A DNA stretch of 64,000 bases, taken from positions 1 through 64,000 of the forward strand of contig JABHNB010000016.1 of NCBI GenBank assembly GCA_018694115.1. Direction: 5' to 3'. Source of the DNA: an archaeon (GTDB taxonomy: Archaea; Nanobdellota; Nanobdellia; Pacearchaeales; GW2011-AR1). Within the stretch, counting starts at the first letter, position 1; each line of letters opens with the position of its first letter. This document shows positions 1 to 64,000 of this stretch, in pieces. The translations under genes were made by a program, and so were the position numbers. The notes below the pieces were generated by a model. It searched no databases, was not told where the DNA came from, and was given only the letters and a program-made list of their open reading frames with translations.

Positions 1-232
1 CGGAAAAGAGGACGGAAACTATCCTCGGTTCTGCGACCCTTTAAGCACCCAAACCTAAACTTAGGGCTGCTCCGATCAAGGCCTGACCCAGTTCATTAAG
101 GCAAGATCAAAAAGGACAAAACTTCAACGTCAAATTACCGACATTTACCGCTTCATCTCACGTCCTGCCTTACAGTCCGCCATAAAGCCCATTTGCGAAT
201 GGCGAGGGGCTAACTCGCCGACCTAGTCTGCA
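1..232 (-). ncRNA. SRP 7S RNA (3' end lies outside the window)
   Basis: This is the RNA core of the signal recognition particle, which delivers nascent secretory proteins to the membrane. Read on the minus strand, the conserved helix-8 signature GGTCAGG...GGAGCAGCC lies at about 66-93. The 5' part (about 180-232) folds as an archaeal Alu domain, with GGCGAG pairing to CTCGCC. The 5' end was placed about 26 nt downstream of a TATA-like box at 252-264. Archaeal 7S RNA is usually near 300 nt, so the last part is cut by the window edge. The family call is firm; the exact 5' end is inferred. Confidence 0.88.
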
Positions 233-251
233 TAAAACTGAACTCAATAGA

Positions 252-266
252 AGTTTATAAGATTTA
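252..266 (-). promoter_or_regulatory. TATA promoter of the SRP RNA
   Basis: On the minus strand the sequence reads ATCTTATAAACTT, an archaeal TATA element centred about 26 nt before the first paired bases of the SRP RNA Alu domain. It fixes the likely RNA start near 232. Confidence 0.55.
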
Positions 267-296
267 TTGTTCTACAAAAAAAGACCAGATACTAAA

Positions 297-2516
297 TTAA
301 TTAACCCTAAAATCAATCTTGTCCGTAGCAAAAACAACTAGACTCACCTTCAACTTCTTAGTAAATTTCTCTATATGGTCTGCAAGTCTTTTATTAGCAC
401 TCTTCTCTAGATTTGTCAACCCCATAATAACAAGATCCGAACTAGCCGAATGTTCATGAATTATACTTTTGATTTGCCTACCTTCCTTGGGGATTACCTT
501 TAGCTCAATATTTTCAATTCTTGACTCTTTCAAAACCTTTTCTACATGTCTTATATCCTTTTTACTTTCCTCGCTTCCATCACTTATATTTAGAACACGA
601 ATAGTTGCACCCTCCTCTAACCATCTTTTTGAGTGAGTAATCAAATATGCCAGAAGGATCATAAAATTTCCATTTCTCCTAGAACTCCACCAAACATCAA
701 CACTCTTAAATCCAGAAAATCCAGATTGGTTTCTCAAAATTATCAAATTCTTATCCAATGATTTAAGATTTTTTGTCAAATCATTAAGTTTCAGATCCTT
801 ATCAAAATCTAAAAGAATAGTATTCAGCGGCAAGTTACCAATAGTTTCTGCCTGAGCAAGATCCTCAATAGTACTCTTAAAATTTTCACTAGCAATACTT
901 CTTGGGAAGATATCTACTTCATTATCTTTCACGTATTTATTCAAGGACTCTTGGTGCTGCTTGGTTTTTTCATCATCCTTCCCAATCTTCCCCTTATGCA
1001 GAAAATACATTTTAGTAATACTACTCTTTGAACTGATCCAATGCAATAGGCTAGCAATGGGGTGATTATTAATTTCCTTTGTTGAGAAAGCCAGAAGTGT
1101 TGGTCTCCAATTTTTTACAGTCTTAGCATTTTTATCCATACTCTTCAAAAACAATTTCATAAACCTAAATGAAACTCCTGCCCAAACTCCCTCAATCTTC
1201 ATAGATTTACTACTCTTATACAAATAGAAAAACAAAAGTCCCTGGATAATTATTACAGAAATCATAATCAGAGGATTGAATAAGTACATCACAATATATG
1301 AGGCCATCATTCCATAAAATGAAACATATGTCGGAGCATTAAATGTCGGCCGATAACTTGGATTATGAGAAATCTTTTCAAAGAATGCAGAACCATTGAT
1401 CCAACCATAGACAGATAAGAAAAACATAGCTACGATCTGAGAAACGAGTTCCAATGAGCCTAGAGTAATTACACCGATCCCGATTATTAAACTAAAGACC
1501 ACGGCAATTCTTGGCTCTCCACTTTTCTTACTTTTCTTACCAAGGAAACTCAAGAATTTTGGAAGAACCTTATCTTCCGCCATTGCAACTAGGCATCGTG
1601 GACTAGTCATTAAACTACTAAGGGCAGAGGAGGAAGTTGCCATGATAATTCCTAAAATAATTAATGGCGAAAAGAGAGCAACCTTCTGCATTATCTGGGG
1701 ATTGTTTAAAAGTTCATTCGCACTTGCCGAAAAAGAAAGCTTAATTACAAGAACTAAATAAACAGCCATAGTAACAAAGATTGCCATAAAAGTTCCCCTT
1801 ACTAAACTCTTCTTAGGATCCTTCAACTCCCCACTCATTCCCACTCCGGCATCAATACCCGTAACTGCCGGGAAAAACATAGCGAAAGCAACCCAGAAAG
1901 AAAGTCCAGAAGAAGCTACAACCACTGAAGTTAAATCAATAGTATTAGGTCCAAGGAATATTGAAACAAGGCTAAGAAGGATTGCTGCAAGAATGAAATA
2001 TTGAAGTTTTACAACAAACTGTGCCCCAATGAGAACAATAATACCAAAAAGAATCAAGGAAATAAGTGCCAATTGAAATTCGGGAATTGCCACTCCGAAA
2101 ATACCTAAAATTGCCCCAAAACCTCTAGCAAAAGCAATTGCATAAAAACTGGCTGCGATGGTTTGAGCCAAATATAATTGTATTCCCAAACTTCCACCAA
2201 ATTCAGAGCCCAGACTTCTTGAAATTAAATAATATAATCCGCCACCCTTAACCTTAATATTGGTAGAAATAGCAGAAATCGAATACGCAGTAGAGACAGT
2301 TACCGAATGAGCAATCAAAATTATTAAGATTGTTTTAAAGAGTCCAACCCCCCCAACCACCTGAGGTAAAATCAAATACATTACCGCCCCAAGTATAGTC
2401 AATAAAGACGGCATAAAAACTCCTGCAAAAGTTCCAAATTTTTTGTCAGGAATTTTCTTTTTTACTGGAGCTTCTTCTTGTGAAACTCGCCTTACCTGCT
2501 TTCCCTTCCTACCCAT
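297..2516 (-). CDS. SLC12/APC-family transporter (cation-chloride cotransporter-like)
   Basis: A 739-residue membrane protein. The start of the first helix (GTFAGVFMPSLLTILGAVMY) and the GGLYYLISRSLG segment match the SLC12/amino-acid-permease superfamily, with about 12 hydrophobic helices between residues 30 and 430. The soluble C-terminal third (about 450-739) resembles the cytoplasmic domain of cation-chloride cotransporters, ending in a USP-like stretch. It probably moves ions or amino acids across the cell membrane; the substrate cannot be read from sequence. It is a single gene ending 65 nt from the SRP RNA. The ATG start follows directly from the first good Met and the basic N-terminus. 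Confidence 0.8.
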   Translation of the reverse strand: MGRKGKQVRRVSQEEAPVKKKIPDKKFGTFAGVFMPSLLTILGAVMYLILPQVVGGVGLFKTILIILIAHSVTVSTAYSISAISTNIKVKGGGLYYLISRSLGSEFGGSLGIQLYLAQTIAASFYAIAFARGFGAILGIFGVAIPEFQLALISLILFGIIVLIGAQFVVKLQYFILAAILLSLVSIFLGPNTIDLTSVVVASSGLSFWVAFAMFFPAVTGIDAGVGMSGELKDPKKSLVRGTFMAIFVTMAVYLVLVIKLSFSASANELLNNPQIMQKVALFSPLIILGIIMATSSSALSSLMTSPRCLVAMAEDKVLPKFLSFLGKKSKKSGEPRIAVVFSLIIGIGVITLGSLELVSQIVAMFFLSVYGWINGSAFFEKISHNPSYRPTFNAPTYVSFYGMMASYIVMYLFNPLIMISVIIIQGLLFFYLYKSSKSMKIEGVWAGVSFRFMKLFLKSMDKNAKTVKNWRPTLLAFSTKEINNHPIASLLHWISSKSSITKMYFLHKGKIGKDDEKTKQHQESLNKYVKDNEVDIFPRSIASENFKSTIEDLAQAETIGNLPLNTILLDFDKDLKLNDLTKNLKSLDKNLIILRNQSGFSGFKSVDVWWSSRRNGNFMILLAYLITHSKRWLEEGATIRVLNISDGSEESKKDIRHVEKVLKESRIENIELKVIPKEGRQIKSIIHEHSASSDLVIMGLTNLEKSANKRLADHIEKFTKKLKVSLVVFATDKIDFRVN

Positions 2517-2600
2517 TATATAAAAAATCTGAAAGCATATTTAAGTGTTCCTTTTTCCCAATTTCACCGAAGAAAAAAGACACACATATTAAGAAAAAAC

Positions 2601-2680
2601 GCCCTGAGCAGGAGTCGAACCTGCCCGCCCCGAAGGGCCCGAGTTAGCAACCCGGTGCAATACCGCTATGCGATCAGGGC
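2601..2680 (-). tRNA. tRNA-Ser (anticodon GCU)
   Basis: The acceptor stem is GCCCTGA with TCAGGGC. The anticodon loop TTGCTAA gives GCT, reading AGC/AGU. The long variable arm GCCC-TTCG-GGGC marks a class II tRNA, and the T-loop TTCGACT is standard. CCA is not encoded. Unlike the other three tRNA genes of the window, no palindromic element follows its 3' end. Confidence 0.93.
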
Positions 2681-2768
2681 ACAATAAATAACTTAGAAAC
2701 CTTGCGTTTTTAAAATTATGCAAGAACGTTAAATCCTCTCAAAAAACATACTCCCAACCACCTAAATC

Positions 2769-2778
2769 CTTAAATAAT
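2769..2778 (+). promoter_or_regulatory. TATA box, leaderless promoter
   Basis: CTTAAATAAT is centred 25 nt upstream of the ATG of the PC4-like gene. Transcription would start at or next to the start codon. Confidence 0.5.
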
Positions 2779-2797
2779 CAAACCGTCCAAATCAACT

Positions 2798-3109
2798 ATG
2801 GAAAAGGACATAGGAAAAATCCAAAAGAATCCCGAAACAGACATCATTGTCCGTATCGATGATTTCGGAGGAAAAAGAGGATTAACAATTCGAGAATTCG
2901 TTCATTCTGAAAGATATACTGGTTTCACAAAGGCAGGCGTAAGAATCAGGGCAGAGAACTTTGAAGAATTCAAAGAAATGATTAATTCTGTTAATCTAGA
3001 AGAAATTAAAGCAGAATTAGAAGAAGCACAAGAAAGTCTCCCAAAAACAGCAGAGGCACCAGAAGCAGATGACGAACCATCTGGAATTGATGAAAACGGA
3101 TTAATGTAA
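2798..3109 (+). CDS. PC4/Sub1-like single-stranded DNA-binding coactivator
   Basis: A 103-residue protein whose residues 17-62 match the PC4 fold: VRIDDFGGKRGLTIREF, then aromatic/basic strands (YTGFTKAGVRI) and a helix (EEFKEMI). PC4-type proteins bind single-stranded or melted DNA at promoters and repair sites, usually as dimers. The last 30 residues are an acidic tail that is probably disordered. The next gene starts one base after its stop, so the two are likely cotranscribed. Transcription is probably leaderless from the TATA box 25 nt upstream. Confidence 0.8.
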   Translation: MEKDIGKIQKNPETDIIVRIDDFGGKRGLTIREFVHSERYTGFTKAGVRIRAENFEEFKEMINSVNLEEIKAELEEAQESLPKTAEAPEADDEPSGIDENGLM

Positions 3110-3110
3110 A

Positions 3111-3596
3111 ATGAAAGAAAATGAAAATTCTAAAGGTATGGACTCCTTCCCAGCATATTATTTCTTTGATGCACTGGATGGATCAGATGTTCTAGTCTGT
3201 CCAACAGATTTTATGGTTAGAATGTATGGAACAACAGAAGATTATCAATTTGCGGGTTTCCATATAGAACATGACCAAAACGAGTTAGAAAGAATTATGA
3301 TGGAAATGATAGGTGCAGGGAAAGTTGAAATCGGAAACATTCTAGAAAGGAGGGTAGACTCTGGATTCGTACAAAGAGTCGACCTAGATAAGGAAGACAT
3401 ATTCAATTTCAGAATATTAGTTCATGAAGGAGACAAAGGTCCAATTAATGGGGCAGCATACGATATGTTTGTAGAAGTATTAGAGAATCTTGAGTGGGAA
3501 AGGGGAACGTACGATGGGCCAGATGGAGACGGGTGGGAATCCGCAGGCGGAGACGAAGACATGTATGGCTCCTCAGAATATGACGACGGATACTAA
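3111..3596 (+). CDS. Hypothetical acidic protein
   Basis: A 161-residue soluble protein I do not recognise. It is strongly acidic, with a Gly/Asp/Tyr-rich tail (about 133-161) that is probably disordered. The body (15-130) has mixed alpha/beta character and no visible catalytic motif. It begins one base after the PC4-like gene stops, which implies coupled expression and perhaps a shared nucleic-acid role, but that is only context. Confidence 0.65.
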   Translation: MKENENSKGMDSFPAYYFFDALDGSDVLVCPTDFMVRMYGTTEDYQFAGFHIEHDQNELERIMMEMIGAGKVEIGNILERRVDSGFVQRVDLDKEDIFNFRILVHEGDKGPINGAAYDMFVEVLENLEWERGTYDGPDGDGWESAGGDEDMYGSSEYDDGY

Positions 3597-3616
3597 TTCT
3601 TAGATCCCCAACAAAC

Positions 3617-3653
3617 TATATAAACACAAAACCACTAAGGATTCTAAGAGGTG
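3617..3653 (+). promoter_or_regulatory. Promoter and ribosome binding site of the CYTH gene
   Basis: TATATAAA at 3617-3624 is the TATA box. A GAGGTG Shine-Dalgarno sequence at 3648-3653 lies 4 nt before the ATG at 3658. This gene therefore has a short leader with an RBS, unlike the leaderless genes nearby. Confidence 0.6.
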
Positions 3654-3657
3654 TAAT

Positions 3658-4248
3658 ATGGTATGGTTAGAAGTTGAAACAAAAGTAAAATTAGATTCTG
3701 ATGAAGTTCCTGAATTAAGGAAACGTATAAAAAAAATTGCAACCTTCAAGAAAAAGGGAACAAAAAAAGACGATTATTTTGCAGTTAATCCCGAAACATA
3801 TCCCAAAAAAGCATTCAGAATAAGGGCAACAAAAAATAGATTTGAGGTAACATTCAAAAAACATCTTAAGAAGTATTGGACAAAGGAAATTGTTGTTAAA
3901 AGAGAATTTGAATTTGCTCTTGAAGGAAAAGAGGAAGTAGAAGATTTTGTAGAACTTTTCAAAGATCTCGGAATAAAGGAATGGGTCAAAAAAATAAAAA
4001 GAAATGAGACCTACAAGCACAAGAAAAATAAGAAAATCTCAATAGAAATTAACAAAGTCAAACATCTCGGATACTTCATGGAAATAGAATATCTCTGCCA
4101 AGAAAGAGAAGTCAAAAAAGCAGTCAAATTACTAACTGGTGTCCTAAGAGAATTAAAAATAAAACCGAGTCAAGTTAACAATACAGGTTATACAAGAATG
4201 CTTTGGGATAAGGGGGCTAAAGGTACAAGGAAATTTATTGATAAATAA
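3658..4248 (+). CDS. CYTH-domain protein (CyaB/thiamine-triphosphatase family)
   Basis: A 196-residue protein. The N-terminal signature ExExK (EVETKVKL, residues 5-12) and the later charged strands (FRIRATK, FEVTFKKH, KREFEF, IEINKVKHLGYFMEIEYL) are typical of the CYTH triphosphate-tunnel fold. These enzymes hydrolyse inorganic or organic triphosphates using two metal ions held by Glu residues in the tunnel. The substrate is unknown here. The following acs gene starts 2 nt after this stop. Confidence 0.8.
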   Translation: MVWLEVETKVKLDSDEVPELRKRIKKIATFKKKGTKKDDYFAVNPETYPKKAFRIRATKNRFEVTFKKHLKKYWTKEIVVKREFEFALEGKEEVEDFVELFKDLGIKEWVKKIKRNETYKHKKNKKISIEINKVKHLGYFMEIEYLCQEREVKKAVKLLTGVLRELKIKPSQVNNTGYTRMLWDKGAKGTRKFIDK

Positions 4249-4249
4249 A

Positions 4250-6202
4250 ATGGTAAACTATGTAACAAAAAAATCTAACAAACTTATGCCTAGCAAGGCA
4301 ATGAAGAAAATTGCCCATCTCGACAACAAAAGGATTTACAAGGAAGCTGCAAAAAACCCAATAAAGTTCTGGGAAAAGCTCGCAACCGACGGACTCCAAT
4401 GGGAGAAGAAATGGACCAAAGCTTACGAACAAAAACTTCCATATTTCAAATGGTTCAAAGGAGGAAAAATTAACTTCTCAAAAAACTGCCTTGACAGACA
4501 TCTCGAAAACCAACCGGATAAATTAGCATTAGTCTGGATCCCAGAACCAACAAAAGAAAAACCAGTCAAACTAACATATAGACAACTTCATGAGAAAGTT
4601 TGCAAATTTGCAAATGTCTTAAGAAAAAACAAAATCAAAAAAGGAGATGTCATCTCGATTTACTTACCCATGGTTCCAGAAGCACTTATCGCAATGCTTG
4701 CCTGTACAAGGATTGGTGCAATTCATTCCGTAGTCTTCTCAGCATTTTCTTCAGACGCACTTAAGGCAAGAATTCAGGACGGAAAAGCAAAAATCTTAAT
4801 CACTGCGGACGGTTATTATCGAAGAGGAGAAAAAGAAGATCTGCTAACAAAGGCAAAACAAGCAATCAAATCAACAACAGTCAAAAAAGTGATCGTGGTT
4901 TCAAGATTAAAAAAGAAGCTTCCTTCCCCGAAATCTAAATTCCTTGACTTCAATAAGGAATTGGAATCTGCAGAACCAACTTGTGAACCAGAAATTATGA
5001 ATTCTGAAGATCCGTTATTCATACTTTACACATCAGGAACAACTGGAAAACCAAAAGGGGTTATCCATGACACCGGGGGATACGCAACACAAGCATATTG
5101 GACAGCTAAATGGAATTTCAACCTCCGCGATGATGACGTAATGTGGTGTACTGCCGATGTCGGATGGGTTACTGGACATACATACGCTTTCTACGGGCCT
5201 CTTCTAAACGGAGCGACAACACTAATCTATGAAGGATCCCCAGATTTCCCAGATACTGGAAGATGGTGGAAGATAATCCAAGACAACAAAGTCACAGTCT
5301 TCTACACTGCGCCAACCGCAATAAGAATGCTTCAAAAATGTGATCCAAAAATTATCAAAAAGCACAATCTAAAATCATTAAGGATCCTAGGAACCGTGGG
5401 AGAGCCAATCGACCGAGATGCTTGGATGTGGTATTTCAAAAAAGTTGGAGGTTCAAGATGTCCAGTTATAGACACTTGGTGGCAAACAGAAACCGGAGGA
5501 ACGCTAATCAACGCACTCCCAGGAATAGGCCCATTCATTCCAACAGTTTCAGGGATATCTTTCCCAGGAACAAAACACATTATTGTAGATGAAAAAGGAA
5601 AACAAATCAAAAAACCAAATGTAACAGGAAACCTAGTTCAGGTTCCACCACTAGCACCTGGAATGCTTCATGGAGTTTGGAAAAATCCTAAGAAATACAA
5701 GGAAACATATTGGAAAAGATTCAAGAAGTATTATGATACCAGCGACGGTGCTTTTCTAACAAAAGGCGGCCTAATAAGAATCACCGGTAGAACCGATGAT
5801 GTTATGAAAGTAGCAGGACATAGAATGACAACAGCAGAACTAGAAAATGCAATCAACGACCATCCAAGAATAAATGAGACCGCAGTAGTCCCAGTCCCAC
5901 ATAAAGTCAAGGGGGAAGTCCCAGTAGCTTTCGTTATCCTAAAAGGCAAAAAAGACGCAACAAAGATCAACCCAGAACAACTAGAAAAAGAAGTAAAGAA
6001 GTTAACAGATCAAAAGATCGGTCCAACATCCCGTCCAGCAAAAGTCTTCATTGTCCCTGCCCTTCCAAAAACCCGATCCGGAAAGATCATGCGAAGAATC
6101 CTCAAAGCCCTATTAATAGATGAAGAACCAAAAGGACTCTCAACTCTCCTTAATCCAAAGAGCGTGGAAGAGATTAAAGGAATAATAAAATCTAGTCAGT
6201 AA
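4250..6202 (+). CDS. acs: Acetyl-CoA synthetase, AMP-forming
   Basis: A 650-residue acyl-adenylate-forming enzyme that converts acetate, ATP and CoA to acetyl-CoA, AMP and PPi. Visible motifs are the P-loop YTSGTTGKPKGV (about 260), DTWWQTETGG (about 405), TGRTDDVMKVAGHRM (about 510) and the C-terminal PKTRSGKIMRR with the acetylatable/catalytic Lys. I chose ATG 4250 over an in-frame TTG at 4238 that overlaps the CYTH gene. The 3' end overlaps the convergent gene at 6192 by 11 nt. With the Kor operon next door it can interconvert acetate and acetyl-CoA. Confidence 0.93.
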   Translation: MVNYVTKKSNKLMPSKAMKKIAHLDNKRIYKEAAKNPIKFWEKLATDGLQWEKKWTKAYEQKLPYFKWFKGGKINFSKNCLDRHLENQPDKLALVWIPEPTKEKPVKLTYRQLHEKVCKFANVLRKNKIKKGDVISIYLPMVPEALIAMLACTRIGAIHSVVFSAFSSDALKARIQDGKAKILITADGYYRRGEKEDLLTKAKQAIKSTTVKKVIVVSRLKKKLPSPKSKFLDFNKELESAEPTCEPEIMNSEDPLFILYTSGTTGKPKGVIHDTGGYATQAYWTAKWNFNLRDDDVMWCTADVGWVTGHTYAFYGPLLNGATTLIYEGSPDFPDTGRWWKIIQDNKVTVFYTAPTAIRMLQKCDPKIIKKHNLKSLRILGTVGEPIDRDAWMWYFKKVGGSRCPVIDTWWQTETGGTLINALPGIGPFIPTVSGISFPGTKHIIVDEKGKQIKKPNVTGNLVQVPPLAPGMLHGVWKNPKKYKETYWKRFKKYYDTSDGAFLTKGGLIRITGRTDDVMKVAGHRMTTAELENAINDHPRINETAVVPVPHKVKGEVPVAFVILKGKKDATKINPEQLEKEVKKLTDQKIGPTSRPAKVFIVPALPKTRSGKIMRRILKALLIDEEPKGLSTLLNPKSVEEIKGIIKSSQ

Positions 6203-6860
6203 CCCTATATGCCCGAAGATATTCATAGATTGGAGCGATAAGCATCCCAGCAGAAAGACCCCATAAAAGTTCCTCAAGGGGGATATCTAATAAAAATACA
6301 CCCATTAAATTTTCTAAGTTCCATACCCTATAAAAAATTCCAGGAAATAAAACATTTATCAGCAAGGTAAATAAGAAATAAAATACAAAGAAGAATAATC
6401 CTCCAAAAATAGTATCCTTTATCAGATCCCTTCTTAGAAACATAATAACAATCGCCCCAACAAATCCTGAAATAATCATGGTATAGATATAATCTCTCCT
6501 AAAAATGAATGAAAATATAATTGTAGAGGCCACCGTTGCAACGATCAGGTAAATCAAATGCCTATGAGCAACCTGTTTAGATTCTCTCATTTTACTCAGT
6601 CTTCTATCTAACAAAAATTCATATAGAACGGCAGCAATACCTCCCACAGCAAAAGAAAGTAGAAAGCTCTCAATTCCAGGAATCCATCCAAATAAAGTAG
6701 TGGGATTCCAATAATGGGGAACAAAAAATATCTCCGTGGCCCCAAAAGGGGTTAATATAAGACTAGTAATCCACATCTCCTTTCTCAAATCTTTCCTCAA
6801 TAAGTAGAGAACAGCCCAGACTGCCAACAAGATCAAACCGCCAACAAGATACATATACAT
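6192..6860 (-). CDS. Lycopene-cyclase-domain-like membrane protein
   Basis: A 222-residue protein with about seven transmembrane helices and two similar halves. One half carries FGATEIFFVPHYWNP, the other DIPLEELLWGL. The P-x-E-E motif at the head of a helix resembles the heterodimeric-type lycopene cyclase (CrtYc/CarR) domain. An isoprenoid or lipid-modifying role is possible, but no carotenoid gene is nearby. GGTGA lies just upstream of the ATG as an RBS. It could also be an unrelated small multi-spanning protein. Confidence 0.5.
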   Translation of the reverse strand: MYMYLVGGLILLAVWAVLYLLRKDLRKEMWITSLILTPFGATEIFFVPHYWNPTTLFGWIPGIESFLLSFAVGGIAAVLYEFLLDRRLSKMRESKQVAHRHLIYLIVATVASTIIFSFIFRRDYIYTMIISGFVGAIVIMFLRRDLIKDTIFGGLFFFVFYFLFTLLINVLFPGIFYRVWNLENLMGVFLLDIPLEELLWGLSAGMLIAPIYEYLRAYRVTD

Positions 6861-6916
6861 TTTATCACCTTAAATCCCTAGACAAAATCAACTTAAAAAT
6901 TTATCTTAACCCCAAT

Positions 6917-6954
6917 CTTTAAATAACTCTCCCCCCTCAAAAAAATTAAGAGGT
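6917..6954 (+). promoter_or_regulatory. Promoter and RBS of the kor operon
   Basis: CTTTAAATAA at 6917-6926 is the TATA box. GAGGT at 6950-6954 is a Shine-Dalgarno sequence 6 nt before the korA ATG. Confidence 0.55.
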
Positions 6955-6960
6955 AAATCA

Positions 6961-8493
6961 ATGAGACTAAACATTCTAATCGGGGGCAAGGCAGGTCAAG
7001 GCATCAATAAAGTTTCACAAATAGTCTCCGGAGTTCTTGCAAAATACGGATACTTCACCTTCAACTATCGAGATTATCAATCACTAATTCGGGGAGGACA
7101 CAACTTCAACATACTTTCAATAAGTGACGAATGGATCGGTTCTCACGACTCAAAGCTTGACGGAATAATAGCCCTTGATGAAAATACCCTAACCGAACAT
7201 AAGTCAGAACTCAAAAAGGGGGGATTCACAATAACTGAAGAAGGATTCAAAGACCTAGGAATGAATCTAAACGTTGCACTTGCCGGAGCACTAACAAAAA
7301 TTCTCGGAATTCCAGAAGCAGAACTTGATGCAGAAATAAAAATCCAGCTAAAAGGTTCAGAATCTCAAGAAGCAGCAAAGAAAGGATTCGAGAGTCAAAA
7401 AGAAAAGTTCAAACTCAAGAAACTCAAGAACAAACCAGAAATTATCTCAGGAAGCGAAGCAATAGCAAAGGGAGCAATCAATTCAAAGATAGATCTTTAC
7501 ATCGCATATCCAATGACTCCTGCGACAAATGCAATGCACGAACTAGCAAAGGACCAAGAAAAAAATAACTTAAGAGTCTTTCAGGCAGAAAGCGAAATCT
7601 CAGTAGCAAGTATGGCTCTTGGGTCATCTTTCACAGGCGCAAAAACACTTATTGGAACATCGGGAGGAGGATTCGATCTTATGTCAGAAACATTTTCTTT
7701 CCAAGGACAAGGTGAAATTCCGCTAACAGTTTACCTTGCAAGCAGACCAGGACCGGGAACTGGAGTCCCAACTTACACAGCACAATCAGATCTCGATATC
7801 GCACTTAGGGCAGGTCACGGGGAGTTTCCAAGAGTTGTCATGGCACCGGGAGATCCTAACGAAGCAATAGAGCTAACAAACCAAGCACTATATCTCTCAG
7901 AAAAATTCAGAACTCTCTCAATCATTCTATCGGATAAACATCTAGCAGAATCAGAATTCAGTCATGACAAGACTCCAAAAGAACCACTTCAAATAAAAAT
8001 CGAAAGAAATCTCCCGCAAAAGAACAGCATAGTCAAAGCCACATCATACGAACACGACGAAGCAGGCAATACAACAGAATCTGCAAAACTAACTGAAGAA
8101 AATGCAGATGCAAGAGTAGCAAAATATGAAAAAATCAAACAACATATAGAAAACAATCCAGAAAACTTCCAATCAATCAAAGTCCATGGGGACAAAGATA
8201 GTAAAAATCTCATCATTGGATGGGGATCAACAAAGGGGGCAATCCTCGACGCAATGAAAGATCTCGATGCAAAGTTCCTACAAGTTCTATACATCAAGCC
8301 AATGTCCCCACAAATCAAAGAAGAAATCGAAAACGCAGATAATGTAATCCTAGTAGAAAACAATCTCACAGGACAATTAGGCTACACAATCAGAGAGAAA
8401 ACCGGAATCAAGATCGGCAACCGTCTCCTGAAGTATGACGGCAGACCTTGGAGATCCGATGAGCTAAATAAATACCTAAAGGAAATACTATGA
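6961..8493 (+). CDS. korA: 2-oxoacid:ferredoxin oxidoreductase, fused gamma-alpha subunit
   Basis: A 510-residue subunit of the enzyme that oxidatively decarboxylates a 2-oxoacid with CoA and ferredoxin. Residues 1-150 form the gamma domain (GGKAGQGINKVSQ, DYQSLIRGGHN). Residues 160-510 form the alpha domain with AYPMTPATNAMHE, the Glu-containing FQAESEISVASMALG and the SRPGPGTGVPT loop. It pairs with korB at 9008. The stop overlaps the next start as ATGA. Whether pyruvate or 2-oxoglutarate is used cannot be decided. It has no ferredoxin domain of its own. Confidence 0.9.
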   Translation: MRLNILIGGKAGQGINKVSQIVSGVLAKYGYFTFNYRDYQSLIRGGHNFNILSISDEWIGSHDSKLDGIIALDENTLTEHKSELKKGGFTITEEGFKDLGMNLNVALAGALTKILGIPEAELDAEIKIQLKGSESQEAAKKGFESQKEKFKLKKLKNKPEIISGSEAIAKGAINSKIDLYIAYPMTPATNAMHELAKDQEKNNLRVFQAESEISVASMALGSSFTGAKTLIGTSGGGFDLMSETFSFQGQGEIPLTVYLASRPGPGTGVPTYTAQSDLDIALRAGHGEFPRVVMAPGDPNEAIELTNQALYLSEKFRTLSIILSDKHLAESEFSHDKTPKEPLQIKIERNLPQKNSIVKATSYEHDEAGNTTESAKLTEENADARVAKYEKIKQHIENNPENFQSIKVHGDKDSKNLIIGWGSTKGAILDAMKDLDAKFLQVLYIKPMSPQIKEEIENADNVILVENNLTGQLGYTIREKTGIKIGNRLLKYDGRPWRSDELNKYLKEIL

Positions 8494-9005
8494 ACTGGAA
8501 AAATTACAAAAACCATATCGGTTCGAAAAATGTTAAAATCCGACAAGATGTAACGCCAATATTTGAAAATCCAAAAATTTTCCATAATTTAATAGCTGAC
8601 ATGATTAAACCATTCAGAAAAACCAGCTATAATAAAATAGTTGCATTAGATGCACTAGGTTTCGTACTCGGATCTGCAATAGCATACAAAACAAAGAAAT
8701 CATTAGTACTAATCAGAAAAAGGGGAAAATTACCCTACCCTAATAAATTTCTAGAATCTATCAATTTTACAGATTATACAAAATCAAAAAAAGGTTTCGA
8801 TATTAAAAAGGGATCGCTAAATAAAAAAGATAGAGTTTTGATTGTTGATGAGTGGATCCAAACAGGAACCCAAGCAAAATCTGCGATAAAACTAATAGAA
8901 AAACTTGGAGCAAAAATAATAGGCATCTCAACAATAAATACCGATCTAAATAAAAAAACAGAAATACTATTTGAAAAGTATAACTGTAAATCATTAAATA
9001 ATTAA
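8490..9005 (+). CDS. Adenine-phosphoribosyltransferase-like protein inside the kor operon
   Basis: A 171-residue type I phosphoribosyltransferase. The APRT-like landmarks are LGFVLGSAIAY, VLIRKRGKLPYP and the PRPP-binding loop VLIVDEWIQTGTQ (about 111-123). In that loop the usual Asp-Asp is Asp-Glu and the usual TGGT is TGTQ, so the substrate may differ from adenine. The reaction would join a base to PRPP. It overlaps korA by 4 nt and ends 2 nt before korB, so the three are translated together, although no metabolic link to 2-oxoacid oxidation is known to me. Confidence 0.8.
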   Translation: MNWKNYKNHIGSKNVKIRQDVTPIFENPKIFHNLIADMIKPFRKTSYNKIVALDALGFVLGSAIAYKTKKSLVLIRKRGKLPYPNKFLESINFTDYTKSKKGFDIKKGSLNKKDRVLIVDEWIQTGTQAKSAIKLIEKLGAKIIGISTINTDLNKKTEILFEKYNCKSLNN

Positions 9006-9007
9006 AA

Positions 9008-9787
9008 ATGGCAACAAAACCAGATCTCTCAACAAAAAACACAAACACCTGGTGTCCGGGATGTCCAAACAACATGATCTTAGCTGCGACAAAGCAAGCA
9101 ATCACAAACCAAATCGAATCCGGAGAAAACAAGCAAGGAGACTTCGCAATGACTACCGGAATCGGGTGTCATGCAAAGATATTCGATCTACTAAACATCT
9201 CTGGAATCTACTGCCTTCACGGACGAACAATCCCGACAGCAATAGGAATGAAACTAGGAAATCCCAATCTAAAAGTTCTAAGCTTCGCAGGAGACGGAGA
9301 CACATATGCCGAGGGAATGGCCCACTTCATCCACGCATTCAGATATAACATAGATATGACCTTGATTGTCCACGATAACCAATCATTCTCCCTAACAACC
9401 GGGCAACCAACACCAACATCACAGCAAGGATATGTTTCAAAAGCAAAACCCCAAGGAGAAACCTTCAAACCATTTAATCCACTTAAACTAGCCCTTGCAT
9501 CAAACGCAACATTCATCGCAAGAACCAGCGCAAGAGATATCCCCCATATGACAGAAACAATCCAAGCAGCAATCAATCACAAAGGATTCGCTTTCGTAGA
9601 AGTCATTCAAGACTGCCTAATCTTCAACCTTGATGCAAATGCTAAAGACAAAATGATGTACAAGACCGAACCAAACACCGATAAAACAACAGCAGATAAA
9701 CTCGCAAGCGAGTTTGACTACAACAGCAAGGAAGGAAAAATCCCAATCGGAATAATTTACCAAGAAAATGACTCACCCAAAAAATAA
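9008..9787 (+). CDS. korB: 2-oxoacid:ferredoxin oxidoreductase, beta subunit
   Basis: A 259-residue thiamine-diphosphate subunit. The Fe-S ligands appear as WCPGCPNN (about 16-23) and GIGCHAKI (about 52). The TPP/Mg motif is AGDGDTYAEG (about 96) with the downstream Asn in HDNQSFSLTTGQ. It combines with KorA to make acyl-CoA, CO2 and reduced ferredoxin. The last 20 nt overlap the hydrogenase-like gene, so electrons may pass to that protein. Confidence 0.92.
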   Translation: MATKPDLSTKNTNTWCPGCPNNMILAATKQAITNQIESGENKQGDFAMTTGIGCHAKIFDLLNISGIYCLHGRTIPTAIGMKLGNPNLKVLSFAGDGDTYAEGMAHFIHAFRYNIDMTLIVHDNQSFSLTTGQPTPTSQQGYVSKAKPQGETFKPFNPLKLALASNATFIARTSARDIPHMTETIQAAINHKGFAFVEVIQDCLIFNLDANAKDKMMYKTEPNTDKTTADKLASEFDYNSKEGKIPIGIIYQENDSPKK

Positions 9788-10625
9788 CATTCCACAAATA
9801 GAAAAGATTCTCCGAGATGAAAATCAACTTGTAATAGCCCTCGTCGCACCTTCTTTCATAACTGATTTCAAATATCCTTCAATAATCTATCGTCTAAAAA
9901 AACTCGGCTTCGACAAAGCAACAGAGATAACATTCGGAGCAAAAATGATCAATCGTGATTATCATAAAATTCTCAAAACATCGAAAGGCCTAATGATCTC
10001 GTCCCCTTGCCCGGGAGTCGTCACAACAATCATGAACAAACTTCCAAAACTCAAATCAAAACTCGTCAAAGTAGATAGTCCGGTTGTCGCAATGTCAAAA
10101 GTCTGCAGAAAACACTTTCCAAATCACAAAATAATCTTCATCTCACCATGCGACTTCAAAAAGATAGAAGCAGAATCTTGCAAAACAATAGATTACATAA
10201 TCGACTACGATCAATTAAAACTTCTATTCAAAAAGTACAAAGTAGGAAGACCTATCTTCAAAAGAAAATCTAAATGGCTATTCGATAGATTCTACAATGA
10301 TTACACAAAAATCTTCCCACTCTCAGGAGGCCTAGCACAAACAGCTCATGTCAAGGGAATTCTCAAAGAAGATCAGGTCGCAGTAATCGACGGAATAACC
10401 AAGGTAATCAAATTCCTAGAAAACCCCGATCCAAAGATCAAGTTCCTTGATTGCTTATTCTGCGATGGCGGATGTATCGGGGGTCCCCACACAAGCAAAA
10501 AGCTAACCATCTCACAAAAACATGCCAGGATAATGCGTTATCTAAAAAAAGCCAAACAACAAGACATCCCCGAAGATCGAAAAGGATTGATTAAGATTGC
10601 TAAGGGATTAAAGTTTACCAAATAA
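9768..10625 (+). CDS. Minimal [FeFe]-hydrogenase-like catalytic-domain protein
   Basis: A 285-residue protein consisting of the FeFe-hydrogenase large-subunit core only. The three H-cluster motifs are recognisable. L1 is SSPCPGVV with Cys81; L2 is ISPCDFKK with Cys128 and Lys131; L3 is FCDGGCIGG with Cys232 and Cys236. All four ligands of the [4Fe-4S]H cluster are therefore present. The proton-relay Cys of TSCCP in classical enzymes is Pro80 here, as in HsfB/sensory-like groups. There is no N-terminal ferredoxin domain. It overlaps korB by 20 nt, so it may take electrons from 2-oxoacid oxidation. No HydE, HydF or HydG maturase is in this window. Activity versus a sensory role is open. Confidence 0.78.
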   Translation: MTHPKNNIPQIEKILRDENQLVIALVAPSFITDFKYPSIIYRLKKLGFDKATEITFGAKMINRDYHKILKTSKGLMISSPCPGVVTTIMNKLPKLKSKLVKVDSPVVAMSKVCRKHFPNHKIIFISPCDFKKIEAESCKTIDYIIDYDQLKLLFKKYKVGRPIFKRKSKWLFDRFYNDYTKIFPLSGGLAQTAHVKGILKEDQVAVIDGITKVIKFLENPDPKIKFLDCLFCDGGCIGGPHTSKKLTISQKHARIMRYLKKAKQQDIPEDRKGLIKIAKGLKFTK

Positions 10626-11039
10626 CTAAACACTCAAAACTATCAACTTAGTATTTCCCAAATTCGTCCGACTAACAACATGACGAAATTCCAAATCTGT
10701 CAAAATCCGGGACATTTTAACCTTATTAATTCCAGTTAAAGCAACCAATTTATTCTGCTCCATCGAATTATTATTTCCCAAAAGCAACTCAATAATCTTC
10801 TTTTCCTTCTCTGGCAAAATTTTCAAAACCCGATTCAACTGAATCCTATTGATCCTCGCTTGAAATAAAACCACAATAAACCCTCCAATCACAATAGACA
10901 CAAATGAAATCGCATAAACGATCACGGGCAAGGTGCTTCCTTCTTCGGAAGCATAATATCCATTCACAAGAGAAAACATAACACCCAACAAAAACACAGC
11001 AACGAATCCAAAAATTAACCGCTTAGATGAAATTTCCAT
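10626..11039 (-). CDS. Membrane-anchored winged-helix regulator
   Basis: 137 residues with two transmembrane helices (about 8-28 and 38-60), followed by a winged-helix domain (75-137: EKKIIELLLGN, NKVKMSRILTDLE, NLGNTKLIVL). It is probably a membrane-tethered transcription regulator of the MarR/TrmB-like fold. The ATG overlaps the stop of the upstream SHOCT gene as TAATG, so the two are cotranscribed. A longer relative with the same architecture lies at 52425. Confidence 0.7.
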   Translation of the reverse strand: MEISSKRLIFGFVAVFLLGVMFSLVNGYYASEEGSTLPVIVYAISFVSIVIGGFIVVLFQARINRIQLNRVLKILPEKEKKIIELLLGNNNSMEQNKLVALTGINKVKMSRILTDLEFRHVVSRTNLGNTKLIVLSV

Positions 11040-11275
11040 TACCCAAGCACCTTCCTTATCTTTCTAAATTCTTTCTCAGTTATCTCTCCACCAGCATATC
11101 TCTTCTTAACAATATCCATCGCAGACTCTTTCTTGCTTCCACTAAAAACCCAATAAATAATTAATCCGATAGCAACCAATATCAATAACTGAAAGATCCA
11201 ACTATAAGGATGAGCGCCCATAAATGGCCTCATTCCCCCTTTCGCAACGCATCCAGTTATTCTTGACATCCCCAT
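11039..11275 (-). CDS. Small membrane protein with SHOCT domain
   Basis: 78 residues with one transmembrane helix (about 24-44) and a C-terminal SHOCT motif (residues 53-77: MDIVKKRYAGGEITEKEF). SHOCT is a short oligomerisation domain. The gene is followed directly by the membrane-bound winged-helix regulator, and the two may form one sensing unit. Confidence 0.7.
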   Translation of the reverse strand: MGMSRITGCVAKGGMRPFMGAHPYSWIFQLLILVAIGLIIYWVFSGSKKESAMDIVKKRYAGGEITEKEFRKIRKVLG

Positions 11276-11342
11276 ATTAATCTCCCAAAGTTTTTAACCC
11301 TTTACAAAAATAAAAAATAAAAAATTTAATTGTAGTTACCGA

Positions 11343-11750
11343 TTATTCGGCAAACGGACAGCCCCCATGATTTCCGCCACCCTTATTGAATCCCTTACTG
11401 AATCCTTTTCCAGAACCCATCTTGCCACGGCCCCGACCTCGTCCCATTAGGCCCTCCGGCATTAGTTCCTTAAATTCATCCATAAGCGCTTCAACAACTT
11501 CGTCATCTCCAGCTTCCCTAGCTTCTCTAATCTGCGTCTTCAAGTCGTGTACCCGAGTCATCTTCTCAAAATTCTCCTCAGTTATCTCAGCGGATACAGC
11601 AGCCTTCCAAGCATCATAGTCTCCAGTTTCAACGGCCTCACGTGCAGCATCCCTATTTTCAGAGCTACTAAAAGGCATAGCAACAACCATCGAAATTCCT
11701 AAAATTCCAACGATAGCCAAAACTAAGATTCCCAAAATTTTTCTTTCCAT
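11343..11750 (-). CDS. Secreted small protein with Gly/Arg-rich tail
   Basis: 135 residues from ATG 11750, chosen because AGGGAGG lies 8-9 nt upstream. The longer in-frame reading to 11834 lacks an RBS. It has a signal peptide or single anchor at 3-24, a charged helical body with the EAVETGDYDAWKAAV motif often seen in small archaeal secreted proteins, and a tail of RGRGRGKMGSGKG and HGGCPF, which could bind metal or nucleic acid. Function is unknown. Two direct repeats precede it (11788-11818). Confidence 0.7.
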   Translation of the reverse strand: MERKILGILVLAIVGILGISMVVAMPFSSSENRDAAREAVETGDYDAWKAAVSAEITEENFEKMTRVHDLKTQIREAREAGDDEVVEALMDEFKELMPEGLMGRGRGRGKMGSGKGFSKGFNKGGGNHGGCPFAE

Positions 11751-11787
11751 ATTTAATCCTCCCTTGTATTTCATAGATATATTAAAG

Positions 11788-11818
11788 TGAAACGAGCTAT
11801 ACTTTTTACTGAAACGAG
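11788..11818 (-). promoter_or_regulatory. Direct-repeat operator and promoter
   Basis: Two copies of TGAAACGAG (plus strand 11788-11796 and 11810-11818) are 22 bp apart, two helical turns, upstream of the gene starting at 11750. A TATA-like GTATA lies between them and TTAATATAT lies just downstream. Placement around the promoter suggests a regulator binding site. Confidence 0.45.
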
Positions 11819-11836
11819 TTTTTTTGAGAATCAAGC

Positions 11837-12202
11837 CTACTTCTTCCCCAAATACCTAAGCCCCATCCAAAACGCCAAAACAAATAAAACCAGAACCAAA
11901 AGAATCCCCCCAGCAATAGAAACCCAATTAACACCTACAGCACCATCAATGACTCCTGCAGTCTCCTCAGAAAAATCACGGTCATCCACTTCTTCGGTCG
12001 GCAGTTTCTCATCAATCTCCTGAACAAAAACCTCTGCTCGACTAAAAGTCACATCAACTAATCTAACCAATAAATCATAATCACCATCACCATCCAAATT
12101 AACTCTCCATTCCTCACCGACTGAAAGAGTCTTAGTCTGAGGATCCGAAGAAACAGTTACCGTAGCTGTTTTACTACCCGAATCAATTTCATCAACATTC
12201 AA
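11837..12202 (-). CDS. C-terminal part of the LamG/beta-helix surface protein, after an in-frame TAA
   Basis: 121 residues if begun at TTG 12202. The reading frame is the same as that of the upstream 796-residue ORF, separated only by TAA, CAT, CAG. Residues 1-80 complete a beta domain (DSGSKTATVTVSSDPQTKTL, DGDGDYDLLVRLVDV) whose first half ends the upstream ORF. Residues 96-117 are a transmembrane anchor followed by basic residues. A GGAGG lies 10 nt before the TTG, so re-initiation is possible. I read it as the anchor domain of one original protein. Confidence 0.65.
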   Translation of the reverse strand: MNVDEIDSGSKTATVTVSSDPQTKTLSVGEEWRVNLDGDGDYDLLVRLVDVTFSRAEVFVQEIDEKLPTEEVDDRDFSEETAGVIDGAVGVNWVSIAGGILLVLVLFVLAFWMGLRYLGKK

Positions 12203-12208
12203 CTGATG

Positions 12209-12211
12209 TTA
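12209..12211 (-). other. In-frame TAA stop inside a continuous surface protein
   Basis: The codons run GGC GGA GGA TAA CAT CAG TTG AAT. Protein on both sides reads as one domain (LKFNAGGG stop HQLNVDEIDSG). One base change from a Tyr, Gln, Glu or Lys codon would explain it. Confidence 0.7.
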
Positions 12212-14599
12212 TCCTCCGCCAGCATTAAATTTCAATTTCCAACCTTCAGCCAATTGTTGAGAATAACCTTGAGCCAATCTTGATGCCGTAAGACTGTAAG
12301 AGGGTTTTCCTGCACTACCTGTAGAAGTAGAAGTATCTGTAGTCTCATCCGCAGGAGTTTCAACAAGAGTAAAACTAACATTAGTATTATTAGTCAAATT
12401 AAAAGCAGTAATATTAGTCACATAACCTGTTGCCGAAGCTGAAATAGTATGATTTGAATAATCAGTAGAAGTCCCACTCAAATTGATATACTGTATGAGT
12501 ATCTGTCTGGCAATACTCCCATTAACCAAGCTTGAATAAACAACACTTCCCGTAGAGTTTGTAATTGTTATATTTGTATTGTTAACATTCGTGGAAGAAT
12601 CGAAATACCACTTTCTTGTTAGGTTGGCATCGGAATTTACGTTTTCCTCAGAAATGTTATACGTGACGTTAATTAGAACGACACTCGCATTAGTAACATT
12701 AATCGCATTATCAAGGACTCCATTCTGAAAAATCGCCCCGGCCCCCTCAGATAATCGAATCGAATCGAATCCAGAAGGAGTATTATTTATTGTGAAATTA
12801 TAAATTTCAAAATTAGTCTGCTCCTGTAGCCAAATCTGACTGTAATTATAGAAAACCCCAAGACTATTATTATCACAAGTTAGTCCATCAGCATAAACAT
12901 GCTCTGCCGACATAATACAAAATGGTGACTGTTCAACTTCAACATCATATAAATAATGTCTCTGGGTTCCTAAGCCAGAAGGATTTGCAATCTCAGAACT
13001 ATTATAAACCAACCCATTATAAAACAGGATACCAAAATCCTCCGAATAAGAACAATTAAGATTACTATAATTTGTCATTGTAGTTCCTATATCTACCACA
13101 CAACCCTTTGATGAATTAAATATATCTAAATTATAAGCCCAACTCGTAGCATCCTCGTGAAAACTTATTCCATCCCCAATCCCCGTCCCTAAAACACCAT
13201 ACCCCCCACTTGAACCGACCGTTGTCACAGTAATATTTCTAAACGTAAGGTTCTTACTGCTAAGATGAACATTAATTCCGTCACCTTGCTCTGAATCTAC
13301 TACCTCGAAATATTGAAAGATTAAATTATCTTCACCATCTAGATCAATACCATCTCCATTTCCACCAGAATTAATTATAGTTCTAACAGAATTAGATTCG
13401 CCCTGAATCGTATACGGCAAATCACTCTCTCCAGAAAGCCCACCCATATCTATTCTTTCAGTATAAGTCCCATTTCTTACCCAAAGAGTATCTCCAACAC
13501 TAGCCGAACTATTCAATGCACCAACACCCCGAGCAATAGTACATGCAGGTATCAGGGGATTCCTGTGTCGATTATAAGAACCTATATCAGAACAATTAAT
13601 ATTATTATTATCCACATAAATAATATTTTGATAATCAGCTAGTCCACTACTATTAATACTAACATTCAAACTCCCATTAACCAAAGTTCCAGATTCATTT
13701 ATCGCATAATACTTAAACAAATAATTATCATTCATCGTAAAAGTAAAATTATTTTTATAGTTATTGGCCGAGGCATTATAAATTCCAAGAACTTCCGTTT
13801 CGCTCAATGCCCGAGACCAAATAGCAACCTCATCAATATCCGCATTCGCGGAATGATCTGAATTATGTGTAGAGCTTCCAATATACAGGTCCAAGGTAGT
13901 AGGTTTTATTTTCCCGGTTAGTGAACCCATACTTGCTTGAATAACTCCATCCACATAAGTATAAACGCTAGTCCCATTGTAAATACACACGACATTATGC
14001 CACCCGTCCCCCTCGATAGAAACAACATTTAAAGAGGTCGCAGTAGTTGTAGTATTTGAGTATTTACAATCTATCCTATTAGCATTAGAATCATATCGTA
14101 TAATTATCGGTGAAGCAAAATTAGAAATTATTCCATCTTCAGTTAAAGATGCTTCAGAAGGTTTTTGAATCCAAAAAGAAGCCGATATCTCACCCATATC
14201 ACCATATAATTTTTCGGTGGTATCCTCCACATGAAGATAGGAGGCTGTAGTATGGTTCCCCCTAAAGGATCCGAACGTCCCAAATTTTCCACTAGTAGAG
14301 TTAAGAAAAGATTTAGTGCCATCTACAAAATATATAGATTTATTATAATCACTTCGGTCTAACGGATCAGTACCATTGTTCGTATCAAAGTCCACATATA
14401 ACAGAAGGTCCTCCTCATAATCCACAATTATTTGAGAAGAGGCACTATCTGTAACAGAGATATTGATATAAGCATTAGTCTGATTTACCAAAACTGAATC
14501 TGCGGGAGTGGGACTCTCAAGAGTAAGGGACAAGGCATCAACGCCCCCAACAAAAAACATCCCAAACACCAACAACACAAAAATCATCCCCTTTTTCAT
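12209..14599 (-). CDS. Secreted LamG and parallel beta-helix surface protein (ends at an internal stop)
   Basis: 796 residues beginning with a signal peptide (2-22). Residues about 65-280 form a LamG/concanavalin-like jelly roll (LLLYVDFD, GDGWHNVVCIYNG, YVDGVIQ, DIDEVAIWSRALSETEV). Residues about 325-640 look like right-handed beta-helix repeats (IIYVDNNN, GDTLWVRNGTYTERI). It is rich in Asn-X-Ser/Thr sites. It was probably cell-wall anchored through the C-terminal helix now encoded after the TAA. The likely role is binding or cleaving glycans. TATA (GATTTATAAGG) lies upstream of the ATG. Confidence 0.75.
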   Translation of the reverse strand: MKKGMIFVLLVFGMFFVGGVDALSLTLESPTPADSVLVNQTNAYINISVTDSASSQIIVDYEEDLLLYVDFDTNNGTDPLDRSDYNKSIYFVDGTKSFLNSTSGKFGTFGSFRGNHTTASYLHVEDTTEKLYGDMGEISASFWIQKPSEASLTEDGIISNFASPIIIRYDSNANRIDCKYSNTTTTATSLNVVSIEGDGWHNVVCIYNGTSVYTYVDGVIQASMGSLTGKIKPTTLDLYIGSSTHNSDHSANADIDEVAIWSRALSETEVLGIYNASANNYKNNFTFTMNDNYLFKYYAINESGTLVNGSLNVSINSSGLADYQNIIYVDNNNINCSDIGSYNRHRNPLIPACTIARGVGALNSSASVGDTLWVRNGTYTERIDMGGLSGESDLPYTIQGESNSVRTIINSGGNGDGIDLDGEDNLIFQYFEVVDSEQGDGINVHLSSKNLTFRNITVTTVGSSGGYGVLGTGIGDGISFHEDATSWAYNLDIFNSSKGCVVDIGTTMTNYSNLNCSYSEDFGILFYNGLVYNSSEIANPSGLGTQRHYLYDVEVEQSPFCIMSAEHVYADGLTCDNNSLGVFYNYSQIWLQEQTNFEIYNFTINNTPSGFDSIRLSEGAGAIFQNGVLDNAINVTNASVVLINVTYNISEENVNSDANLTRKWYFDSSTNVNNTNITITNSTGSVVYSSLVNGSIARQILIQYINLSGTSTDYSNHTISASATGYVTNITAFNLTNNTNVSFTLVETPADETTDTSTSTGSAGKPSYSLTASRLAQGYSQQLAEGWKLKFNAGGG

Positions 14600-14640
14600 T
14601 ATTCAATTAAGTAATTCCCCCTTATAAATCTTACAATTTC

Positions 14641-15450
14641 CTAAACAAACCCCAACCTCTTCGCATTCTCCCAAATCTTCTCAGCGACTTCCTCCCCGCT
14701 AATTCCCTTAATTTCTGCAATAACCTTAACAGTCACAGCAACATTCGCAGATTCATTCCTCTCTCCAGCAACGGGCGAAAGATATGGGGCATCAGTTTCA
14801 GTCAAGAGCTGCTCAATCGGAACCATCTCAACCAACATCTTGAAATGATCAAGCCTAGTGATGACTGGGGGCACACTAAAGAACCATCCATTCTCAACAA
14901 CTCTCCTAATCAAGCTCTTCTTTCCATTAAATGAATGCATTACGACCTTTTCCATTTTCTCATCTTCCAAAATCTCAATCGCTTCCAGCTCCGCCTTCCG
15001 AGAATGAATCACAACCGTCTTATCAATTTTCTTAGCAAATTTCAAAATCTTTCTAAAAATCTTTTTTTGTTCTTCTTTCTCCTTATCTCCCTGAAACTCC
15101 TTCCAATGATAATCCAAACCAATCTCTCCAATCGCAACACATTTATCTTTATTCTCTTCAATCCAAGCCAACTCTTCATCAACATCAAACTTCTCGATAT
15201 CTCGAACAAACCCGCTAGCTTCCCCATTACCCCACTCATTTGCCAAAGCGTCCAAGGGATAAATCCCAAAGCTAACCTTCACAATATCTGGATATTTCTC
15301 AGCAATCTCTAAAACTCGCCTATTTGTCGCCATATTCACACCAGAAGTAATCACAACAACATTCTTCTTCCTACATCTCTCGATAATCTCATCTAAGTCT
15401 CCTTCAAACCGTTTGTTATCTAAATGAGCATGTATATCTATTAATTTCAT
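14641..15450 (-). CDS. tatD: TatD-family metal-dependent deoxyribonuclease
   Basis: 269 residues of the amidohydrolase TIM barrel. Metal-binding motifs are visible: DIHAHLD (4-10), IGEIGLDYHW (about 106-115), VVIHSRKAE, VMHSFNG and the final TETDAPYLSP. TatD enzymes act as 3'-5' exonucleases or DNA-quality enzymes with two divalent metals. It lies in a minus-strand run downstream of the Tiki-like gene. The length matches the family. Confidence 0.92.
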   Translation of the reverse strand: MKLIDIHAHLDNKRFEGDLDEIIERCRKKNVVVITSGVNMATNRRVLEIAEKYPDIVKVSFGIYPLDALANEWGNGEASGFVRDIEKFDVDEELAWIEENKDKCVAIGEIGLDYHWKEFQGDKEKEEQKKIFRKILKFAKKIDKTVVIHSRKAELEAIEILEDEKMEKVVMHSFNGKKSLIRRVVENGWFFSVPPVITRLDHFKMLVEMVPIEQLLTETDAPYLSPVAGERNESANVAVTVKVIAEIKGISGEEVAEKIWENAKRLGFV

Positions 15451-15515
15451 AATAAAAATAAAGAAACCGCCTATATAAAATTACTCAGCTTCAAGATAAC
15501 AATGGGAAATGGCCA

Positions 15516-16529
15516 CTATTCCCCTGCCACAAGGCCATAATTCTTAGGAGTAACCTCTATCCAAGATACTTTCTTAGATGGATTTTTCTTATTCCACTCA
15601 GCAATATTATCCTGATATAGTTTTCTTCCCCGATCCTTATATCCCTTAAATGAATATGGCCCTCCCCAGCTGTGTTCTCCTCCGAAGACAGTTACTGCCG
15701 GTTTGTCTCCCTTATGCGTTCGATTTACAATATCCAAAAAATGGTTTTCCCGGTCATCAAAAACGCATTTTACCCTCATCTTTTCTATTACGGAGAGTCC
15801 ATCTGTAGGAACCATAATAACCCCCTGAGCAACACCATAGGCCACATAACTTTCAGAAGGAAGAACCCTAATTTTTCTTCCCTTCCACAACTTATCTACA
15901 GCACACTTTTGATCAATAGCCTCCCCTACAGGTTCTAAGCTACCCCCATAAGCAGCAGGCCTACTATGTTCAATCTCAGAATATCCCTCCCGATGAACCG
16001 AATCAATATACTTTCCTTCAAGAAGATGGCTAAGAATTTCATATATATTCTTCTGAATTACCTTAACTCCAGAAGATAACCTCTCAGCTTTTTCAGGATT
16101 TCCGATCTCAAGATAAGCTTCCCTTAATTCATCTCCCATTTCATGAGCCTGTCTGACATGAACAATAGTCTTCACAGCCCCCGGAGTGATATATTTATCA
16201 ACAAACTCTGCTCCCGGAATTTCATCAGGAAAATTCACTAAGGTTTTATTAGCCAATGTCAATTTATCGAGGTCCAACCCTCCTGCCAGTTCCCCAGTCA
16301 ACAGATAACCTTCGGGATTTGGAACTTCTTTAGGCAGATCATCAGAAGGATTTGTTGCCTCCCTAAGAGATTGAAGCCCCTCAATAATTGCCGTCTCGAT
16401 TTCCTCACGGGTTTGTTCAACTCCCTGAAATTTTTGAGGAGCCTTAGAGAAAAAATGAGGAATGCCTAAAGTTAAAGTTGCACCCAAGAAAGCACCCCCA
16501 ACAATACTAATTAGAGTCTTTTTACCCAT
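15516..16529 (-). CDS. Membrane-anchored protein, possibly Tiki/ChaN-like
   Basis: 337 residues with one N-terminal transmembrane helix (5-24). The TIVHVRQAHE strand (about 121) and the closing VTVFGGEHSWG and WIEVTPKNY segments recall the Tiki/TraB/ChaN superfamily, which includes metalloproteases and haem-binding proteins. The match is by eye and weak. The bulk would lie outside the membrane. No operon partner is obvious. Confidence 0.5.
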   Translation of the reverse strand: MGKKTLISIVGGAFLGATLTLGIPHFFSKAPQKFQGVEQTREEIETAIIEGLQSLREATNPSDDLPKEVPNPEGYLLTGELAGGLDLDKLTLANKTLVNFPDEIPGAEFVDKYITPGAVKTIVHVRQAHEMGDELREAYLEIGNPEKAERLSSGVKVIQKNIYEILSHLLEGKYIDSVHREGYSEIEHSRPAAYGGSLEPVGEAIDQKCAVDKLWKGRKIRVLPSESYVAYGVAQGVIMVPTDGLSVIEKMRVKCVFDDRENHFLDIVNRTHKGDKPAVTVFGGEHSWGGPYSFKGYKDRGRKLYQDNIAEWNKKNPSKKVSWIEVTPKNYGLVAGE

Positions 16530-16619
16530 CTAATTCTGGGCAAGACATAATACTTAAGCATTTATGTGACAAACTATCTAATTAAAAACCATTAAAAACT
16601 CCCCACACATGATAACCCC

Positions 16620-16850
16620 ATGATAACTCAGCAAATTACCATTTCAATAATAATCCTTATCGCCGCAATTCCATTAGGACTATTCCTCAAATATCTCACA
16701 GATGATGAAAAAGAGATTTACAAAAAATATTTCCCGGTAATCCTTTGGGTTCTTGCAATAGCTGCAGCAGTTTTTTATAATTTAAATGTTCCAATCGCAC
16801 TAACTTTCACCGCAACATTCATTACCCTCTTTGTTTGGAACTGGAAATGA
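16620..16850 (+). CDS. Small membrane protein
   Basis: 76 residues with three hydrophobic segments (about 4-24, 38-54, 57-75) separated by a charged turn (DDEKEIYKKYF). No family is recognised. It stands alone between the Tiki-like gene and the 16908 gene. Confidence 0.6.
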   Translation: MITQQITISIIILIAAIPLGLFLKYLTDDEKEIYKKYFPVILWVLAIAAAVFYNLNVPIALTFTATFITLFVWNWK

Positions 16851-16907
16851 TCACAATAATCCTTTTATACCCTTTCCACACAATATAAAACGAAGCCAAT
16901 AATCAAG

Positions 16908-17270
16908 ATGATAGAAATAATAGATCCACTAATGCAAATGGGAGATTCCCTCCTTTTGTTTGTAGAACAATCATTAAGGGGACTTCATCAAATACCCCTA
17001 TCAGCCCTAGATGCCTACGATCCCGATCCAGGAAGCACTACGGGAACAAGTATCGGTAAGGTGGCCCGTCAATCAGCGAAAGGTCTTGTGAACCGAGTAT
17101 TATGGCCAATAAAAAAAGTTACACACATTGCGTCTCAACCAATAAAATATGTCACACACCCAATAGCAGATCTAATTGGAGCAGTCAGAAAAAATACTAC
17201 TTCCCAACAAGAAAAACACTATCCACAAACCACTAGCGAACTTGAAAAATTCACAGATAAGTACTTTTGA
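16908..17270 (+). CDS. Hypothetical protein upstream of dphB
   Basis: 120 residues. The N-terminal third is amphipathic and the middle is basic (KVARQSAKGLVNRVLWPIKK). It is not recognised. TTTTATA about 45 nt upstream could serve as a promoter. It ends 41 nt before the dphB start, but dphB seems to have its own TATA box within this gene's end. Confidence 0.55.
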   Translation: MIEIIDPLMQMGDSLLLFVEQSLRGLHQIPLSALDAYDPDPGSTTGTSIGKVARQSAKGLVNRVLWPIKKVTHIASQPIKYVTHPIADLIGAVRKNTTSQQEKHYPQTTSELEKFTDKYF

Positions 17271-17282
17271 TAGAACCAAAAA

Positions 17283-17291
17283 CTTATAACG
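17283..17291 (+). promoter_or_regulatory. TATA box of dphB, leaderless
   Basis: CTTATAACG is centred about 25 nt before ATG 17312, which supports that start over the upstream in-frame TTG at 17267. Confidence 0.5.
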
Positions 17292-17311
17292 CTAAATCTC
17301 TTTCTCAAAAC

Positions 17312-18034
17312 ATGACACTAAACTTAATCGGCCTAGGTCTAAATTTGAACTCCATCTCAGCTGAAGCTCTAACTGCAATCAAATCTTCAGACAAAGTCTA
17401 CTTAGAAAACTATACTGTAAACTTTCCGTATACTGTGAAGGAACTAGAAGTTTCATTAAAAACAAAGATTGTAGAATTAGATCGGGCAAAAGTAGAAGAC
17501 GAATCAATTATCCAAGAAGCAAAGTCCCAAAATATCTCCCTCCTAGTGTATGGAGACTCGCTTTCCGCAACAACCCACATTCAACTTGTTCTAGAAGCAA
17601 AAAAGCAAAAGATAAAGTACGGAATATTTCACAATGCATCAATCATAATCGCAATAGCAGAAACCGGCCTTCAACTCTACAAATTCGGTAAGACTGCCTC
17701 CATGCCAAACTGGGCAGAACACACAAACAAACCAACCTCCTTCATTAATTACATAAAACAAAATCAGTCTATCGGGGCACATACGCTTATCCTAACAGAC
17801 ATCGGACTTGAGCTCAAAGATGCAATGGATCAACTCGAACAATCGGCAAAAAAAGAATCCCAAAAGATCGATAAAGTAATCGCAATCTCAAATGCAGGTA
17901 CCAAAAACCAAAAGATTTTCTACGATACTCCAAAAAATCTAACAAGTAAGAAAGTCAAAATGCCATTTGCCCTAATAATCCCTGGAGAAATGCACTTCAT
18001 CGAAGAAGAAGCAATCGAGGAACTAAAAGAATGA
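17312..18034 (+). CDS. dphB: Diphthine synthase
   Basis: 240 residues from ATG 17312; the frame is open back to TTG 17267, but family members begin at this Met (MTLNLIGLGL). The enzyme is an S-adenosylmethionine methyltransferase of the tetrapyrrole-methylase fold that methylates the modified His of elongation factor 2. Visible motifs are GLGLN, VYLENYT, VYGDSLSATTH and the later ALIIPGEMHFIEEEAIE. Its presence is diagnostic of archaea/eukaryotes. It overlaps the next gene by 4 nt. Confidence 0.92.
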   Translation: MTLNLIGLGLNLNSISAEALTAIKSSDKVYLENYTVNFPYTVKELEVSLKTKIVELDRAKVEDESIIQEAKSQNISLLVYGDSLSATTHIQLVLEAKKQKIKYGIFHNASIIIAIAETGLQLYKFGKTASMPNWAEHTNKPTSFINYIKQNQSIGAHTLILTDIGLELKDAMDQLEQSAKKESQKIDKVIAISNAGTKNQKIFYDTPKNLTSKKVKMPFALIIPGEMHFIEEEAIEELKE

Positions 18035-18519
18035 TAAACATCCCAATTACAATTTTAGTAATAGCGATAATCTGGACAGTATTTGCAATCATTCTTCCAT
18101 TTCTAGCCATTCCAAATCATGGGGTTAGAAAAACAGAAATCCAAAAAACAAAGCAAATAATCCAACTATCCAAAAAACTTAAGAGCAAATCGAAAGATAA
18201 GACTCTCAAAAATATTTATGACTATGTCACAAAAAACTACACCGGATCAGAAGAAAGATATAAACTTATGAACTATCCAAAACTTTTCAAAAGTAATGTA
18301 GATGAAAACTTAAGAACCCCCCATCAATTCCTTGCATGCCATCTCCAAAATCTGATTATCATAACCCTTCTGTTAAATACAGGACAATTCTCAGCAACAG
18401 ATATTAAGAGAAAAGAAACAATTACCCATTTCCTAACAATTCATCAACACCTCACCATTAATACTGGAAAAAAGAAATACAAAATCGATCCATTCTTCAA
18501 AATATTCAAGAAGATTTAA
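18031..18519 (+). CDS. Hypothetical membrane-anchored protein
   Basis: 162 residues with one N-terminal transmembrane helix (5-27), then a basic helical domain. KNIYDYVTKNYTGSEERY and TPHQFLACHLQNLI are the most conserved-looking segments and faintly recall transglutaminase-like proteins, but the catalytic triad is not visible. ATGA overlap with dphB indicates coupled translation. Confidence 0.6.
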   Translation: MINIPITILVIAIIWTVFAIILPFLAIPNHGVRKTEIQKTKQIIQLSKKLKSKSKDKTLKNIYDYVTKNYTGSEERYKLMNYPKLFKSNVDENLRTPHQFLACHLQNLIIITLLLNTGQFSATDIKRKETITHFLTIHQHLTINTGKKKYKIDPFFKIFKKI

Positions 18520-18556
18520 TCCAAAAACTTAAATACTTCTTCCACCAAATTCTAAT

Positions 18557-18625
18557 ATGACTAATAAAAGATCTCTTGAAAAAAGAATCTCTTTAGTCTC
18601 AACTATAATTTCTATTATTATTTAA
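18557..18625 (+). CDS. Possible 22-residue leader or small ORF
   Basis: ATG to TAA encodes MTNKRSLEKRISLVSTIISI and two more residues, a basic head with a hydrophobic tail. A TATA-like CTTAAATAC lies 25-30 nt upstream, at leaderless distance. It precedes the next gene by 3 nt. It may be a small membrane peptide or chance. Confidence 0.3.
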   Translation: MTNKRSLEKRISLVSTIISIII

Positions 18626-18628
18626 AAC

Positions 18629-18871
18629 GTGAGTAGCAAAGCTATCTTACCAAAAATGACCTTAAACACTAGTTCTTCTGGCATTGAAAGAGACCAACCT
18701 TCTGACCTTTTGAAAAAAGCAGAAGAATTTAGAAGAATATTTACAGATAAGGAAAAACAAAAAAGAGAGGCCCTTGCATATTTCGCATCACTTGATGAGC
18801 CCGCAAAAAGATATATTCAGCACAATAACCCCTATCGATGGATGCACAAGGCATCAAGAATGCAAATGTAA
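18629..18871 (+). CDS. Small hypothetical protein
   Basis: 80 residues if GTG 18629 is the start; ATG 18656 is an alternative giving 71. It is soluble and charged, with a predicted helix (DLLKKAEEFRRIF). Unrecognised. It lies 38 nt before ileS. Confidence 0.5.
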   Translation: MSSKAILPKMTLNTSSSGIERDQPSDLLKKAEEFRRIFTDKEKQKREALAYFASLDEPAKRYIQHNNPYRWMHKASRMQM

Positions 18872-18909
18872 ACAACTAAACTTAAAAACTAAATAAGCAT
18901 AAAAATAAT

Positions 18910-21726
18910 ATGACAGAAACAACAGAAATGACTGAGGAACAAATCCTAAAATTTTGGGAAGATAAAGAAATTTATCAAAAATCAAAGAAAAAGAACCAGA
19001 AAGGGAAAAAATTCTATATGATGGATGGACCACCCTACGCAACAGGGCACATTCACATGGGAACAGCCCTAAACAAGATCTCAAAAGATGTAGCAATGAG
19101 GGCACAGAGACTTCAGGGAAAGAATGTTCTAGACAAGCCAGGATATGATACGCATGGAGTACCTATCGAATTTAAGGTTGAAAAAGAAATTGGATCAAAG
19201 TCTAAACAAGACATCGAGAAATATGGGGTGAAGAAATTCATAGAGAAATGTAAGGAATATGCCACAAAGTTTATCGGAGTTATGGGGCCAGAGTTCAGGA
19301 ACTTGGGAGTTTGGATGGATTTCGAAAATCCATATTTAACCTTAGATCAAGGATACGTAGAAACAATTTGGGATACATTGAAAGAAGCAGACAAACAAGA
19401 TCTCTTATACCTTGGAAAATATCCTGTGCACGTATGCCCTCGTTGTGAAACTGCAGTCTCATTCAATGAGATTGAATACGCAAAACAAAAAGATACCTCA
19501 GTATTCGTAAAATTCAAACTGAAAGAAAAAGACAACACCTTCCTAATTATTTGGACTACGACGCCATGGACCCTCCCCGCAAATACTGGAGTAATGATAA
19601 ACCCGAATGTAGATTATCAACAAGTAGAACTTTCTTCAGGGGAAAATTGGATAATTGCAAAAGACCTTGTCCCAAAAATTATGGGAGAGCTAGAAATGGG
19701 CTTCACAGTAAAGGAAGAATTCTCCGGAAAAGAAATGGTTGGATGGACTTATGAGAATCCATTATCAAAACATCTTAAGCTAAAGACAAAAGACGCATAC
19801 AGAGTTATTCCTTCAGCAAGATACGTAACAACCGAAGACGGAACGGGATTAGTACACTGCGCCCCAGGTCACGGAAAAGAAGATTACGAAGTAGGAAAAG
19901 AAGCAGGAATAGATGCACCTTGTCCAGTAAACATTGGTGGACTTTTAACTGAAGAAACGGGAAAGTATGCAGGTAAAAAAGCAAGAGTTGTAGATGCAGA
20001 AATAATGGAAGATCTAGAGGCAGATAATGCCCTGATTCATAAATTAGAATACACTCACGATTATCCATTATGTTGGAGATGTAAATCTTCACTTTTGATG
20101 ATCTCTCAACCACAATGGTTCTTGAAAATTTCAGATATCCAAAAAAATCTTCTTAAAGAAAACAAGAAAACGAAATGGATTCCAAAATGGATGGAATTGA
20201 GAATGAAAGCATGGCTAGAAGGAATTTCTGACTGGCCAATTTCTCGAGAAAGATATTGGGGAACACCCCTACCAATTTGGACATGTAACAAATGTGATAA
20301 AAGAAAAGTAATTGGTTCAGTAAAAGAATTAGAAAAACTTGCGAAGAAAGATGTAAAAGAAGTTCACAAACCAGAAATTGACGAAGTAACCTTCAAGTGT
20401 TCCTGTGGCGGAAAGATGTCAAGAGTGGGAGGAGTACTAGACGTCTGGTTTGATTCGGGAGTTTCAAGTTGGGCAGCACTAGATTACATGAATGATAAAG
20501 CACTATTCAACGAATTCTGGCCGGCAGATCTAAATCTCGAAGGAAAGGATCAGGTTAGGGGGTGGTGGAACTCTCAATTCATTTTATCACAAATCAAATT
20601 CGGCAGAAAACCATTCGAGAACATTATGGTTCACGGAATGATCCTAGACATGAGCAAGAAAAAGATGTCTAAGTCTGAAGGAAATGTAACAGCACCATCC
20701 GACATTATTAAAGAACATAGTAGAGACTTCCTTAGATACTACTTAGCAAAAATTTCTAAGGGAGAAGACTTTTCACTTCAAGAAAGAGATTTTAAGGAAA
20801 TCAAAAAAACGTTCATGATGATTTCAAATGTTTCCAGATTTGTAAAACAGATAGAGGGCGGAAAACAAAAAGAAGCAATAGAGGATAAATGGATAACTTC
20901 CAGGTTCAACCAAACAATCAAAGAAGTTACAGAAAGCTACAACAAGTTTAATTTTCCAGAAGCAATAAAGAGCCTAGACAATTTCTTAATTAATGATTTA
21001 TCAAGAACCTACATCCAAATAATTAGGGAAAGGGCAAATGAAACTAAAAAACTTCTAGAGGAAATTCTTGTTGGAACAATCAAACTATTCGCACCAATAA
21101 TTCCATTTACAACAGAAAAAATCTGGCAAGAATTAAACCAAGAAGAAGAATCGATTCATTTATCGCTTCTACCCAAAGCAAATACAAGAAGGATAGATGA
21201 AGGATTGGAAGCACAGTTCAAATTAGCTTCAGAGATTATGGAAAGAACCCTGAGAGAAAGAGACAAACAACAATTAGGGTTAAAATGGCCCCTTCCAAAA
21301 TTGACAATTTTCACAAAATCAAATTTTCACTTAGAGCAATTTGAAGAAATACTAAAGTCTCAATTAAATATAAAAGAAATCAAGATAGACAAGGCAAAAG
21401 AAACAGAACTTGAAATAAAATTAGACACAAAATTAACACCTGAATTGAAAGCAGAAGGATATGCCCGAGAGTTATCTCGAAAGATTCAGGCAGCACGAAA
21501 GAAGGCAGGACTAGTGGTGACAGATAGAATAGATTTACAGATCAAAGTCCCAGAAGAGATACTAAAGCTTATATCAAAACACAATCAACTTGAATTTATT
21601 GAGCAAAGGGTTGGAGCAAAAAATTCTGAAGCAACCTCAATAGAGACTGGCGATAAAGAAAGCGAGTTCGAAGAAGAATTCAAAATCAAGGGCCATCAAT
21701 TTAAGATTTTATTTAATAAGCTATAA
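18910..21726 (+). CDS. ileS: Isoleucyl-tRNA synthetase
   Basis: 938-residue class I aminoacyl-tRNA synthetase charging tRNA-Ile. The HIGH motif is HIHMG (47-51) and KMSKS is KMSKSEGN (about 585). The editing domain (about 200-400) shows TTTPWTLPANTG and the DGTGLVHCAPGHG segment. Zinc-like Cys pairs occur (CPRCE, CWRCK, CNKC). The C-terminal anticodon-binding helical bundle is complete. It is normal in length for archaeal/eukaryal-type IleRS. Confidence 0.96.
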   Translation: MTETTEMTEEQILKFWEDKEIYQKSKKKNQKGKKFYMMDGPPYATGHIHMGTALNKISKDVAMRAQRLQGKNVLDKPGYDTHGVPIEFKVEKEIGSKSKQDIEKYGVKKFIEKCKEYATKFIGVMGPEFRNLGVWMDFENPYLTLDQGYVETIWDTLKEADKQDLLYLGKYPVHVCPRCETAVSFNEIEYAKQKDTSVFVKFKLKEKDNTFLIIWTTTPWTLPANTGVMINPNVDYQQVELSSGENWIIAKDLVPKIMGELEMGFTVKEEFSGKEMVGWTYENPLSKHLKLKTKDAYRVIPSARYVTTEDGTGLVHCAPGHGKEDYEVGKEAGIDAPCPVNIGGLLTEETGKYAGKKARVVDAEIMEDLEADNALIHKLEYTHDYPLCWRCKSSLLMISQPQWFLKISDIQKNLLKENKKTKWIPKWMELRMKAWLEGISDWPISRERYWGTPLPIWTCNKCDKRKVIGSVKELEKLAKKDVKEVHKPEIDEVTFKCSCGGKMSRVGGVLDVWFDSGVSSWAALDYMNDKALFNEFWPADLNLEGKDQVRGWWNSQFILSQIKFGRKPFENIMVHGMILDMSKKKMSKSEGNVTAPSDIIKEHSRDFLRYYLAKISKGEDFSLQERDFKEIKKTFMMISNVSRFVKQIEGGKQKEAIEDKWITSRFNQTIKEVTESYNKFNFPEAIKSLDNFLINDLSRTYIQIIRERANETKKLLEEILVGTIKLFAPIIPFTTEKIWQELNQEEESIHLSLLPKANTRRIDEGLEAQFKLASEIMERTLRERDKQQLGLKWPLPKLTIFTKSNFHLEQFEEILKSQLNIKEIKIDKAKETELEIKLDTKLTPELKAEGYARELSRKIQAARKKAGLVVTDRIDLQIKVPEEILKLISKHNQLEFIEQRVGAKNSEATSIETGDKESEFEEEFKIKGHQFKILFNKL

Positions 21727-21790
21727 CCGGGAAATAGTTTAATTACTCTTAAGAGAAGAAAACTCACACTAAAAAATTCTCGAAAAGTCG

Positions 21791-21807
21791 TTTTATCGTC
21801 GATAAAA
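21791..21807. promoter_or_regulatory. Perfect palindromic operator upstream of the TrmB-like gene
   Basis: TTTTATCG-T-CGATAAAA is a 17-bp perfect inverted repeat about 45 bp upstream of the TATA-like CATTTAAATAG and 71 bp before the ATG. It is likely a binding site for a dimeric regulator, perhaps the adjacent gene's own product. Confidence 0.5.
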
Positions 21808-21877
21808 ACAATTTTCACCCCTCTCCAGAGAGACATTTCGAAGAAACATTTAAATAGTAGAATCTCATCAGATAAAC

Positions 21878-22681
21878 ATGATAGTCAAAGAGGAGTTTTT
21901 AAGCAGACTGAGAAAGATATTCGATCTGAACTTATACGAGGTAAAAGTTTGGACTGCCCTTTTATCAAGAGGGACTTCAACTGCTGGAGAACTCTCGTCA
22001 ATCAGTGACGTACCGCGATCGAGAACCTACGATATTCTAGAATCTCTCGAAAAGAAGGGATTTATTGTTATGAAGCTCGGTAAACCTATCAAATTTGTAG
22101 CATTAAAACCAGAAGAAGTTATCGAGAGAGTTAAGAAGAATCTTCTTGTAACTGCAAAAGAAAAATCAAAGAGGCTTGAAACATTGAAGGGTGATGAAGT
22201 TCTTTCAGAATTATCTGGAATATTTAACGACGGAATCAAATATGTAGAGGCATCCGATCTATCCGGAGCACTTAAGGGAAGACAAAATATTTACAACCAT
22301 TTAGATATGTTGGTGAGAGAAGCTCAAACTTCAATCACCCTTGTAACAACTGAAGACGGTTTAAACCGAAAATTAGAAGTTCTTCTTCCAAGCTTAGAAA
22401 AAGCAAAGAAAAGAGGCGTTGCGGTTAGAATTGCTGCACCGATTACAGAGAACAATAAAAAGATTGCAAAAGATCTTTCAAAGGTTGCAGAAGTTAGAGA
22501 TGTTGAAGGCCTCAAAGCAAGATTCATGGTTATCGATAGCGAACAATTAATGTTTATGCTTCTAAATGACGAAGACGTCCACCCAACATATGATGTGGGA
22601 GTTTGGATTAATACAGAATTCTTCGCATCAGCACTAGAGCAATTATTCGAAATTGCTTGGAAAGGTTTCAAGAAAGCTTAA
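21878..22681 (+). CDS. TrmB-family transcriptional regulator
   Basis: 267 residues. The N-terminal winged helix (10-75: LNLYEVKVWTALLSRG, ELSSISDVPRSRTYDILESL) is the TrmB DNA-binding domain. The C-terminal half (110-267) resembles the TrmB/PLD-like effector-binding domain. In known members this senses sugars or other metabolites. There is no sugar transporter nearby, so the ligand is unknown. A 17-bp palindrome upstream suggests autoregulation. Confidence 0.88.
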   Translation: MIVKEEFLSRLRKIFDLNLYEVKVWTALLSRGTSTAGELSSISDVPRSRTYDILESLEKKGFIVMKLGKPIKFVALKPEEVIERVKKNLLVTAKEKSKRLETLKGDEVLSELSGIFNDGIKYVEASDLSGALKGRQNIYNHLDMLVREAQTSITLVTTEDGLNRKLEVLLPSLEKAKKRGVAVRIAAPITENNKKIAKDLSKVAEVRDVEGLKARFMVIDSEQLMFMLLNDEDVHPTYDVGVWINTEFFASALEQLFEIAWKGFKKA

Positions 22682-22715
22682 TTTTCTTTTCTAAATAGAT
22701 AATTTAATTTTAAAA

Positions 22716-22979
22716 TGGAAAACAACCCGAATAATCAACATCTGTATCGTCTATATAACGGGAGGTCTGCGTGGATTTGGAACTGCAGAACCTGGAAGAC
22801 CAAAAATTGGAAAGTCTAAATACGAAATAGGCCTTTATGAAAACGGGGGACTAATAGCTCTCTTCGGCACAAGAACCGATCAAAGAATTAGGGCAATCAA
22901 ATTCGATGCAGAAAGAGCTAAAAATCAATTTGAAAAGGCATTTCCAGATAAAAATTATGAAACAAGGGAACTATTTTGA
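22716..22979 (+). pseudogene. Small protein gene with broken or missing start
   Basis: This frame is open from 22698 to TGA 22977-22979 and encodes a credible protein (ITGGLRGFGTAEPGRPKIGK, then YEIGLYENGGLIALFG and FDAERAKNQFEKAFP). It has no ATG, GTG or TTG before the conserved-looking part. An ATG at 22715 sits one base off and runs into a stop after about 35 codons, so a single-base frameshift would join ATG to the body. It could also use a rare start (ATA/ATT). It fills most of the 380-nt gap between neighbouring genes. Confidence 0.5.
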
Positions 22980-23060
22980 ACTAATTCTAAGGAAAACAAA
23001 TATTTTCTGACAAACATTTATAAAAATCAAACCAATTAATTAATCAGAGGTATTAAGGAA

Positions 23061-23555
23061 ATGATTGATAATTATGTTGATGTTGAAACTGGAATCAAAG
23101 ATACAAAAACTTCTCTTGAAACCTTAAGACAAGATCCTTCTTCGGATAAATTACAAGGTGCTTTTTACAAACAAGTAAGACATGTTGAACGTTTGACAAG
23201 AGACGCCTGGATGGAGCACGGAGAAGAATATGGGTCAGAAAGTCGCAAAAACATTTCAACAATTGTTCAAGAAGGAATAGAACTCATTAGAGAAAATCCA
23301 AATCCTTGGCCTACCCTTCCAGAAGACATCACCAAAAACGAATTTGATAAAATCATAAGTGAAAACCCAGGAAAATATGGTGGCGGAAATCCTACCCTCA
23401 CAGGTTCGTGGTACTACCTAAAAAAATTAAGAGAATCACACCAACTTTTTGAACGCTGCAGAACTTATGAAAAACCAAAAATAAGTCCACTAACAAAAAG
23501 GTTATGGAAAATCCGCAATTTTCTCGGCATACCTCTCAGAATAAAACTTCCATGA
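23061..23555 (+). CDS. Hypothetical soluble protein
   Basis: 164 residues, mostly helical (TSLETLRQDPSSDKLQGAFY, QVRHVERLTRDAWMEHG), ending in a basic/hydrophobic tail. No family is recognised. TTTATAAAAATC at about 23017 is a TATA box and AGAGGT upstream may serve as RBS. It converges with argS. Confidence 0.6.
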   Translation: MIDNYVDVETGIKDTKTSLETLRQDPSSDKLQGAFYKQVRHVERLTRDAWMEHGEEYGSESRKNISTIVQEGIELIRENPNPWPTLPEDITKNEFDKIISENPGKYGGGNPTLTGSWYYLKKLRESHQLFERCRTYEKPKISPLTKRLWKIRNFLGIPLRIKLP

Positions 23556-23578
23556 GACAAAACTCATAATTTTCCAGA

Positions 23579-25300
23579 CTACATCTCTTCCAACACACCA
23601 ATTCCCAACAAATCTAATCCATTCTTCATTACAACCCTAAAGGAATCAACTAACTTCAGTCTAAAACCTTCCTCGGCACTTCCCAAAACAGGGCAACCAT
23701 GATAAAACTCATTGAACGTCTGTGCCAATTCATAGCAATAATTCGCAATCAAATTAGGAGCTAACTGATTATATGCTTTCTCAATAACCTTCCCAAAACC
23801 ATCAATCTTCTTCAGAAGTTTAATCTCTTCCTTTTTCAGGTCAATAATTTTCATGGCCTTTTTCAATTTCACTCTTCGGAGAATACTTGATGCCCGGGCA
23901 TAACTATACAATAGGTATGGGCCAGTATCACCTTCAAATGCAAGGAATCGATCGATATCGAAGATTATATTATTCTCCCGAGAATTCTTTAAATCCCCAT
24001 AGAAAATTGCCGCCAGTGCAATCTTCTTCGCTCTTTTTTCTAATTCTTCCTTAGACAATTTCTCTCGAGCCATCAAATTCTTCTTTGCCTTTTCAATTGT
24101 ATCATCAAGAATATCGCTCATGAAAACGGTCTTGCCCTTTCGCGTAGCAAACTTCTTTCCCCCCTCACCGAGATACAATCCGTGAGCAACATGAACACAA
24201 TCCTTGCTCCAACTATGACCCATCATATCCAAAATCTTAAAGAATTGATTGAAGTGTAGCTTCTGCTCCTGACCGACCTCATAAATCAAACGATGAAACT
24301 TATATTCTTTTTTACGGTCAATAGCTGCCGCAATATCTCGAGTAGCATAAAGTGAAGTTCCATCAGATTTTTGAATTAAAGCGACCCCCAGACCTTCGTC
24401 TTTAAGATCCACAATCAATGCCCCGTCATCTTTCTTGACAATTTTCTTCTTCTTCAACTCTGCCACTACCGCATCCATCTTATCATTATATTTACTCTCT
24501 CCAGAAATAACATCAAACTCAACTCCCAAGAGATCATAAATCGAATCAAACTCCTTCAATGAAAGCTTCCTAAATTTCTCCCACATCTTTAAATTATCCT
24601 TATCTCCTCCCTCAAGTTTCTTGAACTCTTCTCGTGCAGCTTCCTCATGTTCCTTAGCGTTCGCTTTAACATAAATCTCCAACAGATGCTTAATCGTATC
24701 TTCCCCCAGTTTCTTCTCATTTCCCCACTTCTTAAATCCAAAAATCATCTTTCCAAATTGTGTACCCCAATCTCCAAGATAATTAATCTTAGTCACCTTA
24801 TACCCATTAGCTTCACAAATCTTCCAAATAGAATTTCCGATTATCGTAGAACGTAAATGTCCAATTCCGAATGGTTTAGCAATGTTCGGAGAAGACATGT
24901 CTATCACAATATTTTTGCCTTTCCCAGAGCTATTCTCTCCAAATCCTTTCTTCCCCACACTTTTCAAAACCCCTTCGGCCAATATCTTCTTATCAATAAA
25001 GAAATTCACATATGGGCCCTTAAAATCGACACCTTCCATCCCCTTTCCTAAACCCTTCTTTCTTAACTTTTCAGCTAGCTCCTTAGCAATCTCCATAGGA
25101 TTCTTGCGTAAACTCTTAGCCAATGCAAAACACGGAAATGCATAATCTCCCATTTCACCACTTGGAGGGACTTCTAAGAGATTCTCAATCTTGCCCGATA
25201 AAGACGGCACACCGGTGCCCTTTTCAGAGGGTATGCCGCGTGCGGCCCAAGCTTTCATTTTAAGCTCATTCTTCAACAGATCAATAACTACCTTCTTCAT
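23579..25300 (-). CDS. argS: Arginyl-tRNA synthetase with an inserted 19-codon repeat
   Basis: 573-residue class I synthetase for tRNA-Arg. The N-terminal domain shows SGEMGDYAFPCFALAK. The HIGH motif is FGIGHLRST (about 140), and the C-terminal DALR anticodon domain ends the protein (YNQLAPNLIANYCYELAQTF). Residues 19-37 (AARGIPSEKGTGVPSLSGK) do not belong to the family and are translated from a 57-nt repeat, which also occurs in the ABCE1 gene at 27311. The insertion lies between the first helix and the IENLLEVPPS strand, where it could be tolerated. Stop is TAG. Confidence 0.95.
   Translation of the reverse strand: MKKVVIDLLKNELKMKAWAARGIPSEKGTGVPSLSGKIENLLEVPPSGEMGDYAFPCFALAKSLRKNPMEIAKELAEKLRKKGLGKGMEGVDFKGPYVNFFIDKKILAEGVLKSVGKKGFGENSSGKGKNIVIDMSSPNIAKPFGIGHLRSTIIGNSIWKICEANGYKVTKINYLGDWGTQFGKMIFGFKKWGNEKKLGEDTIKHLLEIYVKANAKEHEEAAREEFKKLEGGDKDNLKMWEKFRKLSLKEFDSIYDLLGVEFDVISGESKYNDKMDAVVAELKKKKIVKKDDGALIVDLKDEGLGVALIQKSDGTSLYATRDIAAAIDRKKEYKFHRLIYEVGQEQKLHFNQFFKILDMMGHSWSKDCVHVAHGLYLGEGGKKFATRKGKTVFMSDILDDTIEKAKKNLMAREKLSKEELEKRAKKIALAAIFYGDLKNSRENNIIFDIDRFLAFEGDTGPYLLYSYARASSILRRVKLKKAMKIIDLKKEEIKLLKKIDGFGKVIEKAYNQLAPNLIANYCYELAQTFNEFYHGCPVLGSAEEGFRLKLVDSFRVVMKNGLDLLGIGVLEEM
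25190..25246 (-). repeat. 57-nt palindromic repeat, copy A, inside argS
   Basis: 49 of 57 positions match copy B (27311-27367). Two stems are conserved: GGCAC/GTGCC (25206-25210, 25215-25219) and GCCGC/GCGGC (25235-25239, 25242-25246). It is translated in the same frame as copy B and contains no stop there. More GC-rich than the host gene. Confidence 0.85.
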
Positions 25301-25350
25301 AGAAACAACACGAAATAGAGATTTATTAACCTTTAGAAAATTTCACCAGA

Positions 25351-25641
25351 CTAACTCTTCTGCCCAGATACTTCTTCCCGAGCAAATAATCTCTTCGTCA
25401 TGCCCCAGAAAAAATCCCAATGCAAAATAAGATGTAGGATCATTAAAGCAATAAAAAACAATCCAAAATAATTATGCCATGGCTGCCAATCAATCTTGTG
25501 TGTTCCCAAAAATGTCGCTGCCCTTCCCTGTCCTGGAACTCCCGAAACAAAGGCAAAATATAATACAACCCCACTAATCCCCACAATAATCAGACATGCC
25601 ACCATCAGCACATCAATCCAATAATTCAACTTCGCCCCCAT
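25351..25641 (-). CDS. DUF4405 small membrane protein (cytochrome b561-like fold)
   Basis: 96 residues with two strong transmembrane helices (about 5-30 and 53-72). The pattern KLNYWIDVLM...GxxLYF...GQGRAATFLGTHK...WQPWHNYFGLF...LHLILHWDFF is typical of DUF4405. Conserved His residues could ligate haem. It lies between argS and ABCE1, all on the minus strand. Confidence 0.78.
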   Translation of the reverse strand: MGAKLNYWIDVLMVACLIIVGISGVVLYFAFVSGVPGQGRAATFLGTHKIDWQPWHNYFGLFFIALMILHLILHWDFFWGMTKRLFAREEVSGQKS

Positions 25642-25678
25642 AAGTTACCTAAGATAAAGTAGTATAAAAGTTTAACTC

Positions 25679-27484
25679 CTAAAACACTGCCCATTTTCCC
25701 TTTCCCTTCTGTTCCCTATCCAGCACACTCCCCAACTTATTAATTCGTGGCCTCCCACTTTCCTTGTCTTTCCTCAAAGTAATATCTAAACTCTTCAACA
25801 GTTCTGAGATTCCTTCTTCGAATCCCCTAATCTCGCTTGCTTCGCCCTTAACTCCGCTCTCGCCACCGAAATTAACAATACTGTCTGCCAAATAAGAAAC
25901 CAAAAGTAAATCATGATCTACAACAAAGGCCGTCTTCTCCTTCTCAACCATCATTTCCTTAATTGCTTTAGCAACGGAGATTCTTTCTTCAACATCCAAA
26001 TAAGCGCTAGGTTCATCAATCAAGTAAACATCGGCATCCTTAGCCAAACATCTCGCAATACTAAATCTTTGCAACTCTCCCCCAGATAATTCTTTAACTT
26101 TCTTAGCTGCCAAAACTCCAAGATTGAAAACCGAAGCCATTTTCTTCCCGATCTTCTCCTTAAACATAATATCTCTAACAACTTCCTCGCTATCAGTAAA
26201 CAAATACTGTGGCTTATAACTCACATCTAGCTTAAGATCCAGCTTACCTTCACTTGTTTTGAGCTCACCTGCCAACGCCCTAACAAACGTCGTCTTTCCA
26301 GTTCCATTCTTTCCCAAAACCCCAATAACATGATTTTGATGAATCTCCCCACCCTTAACATCTAACTTAAATCCCGAGGGCCCTGCAGGGTCATCCCCGG
26401 TGGGACCGAATTCCATCTTAAAGTCAGGCCACTCCGCAATCTTTGCCCCACTCATTGGAGGATTCTTTGTAAAATTAAAATTAAGCGGCTTATCCCTAAT
26501 CCTCAAATTTTCTTCCCTCAAAAATCCATTAAGATAGGCATTCACGCCATTCTTTGAGGCCTTCACACCACTAACAGTTCCAAACGCACCTTGTCCCCCG
26601 AAAAAGATATTCAAATACTCACTAAGGTAATCCAAAATCAGAAGATCATGCTCAACAACAACTACAGTTTTACCCGTTTTAGCAATTTCAGAAATAAAAT
26701 CACTTACTCTAAGTCTCTCTCCAATATCCAAAAAAGCAAGTGGCTCATCAAAGAAGTAAATATCTGCTTCTCCAAGTGCCGCTGCAATAATCGCAACCCT
26801 CTGAAGTTCACCTCCAGAAAGTTTATTCATCTTATTATCCAAAACTTGTGTTACTCCCAGCTTTTTTGCAAGCTCATTGATTTCTTTTTCAGAACCTCGT
26901 TTTTTAAGCAAATCTCTTACCTTGATTCCGACACTTAACGAAGATAAATTTTGAGGCTTATAACTAATCTTTTTCTTATCAAGATTCTCGAAATATCTCA
27001 ATAATTCATTTCCCTTAAAAAATTTCTTGATATCCTCATCGCTAGCCTCTTCTTTTCCCAAATTAATCTTATCTGTTCCAGCAAGAATCTTTACTGCAGT
27101 AGATTTCCCAATCCCATTCCGCCCCAACAACCCTAAAACCGAACCTTTCTTTGGAGTCGGAAGACCATAAAGAGCAAAACCGTTCTCCCCATATCTAAAA
27201 ATTAAATCGCTCTCAGAAACAGCAGGCAAGTTAATAATATCAATCGCCCCAAAAGGACATCTCTTAACACAAATCGCACATCCAACACAGGTATGTTCAT
27301 CAATCTTGGCCTTGCCCGATGAAGACGGCACGCCAGTGCCCATTTTAGAGGGTATGCTGCTTGCAGCGACCCCAATTGTCACACAACTATCTAGTTCCTT
27401 CTTCTCAACAGGACAATATTTCTTACACTCCCGCCCACATGCCGCAGGCTTACACTTTTCCTTATGAATTACAGCTAATTTCAT
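25679..27484 (-). CDS. ABCE1/Rli1 ribosome-recycling ATPase with inserted segments
   Basis: 601 residues. The N-terminal domain carries two [4Fe-4S] sites (KCKPAACGRECKKYCPV and CVGCAICVKRCPFGAIDI). Two ABC domains follow, with Walker A GRNGIGKST and GKNGTGKTT, signatures LSGGELQR (twice) and Walker B YFFDEP/YLIDEP. The protein splits post-termination ribosomes using ATP. Two stretches look foreign: residues about 41-59 (AASSIPSKMGTGVPSSSGK), translated from the 57-nt repeat, and FGPTGDDPAGPSG near residue 360 between the two ABC domains. All catalytic motifs are intact. Confidence 0.95.
   Translation of the reverse strand: MKLAVIHKEKCKPAACGRECKKYCPVEKKELDSCVTIGVAASSIPSKMGTGVPSSSGKAKIDEHTCVGCAICVKRCPFGAIDIINLPAVSESDLIFRYGENGFALYGLPTPKKGSVLGLLGRNGIGKSTAVKILAGTDKINLGKEEASDEDIKKFFKGNELLRYFENLDKKKISYKPQNLSSLSVGIKVRDLLKKRGSEKEINELAKKLGVTQVLDNKMNKLSGGELQRVAIIAAALGEADIYFFDEPLAFLDIGERLRVSDFISEIAKTGKTVVVVEHDLLILDYLSEYLNIFFGGQGAFGTVSGVKASKNGVNAYLNGFLREENLRIRDKPLNFNFTKNPPMSGAKIAEWPDFKMEFGPTGDDPAGPSGFKLDVKGGEIHQNHVIGVLGKNGTGKTTFVRALAGELKTSEGKLDLKLDVSYKPQYLFTDSEEVVRDIMFKEKIGKKMASVFNLGVLAAKKVKELSGGELQRFSIARCLAKDADVYLIDEPSAYLDVEERISVAKAIKEMMVEKEKTAFVVDHDLLLVSYLADSIVNFGGESGVKGEASEIRGFEEGISELLKSLDITLRKDKESGRPRINKLGSVLDREQKGKGKWAVF
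26371..26409 (-). repeat. GC-rich in-frame insert in the ABCE1 gene
   Basis: This segment encodes FGPTGDDPAGPSG between the hinge and second ABC domain, where family members run straight into the Walker strand. It contains the perfect 10-bp palindrome CCCTGCAGGG (26381-26390) and is far more GC-rich than its flanks. It differs in sequence from the 57-nt repeat and has no second copy here. Confidence 0.4.
27311..27367 (-). repeat. 57-nt palindromic repeat, copy B, inside the ABCE1 gene
   Basis: Copy of 25190-25246 in the same orientation and frame. The second stem is GCTGC/GCAGC (27356-27360, 27363-27367) versus GCCGC/GCGGC in copy A: a compensatory C-G to T-A change. The first stem GGCAC/GTGCC is unchanged while its loop differs. 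Confidence 0.85.
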
Positions 27485-27518
27485 ATTAGAATTAGAGATT
27501 ATGAAGTTTTAAAGTTAA

Positions 27519-27989
27519 TCAATTACCAGAATTATCTCCAGAAACCTGCCACACAAGAAGATCTAGCGCTCTCCTTAAATTCTTAGGAGAAATATAATCT
27601 GCCCTATCTGGGGGATCCATACAATAATTGAACTCATCAGAATAATACGTGGGAATTTTCTTTCTTTCTGCCGCCATTAAGACCGATAATCCCTCGTTCA
27701 TTAAAGCTCTCTCCTTAGAATCAACTTCCGAGGGGAAATCTCTGAAAAACCTCTGGAAATAATTAGTCTTAGAACAAGAACCATTAACTCCTACGGCCAA
27801 ATCAGGGATATAAACTACGCCAAACTCTCCAGATTCAACTTTTTTCCGAGCCTCACTCCCCTCACCAACAACTTCATATTCAAATTTGCCATCCTTAAGT
27901 TGTTCAAGAACATCAGCATACTCTTCGGGCCTCTCCGTTACTATTAGAATTTTTCTTGCAACATCATCGCCGTTGTTTTCAGCCATCAT
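27519..27989 (-). CDS. Receiver-like domain protein (degenerate)
   Basis: 156 residues from ATG 27989. The start (RKILIVTERPEEYADVLEQL, then YEVVGEGSEARKKV and FGVVYIPD) follows the alpha/beta pattern of a response-regulator receiver, but the phosphorylated Asp and acidic pair are not in place. It is perhaps a pseudo-receiver. It sits alone between ABCE1 and the surface-protein cluster. Confidence 0.5.
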   Translation of the reverse strand: MMAENNGDDVARKILIVTERPEEYADVLEQLKDGKFEYEVVGEGSEARKKVESGEFGVVYIPDLAVGVNGSCSKTNYFQRFFRDFPSEVDSKERALMNEGLSVLMAAERKKIPTYYSDEFNYCMDPPDRADYISPKNLRRALDLLVWQVSGDNSGN

Positions 27990-28040
27990 CAAGTGCTAAA
28001 ATTCCTTCGAATTAGCTCAATCAACAGAGGTCTAAACTTT

Positions 28041-29096
28041 TTAAACTTTCTTACTCTTTCTACTTTTACCTGCTCCCACGATAAGCTTTCCCTTGTATTT
28101 ATCTACCGGAGCCTTACCTTTCTTCACCTTTTTACCGCTTAGTTCTTCTTCCAAAATAGGTAATTCCCCCTTAATCTTCTGAAGTCGTTCTTCATACTTC
28201 TTCATCCTAATTTCATAAACCAACTTTGAAACCTTATTAGATTTAAATCTCTCCACCTGAGCTTTCTTCATCAAACTCAATAAAACCCTGGCCTCAGTTT
28301 TCATCCTTTGAACCTTTTTACCCAAAAACCGCTTCCTCACTCGAATATATAAATAATAACCACCACCACTAAGGATTATCAAAACTAAAAGAATCCAATA
28401 CCAATTCTCCATTAAGAAACTACCAAAACTCTTACCAAATACAATTGAAGTCAATGTCTCTGTTCTCCTTATATCTACCTCGTCCTCTAATTGTTCAGCC
28501 AAGATCCTAGCATCCCTGTATCTCGAATCAGCTATCGCAGCTTCAACTTCATTAATCAAAAACTTAAACCTCTCAAGATTAACTCCCTCAACAGAAAAAG
28601 ACACTATATCCCCGGATTCATCCCTCTTAGATCCTAGAACTGTTTCCTGTACAACCAATAAATCACTAACTAGAAAAGCCAAATCTCTCGTTTCAGCAAT
28701 TTCAATTGTATAAACCCGGATATCAGAATAATTAATATTTCTCCAGTTAATTAATGACAATGCCTGCCTAGCCTTATTTTCTTCAAAGGTAGTTGAATCC
28801 ACATTTCCCCTCAGAATATCTGCATACTCTGCCTGTTGGAAAACATTATTCGCTTCCAATAACAAATCACTAACATAAACTCCCGAAAATCCTCCCCTCT
28901 TCATCTCTGCAAGAATCTCTTCACTTTCATTAAGTGCCTGTAATGCATCCTCACGAGTAAAACTAAAGTTCGCATCCAATTCCCCCACCCCCACATCGTT
29001 AACAGCAAACCCGGTAAATACTCCAGTAAAGGTAAGAACCATCAATGCAATTACTACAAAGATCCCAATCAAAGCTGCCCTGTAATGTTTTCTCAT
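28041..29096 (-). CDS. Membrane protein, partner of the giant surface protein
   Basis: 351 residues. An N-terminal helix (9-31) acts as signal anchor, an extracellular helical domain (40-225) follows, a second transmembrane helix lies at about 232-250, and the basic tail is cytoplasmic and coiled-coil-like. The order resembles the C-terminal part of the gene upstream, which shares a 4-nt ATGA overlap. The pair probably form one envelope complex. No enzymatic motif. Confidence 0.65.
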   Translation of the reverse strand: MRKHYRAALIGIFVVIALMVLTFTGVFTGFAVNDVGVGELDANFSFTREDALQALNESEEILAEMKRGGFSGVYVSDLLLEANNVFQQAEYADILRGNVDSTTFEENKARQALSLINWRNINYSDIRVYTIEIAETRDLAFLVSDLLVVQETVLGSKRDESGDIVSFSVEGVNLERFKFLINEVEAAIADSRYRDARILAEQLEDEVDIRRTETLTSIVFGKSFGSFLMENWYWILLVLIILSGGGYYLYIRVRKRFLGKKVQRMKTEARVLLSLMKKAQVERFKSNKVSKLVYEIRMKKYEERLQKIKGELPILEEELSGKKVKKGKAPVDKYKGKLIVGAGKSRKSKKV

Positions 29097-30643
29097 AATA
29101 TTCCCATCATCCTAATTTTATCTCTAATCTTTCCTTCTTCCTCCGATCTCTTCGTCTCTTTCTTTTTCTTAAAATACTCAAAAGGCTTAAAAACAAATTC
29201 CTTCATTGTCTTGAAAGCACCCCCAATCTTACTAGGTTTCTTCTCTTGAATAACCTTTCCCCCCGCCCTTGTTTTATCAGCCTTCTTAGCCTCAACATTA
29301 TCCCACATATTTTTTATCTCTTCTCTCAGTTCAAATTCTCTCTTTAGTTCCCTCTTTTCCTTGAACTCCCTAACAAAACCAAAAGGACTTGTAAAAAATT
29401 TCTTAACCTTAAAAAGTGTCTTTCCAAAAGCTCCCTTTTCCTTGACCACTTTTTTTGGACCACTAACTTTTTCTTTAGCATCTACAACCCTATCATCTCC
29501 GCCAAGTTCTCCCTCCGCCTTCTCAGTTTCTCTTTTCAATATTCGGGCACTCGCTTCCTTCGAGAAAGATGCGCCTTTAATCACCTTCTTTGTACCCAGA
29601 AGTTTCAATGTCATCATCTCCCCCTCAATCTCCGCCAACCTACCATTCAAAATCTCAAACTCTAATTTATATACGCCCTCAGAAATACTGCCCTTCTTGT
29701 AATACTGCGTCTGAATTTCTTTTATCTCTTCTTCAACTTGCATTCTTTCATTATTCAACTCACTAACTATTTCTCTAGTTCCAATCATCTTTACTCTAAG
29801 ATTTCTCAAGCTCATTCGAGTCTTCTTCAATCCAGAAAGCTGCTTGTGATATCTATCCATAAGATTATGGTAAACACCTGTGGAAATTCCTCCAGAGAAA
29901 TAATTTTTCTGATTCTCAACAATTAATTTTCTAAGATTCTTTTCATGTTGGTTAGTTCTCTCGATCTTATTTGTCACAGCAAATTTCTGATACCTCTTAT
30001 AGCCAAATATTCCAAGAGCAATAAGAATCAGCATTCCGAGGAGCACAAAATACCAATACAAATACAGAAAGTATCCCAGGTTCCCTTTTATGCTAAACAA
30101 TAACAAGGAACGTGCACTATCTATTCGCTTCTTAGCAAGACTATAATCTCCTCGTTCAAATGCAACAATCGCTAGCTCCGTCATCTCTACAGAAGGATGA
30201 TCCTTAAAAAATCCTCTAACTGCAAATCCCGAAAGCCCATCAACTAGCCTATCACCATCCCCTTGATCTCCCAAAACCTTGAGAAGCTTCCGTAGAGACT
30301 CGTCCACTTCGAAAGCCAATTTACCAGTATTGATAACCTCGTCAGATAAAAGTTTAGCCTGACCATTCCTTCCACTATCGATCTTGACAATCGCTTCAGC
30401 CAACAAACTTTTGACCTCCCCAACATTAAACCCTTCCTCGATCATATCCTGAATCATTTTCTCTGCCTCCTCCAAGCTAAATCTACTTTCCTCCTCCGCA
30501 ATCTCCTGAATAATTAACTTAATGTTTTGAGTTTCCCTATAGCTCGTTTGAGTTCCCTCTTCATTTACCTTCCATCCAGTTATAACTGCCCTCAAATCAT
30601 GCTCTTCATAACTTTTGTAACTAGGTGCACTTAATTTAACCAA
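29093..30643 (-). CDS. C-terminal part of the giant surface protein, after an in-frame TAA
   Basis: 516 residues if begun at TTG 30643; the frame is continuous with the ORF ending at 30701 apart from one TAA. Residues 1-50 complete a beta domain (VKLSAPSYKSYEEHDLRAVI). Residues 55-185 are helical with the repeated theme SLEEAEKMIQDMIEEGFN. A transmembrane helix lies at about 188-212, followed by a long cytoplasmic coiled-coil tail (220-516) rich in Lys/Glu. No start codon with RBS precedes it. Confidence 0.65.
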   Translation of the reverse strand: MVKLSAPSYKSYEEHDLRAVITGWKVNEEGTQTSYRETQNIKLIIQEIAEEESRFSLEEAEKMIQDMIEEGFNVGEVKSLLAEAIVKIDSGRNGQAKLLSDEVINTGKLAFEVDESLRKLLKVLGDQGDGDRLVDGLSGFAVRGFFKDHPSVEMTELAIVAFERGDYSLAKKRIDSARSLLLFSIKGNLGYFLYLYWYFVLLGMLILIALGIFGYKRYQKFAVTNKIERTNQHEKNLRKLIVENQKNYFSGGISTGVYHNLMDRYHKQLSGLKKTRMSLRNLRVKMIGTREIVSELNNERMQVEEEIKEIQTQYYKKGSISEGVYKLEFEILNGRLAEIEGEMMTLKLLGTKKVIKGASFSKEASARILKRETEKAEGELGGDDRVVDAKEKVSGPKKVVKEKGAFGKTLFKVKKFFTSPFGFVREFKEKRELKREFELREEIKNMWDNVEAKKADKTRAGGKVIQEKKPSKIGGAFKTMKEFVFKPFEYFKKKKETKRSEEEGKIRDKIRMMGIL

Positions 30644-30700
30644 GAAAGACCCATTTTGACCATAACTTATCCTAGAGATTTTGGGAGGAGATGTAGAAAA

Positions 30701-30703
30701 TTA
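30701..30703 (-). other. In-frame TAA inside the giant surface protein
   Basis: Codons run CCG GAG CAA TAA TTT TCT ACA. Nineteen sense codons follow before the downstream ORF's first possible start. Both sides read as one beta domain (KLVLTGFPEQ stop FSTSPPKISRI...FLVKLSAPSYK). Confidence 0.7.
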
Positions 30704-33700
30704 TTGCTCCGGAAATCCGGTTAAGACTAACTTCATTCCTTCCAAGGTAAAACCCCCATACTTATTTTCAACGTCTATTTCAAACTCTTCCCCCTCGCCA
30801 CGAATAACCTCAATTATCTTGTTATAGACAATTGCTGCTCCGCCACCAGCACCACCACCGCCACCACCGCTCGTACCCGGAGTCGTAACGACCTCCGTCA
30901 CAGTCAAAGGATCACTAACACTTACAGATTTTGAATCTATTGCAGAATCGGCATTTGTTGAAGAAGCTACCGCAGATAAATTAAGTGTAGATTCGCTAAT
31001 TGAACTTCCAACATCTATAGTAATTGTATTAGTTCCACTGATATCGACTCCAAGATTACCCAAACTCCTGTTTAAACTTCCAGATACTAAACTAAATCCT
31101 GAAGGTAAGGTCCAGTTCAAATAAACGCCCGTTGCATCAGAAGTTCCAAGATTAGTAACATTTGCCACCAATTCCAATCCGGTCTGCCCACGAGTTACAG
31201 TTGAAGAATAAGTATCGATTGAAACCGAAAGTGCTGGAGCAACAACATTCTGAATATTCAAGTTCCTTTCATAAACTGTGGTTCCAACATCAGAAGTAAT
31301 AGTAACGTTATAATCATAAAGTCCTGCAGTTAAATCAGTAGTATTAACATCAATAGTAATATTCACCGCAGATCCAGAAGAAGCAGTATAGTTCTCAGTC
31401 AAATTTCCAGAATAATTCACACTCAACCTACTTCCTAATTCACTTGAAGTCAAACTTACATTAAATCCAATTGTTCCATCCCCCGTATTGTTCATGACCA
31501 ATCTACCTAAAGAATTATTGCTAGCCGCCTGAGCAGTTGTAAATGATTTTATTGCAGGAATTGTAGTAGTGATATTTTCCGAAGTATCATTTTCCACGAC
31601 AATCGTCGTATTTGAAGAAACATTTTCATTCCCGGCATTATCAGTAGCATTAATTCTAAATGTCCAAGTACCATTTTCAGGAGTAAACGAAGCATTATAG
31701 ACAATGGTCGAAGAGGAACCCACAACAAGATTCGAATTATTACTCATCGCAGTATAGGTCCACGCAGAAGCAGAAGTATTGTAATACATCAGGTAAACAG
31801 TTGAGATATTATAATCCTCAGTAATAGTGGTATTTACATAAACTGGGACACCAGGGTCCAAATCATCAGTTTCATTAGGTGAATAAGTCACGTTATCAAT
31901 AATTGGCAAGGTATCGTCGGTAATAACAACATCATCAGTTTCACTATCATTTATCTGACCCGACAAATCGTAAACATAAAGGAGAGTACTAAATCCCTCA
32001 GGAGAATGATTTCCACTCTGAATTATATAATTAGCAGTATCCGAAGTTCCACTAAGAGATATCTGGGAACTATTCACAAAACTTCCAGAAGTATTGTAAC
32101 TTACAATTGCATAATCTAAGCCAATAGCGTCCGTCGCACTAATCGTACAATTAACATCAACAGAATCATTCACATCAGAACAAGAGAAATTTGTCACCGC
32201 AGGCTTATTCAAATCAACATAGACGGTAACTGAATCATTTGCCTGATTATCTGAAGTATCATTTGCATAATAGATAATATCATGCTGACCTTCAACTAAA
32301 CTAATCGTTTTATTCCACGAAGTCATCGAAGTATTACCTAAATTTGTCAATGTTCCAGAATTATTAGTATATCCTGCCCAACCCAGATTCTCGTTTGTAG
32401 TTATATTCAATAAAACACTTCCATCGGTATCATAGGAATTATTTGAAGGACTCCAAACAGTTATTGTCGGAGCGGTCGTATCTTCAGGCACAGCATCAAC
32501 AGTGAAATTAATCGAGTTAGTCCCAATGTTCCCTGAAGAATCAATTGCGTAGAATATTACTGTTTTCTCCCCGTCAACCCCGGTATCTACAGAATCACTC
32601 CATGCAGTTCCAGAACCAGATAAACTTACATTTGTAGCTCCGCCATCCAACGAATAATTTGCGGCAGTTGCATTTTCTCCAAGAGTAATACTAAACAATA
32701 TCGTAGCAGTACCATATGTTTGATTCAGCGGAGAATTAATACTAACAACTGGAGCAGTTACATCATTAACACTAAAAGTTGTTGAAGTAATATTCGAATT
32801 TCCTGCAGCATCAGTTGCATAGAACCTACAAGTATAGTTTCCTTTTGCGACACTAGTCATAGTATGATTCATCCAGCCCGTGGCTGTCAAGCTAATTGTA
32901 TGATTAACAAAACTTCCAGAAGTATTCTCCTCAATCTTAACACCAGATAATGCAAAAGTATCGGTAACATAAGCGCTACAATTCACATCCTGACTTTCGT
33001 TTGCAGGATTTGGTGAAGCATTTACATTAGTAAATTGCGGATAAACCGTATCCACATAAAATGTTATCGTCTTATTCCCCTGGTTAGCCGGAGAAGCACT
33101 ATCATTTGCATAAACAATTAGAGTATTTGTAGATTCCGCAGCCAAAGTTAGACTAGTATTCCAATTAACCATCGAAGTATTCGTCATAGCCACGACTGCA
33201 GAACCATTCAGAGAATAACCTGCCCAAGTCGCGTTTTCATCAGTAGTTATATTTAGGGCAAGACTTGTTGAGGTATAATAAGTTACATTAGCAATACTAT
33301 CAATAGTTATAATCGGAGGAGTTGTATCGGGAGCAGCAACGTTAACCGTAAAATAAACAACCGAAGAAACTCCCACATTATTCGAACTATCATTCGCATA
33401 GAAAGTAATATTATATGCCCCATTAGGTAAACTAACAAGAGTACTATTCCAAGCAGTAGACGAGGTATTTCCCATAGTCACATTAGTAGTTCCGTTTAGA
33501 GAATACCAGGCTGAGCTCGCATTTTCAGAAATCGTAATCGACGCAGAAACATTATTATCATTATACGTTTGATTAGTTGGACTTATCACCGTAATAACTG
33601 GTGCTGTTACATCATTAACATTAAAATTAACGATTGTCTCATTCATGTTTCCTGCCGCATCAGTTGCATAAAACTTACAAGCATATCCGTCAGGACCAAC

Positions 33701-34786
33701 AAATTGTGCTCCCGAAATCACATAACTTGCTCCCCCATTTGTTCCCGAAAACGTAATAGTATGGTTTTCAAGAGTTCCTGTTGAATTCTCTCCAATAATC
33801 ACACTAGAAATATCAAAGGTATCATTCCAGATCACAGAACAATTAACATCCTGTGAGACATTGGCTGGACTCGGATTTGCTTGAGCCAAGCTATATCTCG
33901 GAGCAAGACTATCTGCATAAAATATCGAAGATTTATTATTTTGATTACTCGAAGTATCGTTTGCATAAATCGTAAGATTATATGTTGTTTCCTGTGTCAA
34001 ACTAGAAAGAGTAATATTCCAACTAGTCGTAGAGGAGTTTCCAAGATCAATAATCGAACCCCCATTAAGCTGATAAGCAGCCCATTCAAGGTCTTCATCC
34101 GCAGTGATATTAATCAGAGTGTTTGCAGGATCCTGATAACTCAAATTTGCAGGAGAGACAATTGTGATTGCTGGAGGCGTTGTATCCACCGGAGTCGTAT
34201 CAATAATAAACCAATTTCCCACCAAGGTTCCATTATTCCCATAACTATCATTTGCCCAGAAAGTTATATTATATGTTCCGTCGGAAATACTCGAATTTGT
34301 ATGAGTATAACTTAACAAGGTCGTATTCGTCATAGTCACATTAGTCACCCCTGCATCCAGAGAATACCATGCCCCCGTTAAAGCCTCATCAACAGTCACT
34401 GTAAAAGTCACAGAATCCTGGGTAATCGTTGAACCATTAGTAGGAGTAACCAAGGTAACAGAAGGACTCGTAACATCAGTGGTATAACTCCCACTAGCAT
34501 TCACCAAAGATATCTCCCCAAGAGCATCATACAAAAAAGCATACCAAGTATGAGATGCCGAATCAGACTCCGCCGTAAAAGCACATGTCAAATTCGCCCC
34601 ACTAGAAACACTCGTATTACAATATTCATTACCACCGCATCCCGAAAAACTAGCACTGTTAGAATCACAAACCCACAATGTCAACGTCTGGGAAGTATCC
34701 AAATCATAACTCACGGTTGAAATATTAACACTCTCCCCACCACCAATTGTCGTAGCATTATCTGAACCACTCGTAAAAACCGGCAA
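30701..34786 (-). CDS. Central part of the giant surface protein: Ig-like repeats
   Basis: 1,361 residues without a start of its own (first codon TTG directly after a TAG). It is made of about ten Ig/cadherin-like repeats of roughly 90-100 residues with the signature DTTPPxITIxSP, YSLNG, WN-TL and YNITFYANDSSNN, then a domain of CARDB/NEW3 type (TSDVGTTVYERNLN, VANVTNLGTSDATG) and a Gly-rich linker (GTSGGGGGGAGGG). It is very rich in Asn-X-Thr/Ser sequons. It is an adhesin-like or S-layer-associated surface protein. The repeats have diverged, which argues against recent tandem duplication. Confidence 0.75.
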   Translation of the reverse strand: MPVFTSGSDNATTIGGGESVNISTVSYDLDTSQTLTLWVCDSNSASFSGCGGNEYCNTSVSSGANLTCAFTAESDSASHTWYAFLYDALGEISLVNASGSYTTDVTSPSVTLVTPTNGSTITQDSVTFTVTVDEALTGAWYSLDAGVTNVTMTNTTLLSYTHTNSSISDGTYNITFWANDSYGNNGTLVGNWFIIDTTPVDTTPPAITIVSPANLSYQDPANTLINITADEDLEWAAYQLNGGSIIDLGNSSTTSWNITLSSLTQETTYNLTIYANDTSSNQNNKSSIFYADSLAPRYSLAQANPSPANVSQDVNCSVIWNDTFDISSVIIGENSTGTLENHTITFSGTNGGASYVISGAQFVGPDGYACKFYATDAAGNMNETIVNFNVNDVTAPVITVISPTNQTYNDNNVSASITISENASSAWYSLNGTTNVTMGNTSSTAWNSTLVSLPNGAYNITFYANDSSNNVGVSSVVYFTVNVAAPDTTPPIITIDSIANVTYYTSTSLALNITTDENATWAGYSLNGSAVVAMTNTSMVNWNTSLTLAAESTNTLIVYANDSASPANQGNKTITFYVDTVYPQFTNVNASPNPANESQDVNCSAYVTDTFALSGVKIEENTSGSFVNHTISLTATGWMNHTMTSVAKGNYTCRFYATDAAGNSNITSTTFSVNDVTAPVVSINSPLNQTYGTATILFSITLGENATAANYSLDGGATNVSLSGSGTAWSDSVDTGVDGEKTVIFYAIDSSGNIGTNSINFTVDAVPEDTTAPTITVWSPSNNSYDTDGSVLLNITTNENLGWAGYTNNSGTLTNLGNTSMTSWNKTISLVEGQHDIIYYANDTSDNQANDSVTVYVDLNKPAVTNFSCSDVNDSVDVNCTISATDAIGLDYAIVSYNTSGSFVNSSQISLSGTSDTANYIIQSGNHSPEGFSTLLYVYDLSGQINDSETDDVVITDDTLPIIDNVTYSPNETDDLDPGVPVYVNTTITEDYNISTVYLMYYNTSASAWTYTAMSNNSNLVVGSSSTIVYNASFTPENGTWTFRINATDNAGNENVSSNTTIVVENDTSENITTTIPAIKSFTTAQAASNNSLGRLVMNNTGDGTIGFNVSLTSSELGSRLSVNYSGNLTENYTASSGSAVNITIDVNTTDLTAGLYDYNVTITSDVGTTVYERNLNIQNVVAPALSVSIDTYSSTVTRGQTGLELVANVTNLGTSDATGVYLNWTLPSGFSLVSGSLNRSLGNLGVDISGTNTITIDVGSSISESTLNLSAVASSTNADSAIDSKSVSVSDPLTVTEVVTTPGTSGGGGGGAGGGAAIVYNKIIEVIRGEGEEFEIDVENKYGGFTLEGMKLVLTGFPEQ

Positions 34787-34789
34787 CTA
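34787..34789 (-). other. In-frame TAG inside the giant surface protein
   Basis: Codons run ATT AAT ATT AAT TAG TTG CCG GTT TTT. The protein on both sides reads continuously (SSPININ stop LPVFTSGSDNATT), matching the usual start of a new beta domain. No RBS lies before the TTG. Confidence 0.7.
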
Positions 34790-36355
34790 ATTAATATTAA
34801 TAGGAGAACTCTGCACCGCCTGAACCTTCCCCGCATCATCACTTGAATTAAACCTCAAATAATTCGCACCCCTATTAGCAGAAGTAAACGTAACAGTCCC
34901 AAGATGATCAATACTTATCGATGGCACACAAGTATTCGCAGTATCAGTACAATAAGTATCAGTACAATACAACGTCGTCGGATCCGAATCCGTATTGTCC
35001 GCCTCACTTATCGTCACAGTATAATCCGGAGAAATAATCGTAGAACTCGCATCACTCGAAGTTGTCGGCGCAGTATAATCTAAAGTAAAAGAAACATCCA
35101 AATTATTCGCAGAGTTTGCCTCATTCCCCAAGGAATCCTGGCAAGAAATATATCTCGTAGCAAATCCCTGAGATACAACATTATTCACACTACAACTCGC
35201 AGTAGTCCCATCAATATCACAAGCATTACTCATCGAAGAATAAGAAACATCACTACTAGACCAACGACAAAACATTTCAGCCTCACCCGTAACATTTATT
35301 TGTGTTAAACCATCGCCATTGGTATCATAATAACTCGCACTCGCATCACCCGCAACACTGTCGATCGTCAAACTTGGTGGAGTCGAATCTGTCGTATAAG
35401 TTATATTCGAAACATTAGACGAATAAGCAGCACTATCATAAATCCTACAATATTCAACATGCGCAACATCATCACTAGGAACTGGAAAGGTACAAGTCAA
35501 AATATATGGATAATCTGTATCACTTGTAGCTCCACCAATACAATCCGAATTCGCCAAAGTCGGGGTTACAGTACTATCGCAAAATAATTGCAAAGTATCC
35601 GCATCACTATCATTAACACCATTAGCGGAAGTGTTTGCATAAATTGTAATCGTATCCCCTCCCTGAATTGTCGAATCCGAAGCAGTTATATTATGAATCA
35701 CAGGGTCCGCATTAATCACAAAACTAATATTATTAGAAGTCTCTTCAATCCCTCCCTTGTTCTCATGAGTAAATAAATAATTTGAACTATCACTCGTCAC
35801 TCCCGTCCCGGTAGTAATACAAACCCTCAATCCCTCATGTTCTCCAGCGGTATCCTTAAGCTTAATCTCTGCCCTATTATTAGTCGCATTAATCCAAAAT
35901 TGAATGGTATCTGCAGCACCAGTATGGATCTGAGGGTGACAATCAAGAGGACCATTCTTATGTTCTCCACCATACAAAATAAAGTCACAATCATTTACAG
36001 TAGCTCCACTTCCAAAAATATTCCCAGCACCCATAACTCCAACGATATTAAAATAACCATTAACAGAATCCTCAGCATTAGCCCACTTCCACTTAACCTC
36101 TCCCGCATCAAGATTCGTTATATTATACTCTAAACAATAATCAGTGCTATCCGCAATCATCCCACTACCTGTACATGCTACAACTTGATTATCCGTATCT
36201 GTCAGACTCAATGAACAAACTTCAGTCCCAGCACCAGAAACTAAAGATGAAGATTCATAGACTGTAAATCCACTAGGTGCCCAACTCAAATCTGCAGCCG
36301 AAACAACCCCAGCCATAAACAACCCAACCAACAAAACAAAAATCAACTTCCTCAT
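34787..36355 (-). CDS. N-terminal part of the giant surface protein
   Basis: 522 residues with a signal peptide (1-20, cleaved after SAA). It is composed of beta domains with paired Cys (CSLSLTDTDNQVVACTG, CRWSSSDVSYSSMSNACD) and Ig-like repeats. Together with the two following ORFs it would make a protein of about 2,420 residues with signal peptide, repeats, helix and cytoplasmic tail. The ATG overlaps the stop of a small ribbon-helix-helix gene. Confidence 0.75.
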   Translation of the reverse strand: MRKLIFVLLVGLFMAGVVSAADLSWAPSGFTVYESSSLVSGAGTEVCSLSLTDTDNQVVACTGSGMIADSTDYCLEYNITNLDAGEVKWKWANAEDSVNGYFNIVGVMGAGNIFGSGATVNDCDFILYGGEHKNGPLDCHPQIHTGAADTIQFWINATNNRAEIKLKDTAGEHEGLRVCITTGTGVTSDSSNYLFTHENKGGIEETSNNISFVINADPVIHNITASDSTIQGGDTITIYANTSANGVNDSDADTLQLFCDSTVTPTLANSDCIGGATSDTDYPYILTCTFPVPSDDVAHVEYCRIYDSAAYSSNVSNITYTTDSTPPSLTIDSVAGDASASYYDTNGDGLTQINVTGEAEMFCRWSSSDVSYSSMSNACDIDGTTASCSVNNVVSQGFATRYISCQDSLGNEANSANNLDVSFTLDYTAPTTSSDASSTIISPDYTVTISEADNTDSDPTTLYCTDTYCTDTANTCVPSISIDHLGTVTFTSANRGANYLRFNSSDDAGKVQAVQSSPININ

Positions 36356-36480
36356 TTCAAATCCCCCTTTATCAATTTTTCAACATACTCAGAAATCTCA
36401 ATCCCTTCCATAATACAATGAATCTTCACCTTCTTCCACAATTCTTCATCAACTTTCAAACTAGTAGTCTTCCTAACCAT
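36352..36480 (-). CDS. Small ribbon-helix-helix (CopG-like) protein
   Basis: 42 residues: a beta strand KTTSLKVDEELW followed by two helices (KKVKIHCIMEGI and SEYVEKLIKG), the minimal ribbon-helix-helix DNA-binding fold. A TATA box (GATTTAAATAC) lies about 27 nt upstream. The stop overlaps the surface-protein start as ATGA, so it probably leads and regulates that operon. Confidence 0.65.
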   Translation of the reverse strand: MVRKTTSLKVDEELWKKVKIHCIMEGIEISEYVEKLIKGDLK

Positions 36481-36578
36481 GGACAAAATATAAGCAAAGT
36501 AGTATTTAAATCTAACTATACCATATTATATAATACTATAATACTCAAAAATTCGTAATTTCAAAGTAATCGCTTAGA

Positions 36579-36588
36579 CTTAAATACC
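36579..36588 (+). promoter_or_regulatory. TATA promoter of the small RNA
   Basis: CTTAAATACC is centred about 26 nt before the first hairpin of the RNA at 36608. Confidence 0.45.
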
Positions 36589-36607
36589 ATAAATACGCTA
36601 TAATATA

Positions 36608-36663
36608 GCATTACTTCGGTAGTGTAGGGATAATAAGCTTCGGTTTTTTATCCCTTTTTTTAT
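36608..36663 (+). ncRNA. Putative small RNA with two UUCG-capped hairpins
   Basis: Hairpin 1 is CATTAC-TTCG-GTAGTG (36609-36624). Hairpin 2 has a 13-bp stem with one mismatch (36626-36638 with 36643-36655) and a TTCG loop at 36639-36642, followed by a run of eight T. With the TATA box upstream this makes a complete short transcription unit. No ORF fits. It could act as an independent sRNA; read as a terminator alone it would not explain hairpin 1. Confidence 0.55.
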
Positions 36664-36722
36664 TTGGTTTAGAAAATTAAAACATGAAACATTTATGTCC
36701 GAATTACATTTAGAACTAAAAA

Positions 36723-37088
36723 CTATCCCAAAACTTTCTGTAATCTCGTCCTAAAATCCCCCACCCTAACCGGTTTCTCAAAATATTCCACTGGCTTCAA
36801 TGCCTGAATAGAATCTTCTCCCTGCTTACCTAGCTGAACCACAGTCATAAATGCAACCTTCTGATTCTTTAACTTAGGATCTGCCCGAATCTTCTCTAAA
36901 ACTTCTTTTCCGGACATCCCGGGCATAAGAATATCCAATAAAACAAGATCATACTTCTTACTTCCAAGAGCTTTCAAGGCCTTCGCCCCACTATTCACCG
37001 TCTCCGCTTCATAACCAGAATCATCAACAAGCATCTTAACCGAAGTTAGAATATCTTCCTCATCATCAACAATCAAAACTTTTTTCAT
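36723..37088 (-). CDS. Response regulator (single receiver domain)
   Basis: 121 residues: a CheY-like receiver with VLIVDDEEDI (acidic pair), the phosphoryl-acceptor Asp in LVLLDILMPG (about 53), Thr in FMTVV and Lys in YFEKPV. There is no output domain, so it acts through protein contacts. Its ATG overlaps the stop of the sensor kinase gene. Confidence 0.9.
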   Translation of the reverse strand: MKKVLIVDDEEDILTSVKMLVDDSGYEAETVNSGAKALKALGSKKYDLVLLDILMPGMSGKEVLEKIRADPKLKNQKVAFMTVVQLGKQGEDSIQALKPVEYFEKPVRVGDFRTRLQKVLG

Positions 37089-38428
37089 TTTACACCTTTT
37101 TTAATCGGAATTTTACCTTTAACTTGCACCTTGTCCTTCTTTTCCTTAGTTTCAGTAGTATCTGTATTATTTAAGTTTTCCGCACCCTTCGGAGGATTAA
37201 TTGGAAGAGTAAAATAAAATGTAGCCCCCTTCCCAAAAATACTTTTAACCCAAATCTTCCCCCCATGCTGACGAACAATTCCCCGAACAATCGCCAATCC
37301 CAATCCAGTCCCCCCACGATATTTTTCAATATAAGAAGGCTTAGCCTGGAAGAAAGGATTAAACAACTTCTCCATATTCGCCTTCTTAATTCCCCTTCCA
37401 GTATCCGCCACGCTAACTAAAACATGATCCTCCTTCCCCACAGCCTTTACGCTAATCTTTCCACCAGCAGGAGTGAACTTAACCGCATTATCTAATAAGT
37501 TAACCATAACCTGCTGAAATCTAAAATCATCCACCTTTATCTCAGGTAAATCTCCCCTAACAAAATTAATCTTAACTCCTTTTTCATCCGCCTGTGGCTT
37601 TTTCTCGGAAATAACTTCAGAAATACGATCATTAATATTTTTCTTTTTCAACTGAAGTTTCAAAACCTTAGAACTAATCTTTGAAACATCCAAAATATCG
37701 TTAATCAGTCTTGTAAGCCGCTCCATATTCTTATGAATTATCTGTGCACCCTGCTTCTGCTTCTCAGTTAACGGACCCAAATCCCCCCTTGCCAACATTT
37801 GAGCCTGAATCATCAAAGGAGTAATTGGAGTCTTCAGCTCATGAGAAGTAATAATCAAAAAGTTGCTCTTCAGCTCATCCAGCGTCTTAAGTTCTTCATA
37901 GGACTTTTGTAACTGCGCAGTCCTCTTCTTAACTCGCTGTTCCAGTTCTTCATTAAGCTTTCTTATCTCAGTAATATCTTCTCCCGAGCTCAAAACACCC
38001 CTAACTTTCTCGGGCACCCCCTCCAATAAGGTATTATGCCACGAAATCAGCCTTTCCTTCCCCCCGCTAGTCAAAACCGGATTTTCGTAATCCTCGACAA
38101 ACTTCCCTTTTCCAGTCATCAGTGAAGCAAAAACTGTCTTTACCTGCTTAACCATCTTCTTAGGAAGACATACATCAAACCAATTCTTTCCAATGAGGGT
38201 CCCTTCCTTATACCCCAAAATTTCATATCCTTTTTTATTCAGCAAAGTAATCTCTCCTTTCCTATTCAGCGCAACAATAATATTCCCCGCAAGATCCAGA
38301 TATTTCTCGGCTTTCTCTTTTTGCAGAATTAATTCTTCCTCCGCCTTCTTTTTTTCAGTTATATCATGAACAATAGCATAAGTAACTCCCTCCTTCACAA
38401 TCGGTCGCGAAATCCACTCAAACCACAA
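37085..38428 (-). CDS. Sensor histidine kinase with truncated first PAS domain
   Basis: 447 residues from TTG 38428, the only start-like codon in frame. Residues 1-28 are the second half of a PAS domain (WFEWISRP...AIVHDITEKK). A full PAS follows (about 42-155), then a coiled coil, the HisKA box ITSHELKTPITPL (about 192) and the HATPase domain (DNAVKFT, DTGRGI, GTGLGLAIV). The frame continues upstream to a TAA near 38554, encoding further PAS sequence (FIHPEDIKKTEE), so the true N-terminus seems lost by frameshift or deletion. Confidence 0.8.
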   Translation of the reverse strand: MWFEWISRPIVKEGVTYAIVHDITEKKKAEEELILQKEKAEKYLDLAGNIIVALNRKGEITLLNKKGYEILGYKEGTLIGKNWFDVCLPKKMVKQVKTVFASLMTGKGKFVEDYENPVLTSGGKERLISWHNTLLEGVPEKVRGVLSSGEDITEIRKLNEELEQRVKKRTAQLQKSYEELKTLDELKSNFLIITSHELKTPITPLMIQAQMLARGDLGPLTEKQKQGAQIIHKNMERLTRLINDILDVSKISSKVLKLQLKKKNINDRISEVISEKKPQADEKGVKINFVRGDLPEIKVDDFRFQQVMVNLLDNAVKFTPAGGKISVKAVGKEDHVLVSVADTGRGIKKANMEKLFNPFFQAKPSYIEKYRGGTGLGLAIVRGIVRQHGGKIWVKSIFGKGATFYFTLPINPPKGAENLNNTDTTETKEKKDKVQVKGKIPIKKGVK

Positions 38429-38528
38429 ATACGTGCCATCCTTCTTTCTATAACGATTTTCAAATCTAATAACTTCTACACCCTTCTCAAGTTTTTCTTT
38501 AATAATCTCTTCAGTTTTCTTAATATCC

Positions 38529-39029
38529 TCAGGGTGTATAAAAGAAAAGAAAGGTTTTTAGAGCTTCTTTTATCAACGGCTTTTTCTTATCCGAAGATTT
38601 CACGAAAAATACCGCACTTCCTTTTTTCTTAGAAAGTTCATCCTTAAATGACCGGATAAATTCCCCAATTATATCCCCTCCCACCGGAACCGCCTGCTTA
38701 TGAATCAAAAGATTAGATAAAGAATCAAAAACCAAAAAAGTATAGCCCTTACTTATCGCAATCTTAACCAATCGTTGAATATTATCCAAAGAATAAGCTG
38801 CAGGAACATAATGGCAATCCTTCACTCGCGGAGGAGATAAAAGAGTCGCACTAATCCCATCAATATAAAAGAACTCCTTCTTAACCTTCTCGAACATCTC
38901 CGCTAATGATCCACAACTTCGATTAAGAGTCACGTAGCACACTTTCTTTTGCTTCGCGCCCCGAACAACCCGCATAATCGTCCCTGAATAATCCTTATTC
39001 GCTGGCACAGTTTTCAGAGTAATTGCCAT
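38529..39029 (-). CDS. DUF835/KaiC-like domain protein
   Basis: 166 residues from ATG 39029, chosen for the GAGAGGTGA just upstream. It has a RecA/KaiC-like alpha/beta pattern (KKVCYVTLNR, TFLVFDSLSNLL, GSAVFFVKS) without a Walker A lysine. Such domains often sit in front of archaeal PAS-kinase proteins. The last residues (ALKTFLFFYTP) run into the broken PAS coding region, one frame off, suggesting the kinase and this gene were joined by a deletion. Confidence 0.6.
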   Translation of the reverse strand: MAITLKTVPANKDYSGTIMRVVRGAKQKKVCYVTLNRSCGSLAEMFEKVKKEFFYIDGISATLLSPPRVKDCHYVPAAYSLDNIQRLVKIAISKGYTFLVFDSLSNLLIHKQAVPVGGDIIGEFIRSFKDELSKKKGSAVFFVKSSDKKKPLIKEALKTFLFFYTP

Positions 39030-39075
39030 ATCATTCACCTCTCAATAACTAGTCTTACAAACTTTATAAATTATC

Positions 39076-39291
39076 CTAACATTTCTTTCCGCATTCAGGG
39101 CAGAACTTCATACCACTCTCAAGAACCCAGCCACACTCACAGTGCCTCACTTTTTCAGATCTCTTTTCCTCAACAACTTCATAATCATCTCTGCCAGAAA
39201 GAATCTTTCCCATTATCTTTTTGATCTTATCTTTATCATCTCCATCTTCCTGAAACTTAGTCAGATCAAATCCATCCATTTCTCCTGCCAT
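39076..39291 (-). CDS. Small zinc-ribbon protein
   Basis: 71 residues from ATG 39291. A charged helical first half is followed by a zinc ribbon (CECGWVLESGMKFCPECGKKC, ligands at CxC and CxxC). It may be a protein- or nucleic-acid-binding adaptor. It lies just upstream of the DUF835-like gene. Confidence 0.65.
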   Translation of the reverse strand: MAGEMDGFDLTKFQEDGDDKDKIKKIMGKILSGRDDYEVVEEKRSEKVRHCECGWVLESGMKFCPECGKKC

Positions 39292-39367
39292 TTTTATTCT
39301 ATACAAAATGGGAGTCGGAAATCCCTTGATTTACTTCAGCCATTTTATCTTATAATTTTCTCCATTT

Positions 39368-39580
39368 TTAAATCTCTCGCTCAATAATCCTGTACTTTTT
39401 ATCAAACTTTTTCTGCTTAAATAAGGAAATTGCCCCCTCAACAACAAGACCCACCCCTGCCAATAACCAAAACCAATCAGAAGAGAAATTCCACTGCCCA
39501 GTCAACTTTCCAAAAGTCCCAAAAACCATCAAAATACCGACGGCAATAAACAAACTATAACTTACATAATTCAATTTCAT
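39368..39580 (-). CDS. Small two-helix membrane protein
   Basis: 70 residues from ATG 39580, chosen because a TATA box lies exactly 25 nt upstream; the longer frame to 39652 crosses the divergent promoter. Two transmembrane helices (7-23, 34-52) and a basic tail. No family recognised. Confidence 0.6.
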   Translation of the reverse strand: MKLNYVSYSLFIAVGILMVFGTFGKLTGQWNFSSDWFWLLAGVGLVVEGAISLFKQKKFDKKYRIIEREI

Positions 39581-39601
39581 ACTAATTTCAAAAAACGAGA
39601 T

Positions 39602-39609
39602 TTTATAAA
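39602..39609. promoter_or_regulatory. Symmetrical bidirectional TATA box
   Basis: TTTATAAA is its own reverse complement. Its centre is 25.5 nt from the ATG at 39631 (plus strand) and 25.5 nt from the ATG at 39580 (minus strand), so one box could drive two divergent leaderless transcripts. Confidence 0.6.
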
Positions 39610-39630
39610 TCTTCGTCTCCCAAAAGAAAT

Positions 39631-39780
39631 ATGGCAAAGCATAAATGCACACTATGTGATGAAGAAATTAAGACAACTTTCTTAGATAAATTAGATGGAA
39701 CATTCATCAATAAGAAGCCAGTCTGTTCAGCTTGTCAAAAAGAACACAAAGATAAGCTGAAAGATAAGATTTCTGAATAA
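39631..39780 (+). CDS. 49-residue zinc-binding protein
   Basis: MAKHKCTLCDEEIKTTFLDK opens the protein; with VCSACQK further on, CxxC...CxxC gives four Cys ligands for one zinc. The C-terminus is Lys-rich. It is leaderless from the shared TATA box and ends 6 nt before tRNA-Thr, with which it may be cotranscribed. Confidence 0.65.
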   Translation: MAKHKCTLCDEEIKTTFLDKLDGTFINKKPVCSACQKEHKDKLKDKISE

Positions 39781-39786
39781 AACTAT

Positions 39787-39858
39787 GCCTATGTAGCTCA
39801 GTTGATAGAGCGCAACACTCGTAATGTTGAGGTCGTCGGTTTGATCCCGGCCATAGGC
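39787..39858 (+). tRNA. tRNA-Thr (anticodon CGU) with A19 and U56
   Basis: The acceptor is GCCTATG/CATAGGC and the anticodon loop CTCGTAA gives CGT (Thr, ACG codon). All stems pair. The T-loop reads TTTGATC, so position 56 is U instead of the near-universal C, and the D-loop AGTTGATA has A at position 19 instead of G. The two bases pair in the tertiary elbow, so the change is compensatory. No CCA is encoded. A tRNA-derived element follows. Confidence 0.92.
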
Positions 39859-39957
39859 TTAAATTGAGATCAAATTTTGATTCCGAGCAATTCGCTTTCT
39901 TGAAATAAATTTCAACATATTTTCAAGAAAGCGAATTGTAAGCAGGCCATAGGCTTA
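39849..39957 (+). mobile_element. tRNA-3'-end-flanked palindromic element, Thr copy
   Basis: GGCCATAGGCTTA at the tRNA end (39849-39861) recurs at 39945-39957. In between lie GATCAAA and TTTGAT, an inverted then direct copy of the T-arm, and a perfect 18-bp inverted repeat (39888-39905 with 39921-39938; 15-nt loop). The core begins CAATTCGC and ends GCGAATTG. The far repeat contains the stop codon of the convergent gene. No ORF. Confidence 0.65.
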
Positions 39958-41283
39958 CAAGAACAAGAAAACAGATCCCAAACCCACAGTCAAGATTATC
40001 AAGAAGATAATCGAGATATACATTGCAAATCTTTTCTCTCCAAAGAACCAGGCCATTCCAGCCTTAACCAACGTATTAGAAGATGCCGCTAAAATTATCG
40101 AAGTTGCCGCAACCTTTGAAGAGATTTGACCCGCACCACTTAGTGATGCCATTGTCAAGGTTATAGCATCCACATCCGCCAATCCAGACAGTATACTCGC
40201 AATATAGATTCCGGTTGAACCTGCTAAAATTTGCGCAATCTTTGCAACGAAGATAATCACTACAAAGAAGATCCCAAACTTTAATGCAGTCCAGATATTA
40301 AACGGTTGCTTGAACTTGATTTCCTCTGTTTTCTCCTTCTTTTTAGGTTTCCTTTTCTTCCTCAGATACAATCCAAATGCAGACATGTAACCCAAGATTC
40401 CCATCAATCCAAGAGGTAAGGCAACCATACCAACTAAATCTTTGTTAATTACAACAACCTCTAAGAGGATTCTAATAAAAGAAGTAGCCGAGGCAATAAC
40501 AACAGCGACGACAAATGGGCTAACAGTTCTCTTATGCCTCTTACTCTCTCCAGCCATCGAAAGTGTAACCGCAGTAGAAGAAACCAATCCGCCCACAAGG
40601 CCTGTCAAACCATAGCCTTTCTTCGCACCAAGGGTTTTAACTAAAATATATCCTAAGAAACTGATTCCTGCGACCAATATAACCATCAACCAAAAATTAT
40701 ACGGGTTAAACAAATTCAATTGTTGCATAATCGCAGTACTTAATCCTGCAGAAGATAATACATCCTTCAAAATTGGAACATCGAGTGGAGAAAACACCCT
40801 CCGAGGAAGCAAAGGCAATACAACTAAAGCAATTAAGGCAAACTCAACAACCGCAAATAGTTCTTTCCGTTTGATTTTATTAGCAAACTTATGTAACTTC
40901 TTCTTAAACGTCAAGAAAGCAGCAACTAAAATCCCTAAAATCACCGACTCGATCAAAAATCCGGCCACACACATAAAACCAAGAATAAAGACAATAATTG
41001 CAGTTATCTCAGTTGTAGAAGTATTCTGTTTATATTTAAGAAAAGTCACAAAATAAGAAGCAAGAGCAAAAAGTGAAACGACAATAAATCCCACAATTAC
41101 CAGATAATAATTCCCAACAACGCCCAGAGATAAGAATCCCAAGATCGCTCCAAAAAGTGAAATCAAAATAAATGTCCTTATTCCAGCAAACCTAGAAACT
41201 TGTGTATGATACTGTTCATACTCCCTCTGAAGACCAATCAATGCCCCCAGCATAATCGCTACAAGGAATCCCATCACTTCCAT
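39955..41283 (-). CDS. MgtC/SapB and DUF4010 membrane protein
   Basis: 442 residues. Residues 5-140 match the MgtC/SapB domain (LGALIGLQREYEQY, GIRTFILISLFGA, TEITAIIVFILGFM). Residues 170-440 match DUF4010 (GLTGLVGGLVSSTAVTLSMA, GLADVDAITLTMASL). It has about 13 transmembrane helices and is often annotated as a Mg-homeostasis or uncharacterised transporter. The stop codon falls in the duplicated tRNA end. Confidence 0.87.
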   Translation of the reverse strand: MEVMGFLVAIMLGALIGLQREYEQYHTQVSRFAGIRTFILISLFGAILGFLSLGVVGNYYLVIVGFIVVSLFALASYFVTFLKYKQNTSTTEITAIIVFILGFMCVAGFLIESVILGILVAAFLTFKKKLHKFANKIKRKELFAVVEFALIALVVLPLLPRRVFSPLDVPILKDVLSSAGLSTAIMQQLNLFNPYNFWLMVILVAGISFLGYILVKTLGAKKGYGLTGLVGGLVSSTAVTLSMAGESKRHKRTVSPFVVAVVIASATSFIRILLEVVVINKDLVGMVALPLGLMGILGYMSAFGLYLRKKRKPKKKEKTEEIKFKQPFNIWTALKFGIFFVVIIFVAKIAQILAGSTGIYIASILSGLADVDAITLTMASLSGAGQISSKVAATSIILAASSNTLVKAGMAWFFGEKRFAMYISIIFLIILTVGLGSVFLFL

Positions 41284-41317
41284 AATAAAAATATAAAAAA
41301 CATCTATAAAAAACTAT

Positions 41318-43480
41318 CTAAATCTTCTTTCGCCTTAGTAGATTCGCATTAGTAACTACAGTAATACTACTCAAGGCCATAGCCAACTCTGCAAAAACCG
41401 GATTCAAAACACCACCAATCGCTAATGGTATCGCTATAACATTATAGAAGAATGCCCAAAACAAGTTCTGTTTTATCTTACCAAATGTCGCTCGAGACAA
41501 CTTAATCGCCTGAACAACACCAGTTAGATCTCCCTTAGCCAAAACAATATCTCCTGCCTCAATCGCAATATCCGTCCCAGTCCCCATAGCAATCCCCACA
41601 TTAGATTGTTTCAATGCGGGCGCATCATTAATCCCATCCCCAACAAAGGCCACCATGCCCCTTTTCTGAAGCTCCATCACCTTCTTGGACTTATCTTCAG
41701 GCATAACCCCTGCAATAACCTCGTCAATCCCAACCTTTCGCCCAATTGCCTTGGCAGTGAGTTCATTATCTCCGGTAATCATAACAGTCCTAAAACCTCC
41801 CCGATTCAATCGCGCAATTGCTTCTCTTGAATCTTCTTTTATCGCGTCCGCAACTCCGATTGCCCCTAAAATCTTTTTGCCCTCAACAACAACCATAACA
41901 CTCTCACCATTTTCAGCAAATCCCTTAACAACCTTAGCATAATTTCCGAGTTTGATCTTCCTATCCTCCATCAAAGCTTCATTACCAATAATATACTTCT
42001 TAGTCCCAATAGTCCCCTCAAGTCCCTTCCCACGAATAATCTTAAAACTCTTAACAGATTTATACTTTTTCAGATTAGCTTTCTTAACAATCGCCTTAGC
42101 CAATGGATGTTCACTCAATTTTTCCAAACTTCCAGCAATCTCAAACAACTTAGCCTCATTCTTAGTAAAAACCTCAACAACTTCCGGTTCACCTTTAGTA
42201 ATCGTTCCAGTCTTATCAAAAACAACAATCTTAACTTCCCTCATCGTCTGAATCGCCTCACCCTTTCGGATCAAAATTCCACGCTTTGCCCCCATACCAG
42301 AACCAACCATCAATGAAATCGGAACAGCTAAACCTAGTGAACATGGACATGCGATAACCAAAACAGCAATACTATTACTTAATGCCTCACTCAAATTAGC
42401 ATTGAATAAATAAAACCAGCCTAAGAAAGTCACCACCGCCAAACCTAAAATAATTGGAACAAAAACACCAGTTACCTTATCTGCCAGCTTTTGAATTGGA
42501 ACCTTAGTCCCCTGAGCTTCCTCAACCAACTTAATAATATGAGACAAGAAAGTATCTCTCCCAACTTTCGTAGCCTTAACATGCAATATTCCATCTTGAT
42601 TCAATGTTGCTCCGATAACTGGGCTCTTAACTGTCTTCTCGACAGGCAAACTCTCCCCACTAATCATCGACTCATCAACAGCACTCTCCCCCTTAACGAC
42701 AATACCGTCAGTCGGAATCTTCTCACCAGGCTTAATAATCATAACATCTCCAATTTTAACTTCATCAATATCAACTTCAACTTCCTTTCCACCACGCAAA
42801 ACTCTCGCTTTCTTCGCACCAAGCTCAAGTAACTTCTTAATCTCAGAACTAGCCCTACCCTTCGCCTTAGCCTCAATAAATTTCCCAGTAATAAAGATAG
42901 TCATAATCATTCCGGATACTCCTGCAAAACTCGTAACATCAATATAGAAACTCAAAAAACCAGTCAAATAAGCCACAACAGTTCCCAAGGCAATCAAAGA
43001 ATCCATAGTAAACTGCAATTTGTAAAAACTTCTCACACCAGACTTAATTGTATGAAATCCAAAAATAAAAATAATTGGAAAGCTCAAAATCAGCATCAGG
43101 GGCGTCATCCACCTCATTGGAACAAGCATCACTCCGAACAAACCTTCGAAGTACATTATCCCCATAATTAAGACAGTTAGTATCCAAGTCCCCCATAATT
43201 TCTTTTTCCAAGTTTTTATCTCACCGCTATCAGTTTTCTTAACTCCCGAAGGAGTGGACGCAGAATCTTCAAAATTAACTCCAGTTGATTTAAACCCTGC
43301 ATCCTTTACAGCCTTACCAAGCTGTTCTATAGAAACGTCATCGGCTACGCTCGCAAAAGCCTTCCCGCTAACAGGATTAACACTAATTTCCTTAGCGCCA
43401 ATCTTCTCAAGCTCAGAAGTCAAAATCTTCGAACACGAAGCACAATGCATTCCTTCAACGTCTAGTTTTACCTTTTTCAT
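41318..43480 (-). CDS. copA: Copper-type P1B-ATPase
   Basis: 720 residues. N-terminal heavy-metal-associated domain with GMHCASC (10-16), eight transmembrane helices, the ion-path CPC in IACPCSLG (about 370), phosphorylation site DKTGT (about 415), ATP-binding GESVMVV and GDGINDAP hinge (about 617). It exports Cu(I) (or a related soft metal) from the cytoplasm. GGAG sits 6 nt before the ATG. It follows the cupin gene, downstream of a promoter with three GTTAAC sites. Confidence 0.94.
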
Positions 43481-43495
43481 ATTTACTCCAACAAT

Positions 43496-43792
43496 TTATT
43501 TATTCAAAACAAGCAGAAAAGAAGTATTCTCTCCAGCCCTTAATGAATGAACTGCATTCTCTTTCATAGGGATAAAAACTCCCGGAATCATTTCAATATC
43601 ATCGCCTTCAAGATTGAATGAGCCCTTCCCATCAACAACATGAACAAATCCAGATTTTGTGGAAGTATGATCTCCAATCTCCGTTCCAGCAGCCATACAA
43701 AACAAGGTTACATCTACCTTTTCATCCATGAGAACTTCCTTACTCAAAATTCCTTCGCGGGGATATTCGATTAATTTTTTTATATTTTTCAT
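43496..43792 (-). CDS. Small cupin protein
   Basis: 98 residues from ATG 43792, chosen because GGAGG lies 9 nt upstream. A cupin barrel is visible (VTLFCMAAGTEIGDHTSTKS, FVHVVDGKGSF, GVFIPMKENAVHSLRA) with His residues that may hold a metal. It is probably a metal-binding or sensing protein. It is first gene of the copA operon, 16 nt ahead of copA. Confidence 0.8.
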   Translation of the reverse strand: MKNIKKLIEYPREGILSKEVLMDEKVDVTLFCMAAGTEIGDHTSTKSGFVHVVDGKGSFNLEGDDIEMIPGVFIPMKENAVHSLRAGENTSFLLVLNK

Positions 43793-43838
43793 TTTATTTT
43801 TCCTCCAATTTATTTCTTCTGCTATCTTGTTCACTATA

Positions 43839-43877
43839 GTTAACATTATTTAAGCCTTGCGTTAACGGGGTGTTAAC
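43839..43877 (-). promoter_or_regulatory. Promoter with three phased GTTAAC operators
   Basis: GTTAAC occurs at 43839-43844, 43861-43866 and 43872-43877, spaced 22 and 11 bp, one side of the helix. On the minus strand the middle site reads GTTAACGCAAGGCTTAAATA, the operator-TATA arrangement also found at 46375 and 52019. Confidence 0.6.
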
Positions 43878-44323
43878 TAAAACCTATAACTCCCTGCCGC
43901 TAAATCAGATTTCTTAATTACTAAATAATCTCCTTCAACAGTACTCGGAAGGTATCCTGGCCAACATCCGCCACCCTTAAGGTTCTTAGTTCCTATCCCG
44001 TCAATAGCATAATGGTTTCCGCAATTATTACAAATCATATCTCCGCCTTCTTGCCGGTAACCTTTCTTTGCCCGATAACAGACATCGCACGCATTGAACG
44101 CACTCTTCACGCTACCATCACTAGCTCGAACAACAAAGAACTCTGTTCCCTGAAGATCATAGAATTCGGCATTCTCGCCAATCCCAGATAAAGGTATCTT
44201 CATAACGTCTCCGCCATCAATCATTTCCGCACGCACAACATTCCCAGTTGAACTGCTAAAGAATAGAAAGCCGACAACTACGACTGCCAAAATTCCAACT
44301 CCAATCCAAACATTCTTACTCAT
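43877..44323 (-). CDS. DUF2318-like membrane-anchored Cys protein
   Basis: 148 residues with an N-terminal transmembrane helix (5-23). The motif NACDVCYRAKKGYRQEGGDM, then ICNNCGNHYAI and GGGCWPG is typical of DUF2318, thought to bind Fe-S or metals outside the membrane. It overlaps the zinc-ribbon gene by 4 nt and follows the HMA/SafE gene, consistent with a shared metal-handling unit. Confidence 0.8.
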   Translation of the reverse strand: MSKNVWIGVGILAVVVVGFLFFSSSTGNVVRAEMIDGGDVMKIPLSGIGENAEFYDLQGTEFFVVRASDGSVKSAFNACDVCYRAKKGYRQEGGDMICNNCGNHYAIDGIGTKNLKGGGCWPGYLPSTVEGDYLVIKKSDLAAGSYRF

Positions 44324-44496
44324 CTTAACATCCCCCCTTTCACTTTCATATTATTAATCGTATTATGTTTCCTCATGCAGATTTTACAACAAAAAGATCC
44401 TGAACTCTCCAGGATCATCCCACACATTCTACATCCGCGTCCAACTCCCGAAAAGACTTCTTTTTTACAAACCGGACAATTCAATATATCTTTCAT
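44320..44496 (-). CDS. Small Cys-rich zinc-ribbon protein
   Basis: 58 residues from ATG 44496, 1 nt after the preceding stop; a longer in-frame reading to 44649 only overlaps the previous gene. Cys pairs CPVC, CRMC and CCKIC suggest two metal sites. Its ATGA overlap with the DUF2318 gene supports a polycistronic metal operon. Confidence 0.7.
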   Translation of the reverse strand: MKDILNCPVCKKEVFSGVGRGCRMCGMILESSGSFCCKICMRKHNTINNMKVKGGMLR

Positions 44497-44497
44497 T

Positions 44498-46018
44498 TTA
44501 TCCCCCACACCCGCATCCGCCACTTCCAGTAGTAGATCCACAAGTAGGACTTCCGCAGGAGCCTCCTCCTGCCCCGCCACCACAACTTCCACCAGAGCTT
44601 GAAATCGCAGCAGCCTCTTGTAATTGGCCGGAACTAGCAGCCCCATCATCAGTTACAATAAAGCTTCCAGGAATCATCCCCATCCAACAACTCCATCGAA
44701 CAGTTCCACTCTCTGTTGGGGTGAATTCGACAACATTCAACCCTTTCTCCAGTTTAACATCAAGACCATAATCTCTAACAATTATCTCATTATTACATCC
44801 TGTAAGCTCCACTACGTTAATATTCCACTTAACTGGCACGCCTTTCTTCAACACAAAGTTATCTGGCTTCCAGCCATATCGATTTACTTCCATGTTTATC
44901 TCCTGAACTCCATCAACTAAAACTGCAGACCCCCCAACAGCAATAGCCCCGCCAGCAATACTATCAACAATCGCATCAAAGCTATAATCACTACCAAGCA
45001 CAACTAATCCCCTATTCAACATTATCAATCCCAAGATCAAAACAAGAATCGCTGCAATTTTCAAAATCCTTTTTGTAGCTTTCTTACTAATCACCGAGGT
45101 CAGACTACCAAATCCAATCAAAACAGGCAATGTTCCAAGACTAAAAGCTCCAAGAGAGAAAACCCCTATCCAAAAACTTCCAGTCCCTGCAGCATATAAG
45201 TATAATGCCTGTAACGGACCACAAGCAATAAACAGTCCACTAAGTATTCCAGTCATAAAAGGCGCCTTGTAAAATCCTTTTGCACCATGTGTTGTCTTAG
45301 CGGCCCACCTAGATAAAAACTTCGGATTAAACTGAAACACTCTGAAAAACTTAACTCCCAACATACTCAATGCAAAAGCAATCATAAATAATCCTGCAAA
45401 AATCGCAATCCCTGCACGAAGTCCTACACTAAAAGCAAATACTCCTCCGATCAAACCAAAAATTCCTCCAATCACTGCATAAGAAACCACCTTCGCTCCA
45501 CCATAGACAAAATGCTGTCTCATTCCCTTATATCCCTTCGAAGCATTCCTAGTAGTATATCCAACAACGAACCCCCCACACATAGAAATACAATGAAATC
45601 CAGTCAGCAAACCAACAAAGAACAATATAATTATTCCAGAAGACTCTCCAACGCCAGGAATAGATAGATTAAGCCCCCCCATCCAATTGTAAATATAATA
45701 CGCCAAGACCAACAAGGCCCCAATCATAACCCAAAATCCAATTTTATCACTAAGACTTTTTTTCCCAATTGTCTTTTTTACCCCTTCCCCTTCATCAGTG
45801 TTATCTTCCCCCCCATCATCAAGACTATAACCAAGACCTTCGATCTTTTCAATAATCTTTTTTTCAGAAATAAGGCCACTATGAAATTCAACTACCACCC
45901 TTTCCTTAGAATAATTAGCAGAAACACTATCAACACCCTTAAGTCCCCCCAATCCTTCTTCAATCAATCGGGTACAGGAATTACAATGCATCCCTTTTAT
46001 TTTGAAAGTCTTTTTCAT
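44498..46018 (-). CDS. HMA + SafE-like transporter + cupredoxin-like domain fusion
   Basis: 506 residues. Residues 1-70 are a heavy-metal domain with GMHCNSC (9-15). Residues 130-345 are a SafE/TauE-like membrane domain (LLTGFHCISMCGGF, FIACGPLQALYLYAAG). Residues 380-455 are cupredoxin-like (NRYGWKPDNFVLKKGVPVKW, VELTGCNNEI, WSCWMGMIPGSF). The last 40 residues are a Gly/Ser/Cys tail with seven Cys. Relatives move copper or help cytochrome-oxidase assembly; here export or periplasmic copper binding is likely. Confidence 0.85.
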   Translation of the reverse strand: MKKTFKIKGMHCNSCTRLIEEGLGGLKGVDSVSANYSKERVVVEFHSGLISEKKIIEKIEGLGYSLDDGGEDNTDEGEGVKKTIGKKSLSDKIGFWVMIGALLVLAYYIYNWMGGLNLSIPGVGESSGIIILFFVGLLTGFHCISMCGGFVVGYTTRNASKGYKGMRQHFVYGGAKVVSYAVIGGIFGLIGGVFAFSVGLRAGIAIFAGLFMIAFALSMLGVKFFRVFQFNPKFLSRWAAKTTHGAKGFYKAPFMTGILSGLFIACGPLQALYLYAAGTGSFWIGVFSLGAFSLGTLPVLIGFGSLTSVISKKATKRILKIAAILVLILGLIMLNRGLVVLGSDYSFDAIVDSIAGGAIAVGGSAVLVDGVQEINMEVNRYGWKPDNFVLKKGVPVKWNINVVELTGCNNEIIVRDYGLDVKLEKGLNVVEFTPTESGTVRWSCWMGMIPGSFIVTDDGAASSGQLQEAAAISSSGGSCGGGAGGGSCGSPTCGSTTGSGGCGCGG

Positions 46019-46073
46019 AAAGAACTTAGAACAACTTTTTATTTAACCGCTTTGCTGTAACTAGTTTCAGGAC

Positions 46074-46325
46074 TTATTCTACCGGACCTAGATCCTCAGG
46101 AATCTCCCCGTACTCCTCAAAAGCCTCAGCATCTTCTCCGGGCTCGCCTCCAGGACCATCAATCAAATCATAATTAGAACCACCCCCTAAATCATCTGCC
46201 AAATCTCCATCGTTTGAGTTTTCAAGATTCCTGCCCCAAGAAAATAAAAAGAAAGCTCCGACCGCAAGTATCATAATAACCAAAATTATCACAAGAGTTT
46301 TCAAAACCGCTTTTGTGCTCACCAT
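46074..46325 (-). CDS. Single-pass membrane protein with acidic tail
   Basis: 83 residues: one transmembrane helix (9-29) and an extracellular Asp/Glu/Gly-rich tail that may bind cations. It is divergent from rubrerythrin and shares the operator region. Its TATA box (TATATAAACA on the minus strand) lies about 30 nt upstream. Confidence 0.55.
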   Translation of the reverse strand: MVSTKAVLKTLVIILVIMILAVGAFFLFSWGRNLENSNDGDLADDLGGGSNYDLIDGPGGEPGEDAEAFEEYGEIPEDLGPVE

Positions 46326-46374
46326 CTTAACAATCCTTCGAGTAAATCTATGTTTATATAATTATTCAAACACG

Positions 46375-46398
46375 GCGTTAACGCAATCCTTAAAAACT
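46375..46398 (+). promoter_or_regulatory. GCGTTAACGC operator and TATA of the rubrerythrin gene
   Basis: The 10-bp palindrome GCGTTAACGC (46375-46384) is followed by AATC and CTTAAAAAC (TATA), 25 nt before the ATG. Nearly identical to the promoter at 52019. Confidence 0.65.
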
Positions 46399-46417
46399 TC
46401 CGCTCCCAAATAAAAAT

Positions 46418-46942
46418 ATGAAAAAGACAGAGGCGAATTTGTTGAAAGCATTTGCGGGCGAAAGTCAAGCAAGAAACAAGTATACTTACTTTGCTAAAGT
46501 CGCACGTAAAGAAGGATACCATTACATCGCAAAGATCTTCGAAGAAACCGCTGAGAATGAAGTTCAACACGCAAAAGAAGAATTCAAACTTCTAAAGGGA
46601 ATTGGAAGCACCGAAGTCAATCTAAAAGAAGCAATCAAAGGAGAACACTTCGAAACAACTGAAATGTATCCGGGGATGCAAAGAGATGCAGAAGAGGAAG
46701 GAAACAAGGAAGCTGCAAAACTATTCTCAGAAATAGCAAAAGTAGAAGCTCATCACGAAGCAAGATACAAGAAACTTCTAGAAATGATTGAAAAGGGAAC
46801 AGTATACAAGCGAGATAAACCAATTAAATGGAAATGTTCAAAATGTGGCTTCATGCACGAAGGAACCGAACCGCCAAAAGTGTGCCCATCATGTAAGCAC
46901 GAAACAGAATATTTCGAACCAAGCGATATTTGCAAATTATAA
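46418..46942 (+). CDS. Rubrerythrin
   Basis: 174 residues. The ferritin-like diiron domain (1-130) shows FAGESQARNKYTYFA, EETAENEVQHAKEEF and EIAKVEAHHEARY. The C-terminal rubredoxin-like domain has CSKCGFMHEG and CPSCKHE. It reduces peroxide in anaerobes. With superoxide reductase at 52062 it forms the expected detoxification pair, and the two share an operator. Confidence 0.95.
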   Translation: MKKTEANLLKAFAGESQARNKYTYFAKVARKEGYHYIAKIFEETAENEVQHAKEEFKLLKGIGSTEVNLKEAIKGEHFETTEMYPGMQRDAEEEGNKEAAKLFSEIAKVEAHHEARYKKLLEMIEKGTVYKRDKPIKWKCSKCGFMHEGTEPPKVCPSCKHETEYFEPSDICKL

Positions 46943-46946
46943 AAAA

Positions 46947-47762
46947 TTAATTTTGAACCTTCATCTCTTCAATTCCAGGTTCCCTACGTCTCTTTAGGAA
47001 AATAATTACCAAGATAATTACCAAAACAACTAAGACAATAATGCCCAAGATCCATAAGAGAATATTTGAAGAATCTTCTTCAGCCCGTTCCTTCGCGACA
47101 GAAGGTGCCCCTTCCACAATCTCTGCCCCCCCCTCAATAACTCCAATTTGTCTAGAAACTTGAATAGTCTTATATCCTTCCTTAGAAGCCTGAACATCTA
47201 TCCCATAAGTCCCAATCTCCTCCAACTCCAAAGTAGATGGAATCTCGATATCCTTAGATTTCCCAGAAGGGGAAGTCAATGTAGCAGTTATTAAAGGATT
47301 TTCAACTTCGGAGGTATAATTTAGATCAATCGTTTCACCAAGAATAAAAATACTTTTTTCCATTTCAAGATCAAAAGAAAAACTTGGAAGAGTATCAATT
47401 GTAAATGTTTTTTCTACCTTCTGTTGAACCGGAGACAAAATCTCAACATAAGCAGTACACGTTTGAGGTTCGATTGAATCATATATTGTTAAATAATCAT
47501 ATATTCCACTATAATTTTCCCCCCTAGATAAATTTAATTCTTCACTTTCTGCAGAAATTGGGGGAGCGTCTGGACAAATTATTTGTTTAACATACCTTAC
47601 GACGAGATTCTCATCAGAGGAAACAGTATAGCTAAAAGATATTTTTTCATTCAAATCAAACGAATCTTTAATATTCATTCCAATATTTAGTGAAGCAGAT
47701 GTTAAATTACATAAAAGTAAAGAGATTATTACCAATAACATTATTTTATTCATTTTATTCAT
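46947..47762 (-). CDS. Secreted membrane-anchored beta-domain protein
   Basis: 271 residues from ATG 47762, chosen because GGAGG of the overlapping gene's end lies 2-7 nt upstream. Signal peptide (2-22), two immunoglobulin-like domains, a C-terminal transmembrane helix (about 236-258) and a charged tail. It overlaps the gingipain-like gene by 8 nt and is probably its partner on the cell surface. Confidence 0.65.
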   Translation of the reverse strand: MNKMNKIMLLVIISLLLCNLTSASLNIGMNIKDSFDLNEKISFSYTVSSDENLVVRYVKQIICPDAPPISAESEELNLSRGENYSGIYDYLTIYDSIEPQTCTAYVEILSPVQQKVEKTFTIDTLPSFSFDLEMEKSIFILGETIDLNYTSEVENPLITATLTSPSGKSKDIEIPSTLELEEIGTYGIDVQASKEGYKTIQVSRQIGVIEGGAEIVEGAPSVAKERAEEDSSNILLWILGIIVLVVLVIILVIIFLKRRREPGIEEMKVQN

Positions 47763-50700
47763 AACCTCCAATTAGGGATAGTTTAAGTGTCGGATCCCCC
47801 ATCAAAATAAACTCACTATCGAAATGCTTACTGTTACAGTGTAAAGCTATATAATTGTCTATTTCTCCCAGGGAGCTTTCAGGATTTTGAGACAAAGCAT
47901 CAACCAACTTATCAGTTTGACAAACATATCCAGATATCCATGAAGGGCCTATAGCCCCATGATAACCTAGAGCACCCTGCCTTAAAGCTCGGATTGAGAT
48001 TAATCTTGATTTAGAATTCCAACGCCAAAAATCGCTATTCAAGCAAGATGCAGAGTGAATATATGTCAAATCTAGGGGGGGGATGTTCCCATAATCCAAT
48101 GCTTGGACCATGAGGCCTGGAGAACCATGATCCATAAACACAAATAATTGCCGATTTTGAACCAAGTCTTCCCAACCAAGAACTTTAATCAAGTAGTCGT
48201 TATAATCACAATCTACAGCATATTTTGAAACGCAAATAGAATTATATCCCAATCCATTAAGGGAATCTCGAATTACAAGAGGCTGATTTTGGACATCCAT
48301 AGGGAAACCAGCATTATCGCCAAATACTGAGATTGTGTTGTGATCCCCACTATAAAGGTGATCATAAAATAAAGATCTTGTAACATAAGAGGAGACATCA
48401 GAAATACTTAAACCATATATCCTTCCAACATTCATATTAAATTCAGAACCAACAAATTCCTGTAAATATATTTTACCTCCCCACTGGTCACCAAGATATT
48501 TTTTGAAATAGATTCCGGCCCCATCATTCCCAAGAAGATATTTATTTCCCGAGAGATCAAATTTCAATTCTTCAAAAATGTCTTCAACGACCATAATATT
48601 ATCATCACCATCAACTTTATAATATTTCTCTTGCCACCGGGGAGAAGATTGAGAATTATAATATTTAACTGTTAAATCCAGATTATTAAATTCATCAAAT
48701 TTCATATCAAGTAGTTTTGGCAGATACAAATTAATCGAGAAAGTTCCTTCATCTAATAAAAGACCATTTTCATCAAATACTCGGTGATGCACCATTTTAG
48801 AATAAATATCCTTCTTGAACAATAAATGAATTTTATTATTACTGTCTAAACCAGCTAAGTAATTATTTGAAAACTCAAGGGAAGAATCATCAAAAATCAC
48901 ACTCCCATTATTATCTAAAATCATATATCTTAGGTTGCCACTATTTTCTCCGGTTCTGGAAAATATATGATTTTTTCCAACAGAATCCGTAACAGAAACG
49001 GGAGATTTGCATTTCTCAGAACAGATGGTTGTATAATCTTTCAAGATGTCTCCTTGGTTATTTACTTTTAAAAAACCGATAAGATCTTCATAATTAAATC
49101 CCTTAAAGGTAATTAAGAAATTATTTGAATTATCCATCCCCACATTTAATATTCTTTTATTCCCCAATTCTCCTAAGATTCTCTCGGGAATAATCACATC
49201 ACCATTAGAATTTAATTTGAAATACCTCACACCATAGTTTAATGTATCTAAAATAATATTTAAGTTTTCTTCAGAATCAATCTGAAAAAAGAGTTCAGAG
49301 GGAGAGTCATATGAATCATAAGGAATGTAAAATCTTTTTTCTTCAATTAATAATTCCCCATTAGTGTTAAATTTTTTATAATATGCTTGACCAGCTACAA
49401 ATCTGCCAGGATCATAATAAATCCGGTGAACATTGCCTGAAGAATCAAACTGATTAATACCTTTTTCAATAGGATAATTTGGATTTCTTGCATAAATTCT
49501 ATCAACCCCTAATCTTTCATTCGATTGAATAGATTTTGTAAAAAGTCTTTCTGAATCTGGAATAACTGAGGGGGTAGCCATGATTGTTAAATATTTTGGA
49601 TTAAAATCATAGAGAATTATTTTATCTCTAATTAAAATATCTGAAGAGATAATATTATTTCTCATTTGGTCTGTAAAATCTATACTTTCTTCAAGAGAAT
49701 TTGTTAATATTAGTTCTTGCTTCGCACTCGCCAAAATCGGCGCAACCAAACTCGTCCCACTATAAATCTCATAGATAGGGTTAGGAGACTTCTCGGGCAA
49801 AAACACCTCATCAACTTTAATATCCAAATCATTAGGATTAACTAAAATAATCTTATCAGTATCAGTCATCTCGACATATTTCTGCTGTAACTCCTCCAAA
49901 CCATACTGCTCATCACAACTCATCCCAGTAGGACTCCCAACACAAGCAACATTCCTTCCAACCATATCCAAACCAACCGGCTCACTTCCTTCAATCACCA
50001 AAGGAGCATTAATTAAACTCGCATAAGTCGAAGCCAATAAGGCCAATTCGTAATCATCTTCAACATAAACAACATCTCCATAGGAACTCCAATAATCCAA
50101 ATAATTCTCCACACCAATCCTTTGAATCTGATCCCCCGAAAGTCCTGCTCCAAGCTCAGGTTCAGCAACTAACAAATTATCTAACCCTTGGGGTGTCTGC
50201 CCAATAACACTTACCCTATCTGGAGAGTATTGCTGCATAAAATAAATTGATGAATCTATATCAAAGATACTAATCGAATCATCACCAAAAATTTCCATGC
50301 TTAAATCATAAGAAGGCTCTTTACTGTATTCCCCAAAAACATATGGGTTTCCAACCCCAAATCCACAATGATCTGTTCCGGAGGATTCTATCTTGTACAT
50401 TTCTTCCTTGTTAATGGGTGTATTAAAGGTGAAGCTATGTAATTCATAATTTTTTGTAGGTATGTGTGAATCACTTTCTGCTATAAAATTATCCTGACTA
50501 TCTTTTAGTTTTAATTTAAAGCTAATACCCTCAGTCCCACAATTGATTTTCACTTCACTAATATAATCATCTTCCGCAATAAAACTTTGCCATGCGCCTG
50601 AAGGAAAAGACATTCCAACATTATATGCTATCTCTCCAATAAAAGGAACAAAATTCTCTTCTTCATGATAAATCAGCATCGGATAAACGCAAACATCCTC

Positions 50701-51972
50701 GGGAGTATTATAGCCTCTCTGACAGTCCAGTTCATCTCCAGTCCAAACACTAGCAGAAACAAACGGCAAAACATCTTTCCAATTTTTATCTGAGATTAAA
50801 AACAACTCCTTATCAGAATAAAGAGACATATTCTTTTGATTTTCCCTAATACAATCTTCACCGCAATCTTCTTCGCCCCCACCAATCTTCCAGAACATCC
50901 CCTCTTCATAAATCATATGAGCCTCTCCAGAAGCCCATCCATTTGCAACATCACCCATCGCACCAGTTGTCCAATTACCATCATACAGATTACCCTCATG
51001 ATTAAATCCAAGAGAAGGAGACACAGCCATCTTTCCAGTCACTCTCGGACCAACTTCCTGCCAAGTTCCATTATAACAATAAGGGGCAATATAACTATTT
51101 TCCATCCCGTGATTAATGTTGACAATTCTTATCCTTAGTTCGATCTTATCTAGATAATAATCAAAGCAACTATCAGGCAATAAAATTTCTTGTTCAACAA
51201 TTCCCGCAGGCACATGATTTGAAGCAACATGCTCATCCCCATACTTAACCTTCCATTTAGCCTGAACTGCTCCAGTATACTTATTATAAGTCACGCCAAA
51301 ATTAGAGTATCCGTCTTTCCAGGTAGGAGTATGAAATTCACGATCATCAGTTATGTATAAATCCGAATCTTCCTGATAAACCCAAGTAGTTGTGCCCCCC
51401 GCATCAAAATTTATAATTATAGTATTCCCATCCTCATCAATTCCATAAATCGTTCCTTCTCTCGGAACATTTCCAATCCTCAGCTCGACATCCCCAATAG
51501 CATTTCCAGTAATAACAACATTTGCAGTAACAGGACCCGTCCCGATCTTAAAAGAAGGAACAACCCTAACCGAATCCGGTTTATCTCCTCCCAGATCAAA
51601 TTTATACAATTTAGCAGAATTAGGTTCGAGAGTATCATTACCCGGGATTATAAGCTTGACAGATTCTCCTTCAACAGAAAAAATAACCTCAATATTTTTT
51701 AATTCAGAATCATCATCTCCCCTTTTTATCTGAACGCTCGCCAATCCCGTAGTTGGATCATACACAGTATATCCTTCAGAAGTTATAATCGAAAGTTCTC
51801 CTCCTGACCCCCCAAGATTAACTCCAAGAAGTGGTAGAATAACCATCCAAATAATTGCAATGGCAGCAACCACAATCAAGATTATTAGAACTGTTGCAAC
51901 AATAGTGCTCACTCCTCTTTTTCGATTCCCAAGAGGAAAACGTGAGAATCTCTGATTCACTCTTTTTTGCAT
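47755..51972 (-). CDS. Giant pilin-anchored gingipain-like protein
   Basis: 1,405 residues from ATG 51972. The N-terminus GNRKRGVSTIVATVLIILIV is a class III (type IV pilin) signal. Residues 560-680 resemble cell-wall-binding repeat 2 (DRVSVIGQTPQGLDNLL, ALLASTYASLINAPLVIEGS). The C-terminal domain (about 1240-1400) has the C25/caspase-like layout: catalytic His in FMDHGSPG, Cys in IHSASCLN, and the closing GDPTLKL. It may be an extracellular cysteine peptidase. TATA lies 26 nt before ATG 51972, divergent from superoxide reductase. Confidence 0.75.
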   Translation of the reverse strand: MQKRVNQRFSRFPLGNRKRGVSTIVATVLIILIVVAAIAIIWMVILPLLGVNLGGSGGELSIITSEGYTVYDPTTGLASVQIKRGDDDSELKNIEVIFSVEGESVKLIIPGNDTLEPNSAKLYKFDLGGDKPDSVRVVPSFKIGTGPVTANVVITGNAIGDVELRIGNVPREGTIYGIDEDGNTIIINFDAGGTTTWVYQEDSDLYITDDREFHTPTWKDGYSNFGVTYNKYTGAVQAKWKVKYGDEHVASNHVPAGIVEQEILLPDSCFDYYLDKIELRIRIVNINHGMENSYIAPYCYNGTWQEVGPRVTGKMAVSPSLGFNHEGNLYDGNWTTGAMGDVANGWASGEAHMIYEEGMFWKIGGGEEDCGEDCIRENQKNMSLYSDKELFLISDKNWKDVLPFVSASVWTGDELDCQRGYNTPEDVCVYPMLIYHEEENFVPFIGEIAYNVGMSFPSGAWQSFIAEDDYISEVKINCGTEGISFKLKLKDSQDNFIAESDSHIPTKNYELHSFTFNTPINKEEMYKIESSGTDHCGFGVGNPYVFGEYSKEPSYDLSMEIFGDDSISIFDIDSSIYFMQQYSPDRVSVIGQTPQGLDNLLVAEPELGAGLSGDQIQRIGVENYLDYWSSYGDVVYVEDDYELALLASTYASLINAPLVIEGSEPVGLDMVGRNVACVGSPTGMSCDEQYGLEELQQKYVEMTDTDKIILVNPNDLDIKVDEVFLPEKSPNPIYEIYSGTSLVAPILASAKQELILTNSLEESIDFTDQMRNNIISSDILIRDKIILYDFNPKYLTIMATPSVIPDSERLFTKSIQSNERLGVDRIYARNPNYPIEKGINQFDSSGNVHRIYYDPGRFVAGQAYYKKFNTNGELLIEEKRFYIPYDSYDSPSELFFQIDSEENLNIILDTLNYGVRYFKLNSNGDVIIPERILGELGNKRILNVGMDNSNNFLITFKGFNYEDLIGFLKVNNQGDILKDYTTICSEKCKSPVSVTDSVGKNHIFSRTGENSGNLRYMILDNNGSVIFDDSSLEFSNNYLAGLDSNNKIHLLFKKDIYSKMVHHRVFDENGLLLDEGTFSINLYLPKLLDMKFDEFNNLDLTVKYYNSQSSPRWQEKYYKVDGDDNIMVVEDIFEELKFDLSGNKYLLGNDGAGIYFKKYLGDQWGGKIYLQEFVGSEFNMNVGRIYGLSISDVSSYVTRSLFYDHLYSGDHNTISVFGDNAGFPMDVQNQPLVIRDSLNGLGYNSICVSKYAVDCDYNDYLIKVLGWEDLVQNRQLFVFMDHGSPGLMVQALDYGNIPPLDLTYIHSASCLNSDFWRWNSKSRLISIRALRQGALGYHGAIGPSWISGYVCQTDKLVDALSQNPESSLGEIDNYIALHCNSKHFDSEFILMGDPTLKLSLIGGYE

Positions 51973-52018
51973 AGTCAAAAAAGAATTTAGAATTATATAA
52001 ATGTTCTCAAAAAAAACA

Positions 52019-52042
52019 GCGTTAACGCAATTCTTAAAAACT
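52019..52042 (+). promoter_or_regulatory. GCGTTAACGC operator and TATA of the superoxide reductase gene
   Basis: GCGTTAACGC (52019-52028), then AATT and CTTAAAAACTTC. Matches the rubrerythrin promoter (46375) at almost every base over 26 positions. Confidence 0.65.
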
Positions 52043-52061
52043 TCTAATCCTAGTTATAATC

Positions 52062-52421
52062 ATGACATCTAAATCCCAAATCTGGAAATGTAACGTCTGC
52101 GGAAACATAATTGAAATTCTGCACGAGGGAGCTGATTCCCTAGTATGTTGCAAACAACCAATGGTTCTTCAAGAAGAAAAAATAGAAGAAGAAGGCACCG
52201 AGAAACATAAACCAGTCATCGAAGGCAACAAAGTAAAGATCGGAAGCATTCCACACCCAATGACTGAAGAACATTTTATAGAATGGATTGAGGTTTTCCC
52301 TGCAGAAGGTAGAAGTCTAAAAGTTTTCTTAAAACCAGGAGATATCCCCGAAATCACAGCTTGTTTCACCCCCACATCCGCAAGAGCTTACTGTAACGTA
52401 CACGGACTTTGGAAATCTTAG
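52062..52421 (+). CDS. Superoxide reductase (desulfoferrodoxin type)
   Basis: 119 residues. The N-terminal desulforedoxin site uses Cys10, Cys13, Cys29 and Cys30. The catalytic Fe site has the His of KHKP, IPHPMTEEHFIEWIE and the final CNVHG. It reduces superoxide to peroxide without producing O2. Peroxide would pass to rubrerythrin. Stop is 3 nt from the convergent regulator gene. Confidence 0.94.
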   Translation: MTSKSQIWKCNVCGNIIEILHEGADSLVCCKQPMVLQEEKIEEEGTEKHKPVIEGNKVKIGSIPHPMTEEHFIEWIEVFPAEGRSLKVFLKPGDIPEITACFTPTSARAYCNVHGLWKS

Positions 52422-52424
52422 ATC

Positions 52425-52904
52425 TTAATTCTTCAAAACAACAATATTATTCATTCCCCTTCTCTTCCGCTCAACAATCTGCTTTGCTTCTAACTTATCC
52501 AATAATCGAGTAGTCTTAACCTTTCCAAAACCAAACTTCTCCATTAAATCTCGCTGGAAAACTGCCCCGCCCTCATTCTTCAAATAATTAACAACTCCTC
52601 GTTCATCTTCATCCAATCCTGCCAGATTAATTCTCTTCTTTCGAGTTTTAGATTGAACTTTCTTAATAACGATTTTCTCACTCTCCTTACTAAAAATCAA
52701 AAACAGCCCGATCACCAAAACAACCCCTGCAATAGTCAAACTAAGATAAGTCTGAACCGCGATAGTATCATACATTGTACAAGAAGAACCATGAATACAT
52801 GTCTGATCTACAACATTCCTAAGCCCAATATTAAAAATCCAAACAATAATTCCGATTACAACCGCAATTCCGCTAATCAGATAACCAACATTCCTATTCT
52901 TCAT
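52425..52904 (-). CDS. Membrane-anchored winged-helix regulator
   Basis: 159 residues with two transmembrane helices (7-27 and 52-71), a loop with two Cys (QTCIHGSSC) that might sense redox, and a C-terminal winged helix (98-159: DEDERGVVNYLKNEGGAVFQ, FGKVKTTRLLDKLEAK). Same architecture as 10626. Location beside superoxide reductase makes it a candidate regulator of the GTTAACGC promoters, but a membrane DNA-binder is only one option. Confidence 0.7.
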   Translation of the reverse strand: MKNRNVGYLISGIAVVIGIIVWIFNIGLRNVVDQTCIHGSSCTMYDTIAVQTYLSLTIAGVVLVIGLFLIFSKESEKIVIKKVQSKTRKKRINLAGLDEDERGVVNYLKNEGGAVFQRDLMEKFGFGKVKTTRLLDKLEAKQIVERKRRGMNNIVVLKN

Positions 52905-52944
52905 GATATGATCAATTTAAGGCAATATAAAAAGCTACCCTTAA

Positions 52945-52960
52945 CAGCGTTGACAAGCTG
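52945..52960 (-). promoter_or_regulatory. Possible degenerate operator before the winged-helix gene
   Basis: On the minus strand CTTGTCAACGCTGTTAAGG resembles the GTTAACGC operator with a one-base change. It lies about 40 nt upstream of the regulator's ATG, and overlaps the far copy of the tRNA-Leu end. Confidence 0.3.
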
Positions 52961-53070
52961 TGGGGACGAGTCAATTCGCTTCGAGCGACTAAAGAGTATA
53001 TCACGCGAAATGCAAATTGCGAGCAAGAGGATGTAATCCTACGACTCACATTTTTCAAAAAATGTGGGGA
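52959..53070 (-). mobile_element. tRNA-3'-end-flanked palindromic element, Leu copy
   Basis: TGTGGGGA (the tRNA-Leu 3' end on the plus strand, 53063-53070) recurs at 52959-52966. Between are a 9-bp hairpin (53047-53055 with 53058-53066) reaching into the tRNA end, an imperfect inverted/direct copy of the T-arm (AGGAT...ATCCT), and a core 52972-53019 running from CAATTCGC to GCAAATTG. The core matches those at 39888 and 53569. Confidence 0.6.
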
Positions 53071-53146
53071 GGAGGATTCGAACCCCCGTAGGCAAAAAGC
53101 CACAGCCGCTTAAAGGCTGCCCGTTTGGCCGCTCCGGCATCCCCAC
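53064..53146 (-). tRNA. tRNA-Leu (anticodon UAA)
   Basis: Acceptor GTGGGGA/TCCCCAC; anticodon stem CAGCC/GGCTG with loop TTTAAGC gives TAA. Long variable arm (TGGC-TTTTT-GCCTA), standard TTCGAAT T-loop, no CCA encoded. Confidence 0.93.
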
Positions 53147-53182
53147 GTGAAATTACGACCATTAATCAACTTATAAAGATTA

Positions 53183-53413
53183 TTATTTTGACTTTGCGAC
53201 CTTTTCGGCCCGCTTAATCATCTCTTTCTTCAATCCAATGAAAACCCCGCCATCTTTCGCCCCAACAAAAGAATTCTCTCCAGGTTTCATGACCTCGTTC
53301 AACTCATCTAACTCAATATCTAGGTGCGTCACAGTTGCCCCGCTTTTTCCCTTAACATGCAAATATACGTCTGCCTTCCCTAATTTTATCTTTCCTTCGC
53401 CAGGTCCACTCAT
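53183..53413 (-). CDS. Small hypothetical protein
   Basis: 76 residues of beta strands (KIKLGKADVYLHVKGK, THLDIELDEL, GGVFIGLKKEM) and a basic C-terminal helix. Family not recognised. It lies between two tRNA genes on the opposite strand to tRNA-Met. Confidence 0.55.
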   Translation of the reverse strand: MSGPGEGKIKLGKADVYLHVKGKSGATVTHLDIELDELNEVMKPGENSFVGAKDGGVFIGLKKEMIKRAEKVAKSK

Positions 53414-53465
53414 AAAAATACCTAGACAACAAACTTTAAAAGTCTACTCCCTCCAATATTTATAC

Positions 53466-53539
53466 AGCGGGATGGAGCAGTCAGGTCAGCTCGTGAGGCC
53501 CATAACCTCAAGGTCGGTAGTTCAAATCTACCTCCCGCT
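53466..53539 (+). tRNA. Initiator tRNA-Met (anticodon CAU), with C33
   Basis: Acceptor AGCGGGA/TCCCGCT with A1:U72 is the archaeal initiator signature. The anticodon stem is TGAGG/CCTCA and the loop CCCATAA, so the anticodon is CAT and position 33 is C instead of the near-universal U. Only two of the three initiator G-C pairs (30, 31) are kept. T-loop TTCAAAT. TATA (ACTTTAAAAG) lies about 28 nt upstream. Confidence 0.9.
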
Positions 53540-53647
53540 ATTCTGAACTACCGACTGTCGGTAGCGAGCGATTCGCTTTGAGCAAGGCTATTTTCTATTT
53601 CTTGCGAGATGCAAATTGTGAGTAAAATCTACCTCCCGCTATTCTGA
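53524..53647 (+). mobile_element. tRNA-3'-end-flanked palindromic element, initiator Met copy
   Basis: A 23-nt direct repeat (AAATCTACCTCCCGCT plus ATTCTGA) occupies 53524-53546 and 53625-53647. After the first copy comes GAACTACCGAC then T then GTCGGTAG, an inverted then a direct copy of the T-arm 5' half. The core 53569-53618 runs from CGATTCGC to GCAAATTG. The far copy equals a tRNA 3' half with the core in place of TTC of its T-loop. Confidence 0.7.
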
Positions 53648-53707
53648 TCTATATTCTACTCCCAAATATCACCAAATTCTTATAAACCTAAAACTTCTTC
53701 CATAATC

Positions 53708-54370
53708 ATGGCACTAATAATCGGAATAGATGATGCAGGGCGAGGACCAGTTCTAGGACCTATGATCCTTGCAGGAGTGCTAATTGAAGAAAAAGATAAT
53801 GAAACTCTTAAGACATGGGGGGCAAAGGATTCAAAACTCCTAACTCCAAAAAGACGTAAAGAAATTAAGGAAAATATCATAAATCAATTCCCATACCATA
53901 TAGAAATTAGCCAACCAAAAGAAATTGATGAATCATCAAATCTGAATTATACCGAAGCAATCAAAGCTGCAATGATAGTCAATAAGCTAACGGAAAATCT
54001 AAATGAAAAAGTTAGTGTCATCATCGACTGCCCATCCGTCAATCTTCAGGCATGGCAAGCTGACGTCCAAAAACTCCTAGATAAACCAGAAATTGTCTCA
54101 CTCTCCTGTGAACACAAGGCAGATTTCAATCATCCATCAGTTTCCGCCGCCTCAATAATCGCAAAAGAAAAAAGAGAAGACGAAGTAACAAGGCTCAAGC
54201 AAGAACTTGATATTAACTTCGGATCAGGATATCCTGCAGATCCAAAAACAAAAGAATTCATCGCAGAAAACTTCGACAATCCAAAATATAAAGAACTAAT
54301 CCGATTTTCATGGAATACAGTAAAGAAGCTCGTTAAAGCAGCAGACGAAAATCAAAAGAAACTATTCTAG
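53708..54370 (+). CDS. rnhB: Ribonuclease HII
   Basis: 220 residues. The signature IGIDDAGRGPVLGPMILAG places catalytic residues at Asp8 and Asp9; the second is normally Glu. Other motifs are VIIDCPSV, CEHKADFNHPSVSAASIIAK and GSGYPADPKT. It removes ribonucleotides and RNA primers from RNA/DNA hybrids. Archaeal-type length. Confidence 0.92.
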   Translation: MALIIGIDDAGRGPVLGPMILAGVLIEEKDNETLKTWGAKDSKLLTPKRRKEIKENIINQFPYHIEISQPKEIDESSNLNYTEAIKAAMIVNKLTENLNEKVSVIIDCPSVNLQAWQADVQKLLDKPEIVSLSCEHKADFNHPSVSAASIIAKEKREDEVTRLKQELDINFGSGYPADPKTKEFIAENFDNPKYKELIRFSWNTVKKLVKAADENQKKLF

Positions 54371-54414
54371 TCAATCACAATAATCTTTATTAACTAATTC
54401 AAGCAAGAGATAAT

Positions 54415-54684
54415 ATGGCAACACCAAATGAACCATATCTCCAATTCTTTTCAAATAAACACGAGCCTTCCACAAGGGAAACCCTCGAAAGATTGCATAG
54501 ATTGCCGATTGATTTGTTTTCACTCCCAATTTCGGGTCATTCAATAATATATTACTGCCCTGACGGGAGGGATTCTAGAAGGGCCTGTACTTCTCACCAC
54601 GGACCAACAGCAATAAAATATCTACTAAACTCATTAGAAGATACTTTCTCAGAGACACCCCCTAATCCTCCAGCTTCATCATAA
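54415..54684 (+). CDS. Small hypothetical protein
   Basis: 89 residues with a Pro-rich tail and one Cys pair far apart. Not recognised. Its last 23 nt overlap the convergent PhoU-like gene. A TATA-like TTTATTAACT lies about 28 nt upstream. Confidence 0.45.
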   Translation: MATPNEPYLQFFSNKHEPSTRETLERLHRLPIDLFSLPISGHSIIYYCPDGRDSRRACTSHHGPTAIKYLLNSLEDTFSETPPNPPASS

Positions 54685-55600
54685 GCGTAAGATGACTCAA
54701 ATCCGCAGCATCTTCAATTATCTTAACTATATGCCGGGTAAATCTTACCGTATGCTTATCCAACCCTAAAAGTTTTAGAGAATCTTCCCTTACCTTCTCC
54801 CTTAATACGTAGATATCTTCAGCAACCTTCGGATTAAATTGATAATAAAAATCGAAAGCCCTTCCAAGCCCTTCCGCGGAAGTCTCAGCAAGTTTTCTTA
54901 GCTTATCTGTTTTCTTAACATTATACTTGAGATTGGTTCTCCATAATCTCTGAATTTCGTCGCCAATTCGCTCAAGTTCAAAGGAATAGGTTGTAAGTAG
55001 TCGCCCCATAATCGGATCCGGATACGACATTTTATTTACAGCCCTCTGCAAATACAAACAAAACTTATTGATCTCCCGATCCCTAGCCCAAAGTCCTTCG
55101 ATCGTTTCTTCCTGCTTCCCAAAGATATCCTTAATAGCCGAGTAATAAAAAGAAATAACCATCTGGAAGACTCTCTTAAAAATCTCGTCAAGATCAGAAT
55201 AATTTCCCCCACCCATATCCCGAATAACATATTCTCCCTCGTCGTGAGAAATTATCGCATAACCAAGAGTATTCCCCAACATATTAATTATCTTTGAAGA
55301 ACAAACCTTCTTACAAGAAGTAATTTTTATCTCATCAACGCCCCGTGCATAAAGCGCAGTGATTTGTCGAGAGATATTTCTATCATCAAGCCCTTCAACA
55401 TCAATCTTAACCTTCTTACCTTCGACAACCCCTTCATTAGAAACCACCAAAGACTTACCCTCAACACTAACATTCACCTCGCTGCTACCAGAGATTTTAT
55501 TCGCCCGAACCCAATCTATCGGGAGTGTCATCGTATACGCACTATTTGCTTGTTTGATTATTTTTCTTTTCATTTCGTTTATTTCGGCCAAATTGGCCAT
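54662..55600 (-). CDS. AbrB-like plus PhoU-domain regulator
   Basis: 312 residues. Residues 10-55 are an AbrB/SpoVT-like DNA-binding strand pattern (RKIIKQANSAYTMTLPIDWV). Residues 105-312 form a PhoU helical bundle (GRLLTTYSFELERIGDEIQR, IVKIIEDAADLSHL), with metal-binding acidic residues. Such archaeal PhoU-AbrB proteins are thought to control phosphate uptake. No Pst transporter lies in this window. A GGCC palindrome overlaps the start codon region. Confidence 0.85.
   Translation of the reverse strand: MANLAEINEMKRKIIKQANSAYTMTLPIDWVRANKISGSSEVNVSVEGKSLVVSNEGVVEGKKVKIDVEGLDDRNISRQITALYARGVDEIKITSCKKVCSSKIINMLGNTLGYAIISHDEGEYVIRDMGGGNYSDLDEIFKRVFQMVISFYYSAIKDIFGKQEETIEGLWARDREINKFCLYLQRAVNKMSYPDPIMGRLLTTYSFELERIGDEIQRLWRTNLKYNVKKTDKLRKLAETSAEGLGRAFDFYYQFNPKVAEDIYVLREKVREDSLKLLGLDKHTVRFTRHIVKIIEDAADLSHLTLMMKLED
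55586..55598. promoter_or_regulatory. GGCCAA-A-TTGGCC palindrome at the PhoU gene start
   Basis: A 13-bp perfect inverted repeat covers the second to sixth codons of the PhoU-like gene, next to divergent TATA elements (55604-55640). It may be an autoregulatory site or chance coding sequence. Confidence 0.3.
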
Positions 55601-55664
55601 TTATATCATTTATATAAATAATATAAGAAATATATAAACCTTTCTATATCCATATAATAGTACA

Positions 55665-55970
55665 ATGGTAACAAAGAAACAAACCAAAGAAACAAAATAC
55701 GGAGAAAGACCGTTCCTTTATACTCGTAATCCGACAAGAAGAATGAATAAAGAAATATATGCAAACGAATATGTTCTCATGGCGGGAGATAGTTTTGAGG
55801 TAGGCGGAGCCCATTCACTACACACAACAAAAAAGATTTCTGAAGAATATGAACCTTCCGGCAGATGCTGGGCTTCAATACATAGAAACATACAAGTATT
55901 CGTCTCAAAACCTACACTGGAAAAATTAATGGAAAATGGAGGAACAGTCTTCAGTTGTTGGGAAAACTAA
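55665..55970 (+). CDS. Hypothetical protein before the PHP gene
   Basis: 101 residues, basic N-terminus, with mixed alpha/beta pattern. Unrecognised. It ends 1 nt before the PHP gene start, so the pair is likely coupled. TATA (ATATATAAAC) lies about 30 nt upstream. Confidence 0.6.
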   Translation: MVTKKQTKETKYGERPFLYTRNPTRRMNKEIYANEYVLMAGDSFEVGGAHSLHTTKKISEEYEPSGRCWASIHRNIQVFVSKPTLEKLMENGGTVFSCWEN

Positions 55971-55971
55971 A

Positions 55972-56871
55972 ATGGAAACAAAATACATCGACTTCCACAC
56001 CCACACAAGACTCTATTCAGATGGGGGATTCACTCCAGCAGAAGTAGTTGAGAAATCGTCAAGAAGGGGAATAAACATCTTAGCAATCACAGATCATGAT
56101 AATCAGAGAGGATATCACGATGCAAGACAATTAGCAAAAAAGAAAGGAATGATCCTTATTCCTGGAGCAGAACTAACAACACCAAAGTACCATCTTCTTG
56201 CACTTAACTTCAATCCTCACGATGAAAAATTCCAAGAGTTCTTAGAATATTCCAGAGGACTACAAAACGGGGCGTGTAAAGAAAGAGTTGAAATTCTCCA
56301 AGGAGAAGGAATACCAATCACCATGGAAAAAATTAATGCCCAATTTCCATATGCAAGGGTCGGAAAAGGGAACATTAGAAGCGTCATGAGAAAAGATCCA
56401 GAGTGCATAGAATATCTTGCAAAAAAGCATCCCGGACTTTCAGAAAAGGAAGTATACTTCTATTACATGGGAAGAGATGGAATCGCAAGTAATCTAGAAC
56501 CGCGGGCAGGATTAGCGCCTCAAGAAGCAATTGATGCAGTTCACGCCGCAGGAGGAATAATTGGTATAGCACATCCTCCAAAGGATATTGATGAAATGGA
56601 AGAACTTGAACTTCTTGTAAAACAAGGGATTGACTTTCTAGAAATTCAGCCAATGTTCAAAAATGATTTCCCATACCACATATATGAAGAATTCGCAGAA
56701 CAAAATGGCCTTCCAGTTTCATACGGATCAGATTTTCACGATCCAGATATGGGAAGACCAATGCTTGAAAAAGGCGGAGAAAATATCCTAAGTCCAAAGC
56801 TTGCAGAGATACTCAATGGGGGTTTTATAAAAATCCAGATCAAAGAGACAAGGGAGGTACTAAAAGTTTAA
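55972..56871 (+). CDS. PHP-domain phosphoesterase
   Basis: 299 residues from ATG 55972; the frame is open further upstream but would overlap the previous gene. Metal motifs are visible: DFHTHTRLYSDG, ITDHDN, PGAELTT, GIAHPPKDID and YGSDFHDPDMG. It is of the TrpH/RNase AM-like group that releases 5'-phosphates or trims nucleic-acid ends. Substrate is not settled. Confidence 0.9.
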   Translation: METKYIDFHTHTRLYSDGGFTPAEVVEKSSRRGINILAITDHDNQRGYHDARQLAKKKGMILIPGAELTTPKYHLLALNFNPHDEKFQEFLEYSRGLQNGACKERVEILQGEGIPITMEKINAQFPYARVGKGNIRSVMRKDPECIEYLAKKHPGLSEKEVYFYYMGRDGIASNLEPRAGLAPQEAIDAVHAAGGIIGIAHPPKDIDEMEELELLVKQGIDFLEIQPMFKNDFPYHIYEEFAEQNGLPVSYGSDFHDPDMGRPMLEKGGENILSPKLAEILNGGFIKIQIKETREVLKV

Positions 56872-56872
56872 A

Positions 56873-57175
56873 ATGACAGACAAAGACCAAACACAACTAC
56901 CTGAGATCGGGCAAGATATATATCTTCCAACGGTCGGCTACATTTCCCACGGGGCAGACGACTTTGAAGGAGGACTTTGCAAGGTAGTTGACATTCAGAT
57001 AGGAATCGGGGGCGTAGGAAAAACTCCTTTTGTATACGTAGAAGAACGTCCGGGACACGGACATAATTGGGAAATGTTGGAAGAACGACAACAAGAACTC
57101 AAAGAACGCTATGGCGATCAAAGGGGAAGACCAGATCCAGACTATGCACCAGAAGCTAATGGAGGATGGCTATAA
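56873..57175 (+). CDS. Small hypothetical protein
   Basis: 100 residues with beta strands early (QDIYLPTVGYIS, LCKVVDIQIGIGG) and a charged helical end. It starts 1 nt after the PHP gene stops. Not recognised. Confidence 0.55.
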   Translation: MTDKDQTQLPEIGQDIYLPTVGYISHGADDFEGGLCKVVDIQIGIGGVGKTPFVYVEERPGHGHNWEMLEERQQELKERYGDQRGRPDPDYAPEANGGWL

Positions 57176-57709
57176 TTACATTCCCTGTCCGCTATGAGAT
57201 TTGCTAATCTTCTTCATCAAGAATTCTCTTATTTTCTCAGCAGCTGCAGGAGTCACCGCAGGAATAGCTCCTTCGGCTCCAGCGCCACCACGACGACTAT
57301 ATGAAAGGCCAGCAGTCTGAATAGCAACACTAGAAAAACCACTCATTCGCGCAATAATTCCTCGGTGAATATCAACATTTTGTACCCGCTCATATGGAAT
57401 ATTTGAATACTTCTTCCAAATTATCCCCTTTTCTATCTTCAGATTCGTAGGAGTAAACTCATAGAACCATCGGTTATAGGCCATCCTTGAATAAATTTCA
57501 GAAATAATAATTGCAATTATAACCCCAACAATTAATGGGACAAAACTAAAACCTACATTCAAGGCCTCTCCCGCCTGCGCCCTTCTAACCACAAAGAAAA
57601 TCCTAAGCATGTTTCCAATAACCGAAGTTAACACAATGGCAAGAACCAAAGTAACCATATAACTCCGAATTCTGAACAACCATTTTGCACCAGGGTGTAA
57701 CTTTTCCAT
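57176..57709 (-). CDS. PH-like (bPH2) membrane protein
   Basis: 177 residues. Two transmembrane helices (about 15-36 and 51-70) are followed by a bacterial PH domain (bPH2, about 75-140: FTPTNLKIEKGIIWKKYSNI, YERVQNVDIHRG). Such proteins (YdbS/YdbT type) are common in small archaea and their job is unknown. The C-terminus adds a Gly/Ala segment. Confidence 0.82.
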   Translation of the reverse strand: MEKLHPGAKWLFRIRSYMVTLVLAIVLTSVIGNMLRIFFVVRRAQAGEALNVGFSFVPLIVGVIIAIIISEIYSRMAYNRWFYEFTPTNLKIEKGIIWKKYSNIPYERVQNVDIHRGIIARMSGFSSVAIQTAGLSYSRRGGAGAEGAIPAVTPAAAEKIREFLMKKISKSHSGQGM

Positions 57710-57789
57710 AAAACTATATGATAATCCAATTTAAAAAGTTAATCCAAAACCAAACAAATTCTTAAAAACCCATTTCCCCTAAATTCTTC

Positions 57790-60654
57790 ATGCCTTATGT
57801 AAAGAAGATGGTGATGCATGGCTTCAAGTCATTTGCAAGAAAAACAGAAATACCCTTAGAAAATTCTATGAATGTTATTGTAGGACCAAATGGCTCCGGA
57901 AAATCGAATATCACCGACGCACTTTGTTTCGTTCTTGGGAGACTTTCAATTAAATCAATTCGGGCCGCAAAGGCTGCAAACCTATTATTTTCGGGGAATA
58001 AAACCTATAAGGGGGCCCAAGAAGCATCTGTTGAACTAGTGTTTAATAATGAGGACAAAGCATTTGCCGTCGATTCGGATGAAGTAACAATTAAGAGAAC
58101 GGTAAGAAAAACCGGACAATCCATATACCGTATCAATGGTCAAACAAAAACCAGGCAAGAACTTTTAGAACTTTTAGCACAAGCAGGAATAGACCCTAAT
58201 GGATTCAATATAGTTCTACAGGGAGAGATCCAATCTCTTGTGAAGGCAAGTGCAGAAGAAAGAAGGAAAATTATCGAAGAAGTTGCTGGAATTTCAATCT
58301 ACGAAGCACGAAAACATAAGTCCATAAAAGAACTTGAAAAAACGGAAGAAAAACTAAAAGAAGTTGCGGGAGTTCTTAAGGAAAGGAATTCCTACCTAAA
58401 AAATTTAGATAGAGAGAGACAAGAAGCAGTCTCCTACCAAAAACTAGAAATAACAATAAAAAAATGTAAAGCAACAATTCTCAACAAAAATATCAAGGAG
58501 AAAGAAAAGGAAGTTTGGGGACTTAACAAAACAATTGAAAATCAAGAAAAAGAGATCGGAACAATCAAAAAGCAAATTCAAACCAAAAATCTCGGAGTAG
58601 AAGAACTTCAAACAAAAATCTCCTCAATAAATAAACATATTCAATCCTCAACAAGTAACGAACAAGAAACATTGCATAAGGAAATTTCAGATCTTAAGGC
58701 GGATCTCGCAGGGTTGACTGTTAGAAGAGAAAATTTTGAATTAAGATCTGAAGAAGCAAAAGAAAAGGTAATCAATTTTAAGGAAAAAACAACAGTACTA
58801 AATAAAGAAATATCGGAGATACAAACCTCAAGTCCGGAAATTAAAGAACAACAAGAACGGCAAAAAACCCTCCAAGAAAAATTTGATATCCTAGAACAAC
58901 AAAGAAGGAGATTCTATGTTCTAAAATCTGAACTATCAACTCTTGAAAATCAAAAAAATGAAAAAGAAAAATTCCTAATAGAATCTAAAAAAGAAATTCA
59001 ATTAATCGAGCACAATATTTCATCCTTATTCGACGAGATAAAATATGCAAAATCTTTTGATCAAGCTGAAGCTCTTAGAAGAGATTCTAAGGGAAAAATT
59101 GAAGACCTAAAAGAAAAAATCTCCGAGATAGAGTTAAAGATTCTAGAAAATGAAAAACAAAATGCAATTCTCGAACAAGATATCAAGAGAGAAAGTAAGC
59201 TCAAGGAAGATATAATTAAACTAGATAATTGTCCCACATGTAAACAGCCAGTAAAAAATGAATATAAATCGGATATTTCAAAAAATGCAAATAAAAAAAT
59301 AGGCTCTGCAAAAGAAGATCAAGAAAAAAATCAAAAACTTATGGAAGAATTTCGTCAAGAAACTCAACAAACTAAAAAATCCCTAGAACAACTTGAAATA
59401 AAATTAAATGAAATAAATATCGATTTGTTTAAGTTAAAAAATTCTGAAGAGAAAAAAGAACAAATGAAGAGAATCTCTGTCCAACAACAGGAAACACAAT
59501 CTGAATTAGGAATAATCAATCAAAAGAGTAGTAAATTAAGAGAAGAATTTGGAAAACTTAAGGATATAGAGGAAAAATATGATGATACAAGATTAAAGCT
59601 ACAAGAATTGTCCTTTGTAGATATAGATGTAGACACAGAAATAACGATAAAGAAGAGGGAAGTCAATAGAATGTCCATTGAATTAAAAAAGACAATTAGA
59701 GATATTGAAGAATCAGAACAAGAGCTGAAAAAGATAATAGAACAACTCATTGAAAAAGAAAGATTCGTAGAAAAGAAAGAAGTTGAAGAACAGAAACTCT
59801 ACGAGAAATTTCAAAAATTCTTTAATGATCGAAATGAAATCCAGGATAAACAAAAGGTTCTTGAAACAGATGTAATCGGCCTCCAACATACCATCAGAAA
59901 TCATGAGGATCGAATTAACCACCTAAAAATCCAGAAAGCGCAGTTCAATGCACAAATTGATTCTCTAAAAACTGAACTTGCAGAATTTGGAAATATTGAG
60001 GTTCTCAATCTCCCCCTAGATCAAATTAAGGAAAGATTACAAAAATCTCAATTCAGAATTTCAAGATTTGGAAATGTTAATCTCCGTGCTCTTGAAGTTT
60101 TCGATAAAGTTCAAGAACAAGTAGAGTTAATTCAACAAAAAGTCGAAACAATTGAGAAAGAGAAAGAGAAAGTTCAAAAGATTATAACAGAAATTGATAA
60201 GAAGAAGAAGAAGGCATTTCTAACTACACTTCATGCCGTTAATGATCTATTCACAAGAAATTTTACACAACTTTCAAGAAAAGGAGAAGTAATACTAGAA
60301 CTTGAAAATAAAAAGGAGCCATTCGAGGGAGGCCTCAATATCTTAGTTAAGGTTTCAAGAGGACGATACTTCGACATAACTTCCCTTTCAGGAGGAGAAA
60401 AAACAATGGTTGCTCTGAGTTTGATCTTCGCGATTCAGGAATATAAGCCCTATTGCTTCTATATCTTTGATGAAATTGATGCTGCACTAGATAAACATAA
60501 TTCAGAGCTCCTTGCAGCCCTTATCAAAAAATATATGACAACTGGTCAGTATATAATTATCACCCACAATGACACCCTCATCTCAGAAGCCACCAATCTA
60601 TATGGGGTATCTATGCAAGAAAATATTTCTAAGATTATCAGTCTTAAACTCTAA
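57790..60654 (+). CDS. SMC-type ATPase with Rad50-like zinc hook
   Basis: 954 residues. Both heads are SMC-like: Walker A GPNGSGKSN (about 34), SIKSIRAAKAANLLFSG, QGEIQSLVKASAEERR, and at the C-terminus SLSGGEKT (about 866) and FYIFDEIDAALD (about 890). Between them are two long coiled coils. At residue 481-484, near the middle, is CPTC in DNCPTCKQPVKN, a zinc-hook motif as in Rad50, and no globular hinge domain is visible. It is about 200 residues shorter than usual SMC. It likely acts in chromosome organisation or repair. Confidence 0.9.
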   Translation: MPYVKKMVMHGFKSFARKTEIPLENSMNVIVGPNGSGKSNITDALCFVLGRLSIKSIRAAKAANLLFSGNKTYKGAQEASVELVFNNEDKAFAVDSDEVTIKRTVRKTGQSIYRINGQTKTRQELLELLAQAGIDPNGFNIVLQGEIQSLVKASAEERRKIIEEVAGISIYEARKHKSIKELEKTEEKLKEVAGVLKERNSYLKNLDRERQEAVSYQKLEITIKKCKATILNKNIKEKEKEVWGLNKTIENQEKEIGTIKKQIQTKNLGVEELQTKISSINKHIQSSTSNEQETLHKEISDLKADLAGLTVRRENFELRSEEAKEKVINFKEKTTVLNKEISEIQTSSPEIKEQQERQKTLQEKFDILEQQRRRFYVLKSELSTLENQKNEKEKFLIESKKEIQLIEHNISSLFDEIKYAKSFDQAEALRRDSKGKIEDLKEKISEIELKILENEKQNAILEQDIKRESKLKEDIIKLDNCPTCKQPVKNEYKSDISKNANKKIGSAKEDQEKNQKLMEEFRQETQQTKKSLEQLEIKLNEINIDLFKLKNSEEKKEQMKRISVQQQETQSELGIINQKSSKLREEFGKLKDIEEKYDDTRLKLQELSFVDIDVDTEITIKKREVNRMSIELKKTIRDIEESEQELKKIIEQLIEKERFVEKKEVEEQKLYEKFQKFFNDRNEIQDKQKVLETDVIGLQHTIRNHEDRINHLKIQKAQFNAQIDSLKTELAEFGNIEVLNLPLDQIKERLQKSQFRISRFGNVNLRALEVFDKVQEQVELIQQKVETIEKEKEKVQKIITEIDKKKKKAFLTTLHAVNDLFTRNFTQLSRKGEVILELENKKEPFEGGLNILVKVSRGRYFDITSLSGGEKTMVALSLIFAIQEYKPYCFYIFDEIDAALDKHNSELLAALIKKYMTTGQYIIITHNDTLISEATNLYGVSMQENISKIISLKL

Positions 60655-61013
60655 TCGTGATAAGGCCTATCTGAGCCCCTAGAATGTGGAAAAAACTCGT
60701 CCACACAAGAACCAATAAAGCCATGAAGAAGAAAACTAAAATATCCTTCCAAGAATGATTCCACTGCTTCAATACCCACTGCAGGAAAAAGAGATCTCCC
60801 CCCAGAATAAACAGGATAAAGCCTAGTTATTCGACTCGCTTGCCATTCAAAATGTAAATTATAATTTGCTGCAAATCTTAGTACATGAAAAGCCCAATCA
60901 TCATATGCTGGATGCTCTGAACAAAATAACTCAATCCCCACCAAATCTCCCTCCGCCTTCCGTTGGGCGGCCCTCACCTCATGATATTTCTTCTTTCGAG
61001 ACTTCTTAGCCAT
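60651..61013 (-). CDS. Hypothetical basic protein
   Basis: 120 residues. Lys/Arg-rich N-terminus and a mixed helical body with several aromatic residues. Not recognised. Its end overlaps the SMC stop by 4 nt. Confidence 0.5.
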   Translation of the reverse strand: MAKKSRKKKYHEVRAAQRKAEGDLVGIELFCSEHPAYDDWAFHVLRFAANYNLHFEWQASRITRLYPVYSGGRSLFPAVGIEAVESFLEGYFSFLLHGFIGSCVDEFFPHSRGSDRPYHD

Positions 61014-61103
61014 GTCCTAAACATGTAAATAAAGTTTATTTAATTATCTAAAAAAAATAAAAAAAGGAATCAAGAAAAAAATTCCAAAAAAATAAAATTG
61101 GGT

Positions 61104-62312
61104 TTAGTAGTAACTAGTTTCTACTTCTTCGATTGGCTGTTCCTTTCGTGTAAGCAAGATAACTAAAACCGCTAGCAAGACTACGAAGATAATCACTAGA
61201 ATAACAGTCAAAGCAACAACAGATGTTGAAACCGACTTTCCAGTAACGTTCGCACCAAGCACAACTTGTTCACCATCAACATCCACAGAGAATGTATAAG
61301 TTCCAACTGCAGCATCTCTCGACACAGCAACACTAACCGGAACCACTTCACTAGAGTCTGGACCAACAGTAACTACTGTAGGCGCAGAAACTGTCAAGAC
61401 AGGTCCTGATATAGTTTGAATGTTGAAAACCTTTACGCTCTTTGCAGAGTTAACAATAACCAAATCGTAGGTCTTTGTTTCTCCAGCGTTCACGTCCTGA
61501 TTCTTTGCAGATGCCAAAACAGTTGTACTCGAAGCCGAGCCAACATTGACAAGCCTTGTAATCACTGTTTCAGTGTCATCGTTGAAAACCTTCACTTCTA
61601 ACTCATATACTCCGGATGCTGCGTTTGCAGGAACCTTCAGGTATACAGTTTTCTGTGTAGAGTCTTCTTCGTCATCGTAATCTGTGTAGTCTTCAGTAGG
61701 AATAAGATCGCCAGCATATCCTCGGCTTGAAATACCAAGCTCAGGGACAGAAGCAACAACAAAATTGTCGTCTGCTCTCTCAAAACCAACGTTCTTTAAA
61801 ACCACAACAACAGGAAAAACATCACCTGCTGAAACTCTAGTATTGTAGTCAATAGCTAGAACATCAAGCTCGTATGATTCTCTCTGCATTCTGATTCTAT
61901 AGTCATCATCAAAGTCGTCAGTACCATGATCAGCATCGTAAACCTCAACATTAAGAGTCAAATCGTCTGACTCCGTATCAAGATCGGATGGCAATCTAAG
62001 GGACAATAACTTAGAATATCTGCTATCTTTAACAATGTTAAAACGTCCAGTAACATCAGTGACGTCATCATGACCATCATAGACACTTACTCGAACCTTA
62101 ACATCCGTACTATCCTGGATAGCACTGAAGGAAACTCGAACTGGGACAACTTCACCAGCAAAACCAGCAAGACTGTCTGTAGTCAAATCTTCTCCATTAA
62201 GCTCAATATCTACATTAGATACTAAGTTTCCAGCAGATGCAAGACCAACCACTAAAAGGGTTAAGACTGCAATAAAAGGAACTAAAAGCACTTTTCTTTT
62301 CATTTGTACCAT
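61104..62312 (-). CDS. Secreted surface protein with C-terminal anchor
   Basis: 402 residues from ATG 62312 (ATG 62303 also possible; the longer frame to 62345 lacks sense). Signal peptide, beta-sandwich domains of the NEW3/COG1361 type (VVVVLKNVGFERADDNFVV, VYELEVKVFNDDTETV, KVFNIQTISGPVLTVSAPTV), and a C-terminal transmembrane helix with basic stop. TATA (GCTTTATAAAG) lies about 40 nt upstream. Confidence 0.75.
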   Translation of the reverse strand: MVQMKRKVLLVPFIAVLTLLVVGLASAGNLVSNVDIELNGEDLTTDSLAGFAGEVVPVRVSFSAIQDSTDVKVRVSVYDGHDDVTDVTGRFNIVKDSRYSKLLSLRLPSDLDTESDDLTLNVEVYDADHGTDDFDDDYRIRMQRESYELDVLAIDYNTRVSAGDVFPVVVVLKNVGFERADDNFVVASVPELGISSRGYAGDLIPTEDYTDYDDEEDSTQKTVYLKVPANAASGVYELEVKVFNDDTETVITRLVNVGSASSTTVLASAKNQDVNAGETKTYDLVIVNSAKSVKVFNIQTISGPVLTVSAPTVVTVGPDSSEVVPVSVAVSRDAAVGTYTFSVDVDGEQVVLGANVTGKSVSTSVVALTVILVIIFVVLLAVLVILLTRKEQPIEEVETSYY

Positions 62313-62401
62313 ATTATAAAGTTTAGTTAATCGTACCAATTTCAAATACTTTATAAAGCTTATTATTGTTGTAATTCTAGAAGGACAAAAACAGACGGAA
62401 A

Positions 62402-62417
62402 GTATACCGGAGTATAC
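62402..62417. promoter_or_regulatory. GTATAC-CGGA-GTATAC operator
   Basis: An inverted repeat with a 4-nt spacer, 30 nt before the ATG at 62446. It may be bound by the ribbon-helix-helix-like protein encoded directly downstream. Confidence 0.4.
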
Positions 62418-62445
62418 AAATCATCATCAAACCAAAGGAGTAAAA

Positions 62446-62763
62446 ATGAAGAACAAAAGAAACAAAAAAACTTCAAAAAATAATGGGATCACAACGGTCA
62501 AGATTCAAAAAGAAACCAAACTTAGAATAGAAAAATTACGAGAACACCGACGTGAAACCTATGATAACATTCTTAGAAAAATTCTTTATGTACTTAATGC
62601 AACAAGAGAAGATCCAGATAAGGCAAAGCGTATACTTGAGCGAATTGAGGATTTAAGAAGAAGAATGTTTGAAGAAGAGGCAGAAAAGGCAAAAGATGAA
62701 AAAGCAGATAAAATCAAAGAAAAGGAAGAAGCTGAGCTAAAAAAGAAAGGAGAGAAAAAATAA
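62446..62763 (+). CDS. Ribbon-helix-helix-like small protein
   Basis: 105 residues. Residues 16-50 (TTVKIQKETKLRIEKLREH, then TYDNILRKIL) fit the antitoxin-like ribbon-helix-helix pattern of small archaeal proteins. A Lys/Glu coiled coil follows (60-105). AAAGGAG is the RBS. It overlaps the next gene by one base, so they may form a pair. Confidence 0.6.
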   Translation: MKNKRNKKTSKNNGITTVKIQKETKLRIEKLREHRRETYDNILRKILYVLNATREDPDKAKRILERIEDLRRRMFEEEAEKAKDEKADKIKEKEEAELKKKGEKK

Positions 62764-63089
62764 TGGATGTATGGAGTAAACGACCCGGAGTATGGAGAAA
62801 GGATAACGGGAAGAGTGAAATGAAAAAAGCAAGAAAAATAATTGCAGACCATAATGGGGAATATCAGTCAGCAAAAGTAGAAAAAAATATTGGAGTTGCA
62901 ACAGATCATTTCGATGAAATATATGAACAGACATTTAGTGCATTCCACAATCTACGTGCACTCGAAAGAGAAAATCCAGAAGACCGAGAGATCAGTGCCA
63001 CCGCTAAAAGCCTAAAAACTACTGCCCGAGAAAAATTCAAAAAACATTACAGATTCCTAACAGCATTGCAATTAAGAAGACACGGATAA
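62763..63089 (+). CDS. Hypothetical basic protein, partner of 62446
   Basis: 108 residues, mainly helical, basic. Not recognised. Its start shares the last base of the upstream stop (TAATG). A toxin/antitoxin-type pair is possible from size and layout, but no toxin motif is visible. Confidence 0.5.
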   Translation: MDVWSKRPGVWRKDNGKSEMKKARKIIADHNGEYQSAKVEKNIGVATDHFDEIYEQTFSAFHNLRALERENPEDREISATAKSLKTTAREKFKKHYRFLTALQLRRHG

Positions 63090-63866
63090 TCATAACCTCT
63101 CGAAAATTTGCTTACCCAACAAACTATCTTCAACAGGACTCGGACTCTCACAAACAATAACTATTTCCTTATCAAGTCCGGCCATAAATTTCAAAACCTT
63201 CTCCCAATATTTTGGTAATGTTCTTTTGTGATTCTTCTCGCCCTTCTCACCATAATCAATTCCAGAAAAATGACAATGCCATCTCTTCTGAGGAAATGCA
63301 TTAAGAACTTCATCAAATTCGTACTTGCCATATCTCGCCAATACATGAGCAAAATCAATACAAAATCCACAACCGGTCTCCTCAACTAATTTAGAAACCT
63401 CATCAATAGATCCAAAGACATTTTTCTTTCCCATAACTTCCGGACACAATTCAATATCCCACTTCTCTTCCCTTACCTTGGCCATCATTTCCCTTATTCC
63501 ATCCCGAATATTCCCCAAAGCTTCATTAGATTCCATTCCAGAATAAAATCCCGGATGAAAAATCACTCGCTTAGCCCCCAGATAATGTCCAATCTCACAA
63601 CATTTCAAAATCCTCTTCTTAGAAGCTTCAATCTTCTCCTCTTCCTTAGAATTCAAATTAACATAATATGACGCATGAATAGAAAGAAATATTCCCAGCT
63701 TCTTCGCAGCCTTCCCAATCTCAATTGCATCGTCCTTCTTAATATACGCCCCATAGGTAAAAGCAACCTCACAAGCCTCCAATCCAAGTCTATGATACTC
63801 CTCAAGATTTTCAATAGCCCCTTTTACAGGACCAAGCCCCGACGGACCAAACTTTATAGTTGCCAT
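63090..63866 (-). CDS. Endonuclease IV-like TIM-barrel protein
   Basis: 258 residues. The zinc-ligand series of the AP-endonuclease family 2 is present: SIHASYYVNL, IFHPGFYSG, LCPEVMGK, CIDFAHV, HCHFSG and VCESPSP. These enzymes cut DNA at abasic sites. Slightly shorter than Nfo. It ends directly at the stop of the preceding convergent gene. Confidence 0.9.
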   Translation of the reverse strand: MATIKFGPSGLGPVKGAIENLEEYHRLGLEACEVAFTYGAYIKKDDAIEIGKAAKKLGIFLSIHASYYVNLNSKEEEKIEASKKRILKCCEIGHYLGAKRVIFHPGFYSGMESNEALGNIRDGIREMMAKVREEKWDIELCPEVMGKKNVFGSIDEVSKLVEETGCGFCIDFAHVLARYGKYEFDEVLNAFPQKRWHCHFSGIDYGEKGEKNHKRTLPKYWEKVLKFMAGLDKEIVIVCESPSPVEDSLLGKQIFERL

Positions 63867-63901
63867 AAAAAAATAAATTAGAAGAACTTTATAAATTATA
63901 T

Positions 63902-64000
63902 CTAAGCTATCCCTGTCGGATCCAATAAATCTAGATTGATCCTTCCCAGATTCTGAACAATATAAGTATGCATCTGCTCAATTATCAGATCTTGTAAGCC
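63902..64000 (-). CDS. C-terminal end of an unidentified gene (continues outside the window)
   Basis: A frame open to the window edge for 32 residues ends with TAG at 63902-63904 (QMHTYIVQNLGRINLDLLDP just before the end). Composition is coding-like; identity unknown. Confidence 0.45.
   Translation of the reverse strand, partial: GLQDLIIEQMHTYIVQNLGRINLDLLDPTGIA

Follow-up and report, generated by a model that had tools for sequence, protein, structure and literature searches.

The tRNA genes of archaea are famously split, permuted, intron-bearing and invaded, and the agents of this remodelling are largely open. The palindromic elements of Rickettsia, which we liken to the present case by description only, are repeats of ~100-150 bp inserted in genes, RNA genes included. 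In the integration of SSV1, an intact tRNA is kept together with a direct copy of its 3′ end, in the form of a 44-bp direct repeat (PMC3293823), and the casposons of Methanosarcina are large, cas1-bearing elements located at the 3′ ends of tRNA-Leu genes with a duplication of 14-15 bp (PMC6977970). Bacterial REPs measure 20-40 bp, and many of them have a GTAG or CGTC tag (PMC3733652). The mitochondrial double-hairpin or repetitive hairpin-forming elements are gene-less mobile hairpins, one case lying within a tRNA gene (PMC7813641 and works cited there).

Here we describe hairpins lying next to the tRNA genes of a Pacearchaeota-type MAG of 0.9 Mb (16 contigs, 82.7% complete; G000). The window, that is, the whole stretch of 64,000 nucleotides that was analysed, contains copies adjoining tRNA-Leu, tRNA-Met and, as a third one, tRNA-Thr(CGT), and their features are collected in Table 1. 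When the window was scanned with Rfam 15 at gathering scores, the tRNAs were the only matches, and the cores matched no known RNA family. All the genomes compared throughout this work were MAGs.

Table 1. Features of the three tRNA-linked copies, in window positions.
Feature	Position	Strand	Basis
Intact tRNA-Leu(TAA)	53063..53146	-	ARAGORN; Rfam RF00005
Leu-copy hairpin core, antisense to its own tRNA	52966..53027	+	Covariance model R1, 51.3 bits, E 2.5e-9; training sequence of R1
y, downstream copy of the tRNA-Leu 3′ end (CTCGTCCCCACA vs CTCCTCCCCACA)	52959..52970	-	Shift 104, score 9, alone not significant
Palindrome AGGAT-GTA-ATCCT, on the side of the core facing the intact tRNA-Leu	53028..53040	.	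Sequence
Locus-specific hairpin of 9 bp that covers the last 4 nt of tRNA-Leu	53047..53066	.	Sequence
Intact tRNA-Met(CAT)	53466..53540	+	ARAGORN; Rfam RF00005
Inverted copy of the 5′ side of the tRNA-Met T-arm (TGAACTACCGAC)	53544..53555	+	Exactly reverse-complementary to GTCGGTAGTTCA over 12 nt
x (GTCGGTAG), 8 nt of the 5′ strand of the tRNA-Met T-stem, directly repeated	53557..53564	+	Flank mapping onto the intact tRNA
Met-copy hairpin core	53564..53626	+	R1, 67.3 bits, E 2.3e-13; training sequence of R1
y (AAATCTACCTCCCGCTATTCTGA), tRNA-Met 3′ end with the first 6 nt behind it (trailer), directly repeated	53625..53647	+	Shift 101, score 24 vs shuffled maximum 10
Intact tRNA-Thr(CGT)	39787..39859	+	ARAGORN; Rfam RF00005
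Thr-copy hairpin core, almost perfect palindrome	39883..39946	+	R1, E 2.2e-6, outside the R1 training set; fold z -6.5
Direct copy of the tRNA-Thr 3′ end (GGCCATAGGCTTA), 13 bp	39945..39957	+	Shift 96, score 13 vs shuffled maximum 9

The element noted first, behind tRNA-Leu, spans positions 52959-53070. The original prediction read it as an inserted element with a conserved core, and this reading was supported by the multiple alignment of cores that it had proposed: run on 26 and then on 105 copies, it gave strong similarity and covariation instead of a loss of resemblance between cores. What the prediction had not recognised was the nesting of the core in a second, partial tRNA copy (x-core-y), its nature as a covarying hairpin instead of a plain conserved sequence, and the genus-wide spread of the family. 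Within the Leu core (52972-53019) the two ends CAATTCGCTT...ATGCAAATTG were matched exactly, a gapped pattern expected 0.00 times in shuffled windows, and the likeness to the Met core was recovered by the covariance model, both being sequences with which the model was built. The 9-bp hairpin CACATTTTT-CA-AAAAATGTG was found as described (arms 53047-53055 and 53058-53066), overlapping the final 4 nt of tRNA-Leu and particular to this locus. The terminal repeat stood in part: TGTGGGGA at 52959-52966 does copy the antisense of the tRNA-Leu(TAA) 3′ end, but the 8-12 nt repeat taken alone is at chance (it scores 9, which is also the 95% value of the shuffled controls). The claim that the core keeps the same distance was approximately true, the shift from the tRNA 3′ end to the downstream copy being 89-111 bp across 11 full copies. 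The core also has opposite senses at the two loci, antisense to tRNA-Leu and sense to tRNA-Met, and the suggested entry in either orientation was supported by the 74 copies on the 3′ side, where 61 cores had the same sense as the tRNA and 13 were inverted.

The 39 tRNA genes located in the genome were surveyed by extracting and orienting the stretches around them. At least 11 full copies lie behind these genes, each with the same layout: the intact tRNA, a short trailer with an inverted piece of the T-arm, a left flank (x), a hairpin core of 50-70 bp and a right flank (y). The tRNAs followed at 89-111 bp by a copy of their own 3′ end were 11 of the 39, most of them far above shuffled controls; the longest exact repeats were those of Thr-ggt (37 nt) and Lys-ctt (36 nt), and at Leu-taa and Gly-tcc, where the repeats alone were at or near chance level, it is the core that carries the case. 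Repeats of at least 12 nt starting in the tRNA were found for 11 of 39 tRNAs in this genome, against 1 of 62 in two control genomes from other genera. The length of the duplication was variable, from 8 to about 69 bp, and no genes were carried by the 89-111 bp inserts between the tRNA end and its repeat. Shorter duplications lacking a core were also present at 39-44 bp behind Asn, Lys-ttt and Ile-tat. In a genome of another genus (G017, locus L270), a single repeat of the tRNA-Leu(TAG) end was seen, 19 bp long and at shift 88; the sequence of the hairpin there is unrelated, a hint that architecture of this type reaches beyond model R1.

By comparison with the systems described above, each of the casposon derivatives, the REP/RAYT system and the integrase att scars misses at least one tested feature. 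With casposons the elements share an archaeal host, a target at the 3′ end of tRNA genes, a target duplication and inverted repeats, but casposons are large, with cas1 and a duplication of 14-15 bp. As in the integration of the SSV or pNOB8 type, an intact tRNA is kept and its 3′ end is directly repeated at the other border; those elements, however, need an att site of their own, whereas here the local tRNA, often with its own trailer, is duplicated around an insert of ~100 bp, and, unlike tRNA-targeted integrative elements, the 89-111 bp inserts have no integrase gene or cargo. The resemblance to REP/RAYT lies in short imperfect palindromes, intergenic, dispersed and supposedly mobilised in trans, but the elements studied here are longer (50-70 bp), are flanked by the tRNA-derived x, are set in partial tRNA copies and lack the GTAG or CGTC tag. 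They are similar to MITEs in being short, without ORF and with terminal inverted repeats (the 50-70 bp hairpin), and differ from them in that a target-site duplication of constant length is missing. The mitochondrial hairpin elements are likewise gene-less and mobile, but organellar, and we know of no report in which they leave behind an intact tRNA and an x-core-y partial copy. In the open-access literature, whose coverage is incomplete, no earlier description of a hairpin within a partial tRNA was found, and the novelty of the pattern is provisional.

The core is an imperfect stem-loop of 50-70 nt, formed by two imperfect inverted arms (GARCAATTYGCTT... and ...GARATGCAAATTGYGA) without any ORF, and its conserved ends are YGAR... 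and ...GYGARYA. A first alignment of about 60 columns joined 6 cores of the genome with 20 retrieved by pattern from 84,980 genomes, every one of the latter being in Nanoarchaeota or Pacearchaeota-type or unclassified archaeon MAGs. In these 26 independently aligned cores, 93.7% of the cells were paired and 47 were double-changed against 15 in shuffled alignments, slid registers giving less than 55% of pairing. With 97 distinct copies, 95.5% of the cells were paired and 282 were double-changed, compared with 80 after shuffling and no more than 51 after sliding; this alignment had been fitted to the model and is biased in its favour. We rejected stability as a proof of structure, since fold z-scores were ordinary for most copies, including two cores of the window (+1.3 and -0.4), and it is the covariation that bears the argument. 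Tandem G.A mismatches form two motifs, one at the base of the stem and one in its middle, that were nearly invariant on one strand; a reading of them as kink-turns was discarded because the strand that should carry the 3-nt bulge does not. The motifs stay on their strand even in cores antisense to the tRNA, and are therefore features of the element rather than of the tRNA transcript. G.T pairs exceeded A.C pairs (76 vs 30), which points to selection on the G.A-motif strand as a single strand. An archaeal tRNA intron was also dismissed, as inspection by eye revealed no BHB motif and the mapped copies have an intact tRNA next to them.

The junctions were mapped by aligning the core-abutting bases of 83 copies near tRNAs to the neighbouring intact tRNA. 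Of 56 clean junctions, 45 had to the left of the core an x that repeats 7-9 nt of the tRNA, with a length of 8 nt in 24; to the right, y was a tRNA copy of 9-58 nt, usually resuming 1-4 nt further on, with 3 nt replaced in 23 of the 56, and it runs to the tRNA 3′ end, often including some trailer. Both flanks were abutting and collinear in 43 of the 61 same-sense copies, against a mean of 0.4 and a maximum of 2 when tRNAs of other isotypes were paired with them. Because x and y map collinearly onto the tRNA, the core interrupts a second, partial copy of the tRNA, mostly within its T-loop, and the intact tRNA adjoins it in the mapped copies. Insertion points are concentrated at two places, immediately 5′ of the T-loop TTC (-22/-21) and directly behind GTTCGATT (-15 to -13). 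Between the intact tRNA and x, an inverted T-arm copy was detected for 12 of 39 tRNAs of the genome (1 shuffled), in 19 of 77 trailers of the same genus (0 shuffled; a set that includes a few tRNAs from G011, G012 and G091) and in 2 of 62 trailers of the control genera (0 shuffled), creating palindromes such as GTGCTGACGTCAGCAC.

A minority of the copies is found at tRNA 5′ ends, where the repeat is that of the tRNA 5′ end (Leu, with the antisense D-loop GTTTGACC, and Glu). On the 5′ side of tRNA-Arg(GCG) of G091 (L276), the core is flanked by a direct repeat of ~69 bp made of the tRNA 5′ half and the upstream region. Other hairpin families, for example CAATTTGCTCGAATTTT...AGAGTGAATTGTGAGTA, fill the same sites, and their x and y follow the same rules. 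Behind tRNA-Ile(TAT) and tRNA-Val(GAC) in the genome of the window, and in L331 of G015, a second motif is repeated, CCCGAAGGGTACTTRCGAAGYGC, which may be another hairpin family inserted likewise.

Taking into account the relationships among copies, the closest relative of a core belonged 47 times to another locus of the same genome, and only 7 times to the same tRNA in a different genome. The cores at tRNA-Arg, tRNA-Ile and tRNA-Trp of G091 were 95-97% identical, and those at Leu and Cys of G007, 91%. The movement or copying of cores from one tRNA gene to another is well supported by these sequence comparisons. The occupied tRNAs differ within the genus: about 14 tRNAs bear repeats in G015, where one further case consists merely of adjacent tRNA-Ser genes, but only about 2 do in G013. 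Arrays were also observed, of exact tandem units at Val-gac (L098) and of different and nested hairpins at Gln-ctg (L121). At L135:297-437, a complete tRNA-Ser(CGA) is placed inside the loop of a core which itself interrupts another tRNA-Ser copy. A clear flanking repeat was mostly lacking at cores away from tRNAs (G014, G021 and G091). The tRNA-distant cores L112-L114 (G014) and L159-L168 (G021) showed conserved outer flanks of their own (AATYGCAGCAAGC..GCGCGACC; TTGCCAAAGATGTCA..ATTGTTACATTACTAAAC) and no clear target duplications; they are perhaps larger composite repeats.

Several readings of these data were weighed. A structured RNA linked to the tRNA, regulatory or involved in processing, would be kept by selection on the transcript, and the tRNA-end repeats would serve its maturation or an alternative fold with the T-arm of the tRNA. 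The strong covariation, the conserved G.A motifs, the one-strand excess of G.T, the bias towards the sense orientation and the anti-T-arm segments of the trailers are what such an RNA would give. We consider it rather unlikely, given that inverted copies have their structured strand in antisense to the tRNA, that the closest core relatives track the genome and not the isotype, that occupancy within the genus is patchy, that the folding energies of two window cores are unexceptional and that the elements are absent from most genera of the family. Template switching of replication at tRNA quasi-palindromes (tandem-inversion duplication), in which hairpins are captured by microhomology with no dedicated enzyme, would account for the palindrome formed at many cores by an inverted and then direct T-arm copy, for partial tandem duplications with repeats of variable length and for the core-less duplications at 39-44 bp. 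It is unlikely, however, in view of the narrow size of x with ~3 nt replaced, of hairpin ends common to several families and of the rarity of the pattern in the control genera.

Integrases classically leave an intact tRNA with its 3′ end directly repeated behind it (PMC3293823), yet scars of att sites, left by integrative elements whose tyrosine recombinase acts at tRNA 3′ ends, are very unlikely here: the repeats contain the trailer specific to the host locus, differ at every tRNA and enclose only a ~60 bp hairpin, and the PF00589 matches of the genome are limited to XerA and a protein similar to topoisomerase IB (TopIB-like). The contigs of IMG/VR, moreover, yielded zero cores with three patterns, a result on which a virus origin was also rejected. 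Miniature derivatives of casposons, moved by a Cas1-type transposase, are highly improbable in our opinion, considering that the duplications of casposons are of 14-15 bp (PMC6977970) against 8 to about 69 bp here and that the core is inside a partial tRNA copy, even if archaeal casposons target tRNA-Leu 3′ ends and have terminal inverted repeats (PMC6977970).

R1 matches were obtained in 18 of 181 genomes of the family and 4 of its 87 genera, among them 15 of the 16 genomes of the genus itself; the core-bearing relatives are listed in the database as Nanoarchaeota, Candidatus Pacearchaeota or unclassified archaeon MAGs. In the sequence examined there was no autonomous partner or linked transposase, and no gene enclosed by two core arms was detected within the 0.98 Mb of DNA searched for an autonomous element. 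Candidate enzymes were then considered one by one. The Y1 transposase of the RAYT type was rejected, as PF01797 matches are missing from most of the genus and from G000 (82.7% complete), a further difference from REP/RAYT, and so was a reverse transcriptase, with no PF00078 match in G000 nor in 14 of the 16 genomes of the genus, which sets the elements apart from RT-dependent retroelements. XerA is nearly universal among relatives and hence not diagnostic. The TopIB-like protein of this DPANN-type archaeon (358 aa; G000:C13:109258-110334, L198:5258-6334; PF01028 E 3e-17) occurs in 17 of 181 genomes and 6 of 87 genera of the family, and in a set of 56 genomes all 12 bearing it also carry elements. 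In the set of 181, six genomes outside the genus have TopIB, and only G021 among them carries elements, the other five being element-free; G091, with 28 copies of the element, is without TopIB. These last cases weaken TopIB as a firm assignment, and topoisomerase IB is a weak candidate for the mobilising enzyme.

We conclude that the elements are probably non-autonomous mobile hairpins of Pacearchaeota-type archaea, which take the T-arm of tRNAs as target and are inserted by duplication, sparing the tRNA. A protein supplied in trans would recognise the hairpin as a single strand or cruciform, the hairpin would be inserted at a T-arm-like sequence (GTTCRAnTC), and the tRNA end would be duplicated by repair or replication during insertion, so that the tRNA gene survives. 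While the x-core-y anatomy is read directly from the junctions, we infer the enzyme, the intermediate (ssDNA, dsDNA or RNA) and the order of the steps, with duplication or insertion coming first. Against mobile hairpins we counted the absence of an autonomous partner from the sequence examined, the mostly unclear flanking repeats of cores away from tRNAs, the fact that every genome is a MAG, and the duplications of 8 to about 69 bp, unlike those of most known transposases, and the intact tRNA beside the surviving copies may be explained by selection against tRNA loss alone. It is conceivable, though doubtful, that a new type of transposition operates, in which a dedicated enzyme (with the TopIB-like protein as a weak candidate) would insert the hairpin into T-arms, copy a fixed target of 8 nt, replace the TTC of the T-loop, leave the inverted T-arm copy and rebuild the tRNA end. 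If that were true, one intact tRNA would always survive and arrays of repeats and hairpins could grow.

These hairpins of ~60 nt, genus-wide and still polymorphic, offer many natural snapshots of the partial duplication of tRNAs and of array formation, with defined junctions. The x-core-y unit is a defined DNA substrate for enzyme hunting, and the hairpin family can be tested as an origin of the tRNA fragments and tandem repeats of minimal DPANN genomes.

Follow-up and report, generated by a model that had tools for sequence, protein, structure and literature searches.

Results

A hairpin-bearing insert follows the initiator tRNA gene

Why does a second copy of the end of the initiator tRNA gene lie just beyond that gene in this archaeal genome, and what is the palindromic sequence between the two copies? 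In the window (the whole 64-kb stretch of DNA that was analysed), an intact tRNA-iMet (CAT) gene occupies positions 53466–53540 of the forward strand (ARAGORN; Rfam tRNA, 60.5 bits), and its 3' part doubles as the left copy of a duplicated segment (AAATCTACCTCCCGCTATTCTGA, 53524–53546, +; sequence and alignment) that runs from position 57 in the T-loop to 6 nt beyond the tRNA. Next come the 5' strand of the T-stem and the loop in inverted form (GAACTACCGAC, 53545–53555, +) and, as a direct copy specific to tRNA-iMet, the variable-loop end and T-stem 5' strand (GTCGGTAG, 53557–53564, +), both recognised in the sequence itself. A 60-nt hairpin core of family A (53565–53624, +; nhmmer E 2e-13; covariance model, 68.4 bits) then lies within the T-loop of a partial tRNA copy, in the place of the T-loop TTC, and the right 23-nt copy of the tRNA 3' end (AAATCTACCTCCCGCTATTCTGA, 53625–53647, +) completes the insert. 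Only ~100 bp separates the two tRNA-end copies. From the sequence and from an empty orthologous site in a related genome (G015, see below) we infer that the tRNA originally ended in the right copy, as it is this copy that the downstream gene follows and similarity to the tRNA often reaches into the flank. An Rfam search matched only the tRNA and no other RNA family, and a known RNA family was rejected on this ground.

An earlier, sequence-only reading of this DNA had described the 23-nt repeat at 53524–53546 and 53625–53647, inverted and direct pieces of the T-arm 5' half, and a 50-nt core replacing the TTC of the T-loop. A check against the sequence confirmed the repeat coordinates and both pieces, and the 50-nt core is present inside the fuller 60-nt core given above. 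That reading had also noted a like architecture at tRNA-Thr (39787–40000) and, with the core reversed, at tRNA-Leu (52950–53146), and both were found. The tRNA-Thr (CGT) gene (39787–39859, +; ARAGORN) is followed by a near-perfect palindrome version of core A (39884–39943, +; sequence, nhmmer and covariance model) and by a right copy of its own 3' end (GGCCATAGGCTTA, 39945–39957, +; sequence and alignment). At tRNA-Leu (TAA; 53063–53146, −; ARAGORN), core A is reversed relative to the tRNA (52967–53024, +; sequence, nhmmer and covariance model) and the right copy measures 8 nt (TCCCCACA, 52959–52966, −; sequence). The window also holds a 1407-aa reading frame at 47755–51978 (−) with no NCBIfam match.

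The core recurs at tRNA ends in this genome and its relatives

We surveyed the whole source genome (899 kb in 16 contigs, 82.7% complete, of which the window is 64 kb), listing all 39 tRNA genes with their 3' flanks and using profiles for two core families, A and B. The profile search placed a significant A or B core just past the 3' end of 9 of the 39 tRNA genes and none outside tRNA 3' flanks anywhere in the genome (9/9 at tRNAs); likewise, blastn with the tRNA-iMet element returned significant relatives in this genome solely at other tRNA ends. The 'three-member family' of the sequence-only reading was therefore an undercount, the genome having at least nine A/B cores. A copy of the tRNA's own 3' end (within 260 nt of the tRNA, score ≥10) lies near 12 of the 39 tRNAs (31%), as against ~1.5% for mismatched tRNA ends in the same genome. 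The pattern of hairpins at tRNA ends in this genome is far beyond chance.

The core search and comparison of tRNA 3' flanks that the earlier reading had proposed extended this result, as the core is present at many tRNAs of relatives too. A covariance-model search of 200 genomes of the order found the hairpin in 19, namely 15 of the 16 genomes of the genus (the source and 14 others) plus G091, G021, G126 and G168 of the same family. Among five carriers from the genus, 26–61% of tRNAs have an own-end copy, and G091, from another genus, reaches 58%, compared with 1/40 tRNAs in three genomes that lack the hairpin but belong to the same family and order.

Other hairpins occur in similar settings. 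Extra families with similar ends, C (TGAGTTTCGAGCTATTTGA..), D (GAGCTTTTAGGTCTGGAC..) and E (GAGCAATTAGGTCT..), stand at tRNA flanks of the same kind, sometimes beside A or B (L117, L095, L233, L254, L198/L205/L211 and G000:C7:99244-99330). The elongator tRNA-Met of G003 carries a 69-bp unit (24 nt of tRNA end and a 45-nt hairpin-like insert) twice in tandem, without an A/B core, and a tRNA-Leu(CAA) is followed by a 44-nt insert, again without an A/B core, in which two small hairpins occur together with 9 nt copied from the end of this tRNA (G000:C7:50134-50186).

The arms of the hairpin covary

The core is a non-coding sequence of ~60 bp whose arms covary over 17 pairs, and the terminal inverted repeats characteristic of MITEs (miniature inverted-repeat transposable elements) are present. 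Among 48 aligned A cores, 14 of the 17 base pairs have changed on both sides, and 94.4% of the cells are paired, compared with 80.8% in shuffled alignments and 27–54% in slid pairings (0 of 500 shuffles came near). Two G.A/A.G steps, one T.T and one C.A mismatch are almost invariant. The hairpin call rests on covariation across copies, because the single-strand fold of the tRNA-iMet copy alone is no better than shuffled sequence (z 0.41). Fold energies of the cores are modest and beat shuffled sequence on both strands, the complementary strand giving the better values, and we therefore make no claim as to which strand folds. For the same reason we dropped a kink-turn or other strand-specific RNA motif, in which the conserved G.A mismatches would form sheared pairs. 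The arm covariation could reflect a hairpin that is required for mobility, or it could reflect correction of the palindrome via template switching.

Core orientation follows the side of the tRNA

The geometry of insertion was tabulated for 75 placed cores from 14 genomes (one MAG was entered under two names, DAOWGX being G011, with a 16,926-base contig in each, and its tRNA-His site is counted twice). The core starts 20–50 nt past the tRNA in 53 of the 75 sites and has a common direction in 69. The right copy begins at −17/−18, that is just after the T-loop TTC, in 34 of 61 sites, and mostly stops within a few nucleotides past the tRNA end. Where it begins later, the arm piece left of the core extends correspondingly further, so that the left piece and the right copy are one tRNA segment split by the core. 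While the core is common to many sites, the arm pieces are specific to each tRNA; in a specificity test the own tRNA was unbeaten in 23/38 cases and uniquely best in 11/38, a result that is suggestive only, as T-stems are alike and the two tRNA-Met genes were merged.

On the 3' side of tRNAs, 68 of 80 cores point with the tRNA. Cores on the 5' side show the mirrored geometry, 8 of 10 being opposite to the tRNA (the remaining two, on reading, belong to the preceding tRNA), and sit within a copied anticodon, D or T arm. The orientation of the core thus tracks the direction of exit from the tRNA and not transcription. Duplication length varies from ~10 to 40 nt in the site table and reaches ~72 nt on reading, plus one of ~110 nt judged by eye; the long examples are on the 5' side, at tRNA-Trp of G091 (up to ~72 nt) and at tRNA-Arg of G008 (the ~110 nt case).

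Filled and empty orthologous sites reveal movement

The sequence-only reading had suggested a look for filled and empty sites at orthologous tRNAs. When loci were paired by isoacceptor and downstream gene, many filled/empty pairs were indeed found, including the one at the locus in question: here rnhB homology begins 177 nt past tRNA-iMet, while the iMet-rnhB site of G015 is empty, with 36 nt and no copy or core between. In this genome Arg-TCG and Leu-TAA are filled, with the empty counterparts in G012 and G003, respectively; His-hisS is filled in G014 and G011 but not in G003, where it is empty, and Trp is filled in G008 but empty in G012. These clean cases matter because some 'empty' neighbours hold other hairpin inserts. 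Lys-TTT provides a further filled/empty orthologous locus with the same downstream gene. Across five genomes just 8–11 tRNAs are filled in each, at largely different isoacceptors. The hairpin element moves or has moved.

Units also occur in tandem arrays of two or three, at Gln, His, Ile, Thr and Val tRNAs. In the second unit at tRNA-Ile of G012 the tRNA end, the inverted piece and the arm piece recur with a different core, the pattern expected of stepwise growth. Cores within a genome are quite divergent (mean normalised score 0.25–0.48), and apart from G014 there is no recent burst of near-identical copies. A mild signal of shared descent exists at some tRNAs, with 10 nearest-neighbour matches against 3.2 expected, although two of the ten stem from the genome that was entered under two names.

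In G091 and G021 the same hairpin is also located away from tRNAs. In G091 a core lies in frame at the N-terminus of ileS (TIGR00392, 900 bits; L129:809-3730) and another in frame at the N-terminus of a TrmY-like gene (trmY, L274:449-901); the two are read in the same frame and give a nearly identical peptide (EQFALKNK...KSEMQIA). Four cores of G021 (L282, L283, L284, L285), with no tRNA near, share an outer context, GATGTCAA before the core and AGGATTG.. after it, and possibly belong to a larger repeat.

Candidate mobilisers and parent elements

Searches for a mobiliser returned one protein family common to all carriers tested. Tyrosine recombinases occur in 10/10, and most of these genomes include a ~280-aa Xer-like protein; such proteins are near-universal, and their presence is therefore merely permissive. 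Cas1 is absent from 9 of 10 carriers tested, and a casposon or Cas1 origin was rejected accordingly, as was a reverse transcriptase as mobiliser (missing in 8/10). The Y1 transposase is found in some relatives, but Y1_Tnp (PF01797) is absent from G000, G003, G005, G007, G008, G010, G012, G013 and G015; a Y1/REP transposase was rejected because this genome lacks it, as do most other carriers in the genus. Viral contigs and plasmids yielded no autonomous relative, and genomes were covered by searches with the core and four protein families; a viral or plasmid parent was set aside, with no match in either.

Tyrosine-integrase genes do lie downstream of tRNA-Asp, -Glu or -Arg(CCT), within a few hundred bases, in several genomes (L174, L192, L199, L220 and, in G000, tRNA-Glu at C8:23141-23217). 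These integrases (~400 aa) are ordinary integrated elements at a tRNA set distinct from the hairpin sites, and the integrase-bearing tRNAs examined are without the hairpin core. Well-matched tRNA 3'-end copies occur in this genome only right beside their own tRNA, with no convincing distant copies, and remnants of integrated elements were rejected on this basis.

Discussion

Probable insertion of a mobile hairpin into tRNA arms

Any account of these sites has to accommodate what is observed directly: insertion polymorphism, cores in both orientations, a mirrored geometry on the 5' side, duplications of the own tRNA and covarying arms. We consider it probable that the core is a non-autonomous mobile hairpin that inserts, as DNA, into tRNA-arm loops with a target duplication that keeps an intact tRNA. 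An element of ~60 bp would usually enter the T-loop, mostly directly after TTC at position 56/57, and at other times the T-stem 3' strand or, where an insertion points outwards from the 5' end of the tRNA, the loop of the anticodon or D arm. The insertion event would rebuild the outer part of the tRNA and so leave an intact tRNA beside the insert, the end product reading intact tRNA, inverted arm piece, direct 5' arm piece, hairpin core and original tRNA end. Later insertions beside the tRNA would repeat the process and build short arrays. The hairpin is presumably needed for movement, and an enzyme or repair process may act on hairpins in single-stranded or cruciform DNA. As to the agent, we tentatively propose, as one possibility among several, either a tyrosine recombinase of the Xer-like type or template switching during replication-repair where tRNA-arm hairpins are extruded. 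Of the 'miniature elements mobilised in trans' that the sequence-only reading had envisaged, the family at tRNA ends stands and mobilisation in trans is probable, in view of the empty orthologous sites, the core at many tRNAs and the lack of an autonomous relative in viral contigs or plasmids. Several features speak against a hairpin element: the variable duplication lengths (18 to ~72 nt, ~110 nt by eye) are unlike those of a standard transposase, a tRNA-specific inverted and direct arm piece beside the core is not a normal product of transposition, cores within a genome are quite divergent, some tRNAs give a mild signal of shared descent, and the single-strand folding energy is modest and better on the complementary strand.

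Could the flank instead act as RNA? The pre-tRNA trailer would then fold via the T-arm copies and the core and govern processing, termination or the release of a small RNA, in the manner of rtT RNA from the tyrT operon in E. coli; the covarying arms, an inverted arm piece that could pair with the T-arm or its copy, the prevalence of 3'-side cores pointing with the tRNA (68/80) and the often exact right copies would suit such a device. Occupancy is scattered, however (8–11 filled tRNAs per genome, few shared isoacceptors), empty orthologues exist, cores on the 5' side, like reversed copies, run antisense to the tRNA, some copies lie inside protein genes and Rfam matches the tRNA only. We regard an RNA device as improbable, and the 'repeated tRNA-processing or termination device' of the sequence-only reading as unlikely, since orientation follows insertion geometry rather than transcription. 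The classic integrase picture, with the far tRNA copy as attR, did not find support either. On that account the sites would be remnants of larger integrase elements, the left copy being attL, the right copy attR and the middle deleted; tRNA 3' ends are the usual integrase targets, integrases do follow tRNA-Asp, -Glu and -Arg in these genomes and partial tRNA duplication through integration is well documented (PMC9897764). Convincing distant copies are nevertheless missing from this genome, the examined integrase-bearing tRNAs have no core, the core is shared while arm pieces are tRNA-specific, tandem units carry different cores, and duplications of variable length, some of them long, extend to 5'-side, anticodon- and D-loop sites, all of which makes att remnants very improbable.

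As regards mechanism, the strongest competitor is template switching by repair alone. Hairpin-driven switching during replication or repair would make the arm pieces and tandem duplications, and the core would be copied passively from elsewhere, no dedicated system of mobility being involved. In its favour are palindromic junctions, duplications of variable length, other hairpins with the same tRNA-end duplication (such as the doubled unit at the G003 elongator tRNA-Met) and the ability of palindrome correction to yield arm covariation. We nonetheless think pure repair scars unlikely, because one core family with conserved sequence and mismatches spans genera, and because 39 of 40 tRNAs in non-carriers of the same family and order lack such duplications, which argues for a lineage-specific element. 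Array-like growth beside the tRNA and target duplication at tRNA 3' ends also recall miniature casposons, or another Cas1-driven insertion that duplicates its target as in CRISPR arrays, but with Cas1 in a single carrier of the ten and no fixed duplication length this explanation has hardly any probability. A more speculative version of the hairpin element, which we hold to be rather doubtful, is a mobility system that reads tRNA arms as folded hairpins: a hairpin would be joined into the extruded arm loop and the tRNA end copied out, the tRNA acting as the counterpart of a CRISPR leader and repeat, with hairpin 'spacers' accumulating next to it.

If the mobile-hairpin reading is true, a selfish element of reduced archaeal genomes parks in essential, insertion-intolerant tRNA genes by rebuilding the piece that it interrupts. 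Fragments of tRNA genes and in-frame insertions in archaeal proteins would each gain a new source, and shape-based (hairpin-based) DNA insertion would gain a tractable example, whose mechanism is testable because filled and empty orthologous loci are in hand. For annotation, partial tRNA copies can be miscalled.

Relation to known systems

No published description of this layout at tRNA ends was found in the literature searched, of which coverage was partial, in line with the sequence-only reading, which had known of no described family. In the E. coli tyrT operon (rtT RNA), tandem repeats past the tRNA gene each contain the last ~19 nt of the tRNA, in 178-bp units at one locus; the hairpin sites resemble them in downstream tandem repeats with a tRNA-end copy, whereas tyrT has no hairpin family shared over many tRNAs. 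Integron attC sites are imperfect hairpins that are recognised by shape and recombined single-stranded by a tyrosine recombinase, with growth of short arrays, but this is an analogy only, as the attC core motif is not seen in the hairpin element. MITEs have a target duplication of fixed length, whereas the duplications here are variable.

REPs and REPINs with their RAYT (TnpA-REP) are described as short imperfect hairpins that are non-autonomous and thought to move as single-stranded DNA (PMC8266576, PMC6006769); REPs are intergenic and carry a GTAG/CGTC tag (PMC3733652). The hairpin element is likewise a short, imperfect and non-autonomous hairpin, but REP/RAYT has an associated Y1 protein, and Y1_Tnp is lacking here and in most other carriers from the genus. 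REPs are not known to duplicate tRNA ends. Rickettsia palindromic elements (RPE) and their Wolbachia counterparts are short palindromic families scattered in reduced genomes that can sit in frame in protein genes (PMC3767692), and they are like the hairpin core in their short palindromes, in their in-frame copies (ileS and trmY of G091) and in having no known mobiliser; RPE measure 100–150 bp and are known mainly from protein genes, whereas the hairpin element has tRNA arms as its main target and duplicates the host tRNA end each time. Repetitive hairpin-forming families also invade the mitochondrial genomes of sponges (PMC2800124) and are similarly short, but they are mitochondrial, have no tie to tRNA arms and no flanking duplications are reported for them. 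Integrative elements with a tyrosine integrase have the 3' portion of tRNA genes as their target, and partial copies of the tRNA remain after integration (PMC9897764), while the inserts described here are ~100 bp, gene-free, carry an arm-specific inverted piece and also occupy 5'-side and anticodon-loop sites. None of the nearest systems, namely RPE, REP/REPINs, tRNA-integrating elements and the E. coli tyrT repeats, brings together a hairpin family common to many sites, the targeting of tRNA arms, and a duplication that is tRNA-specific and accompanied by an inverted arm piece. The inserts described here, from one small group of Nanoarchaeota, appear to be miniature mobile elements of a new kind that targets tRNAs.
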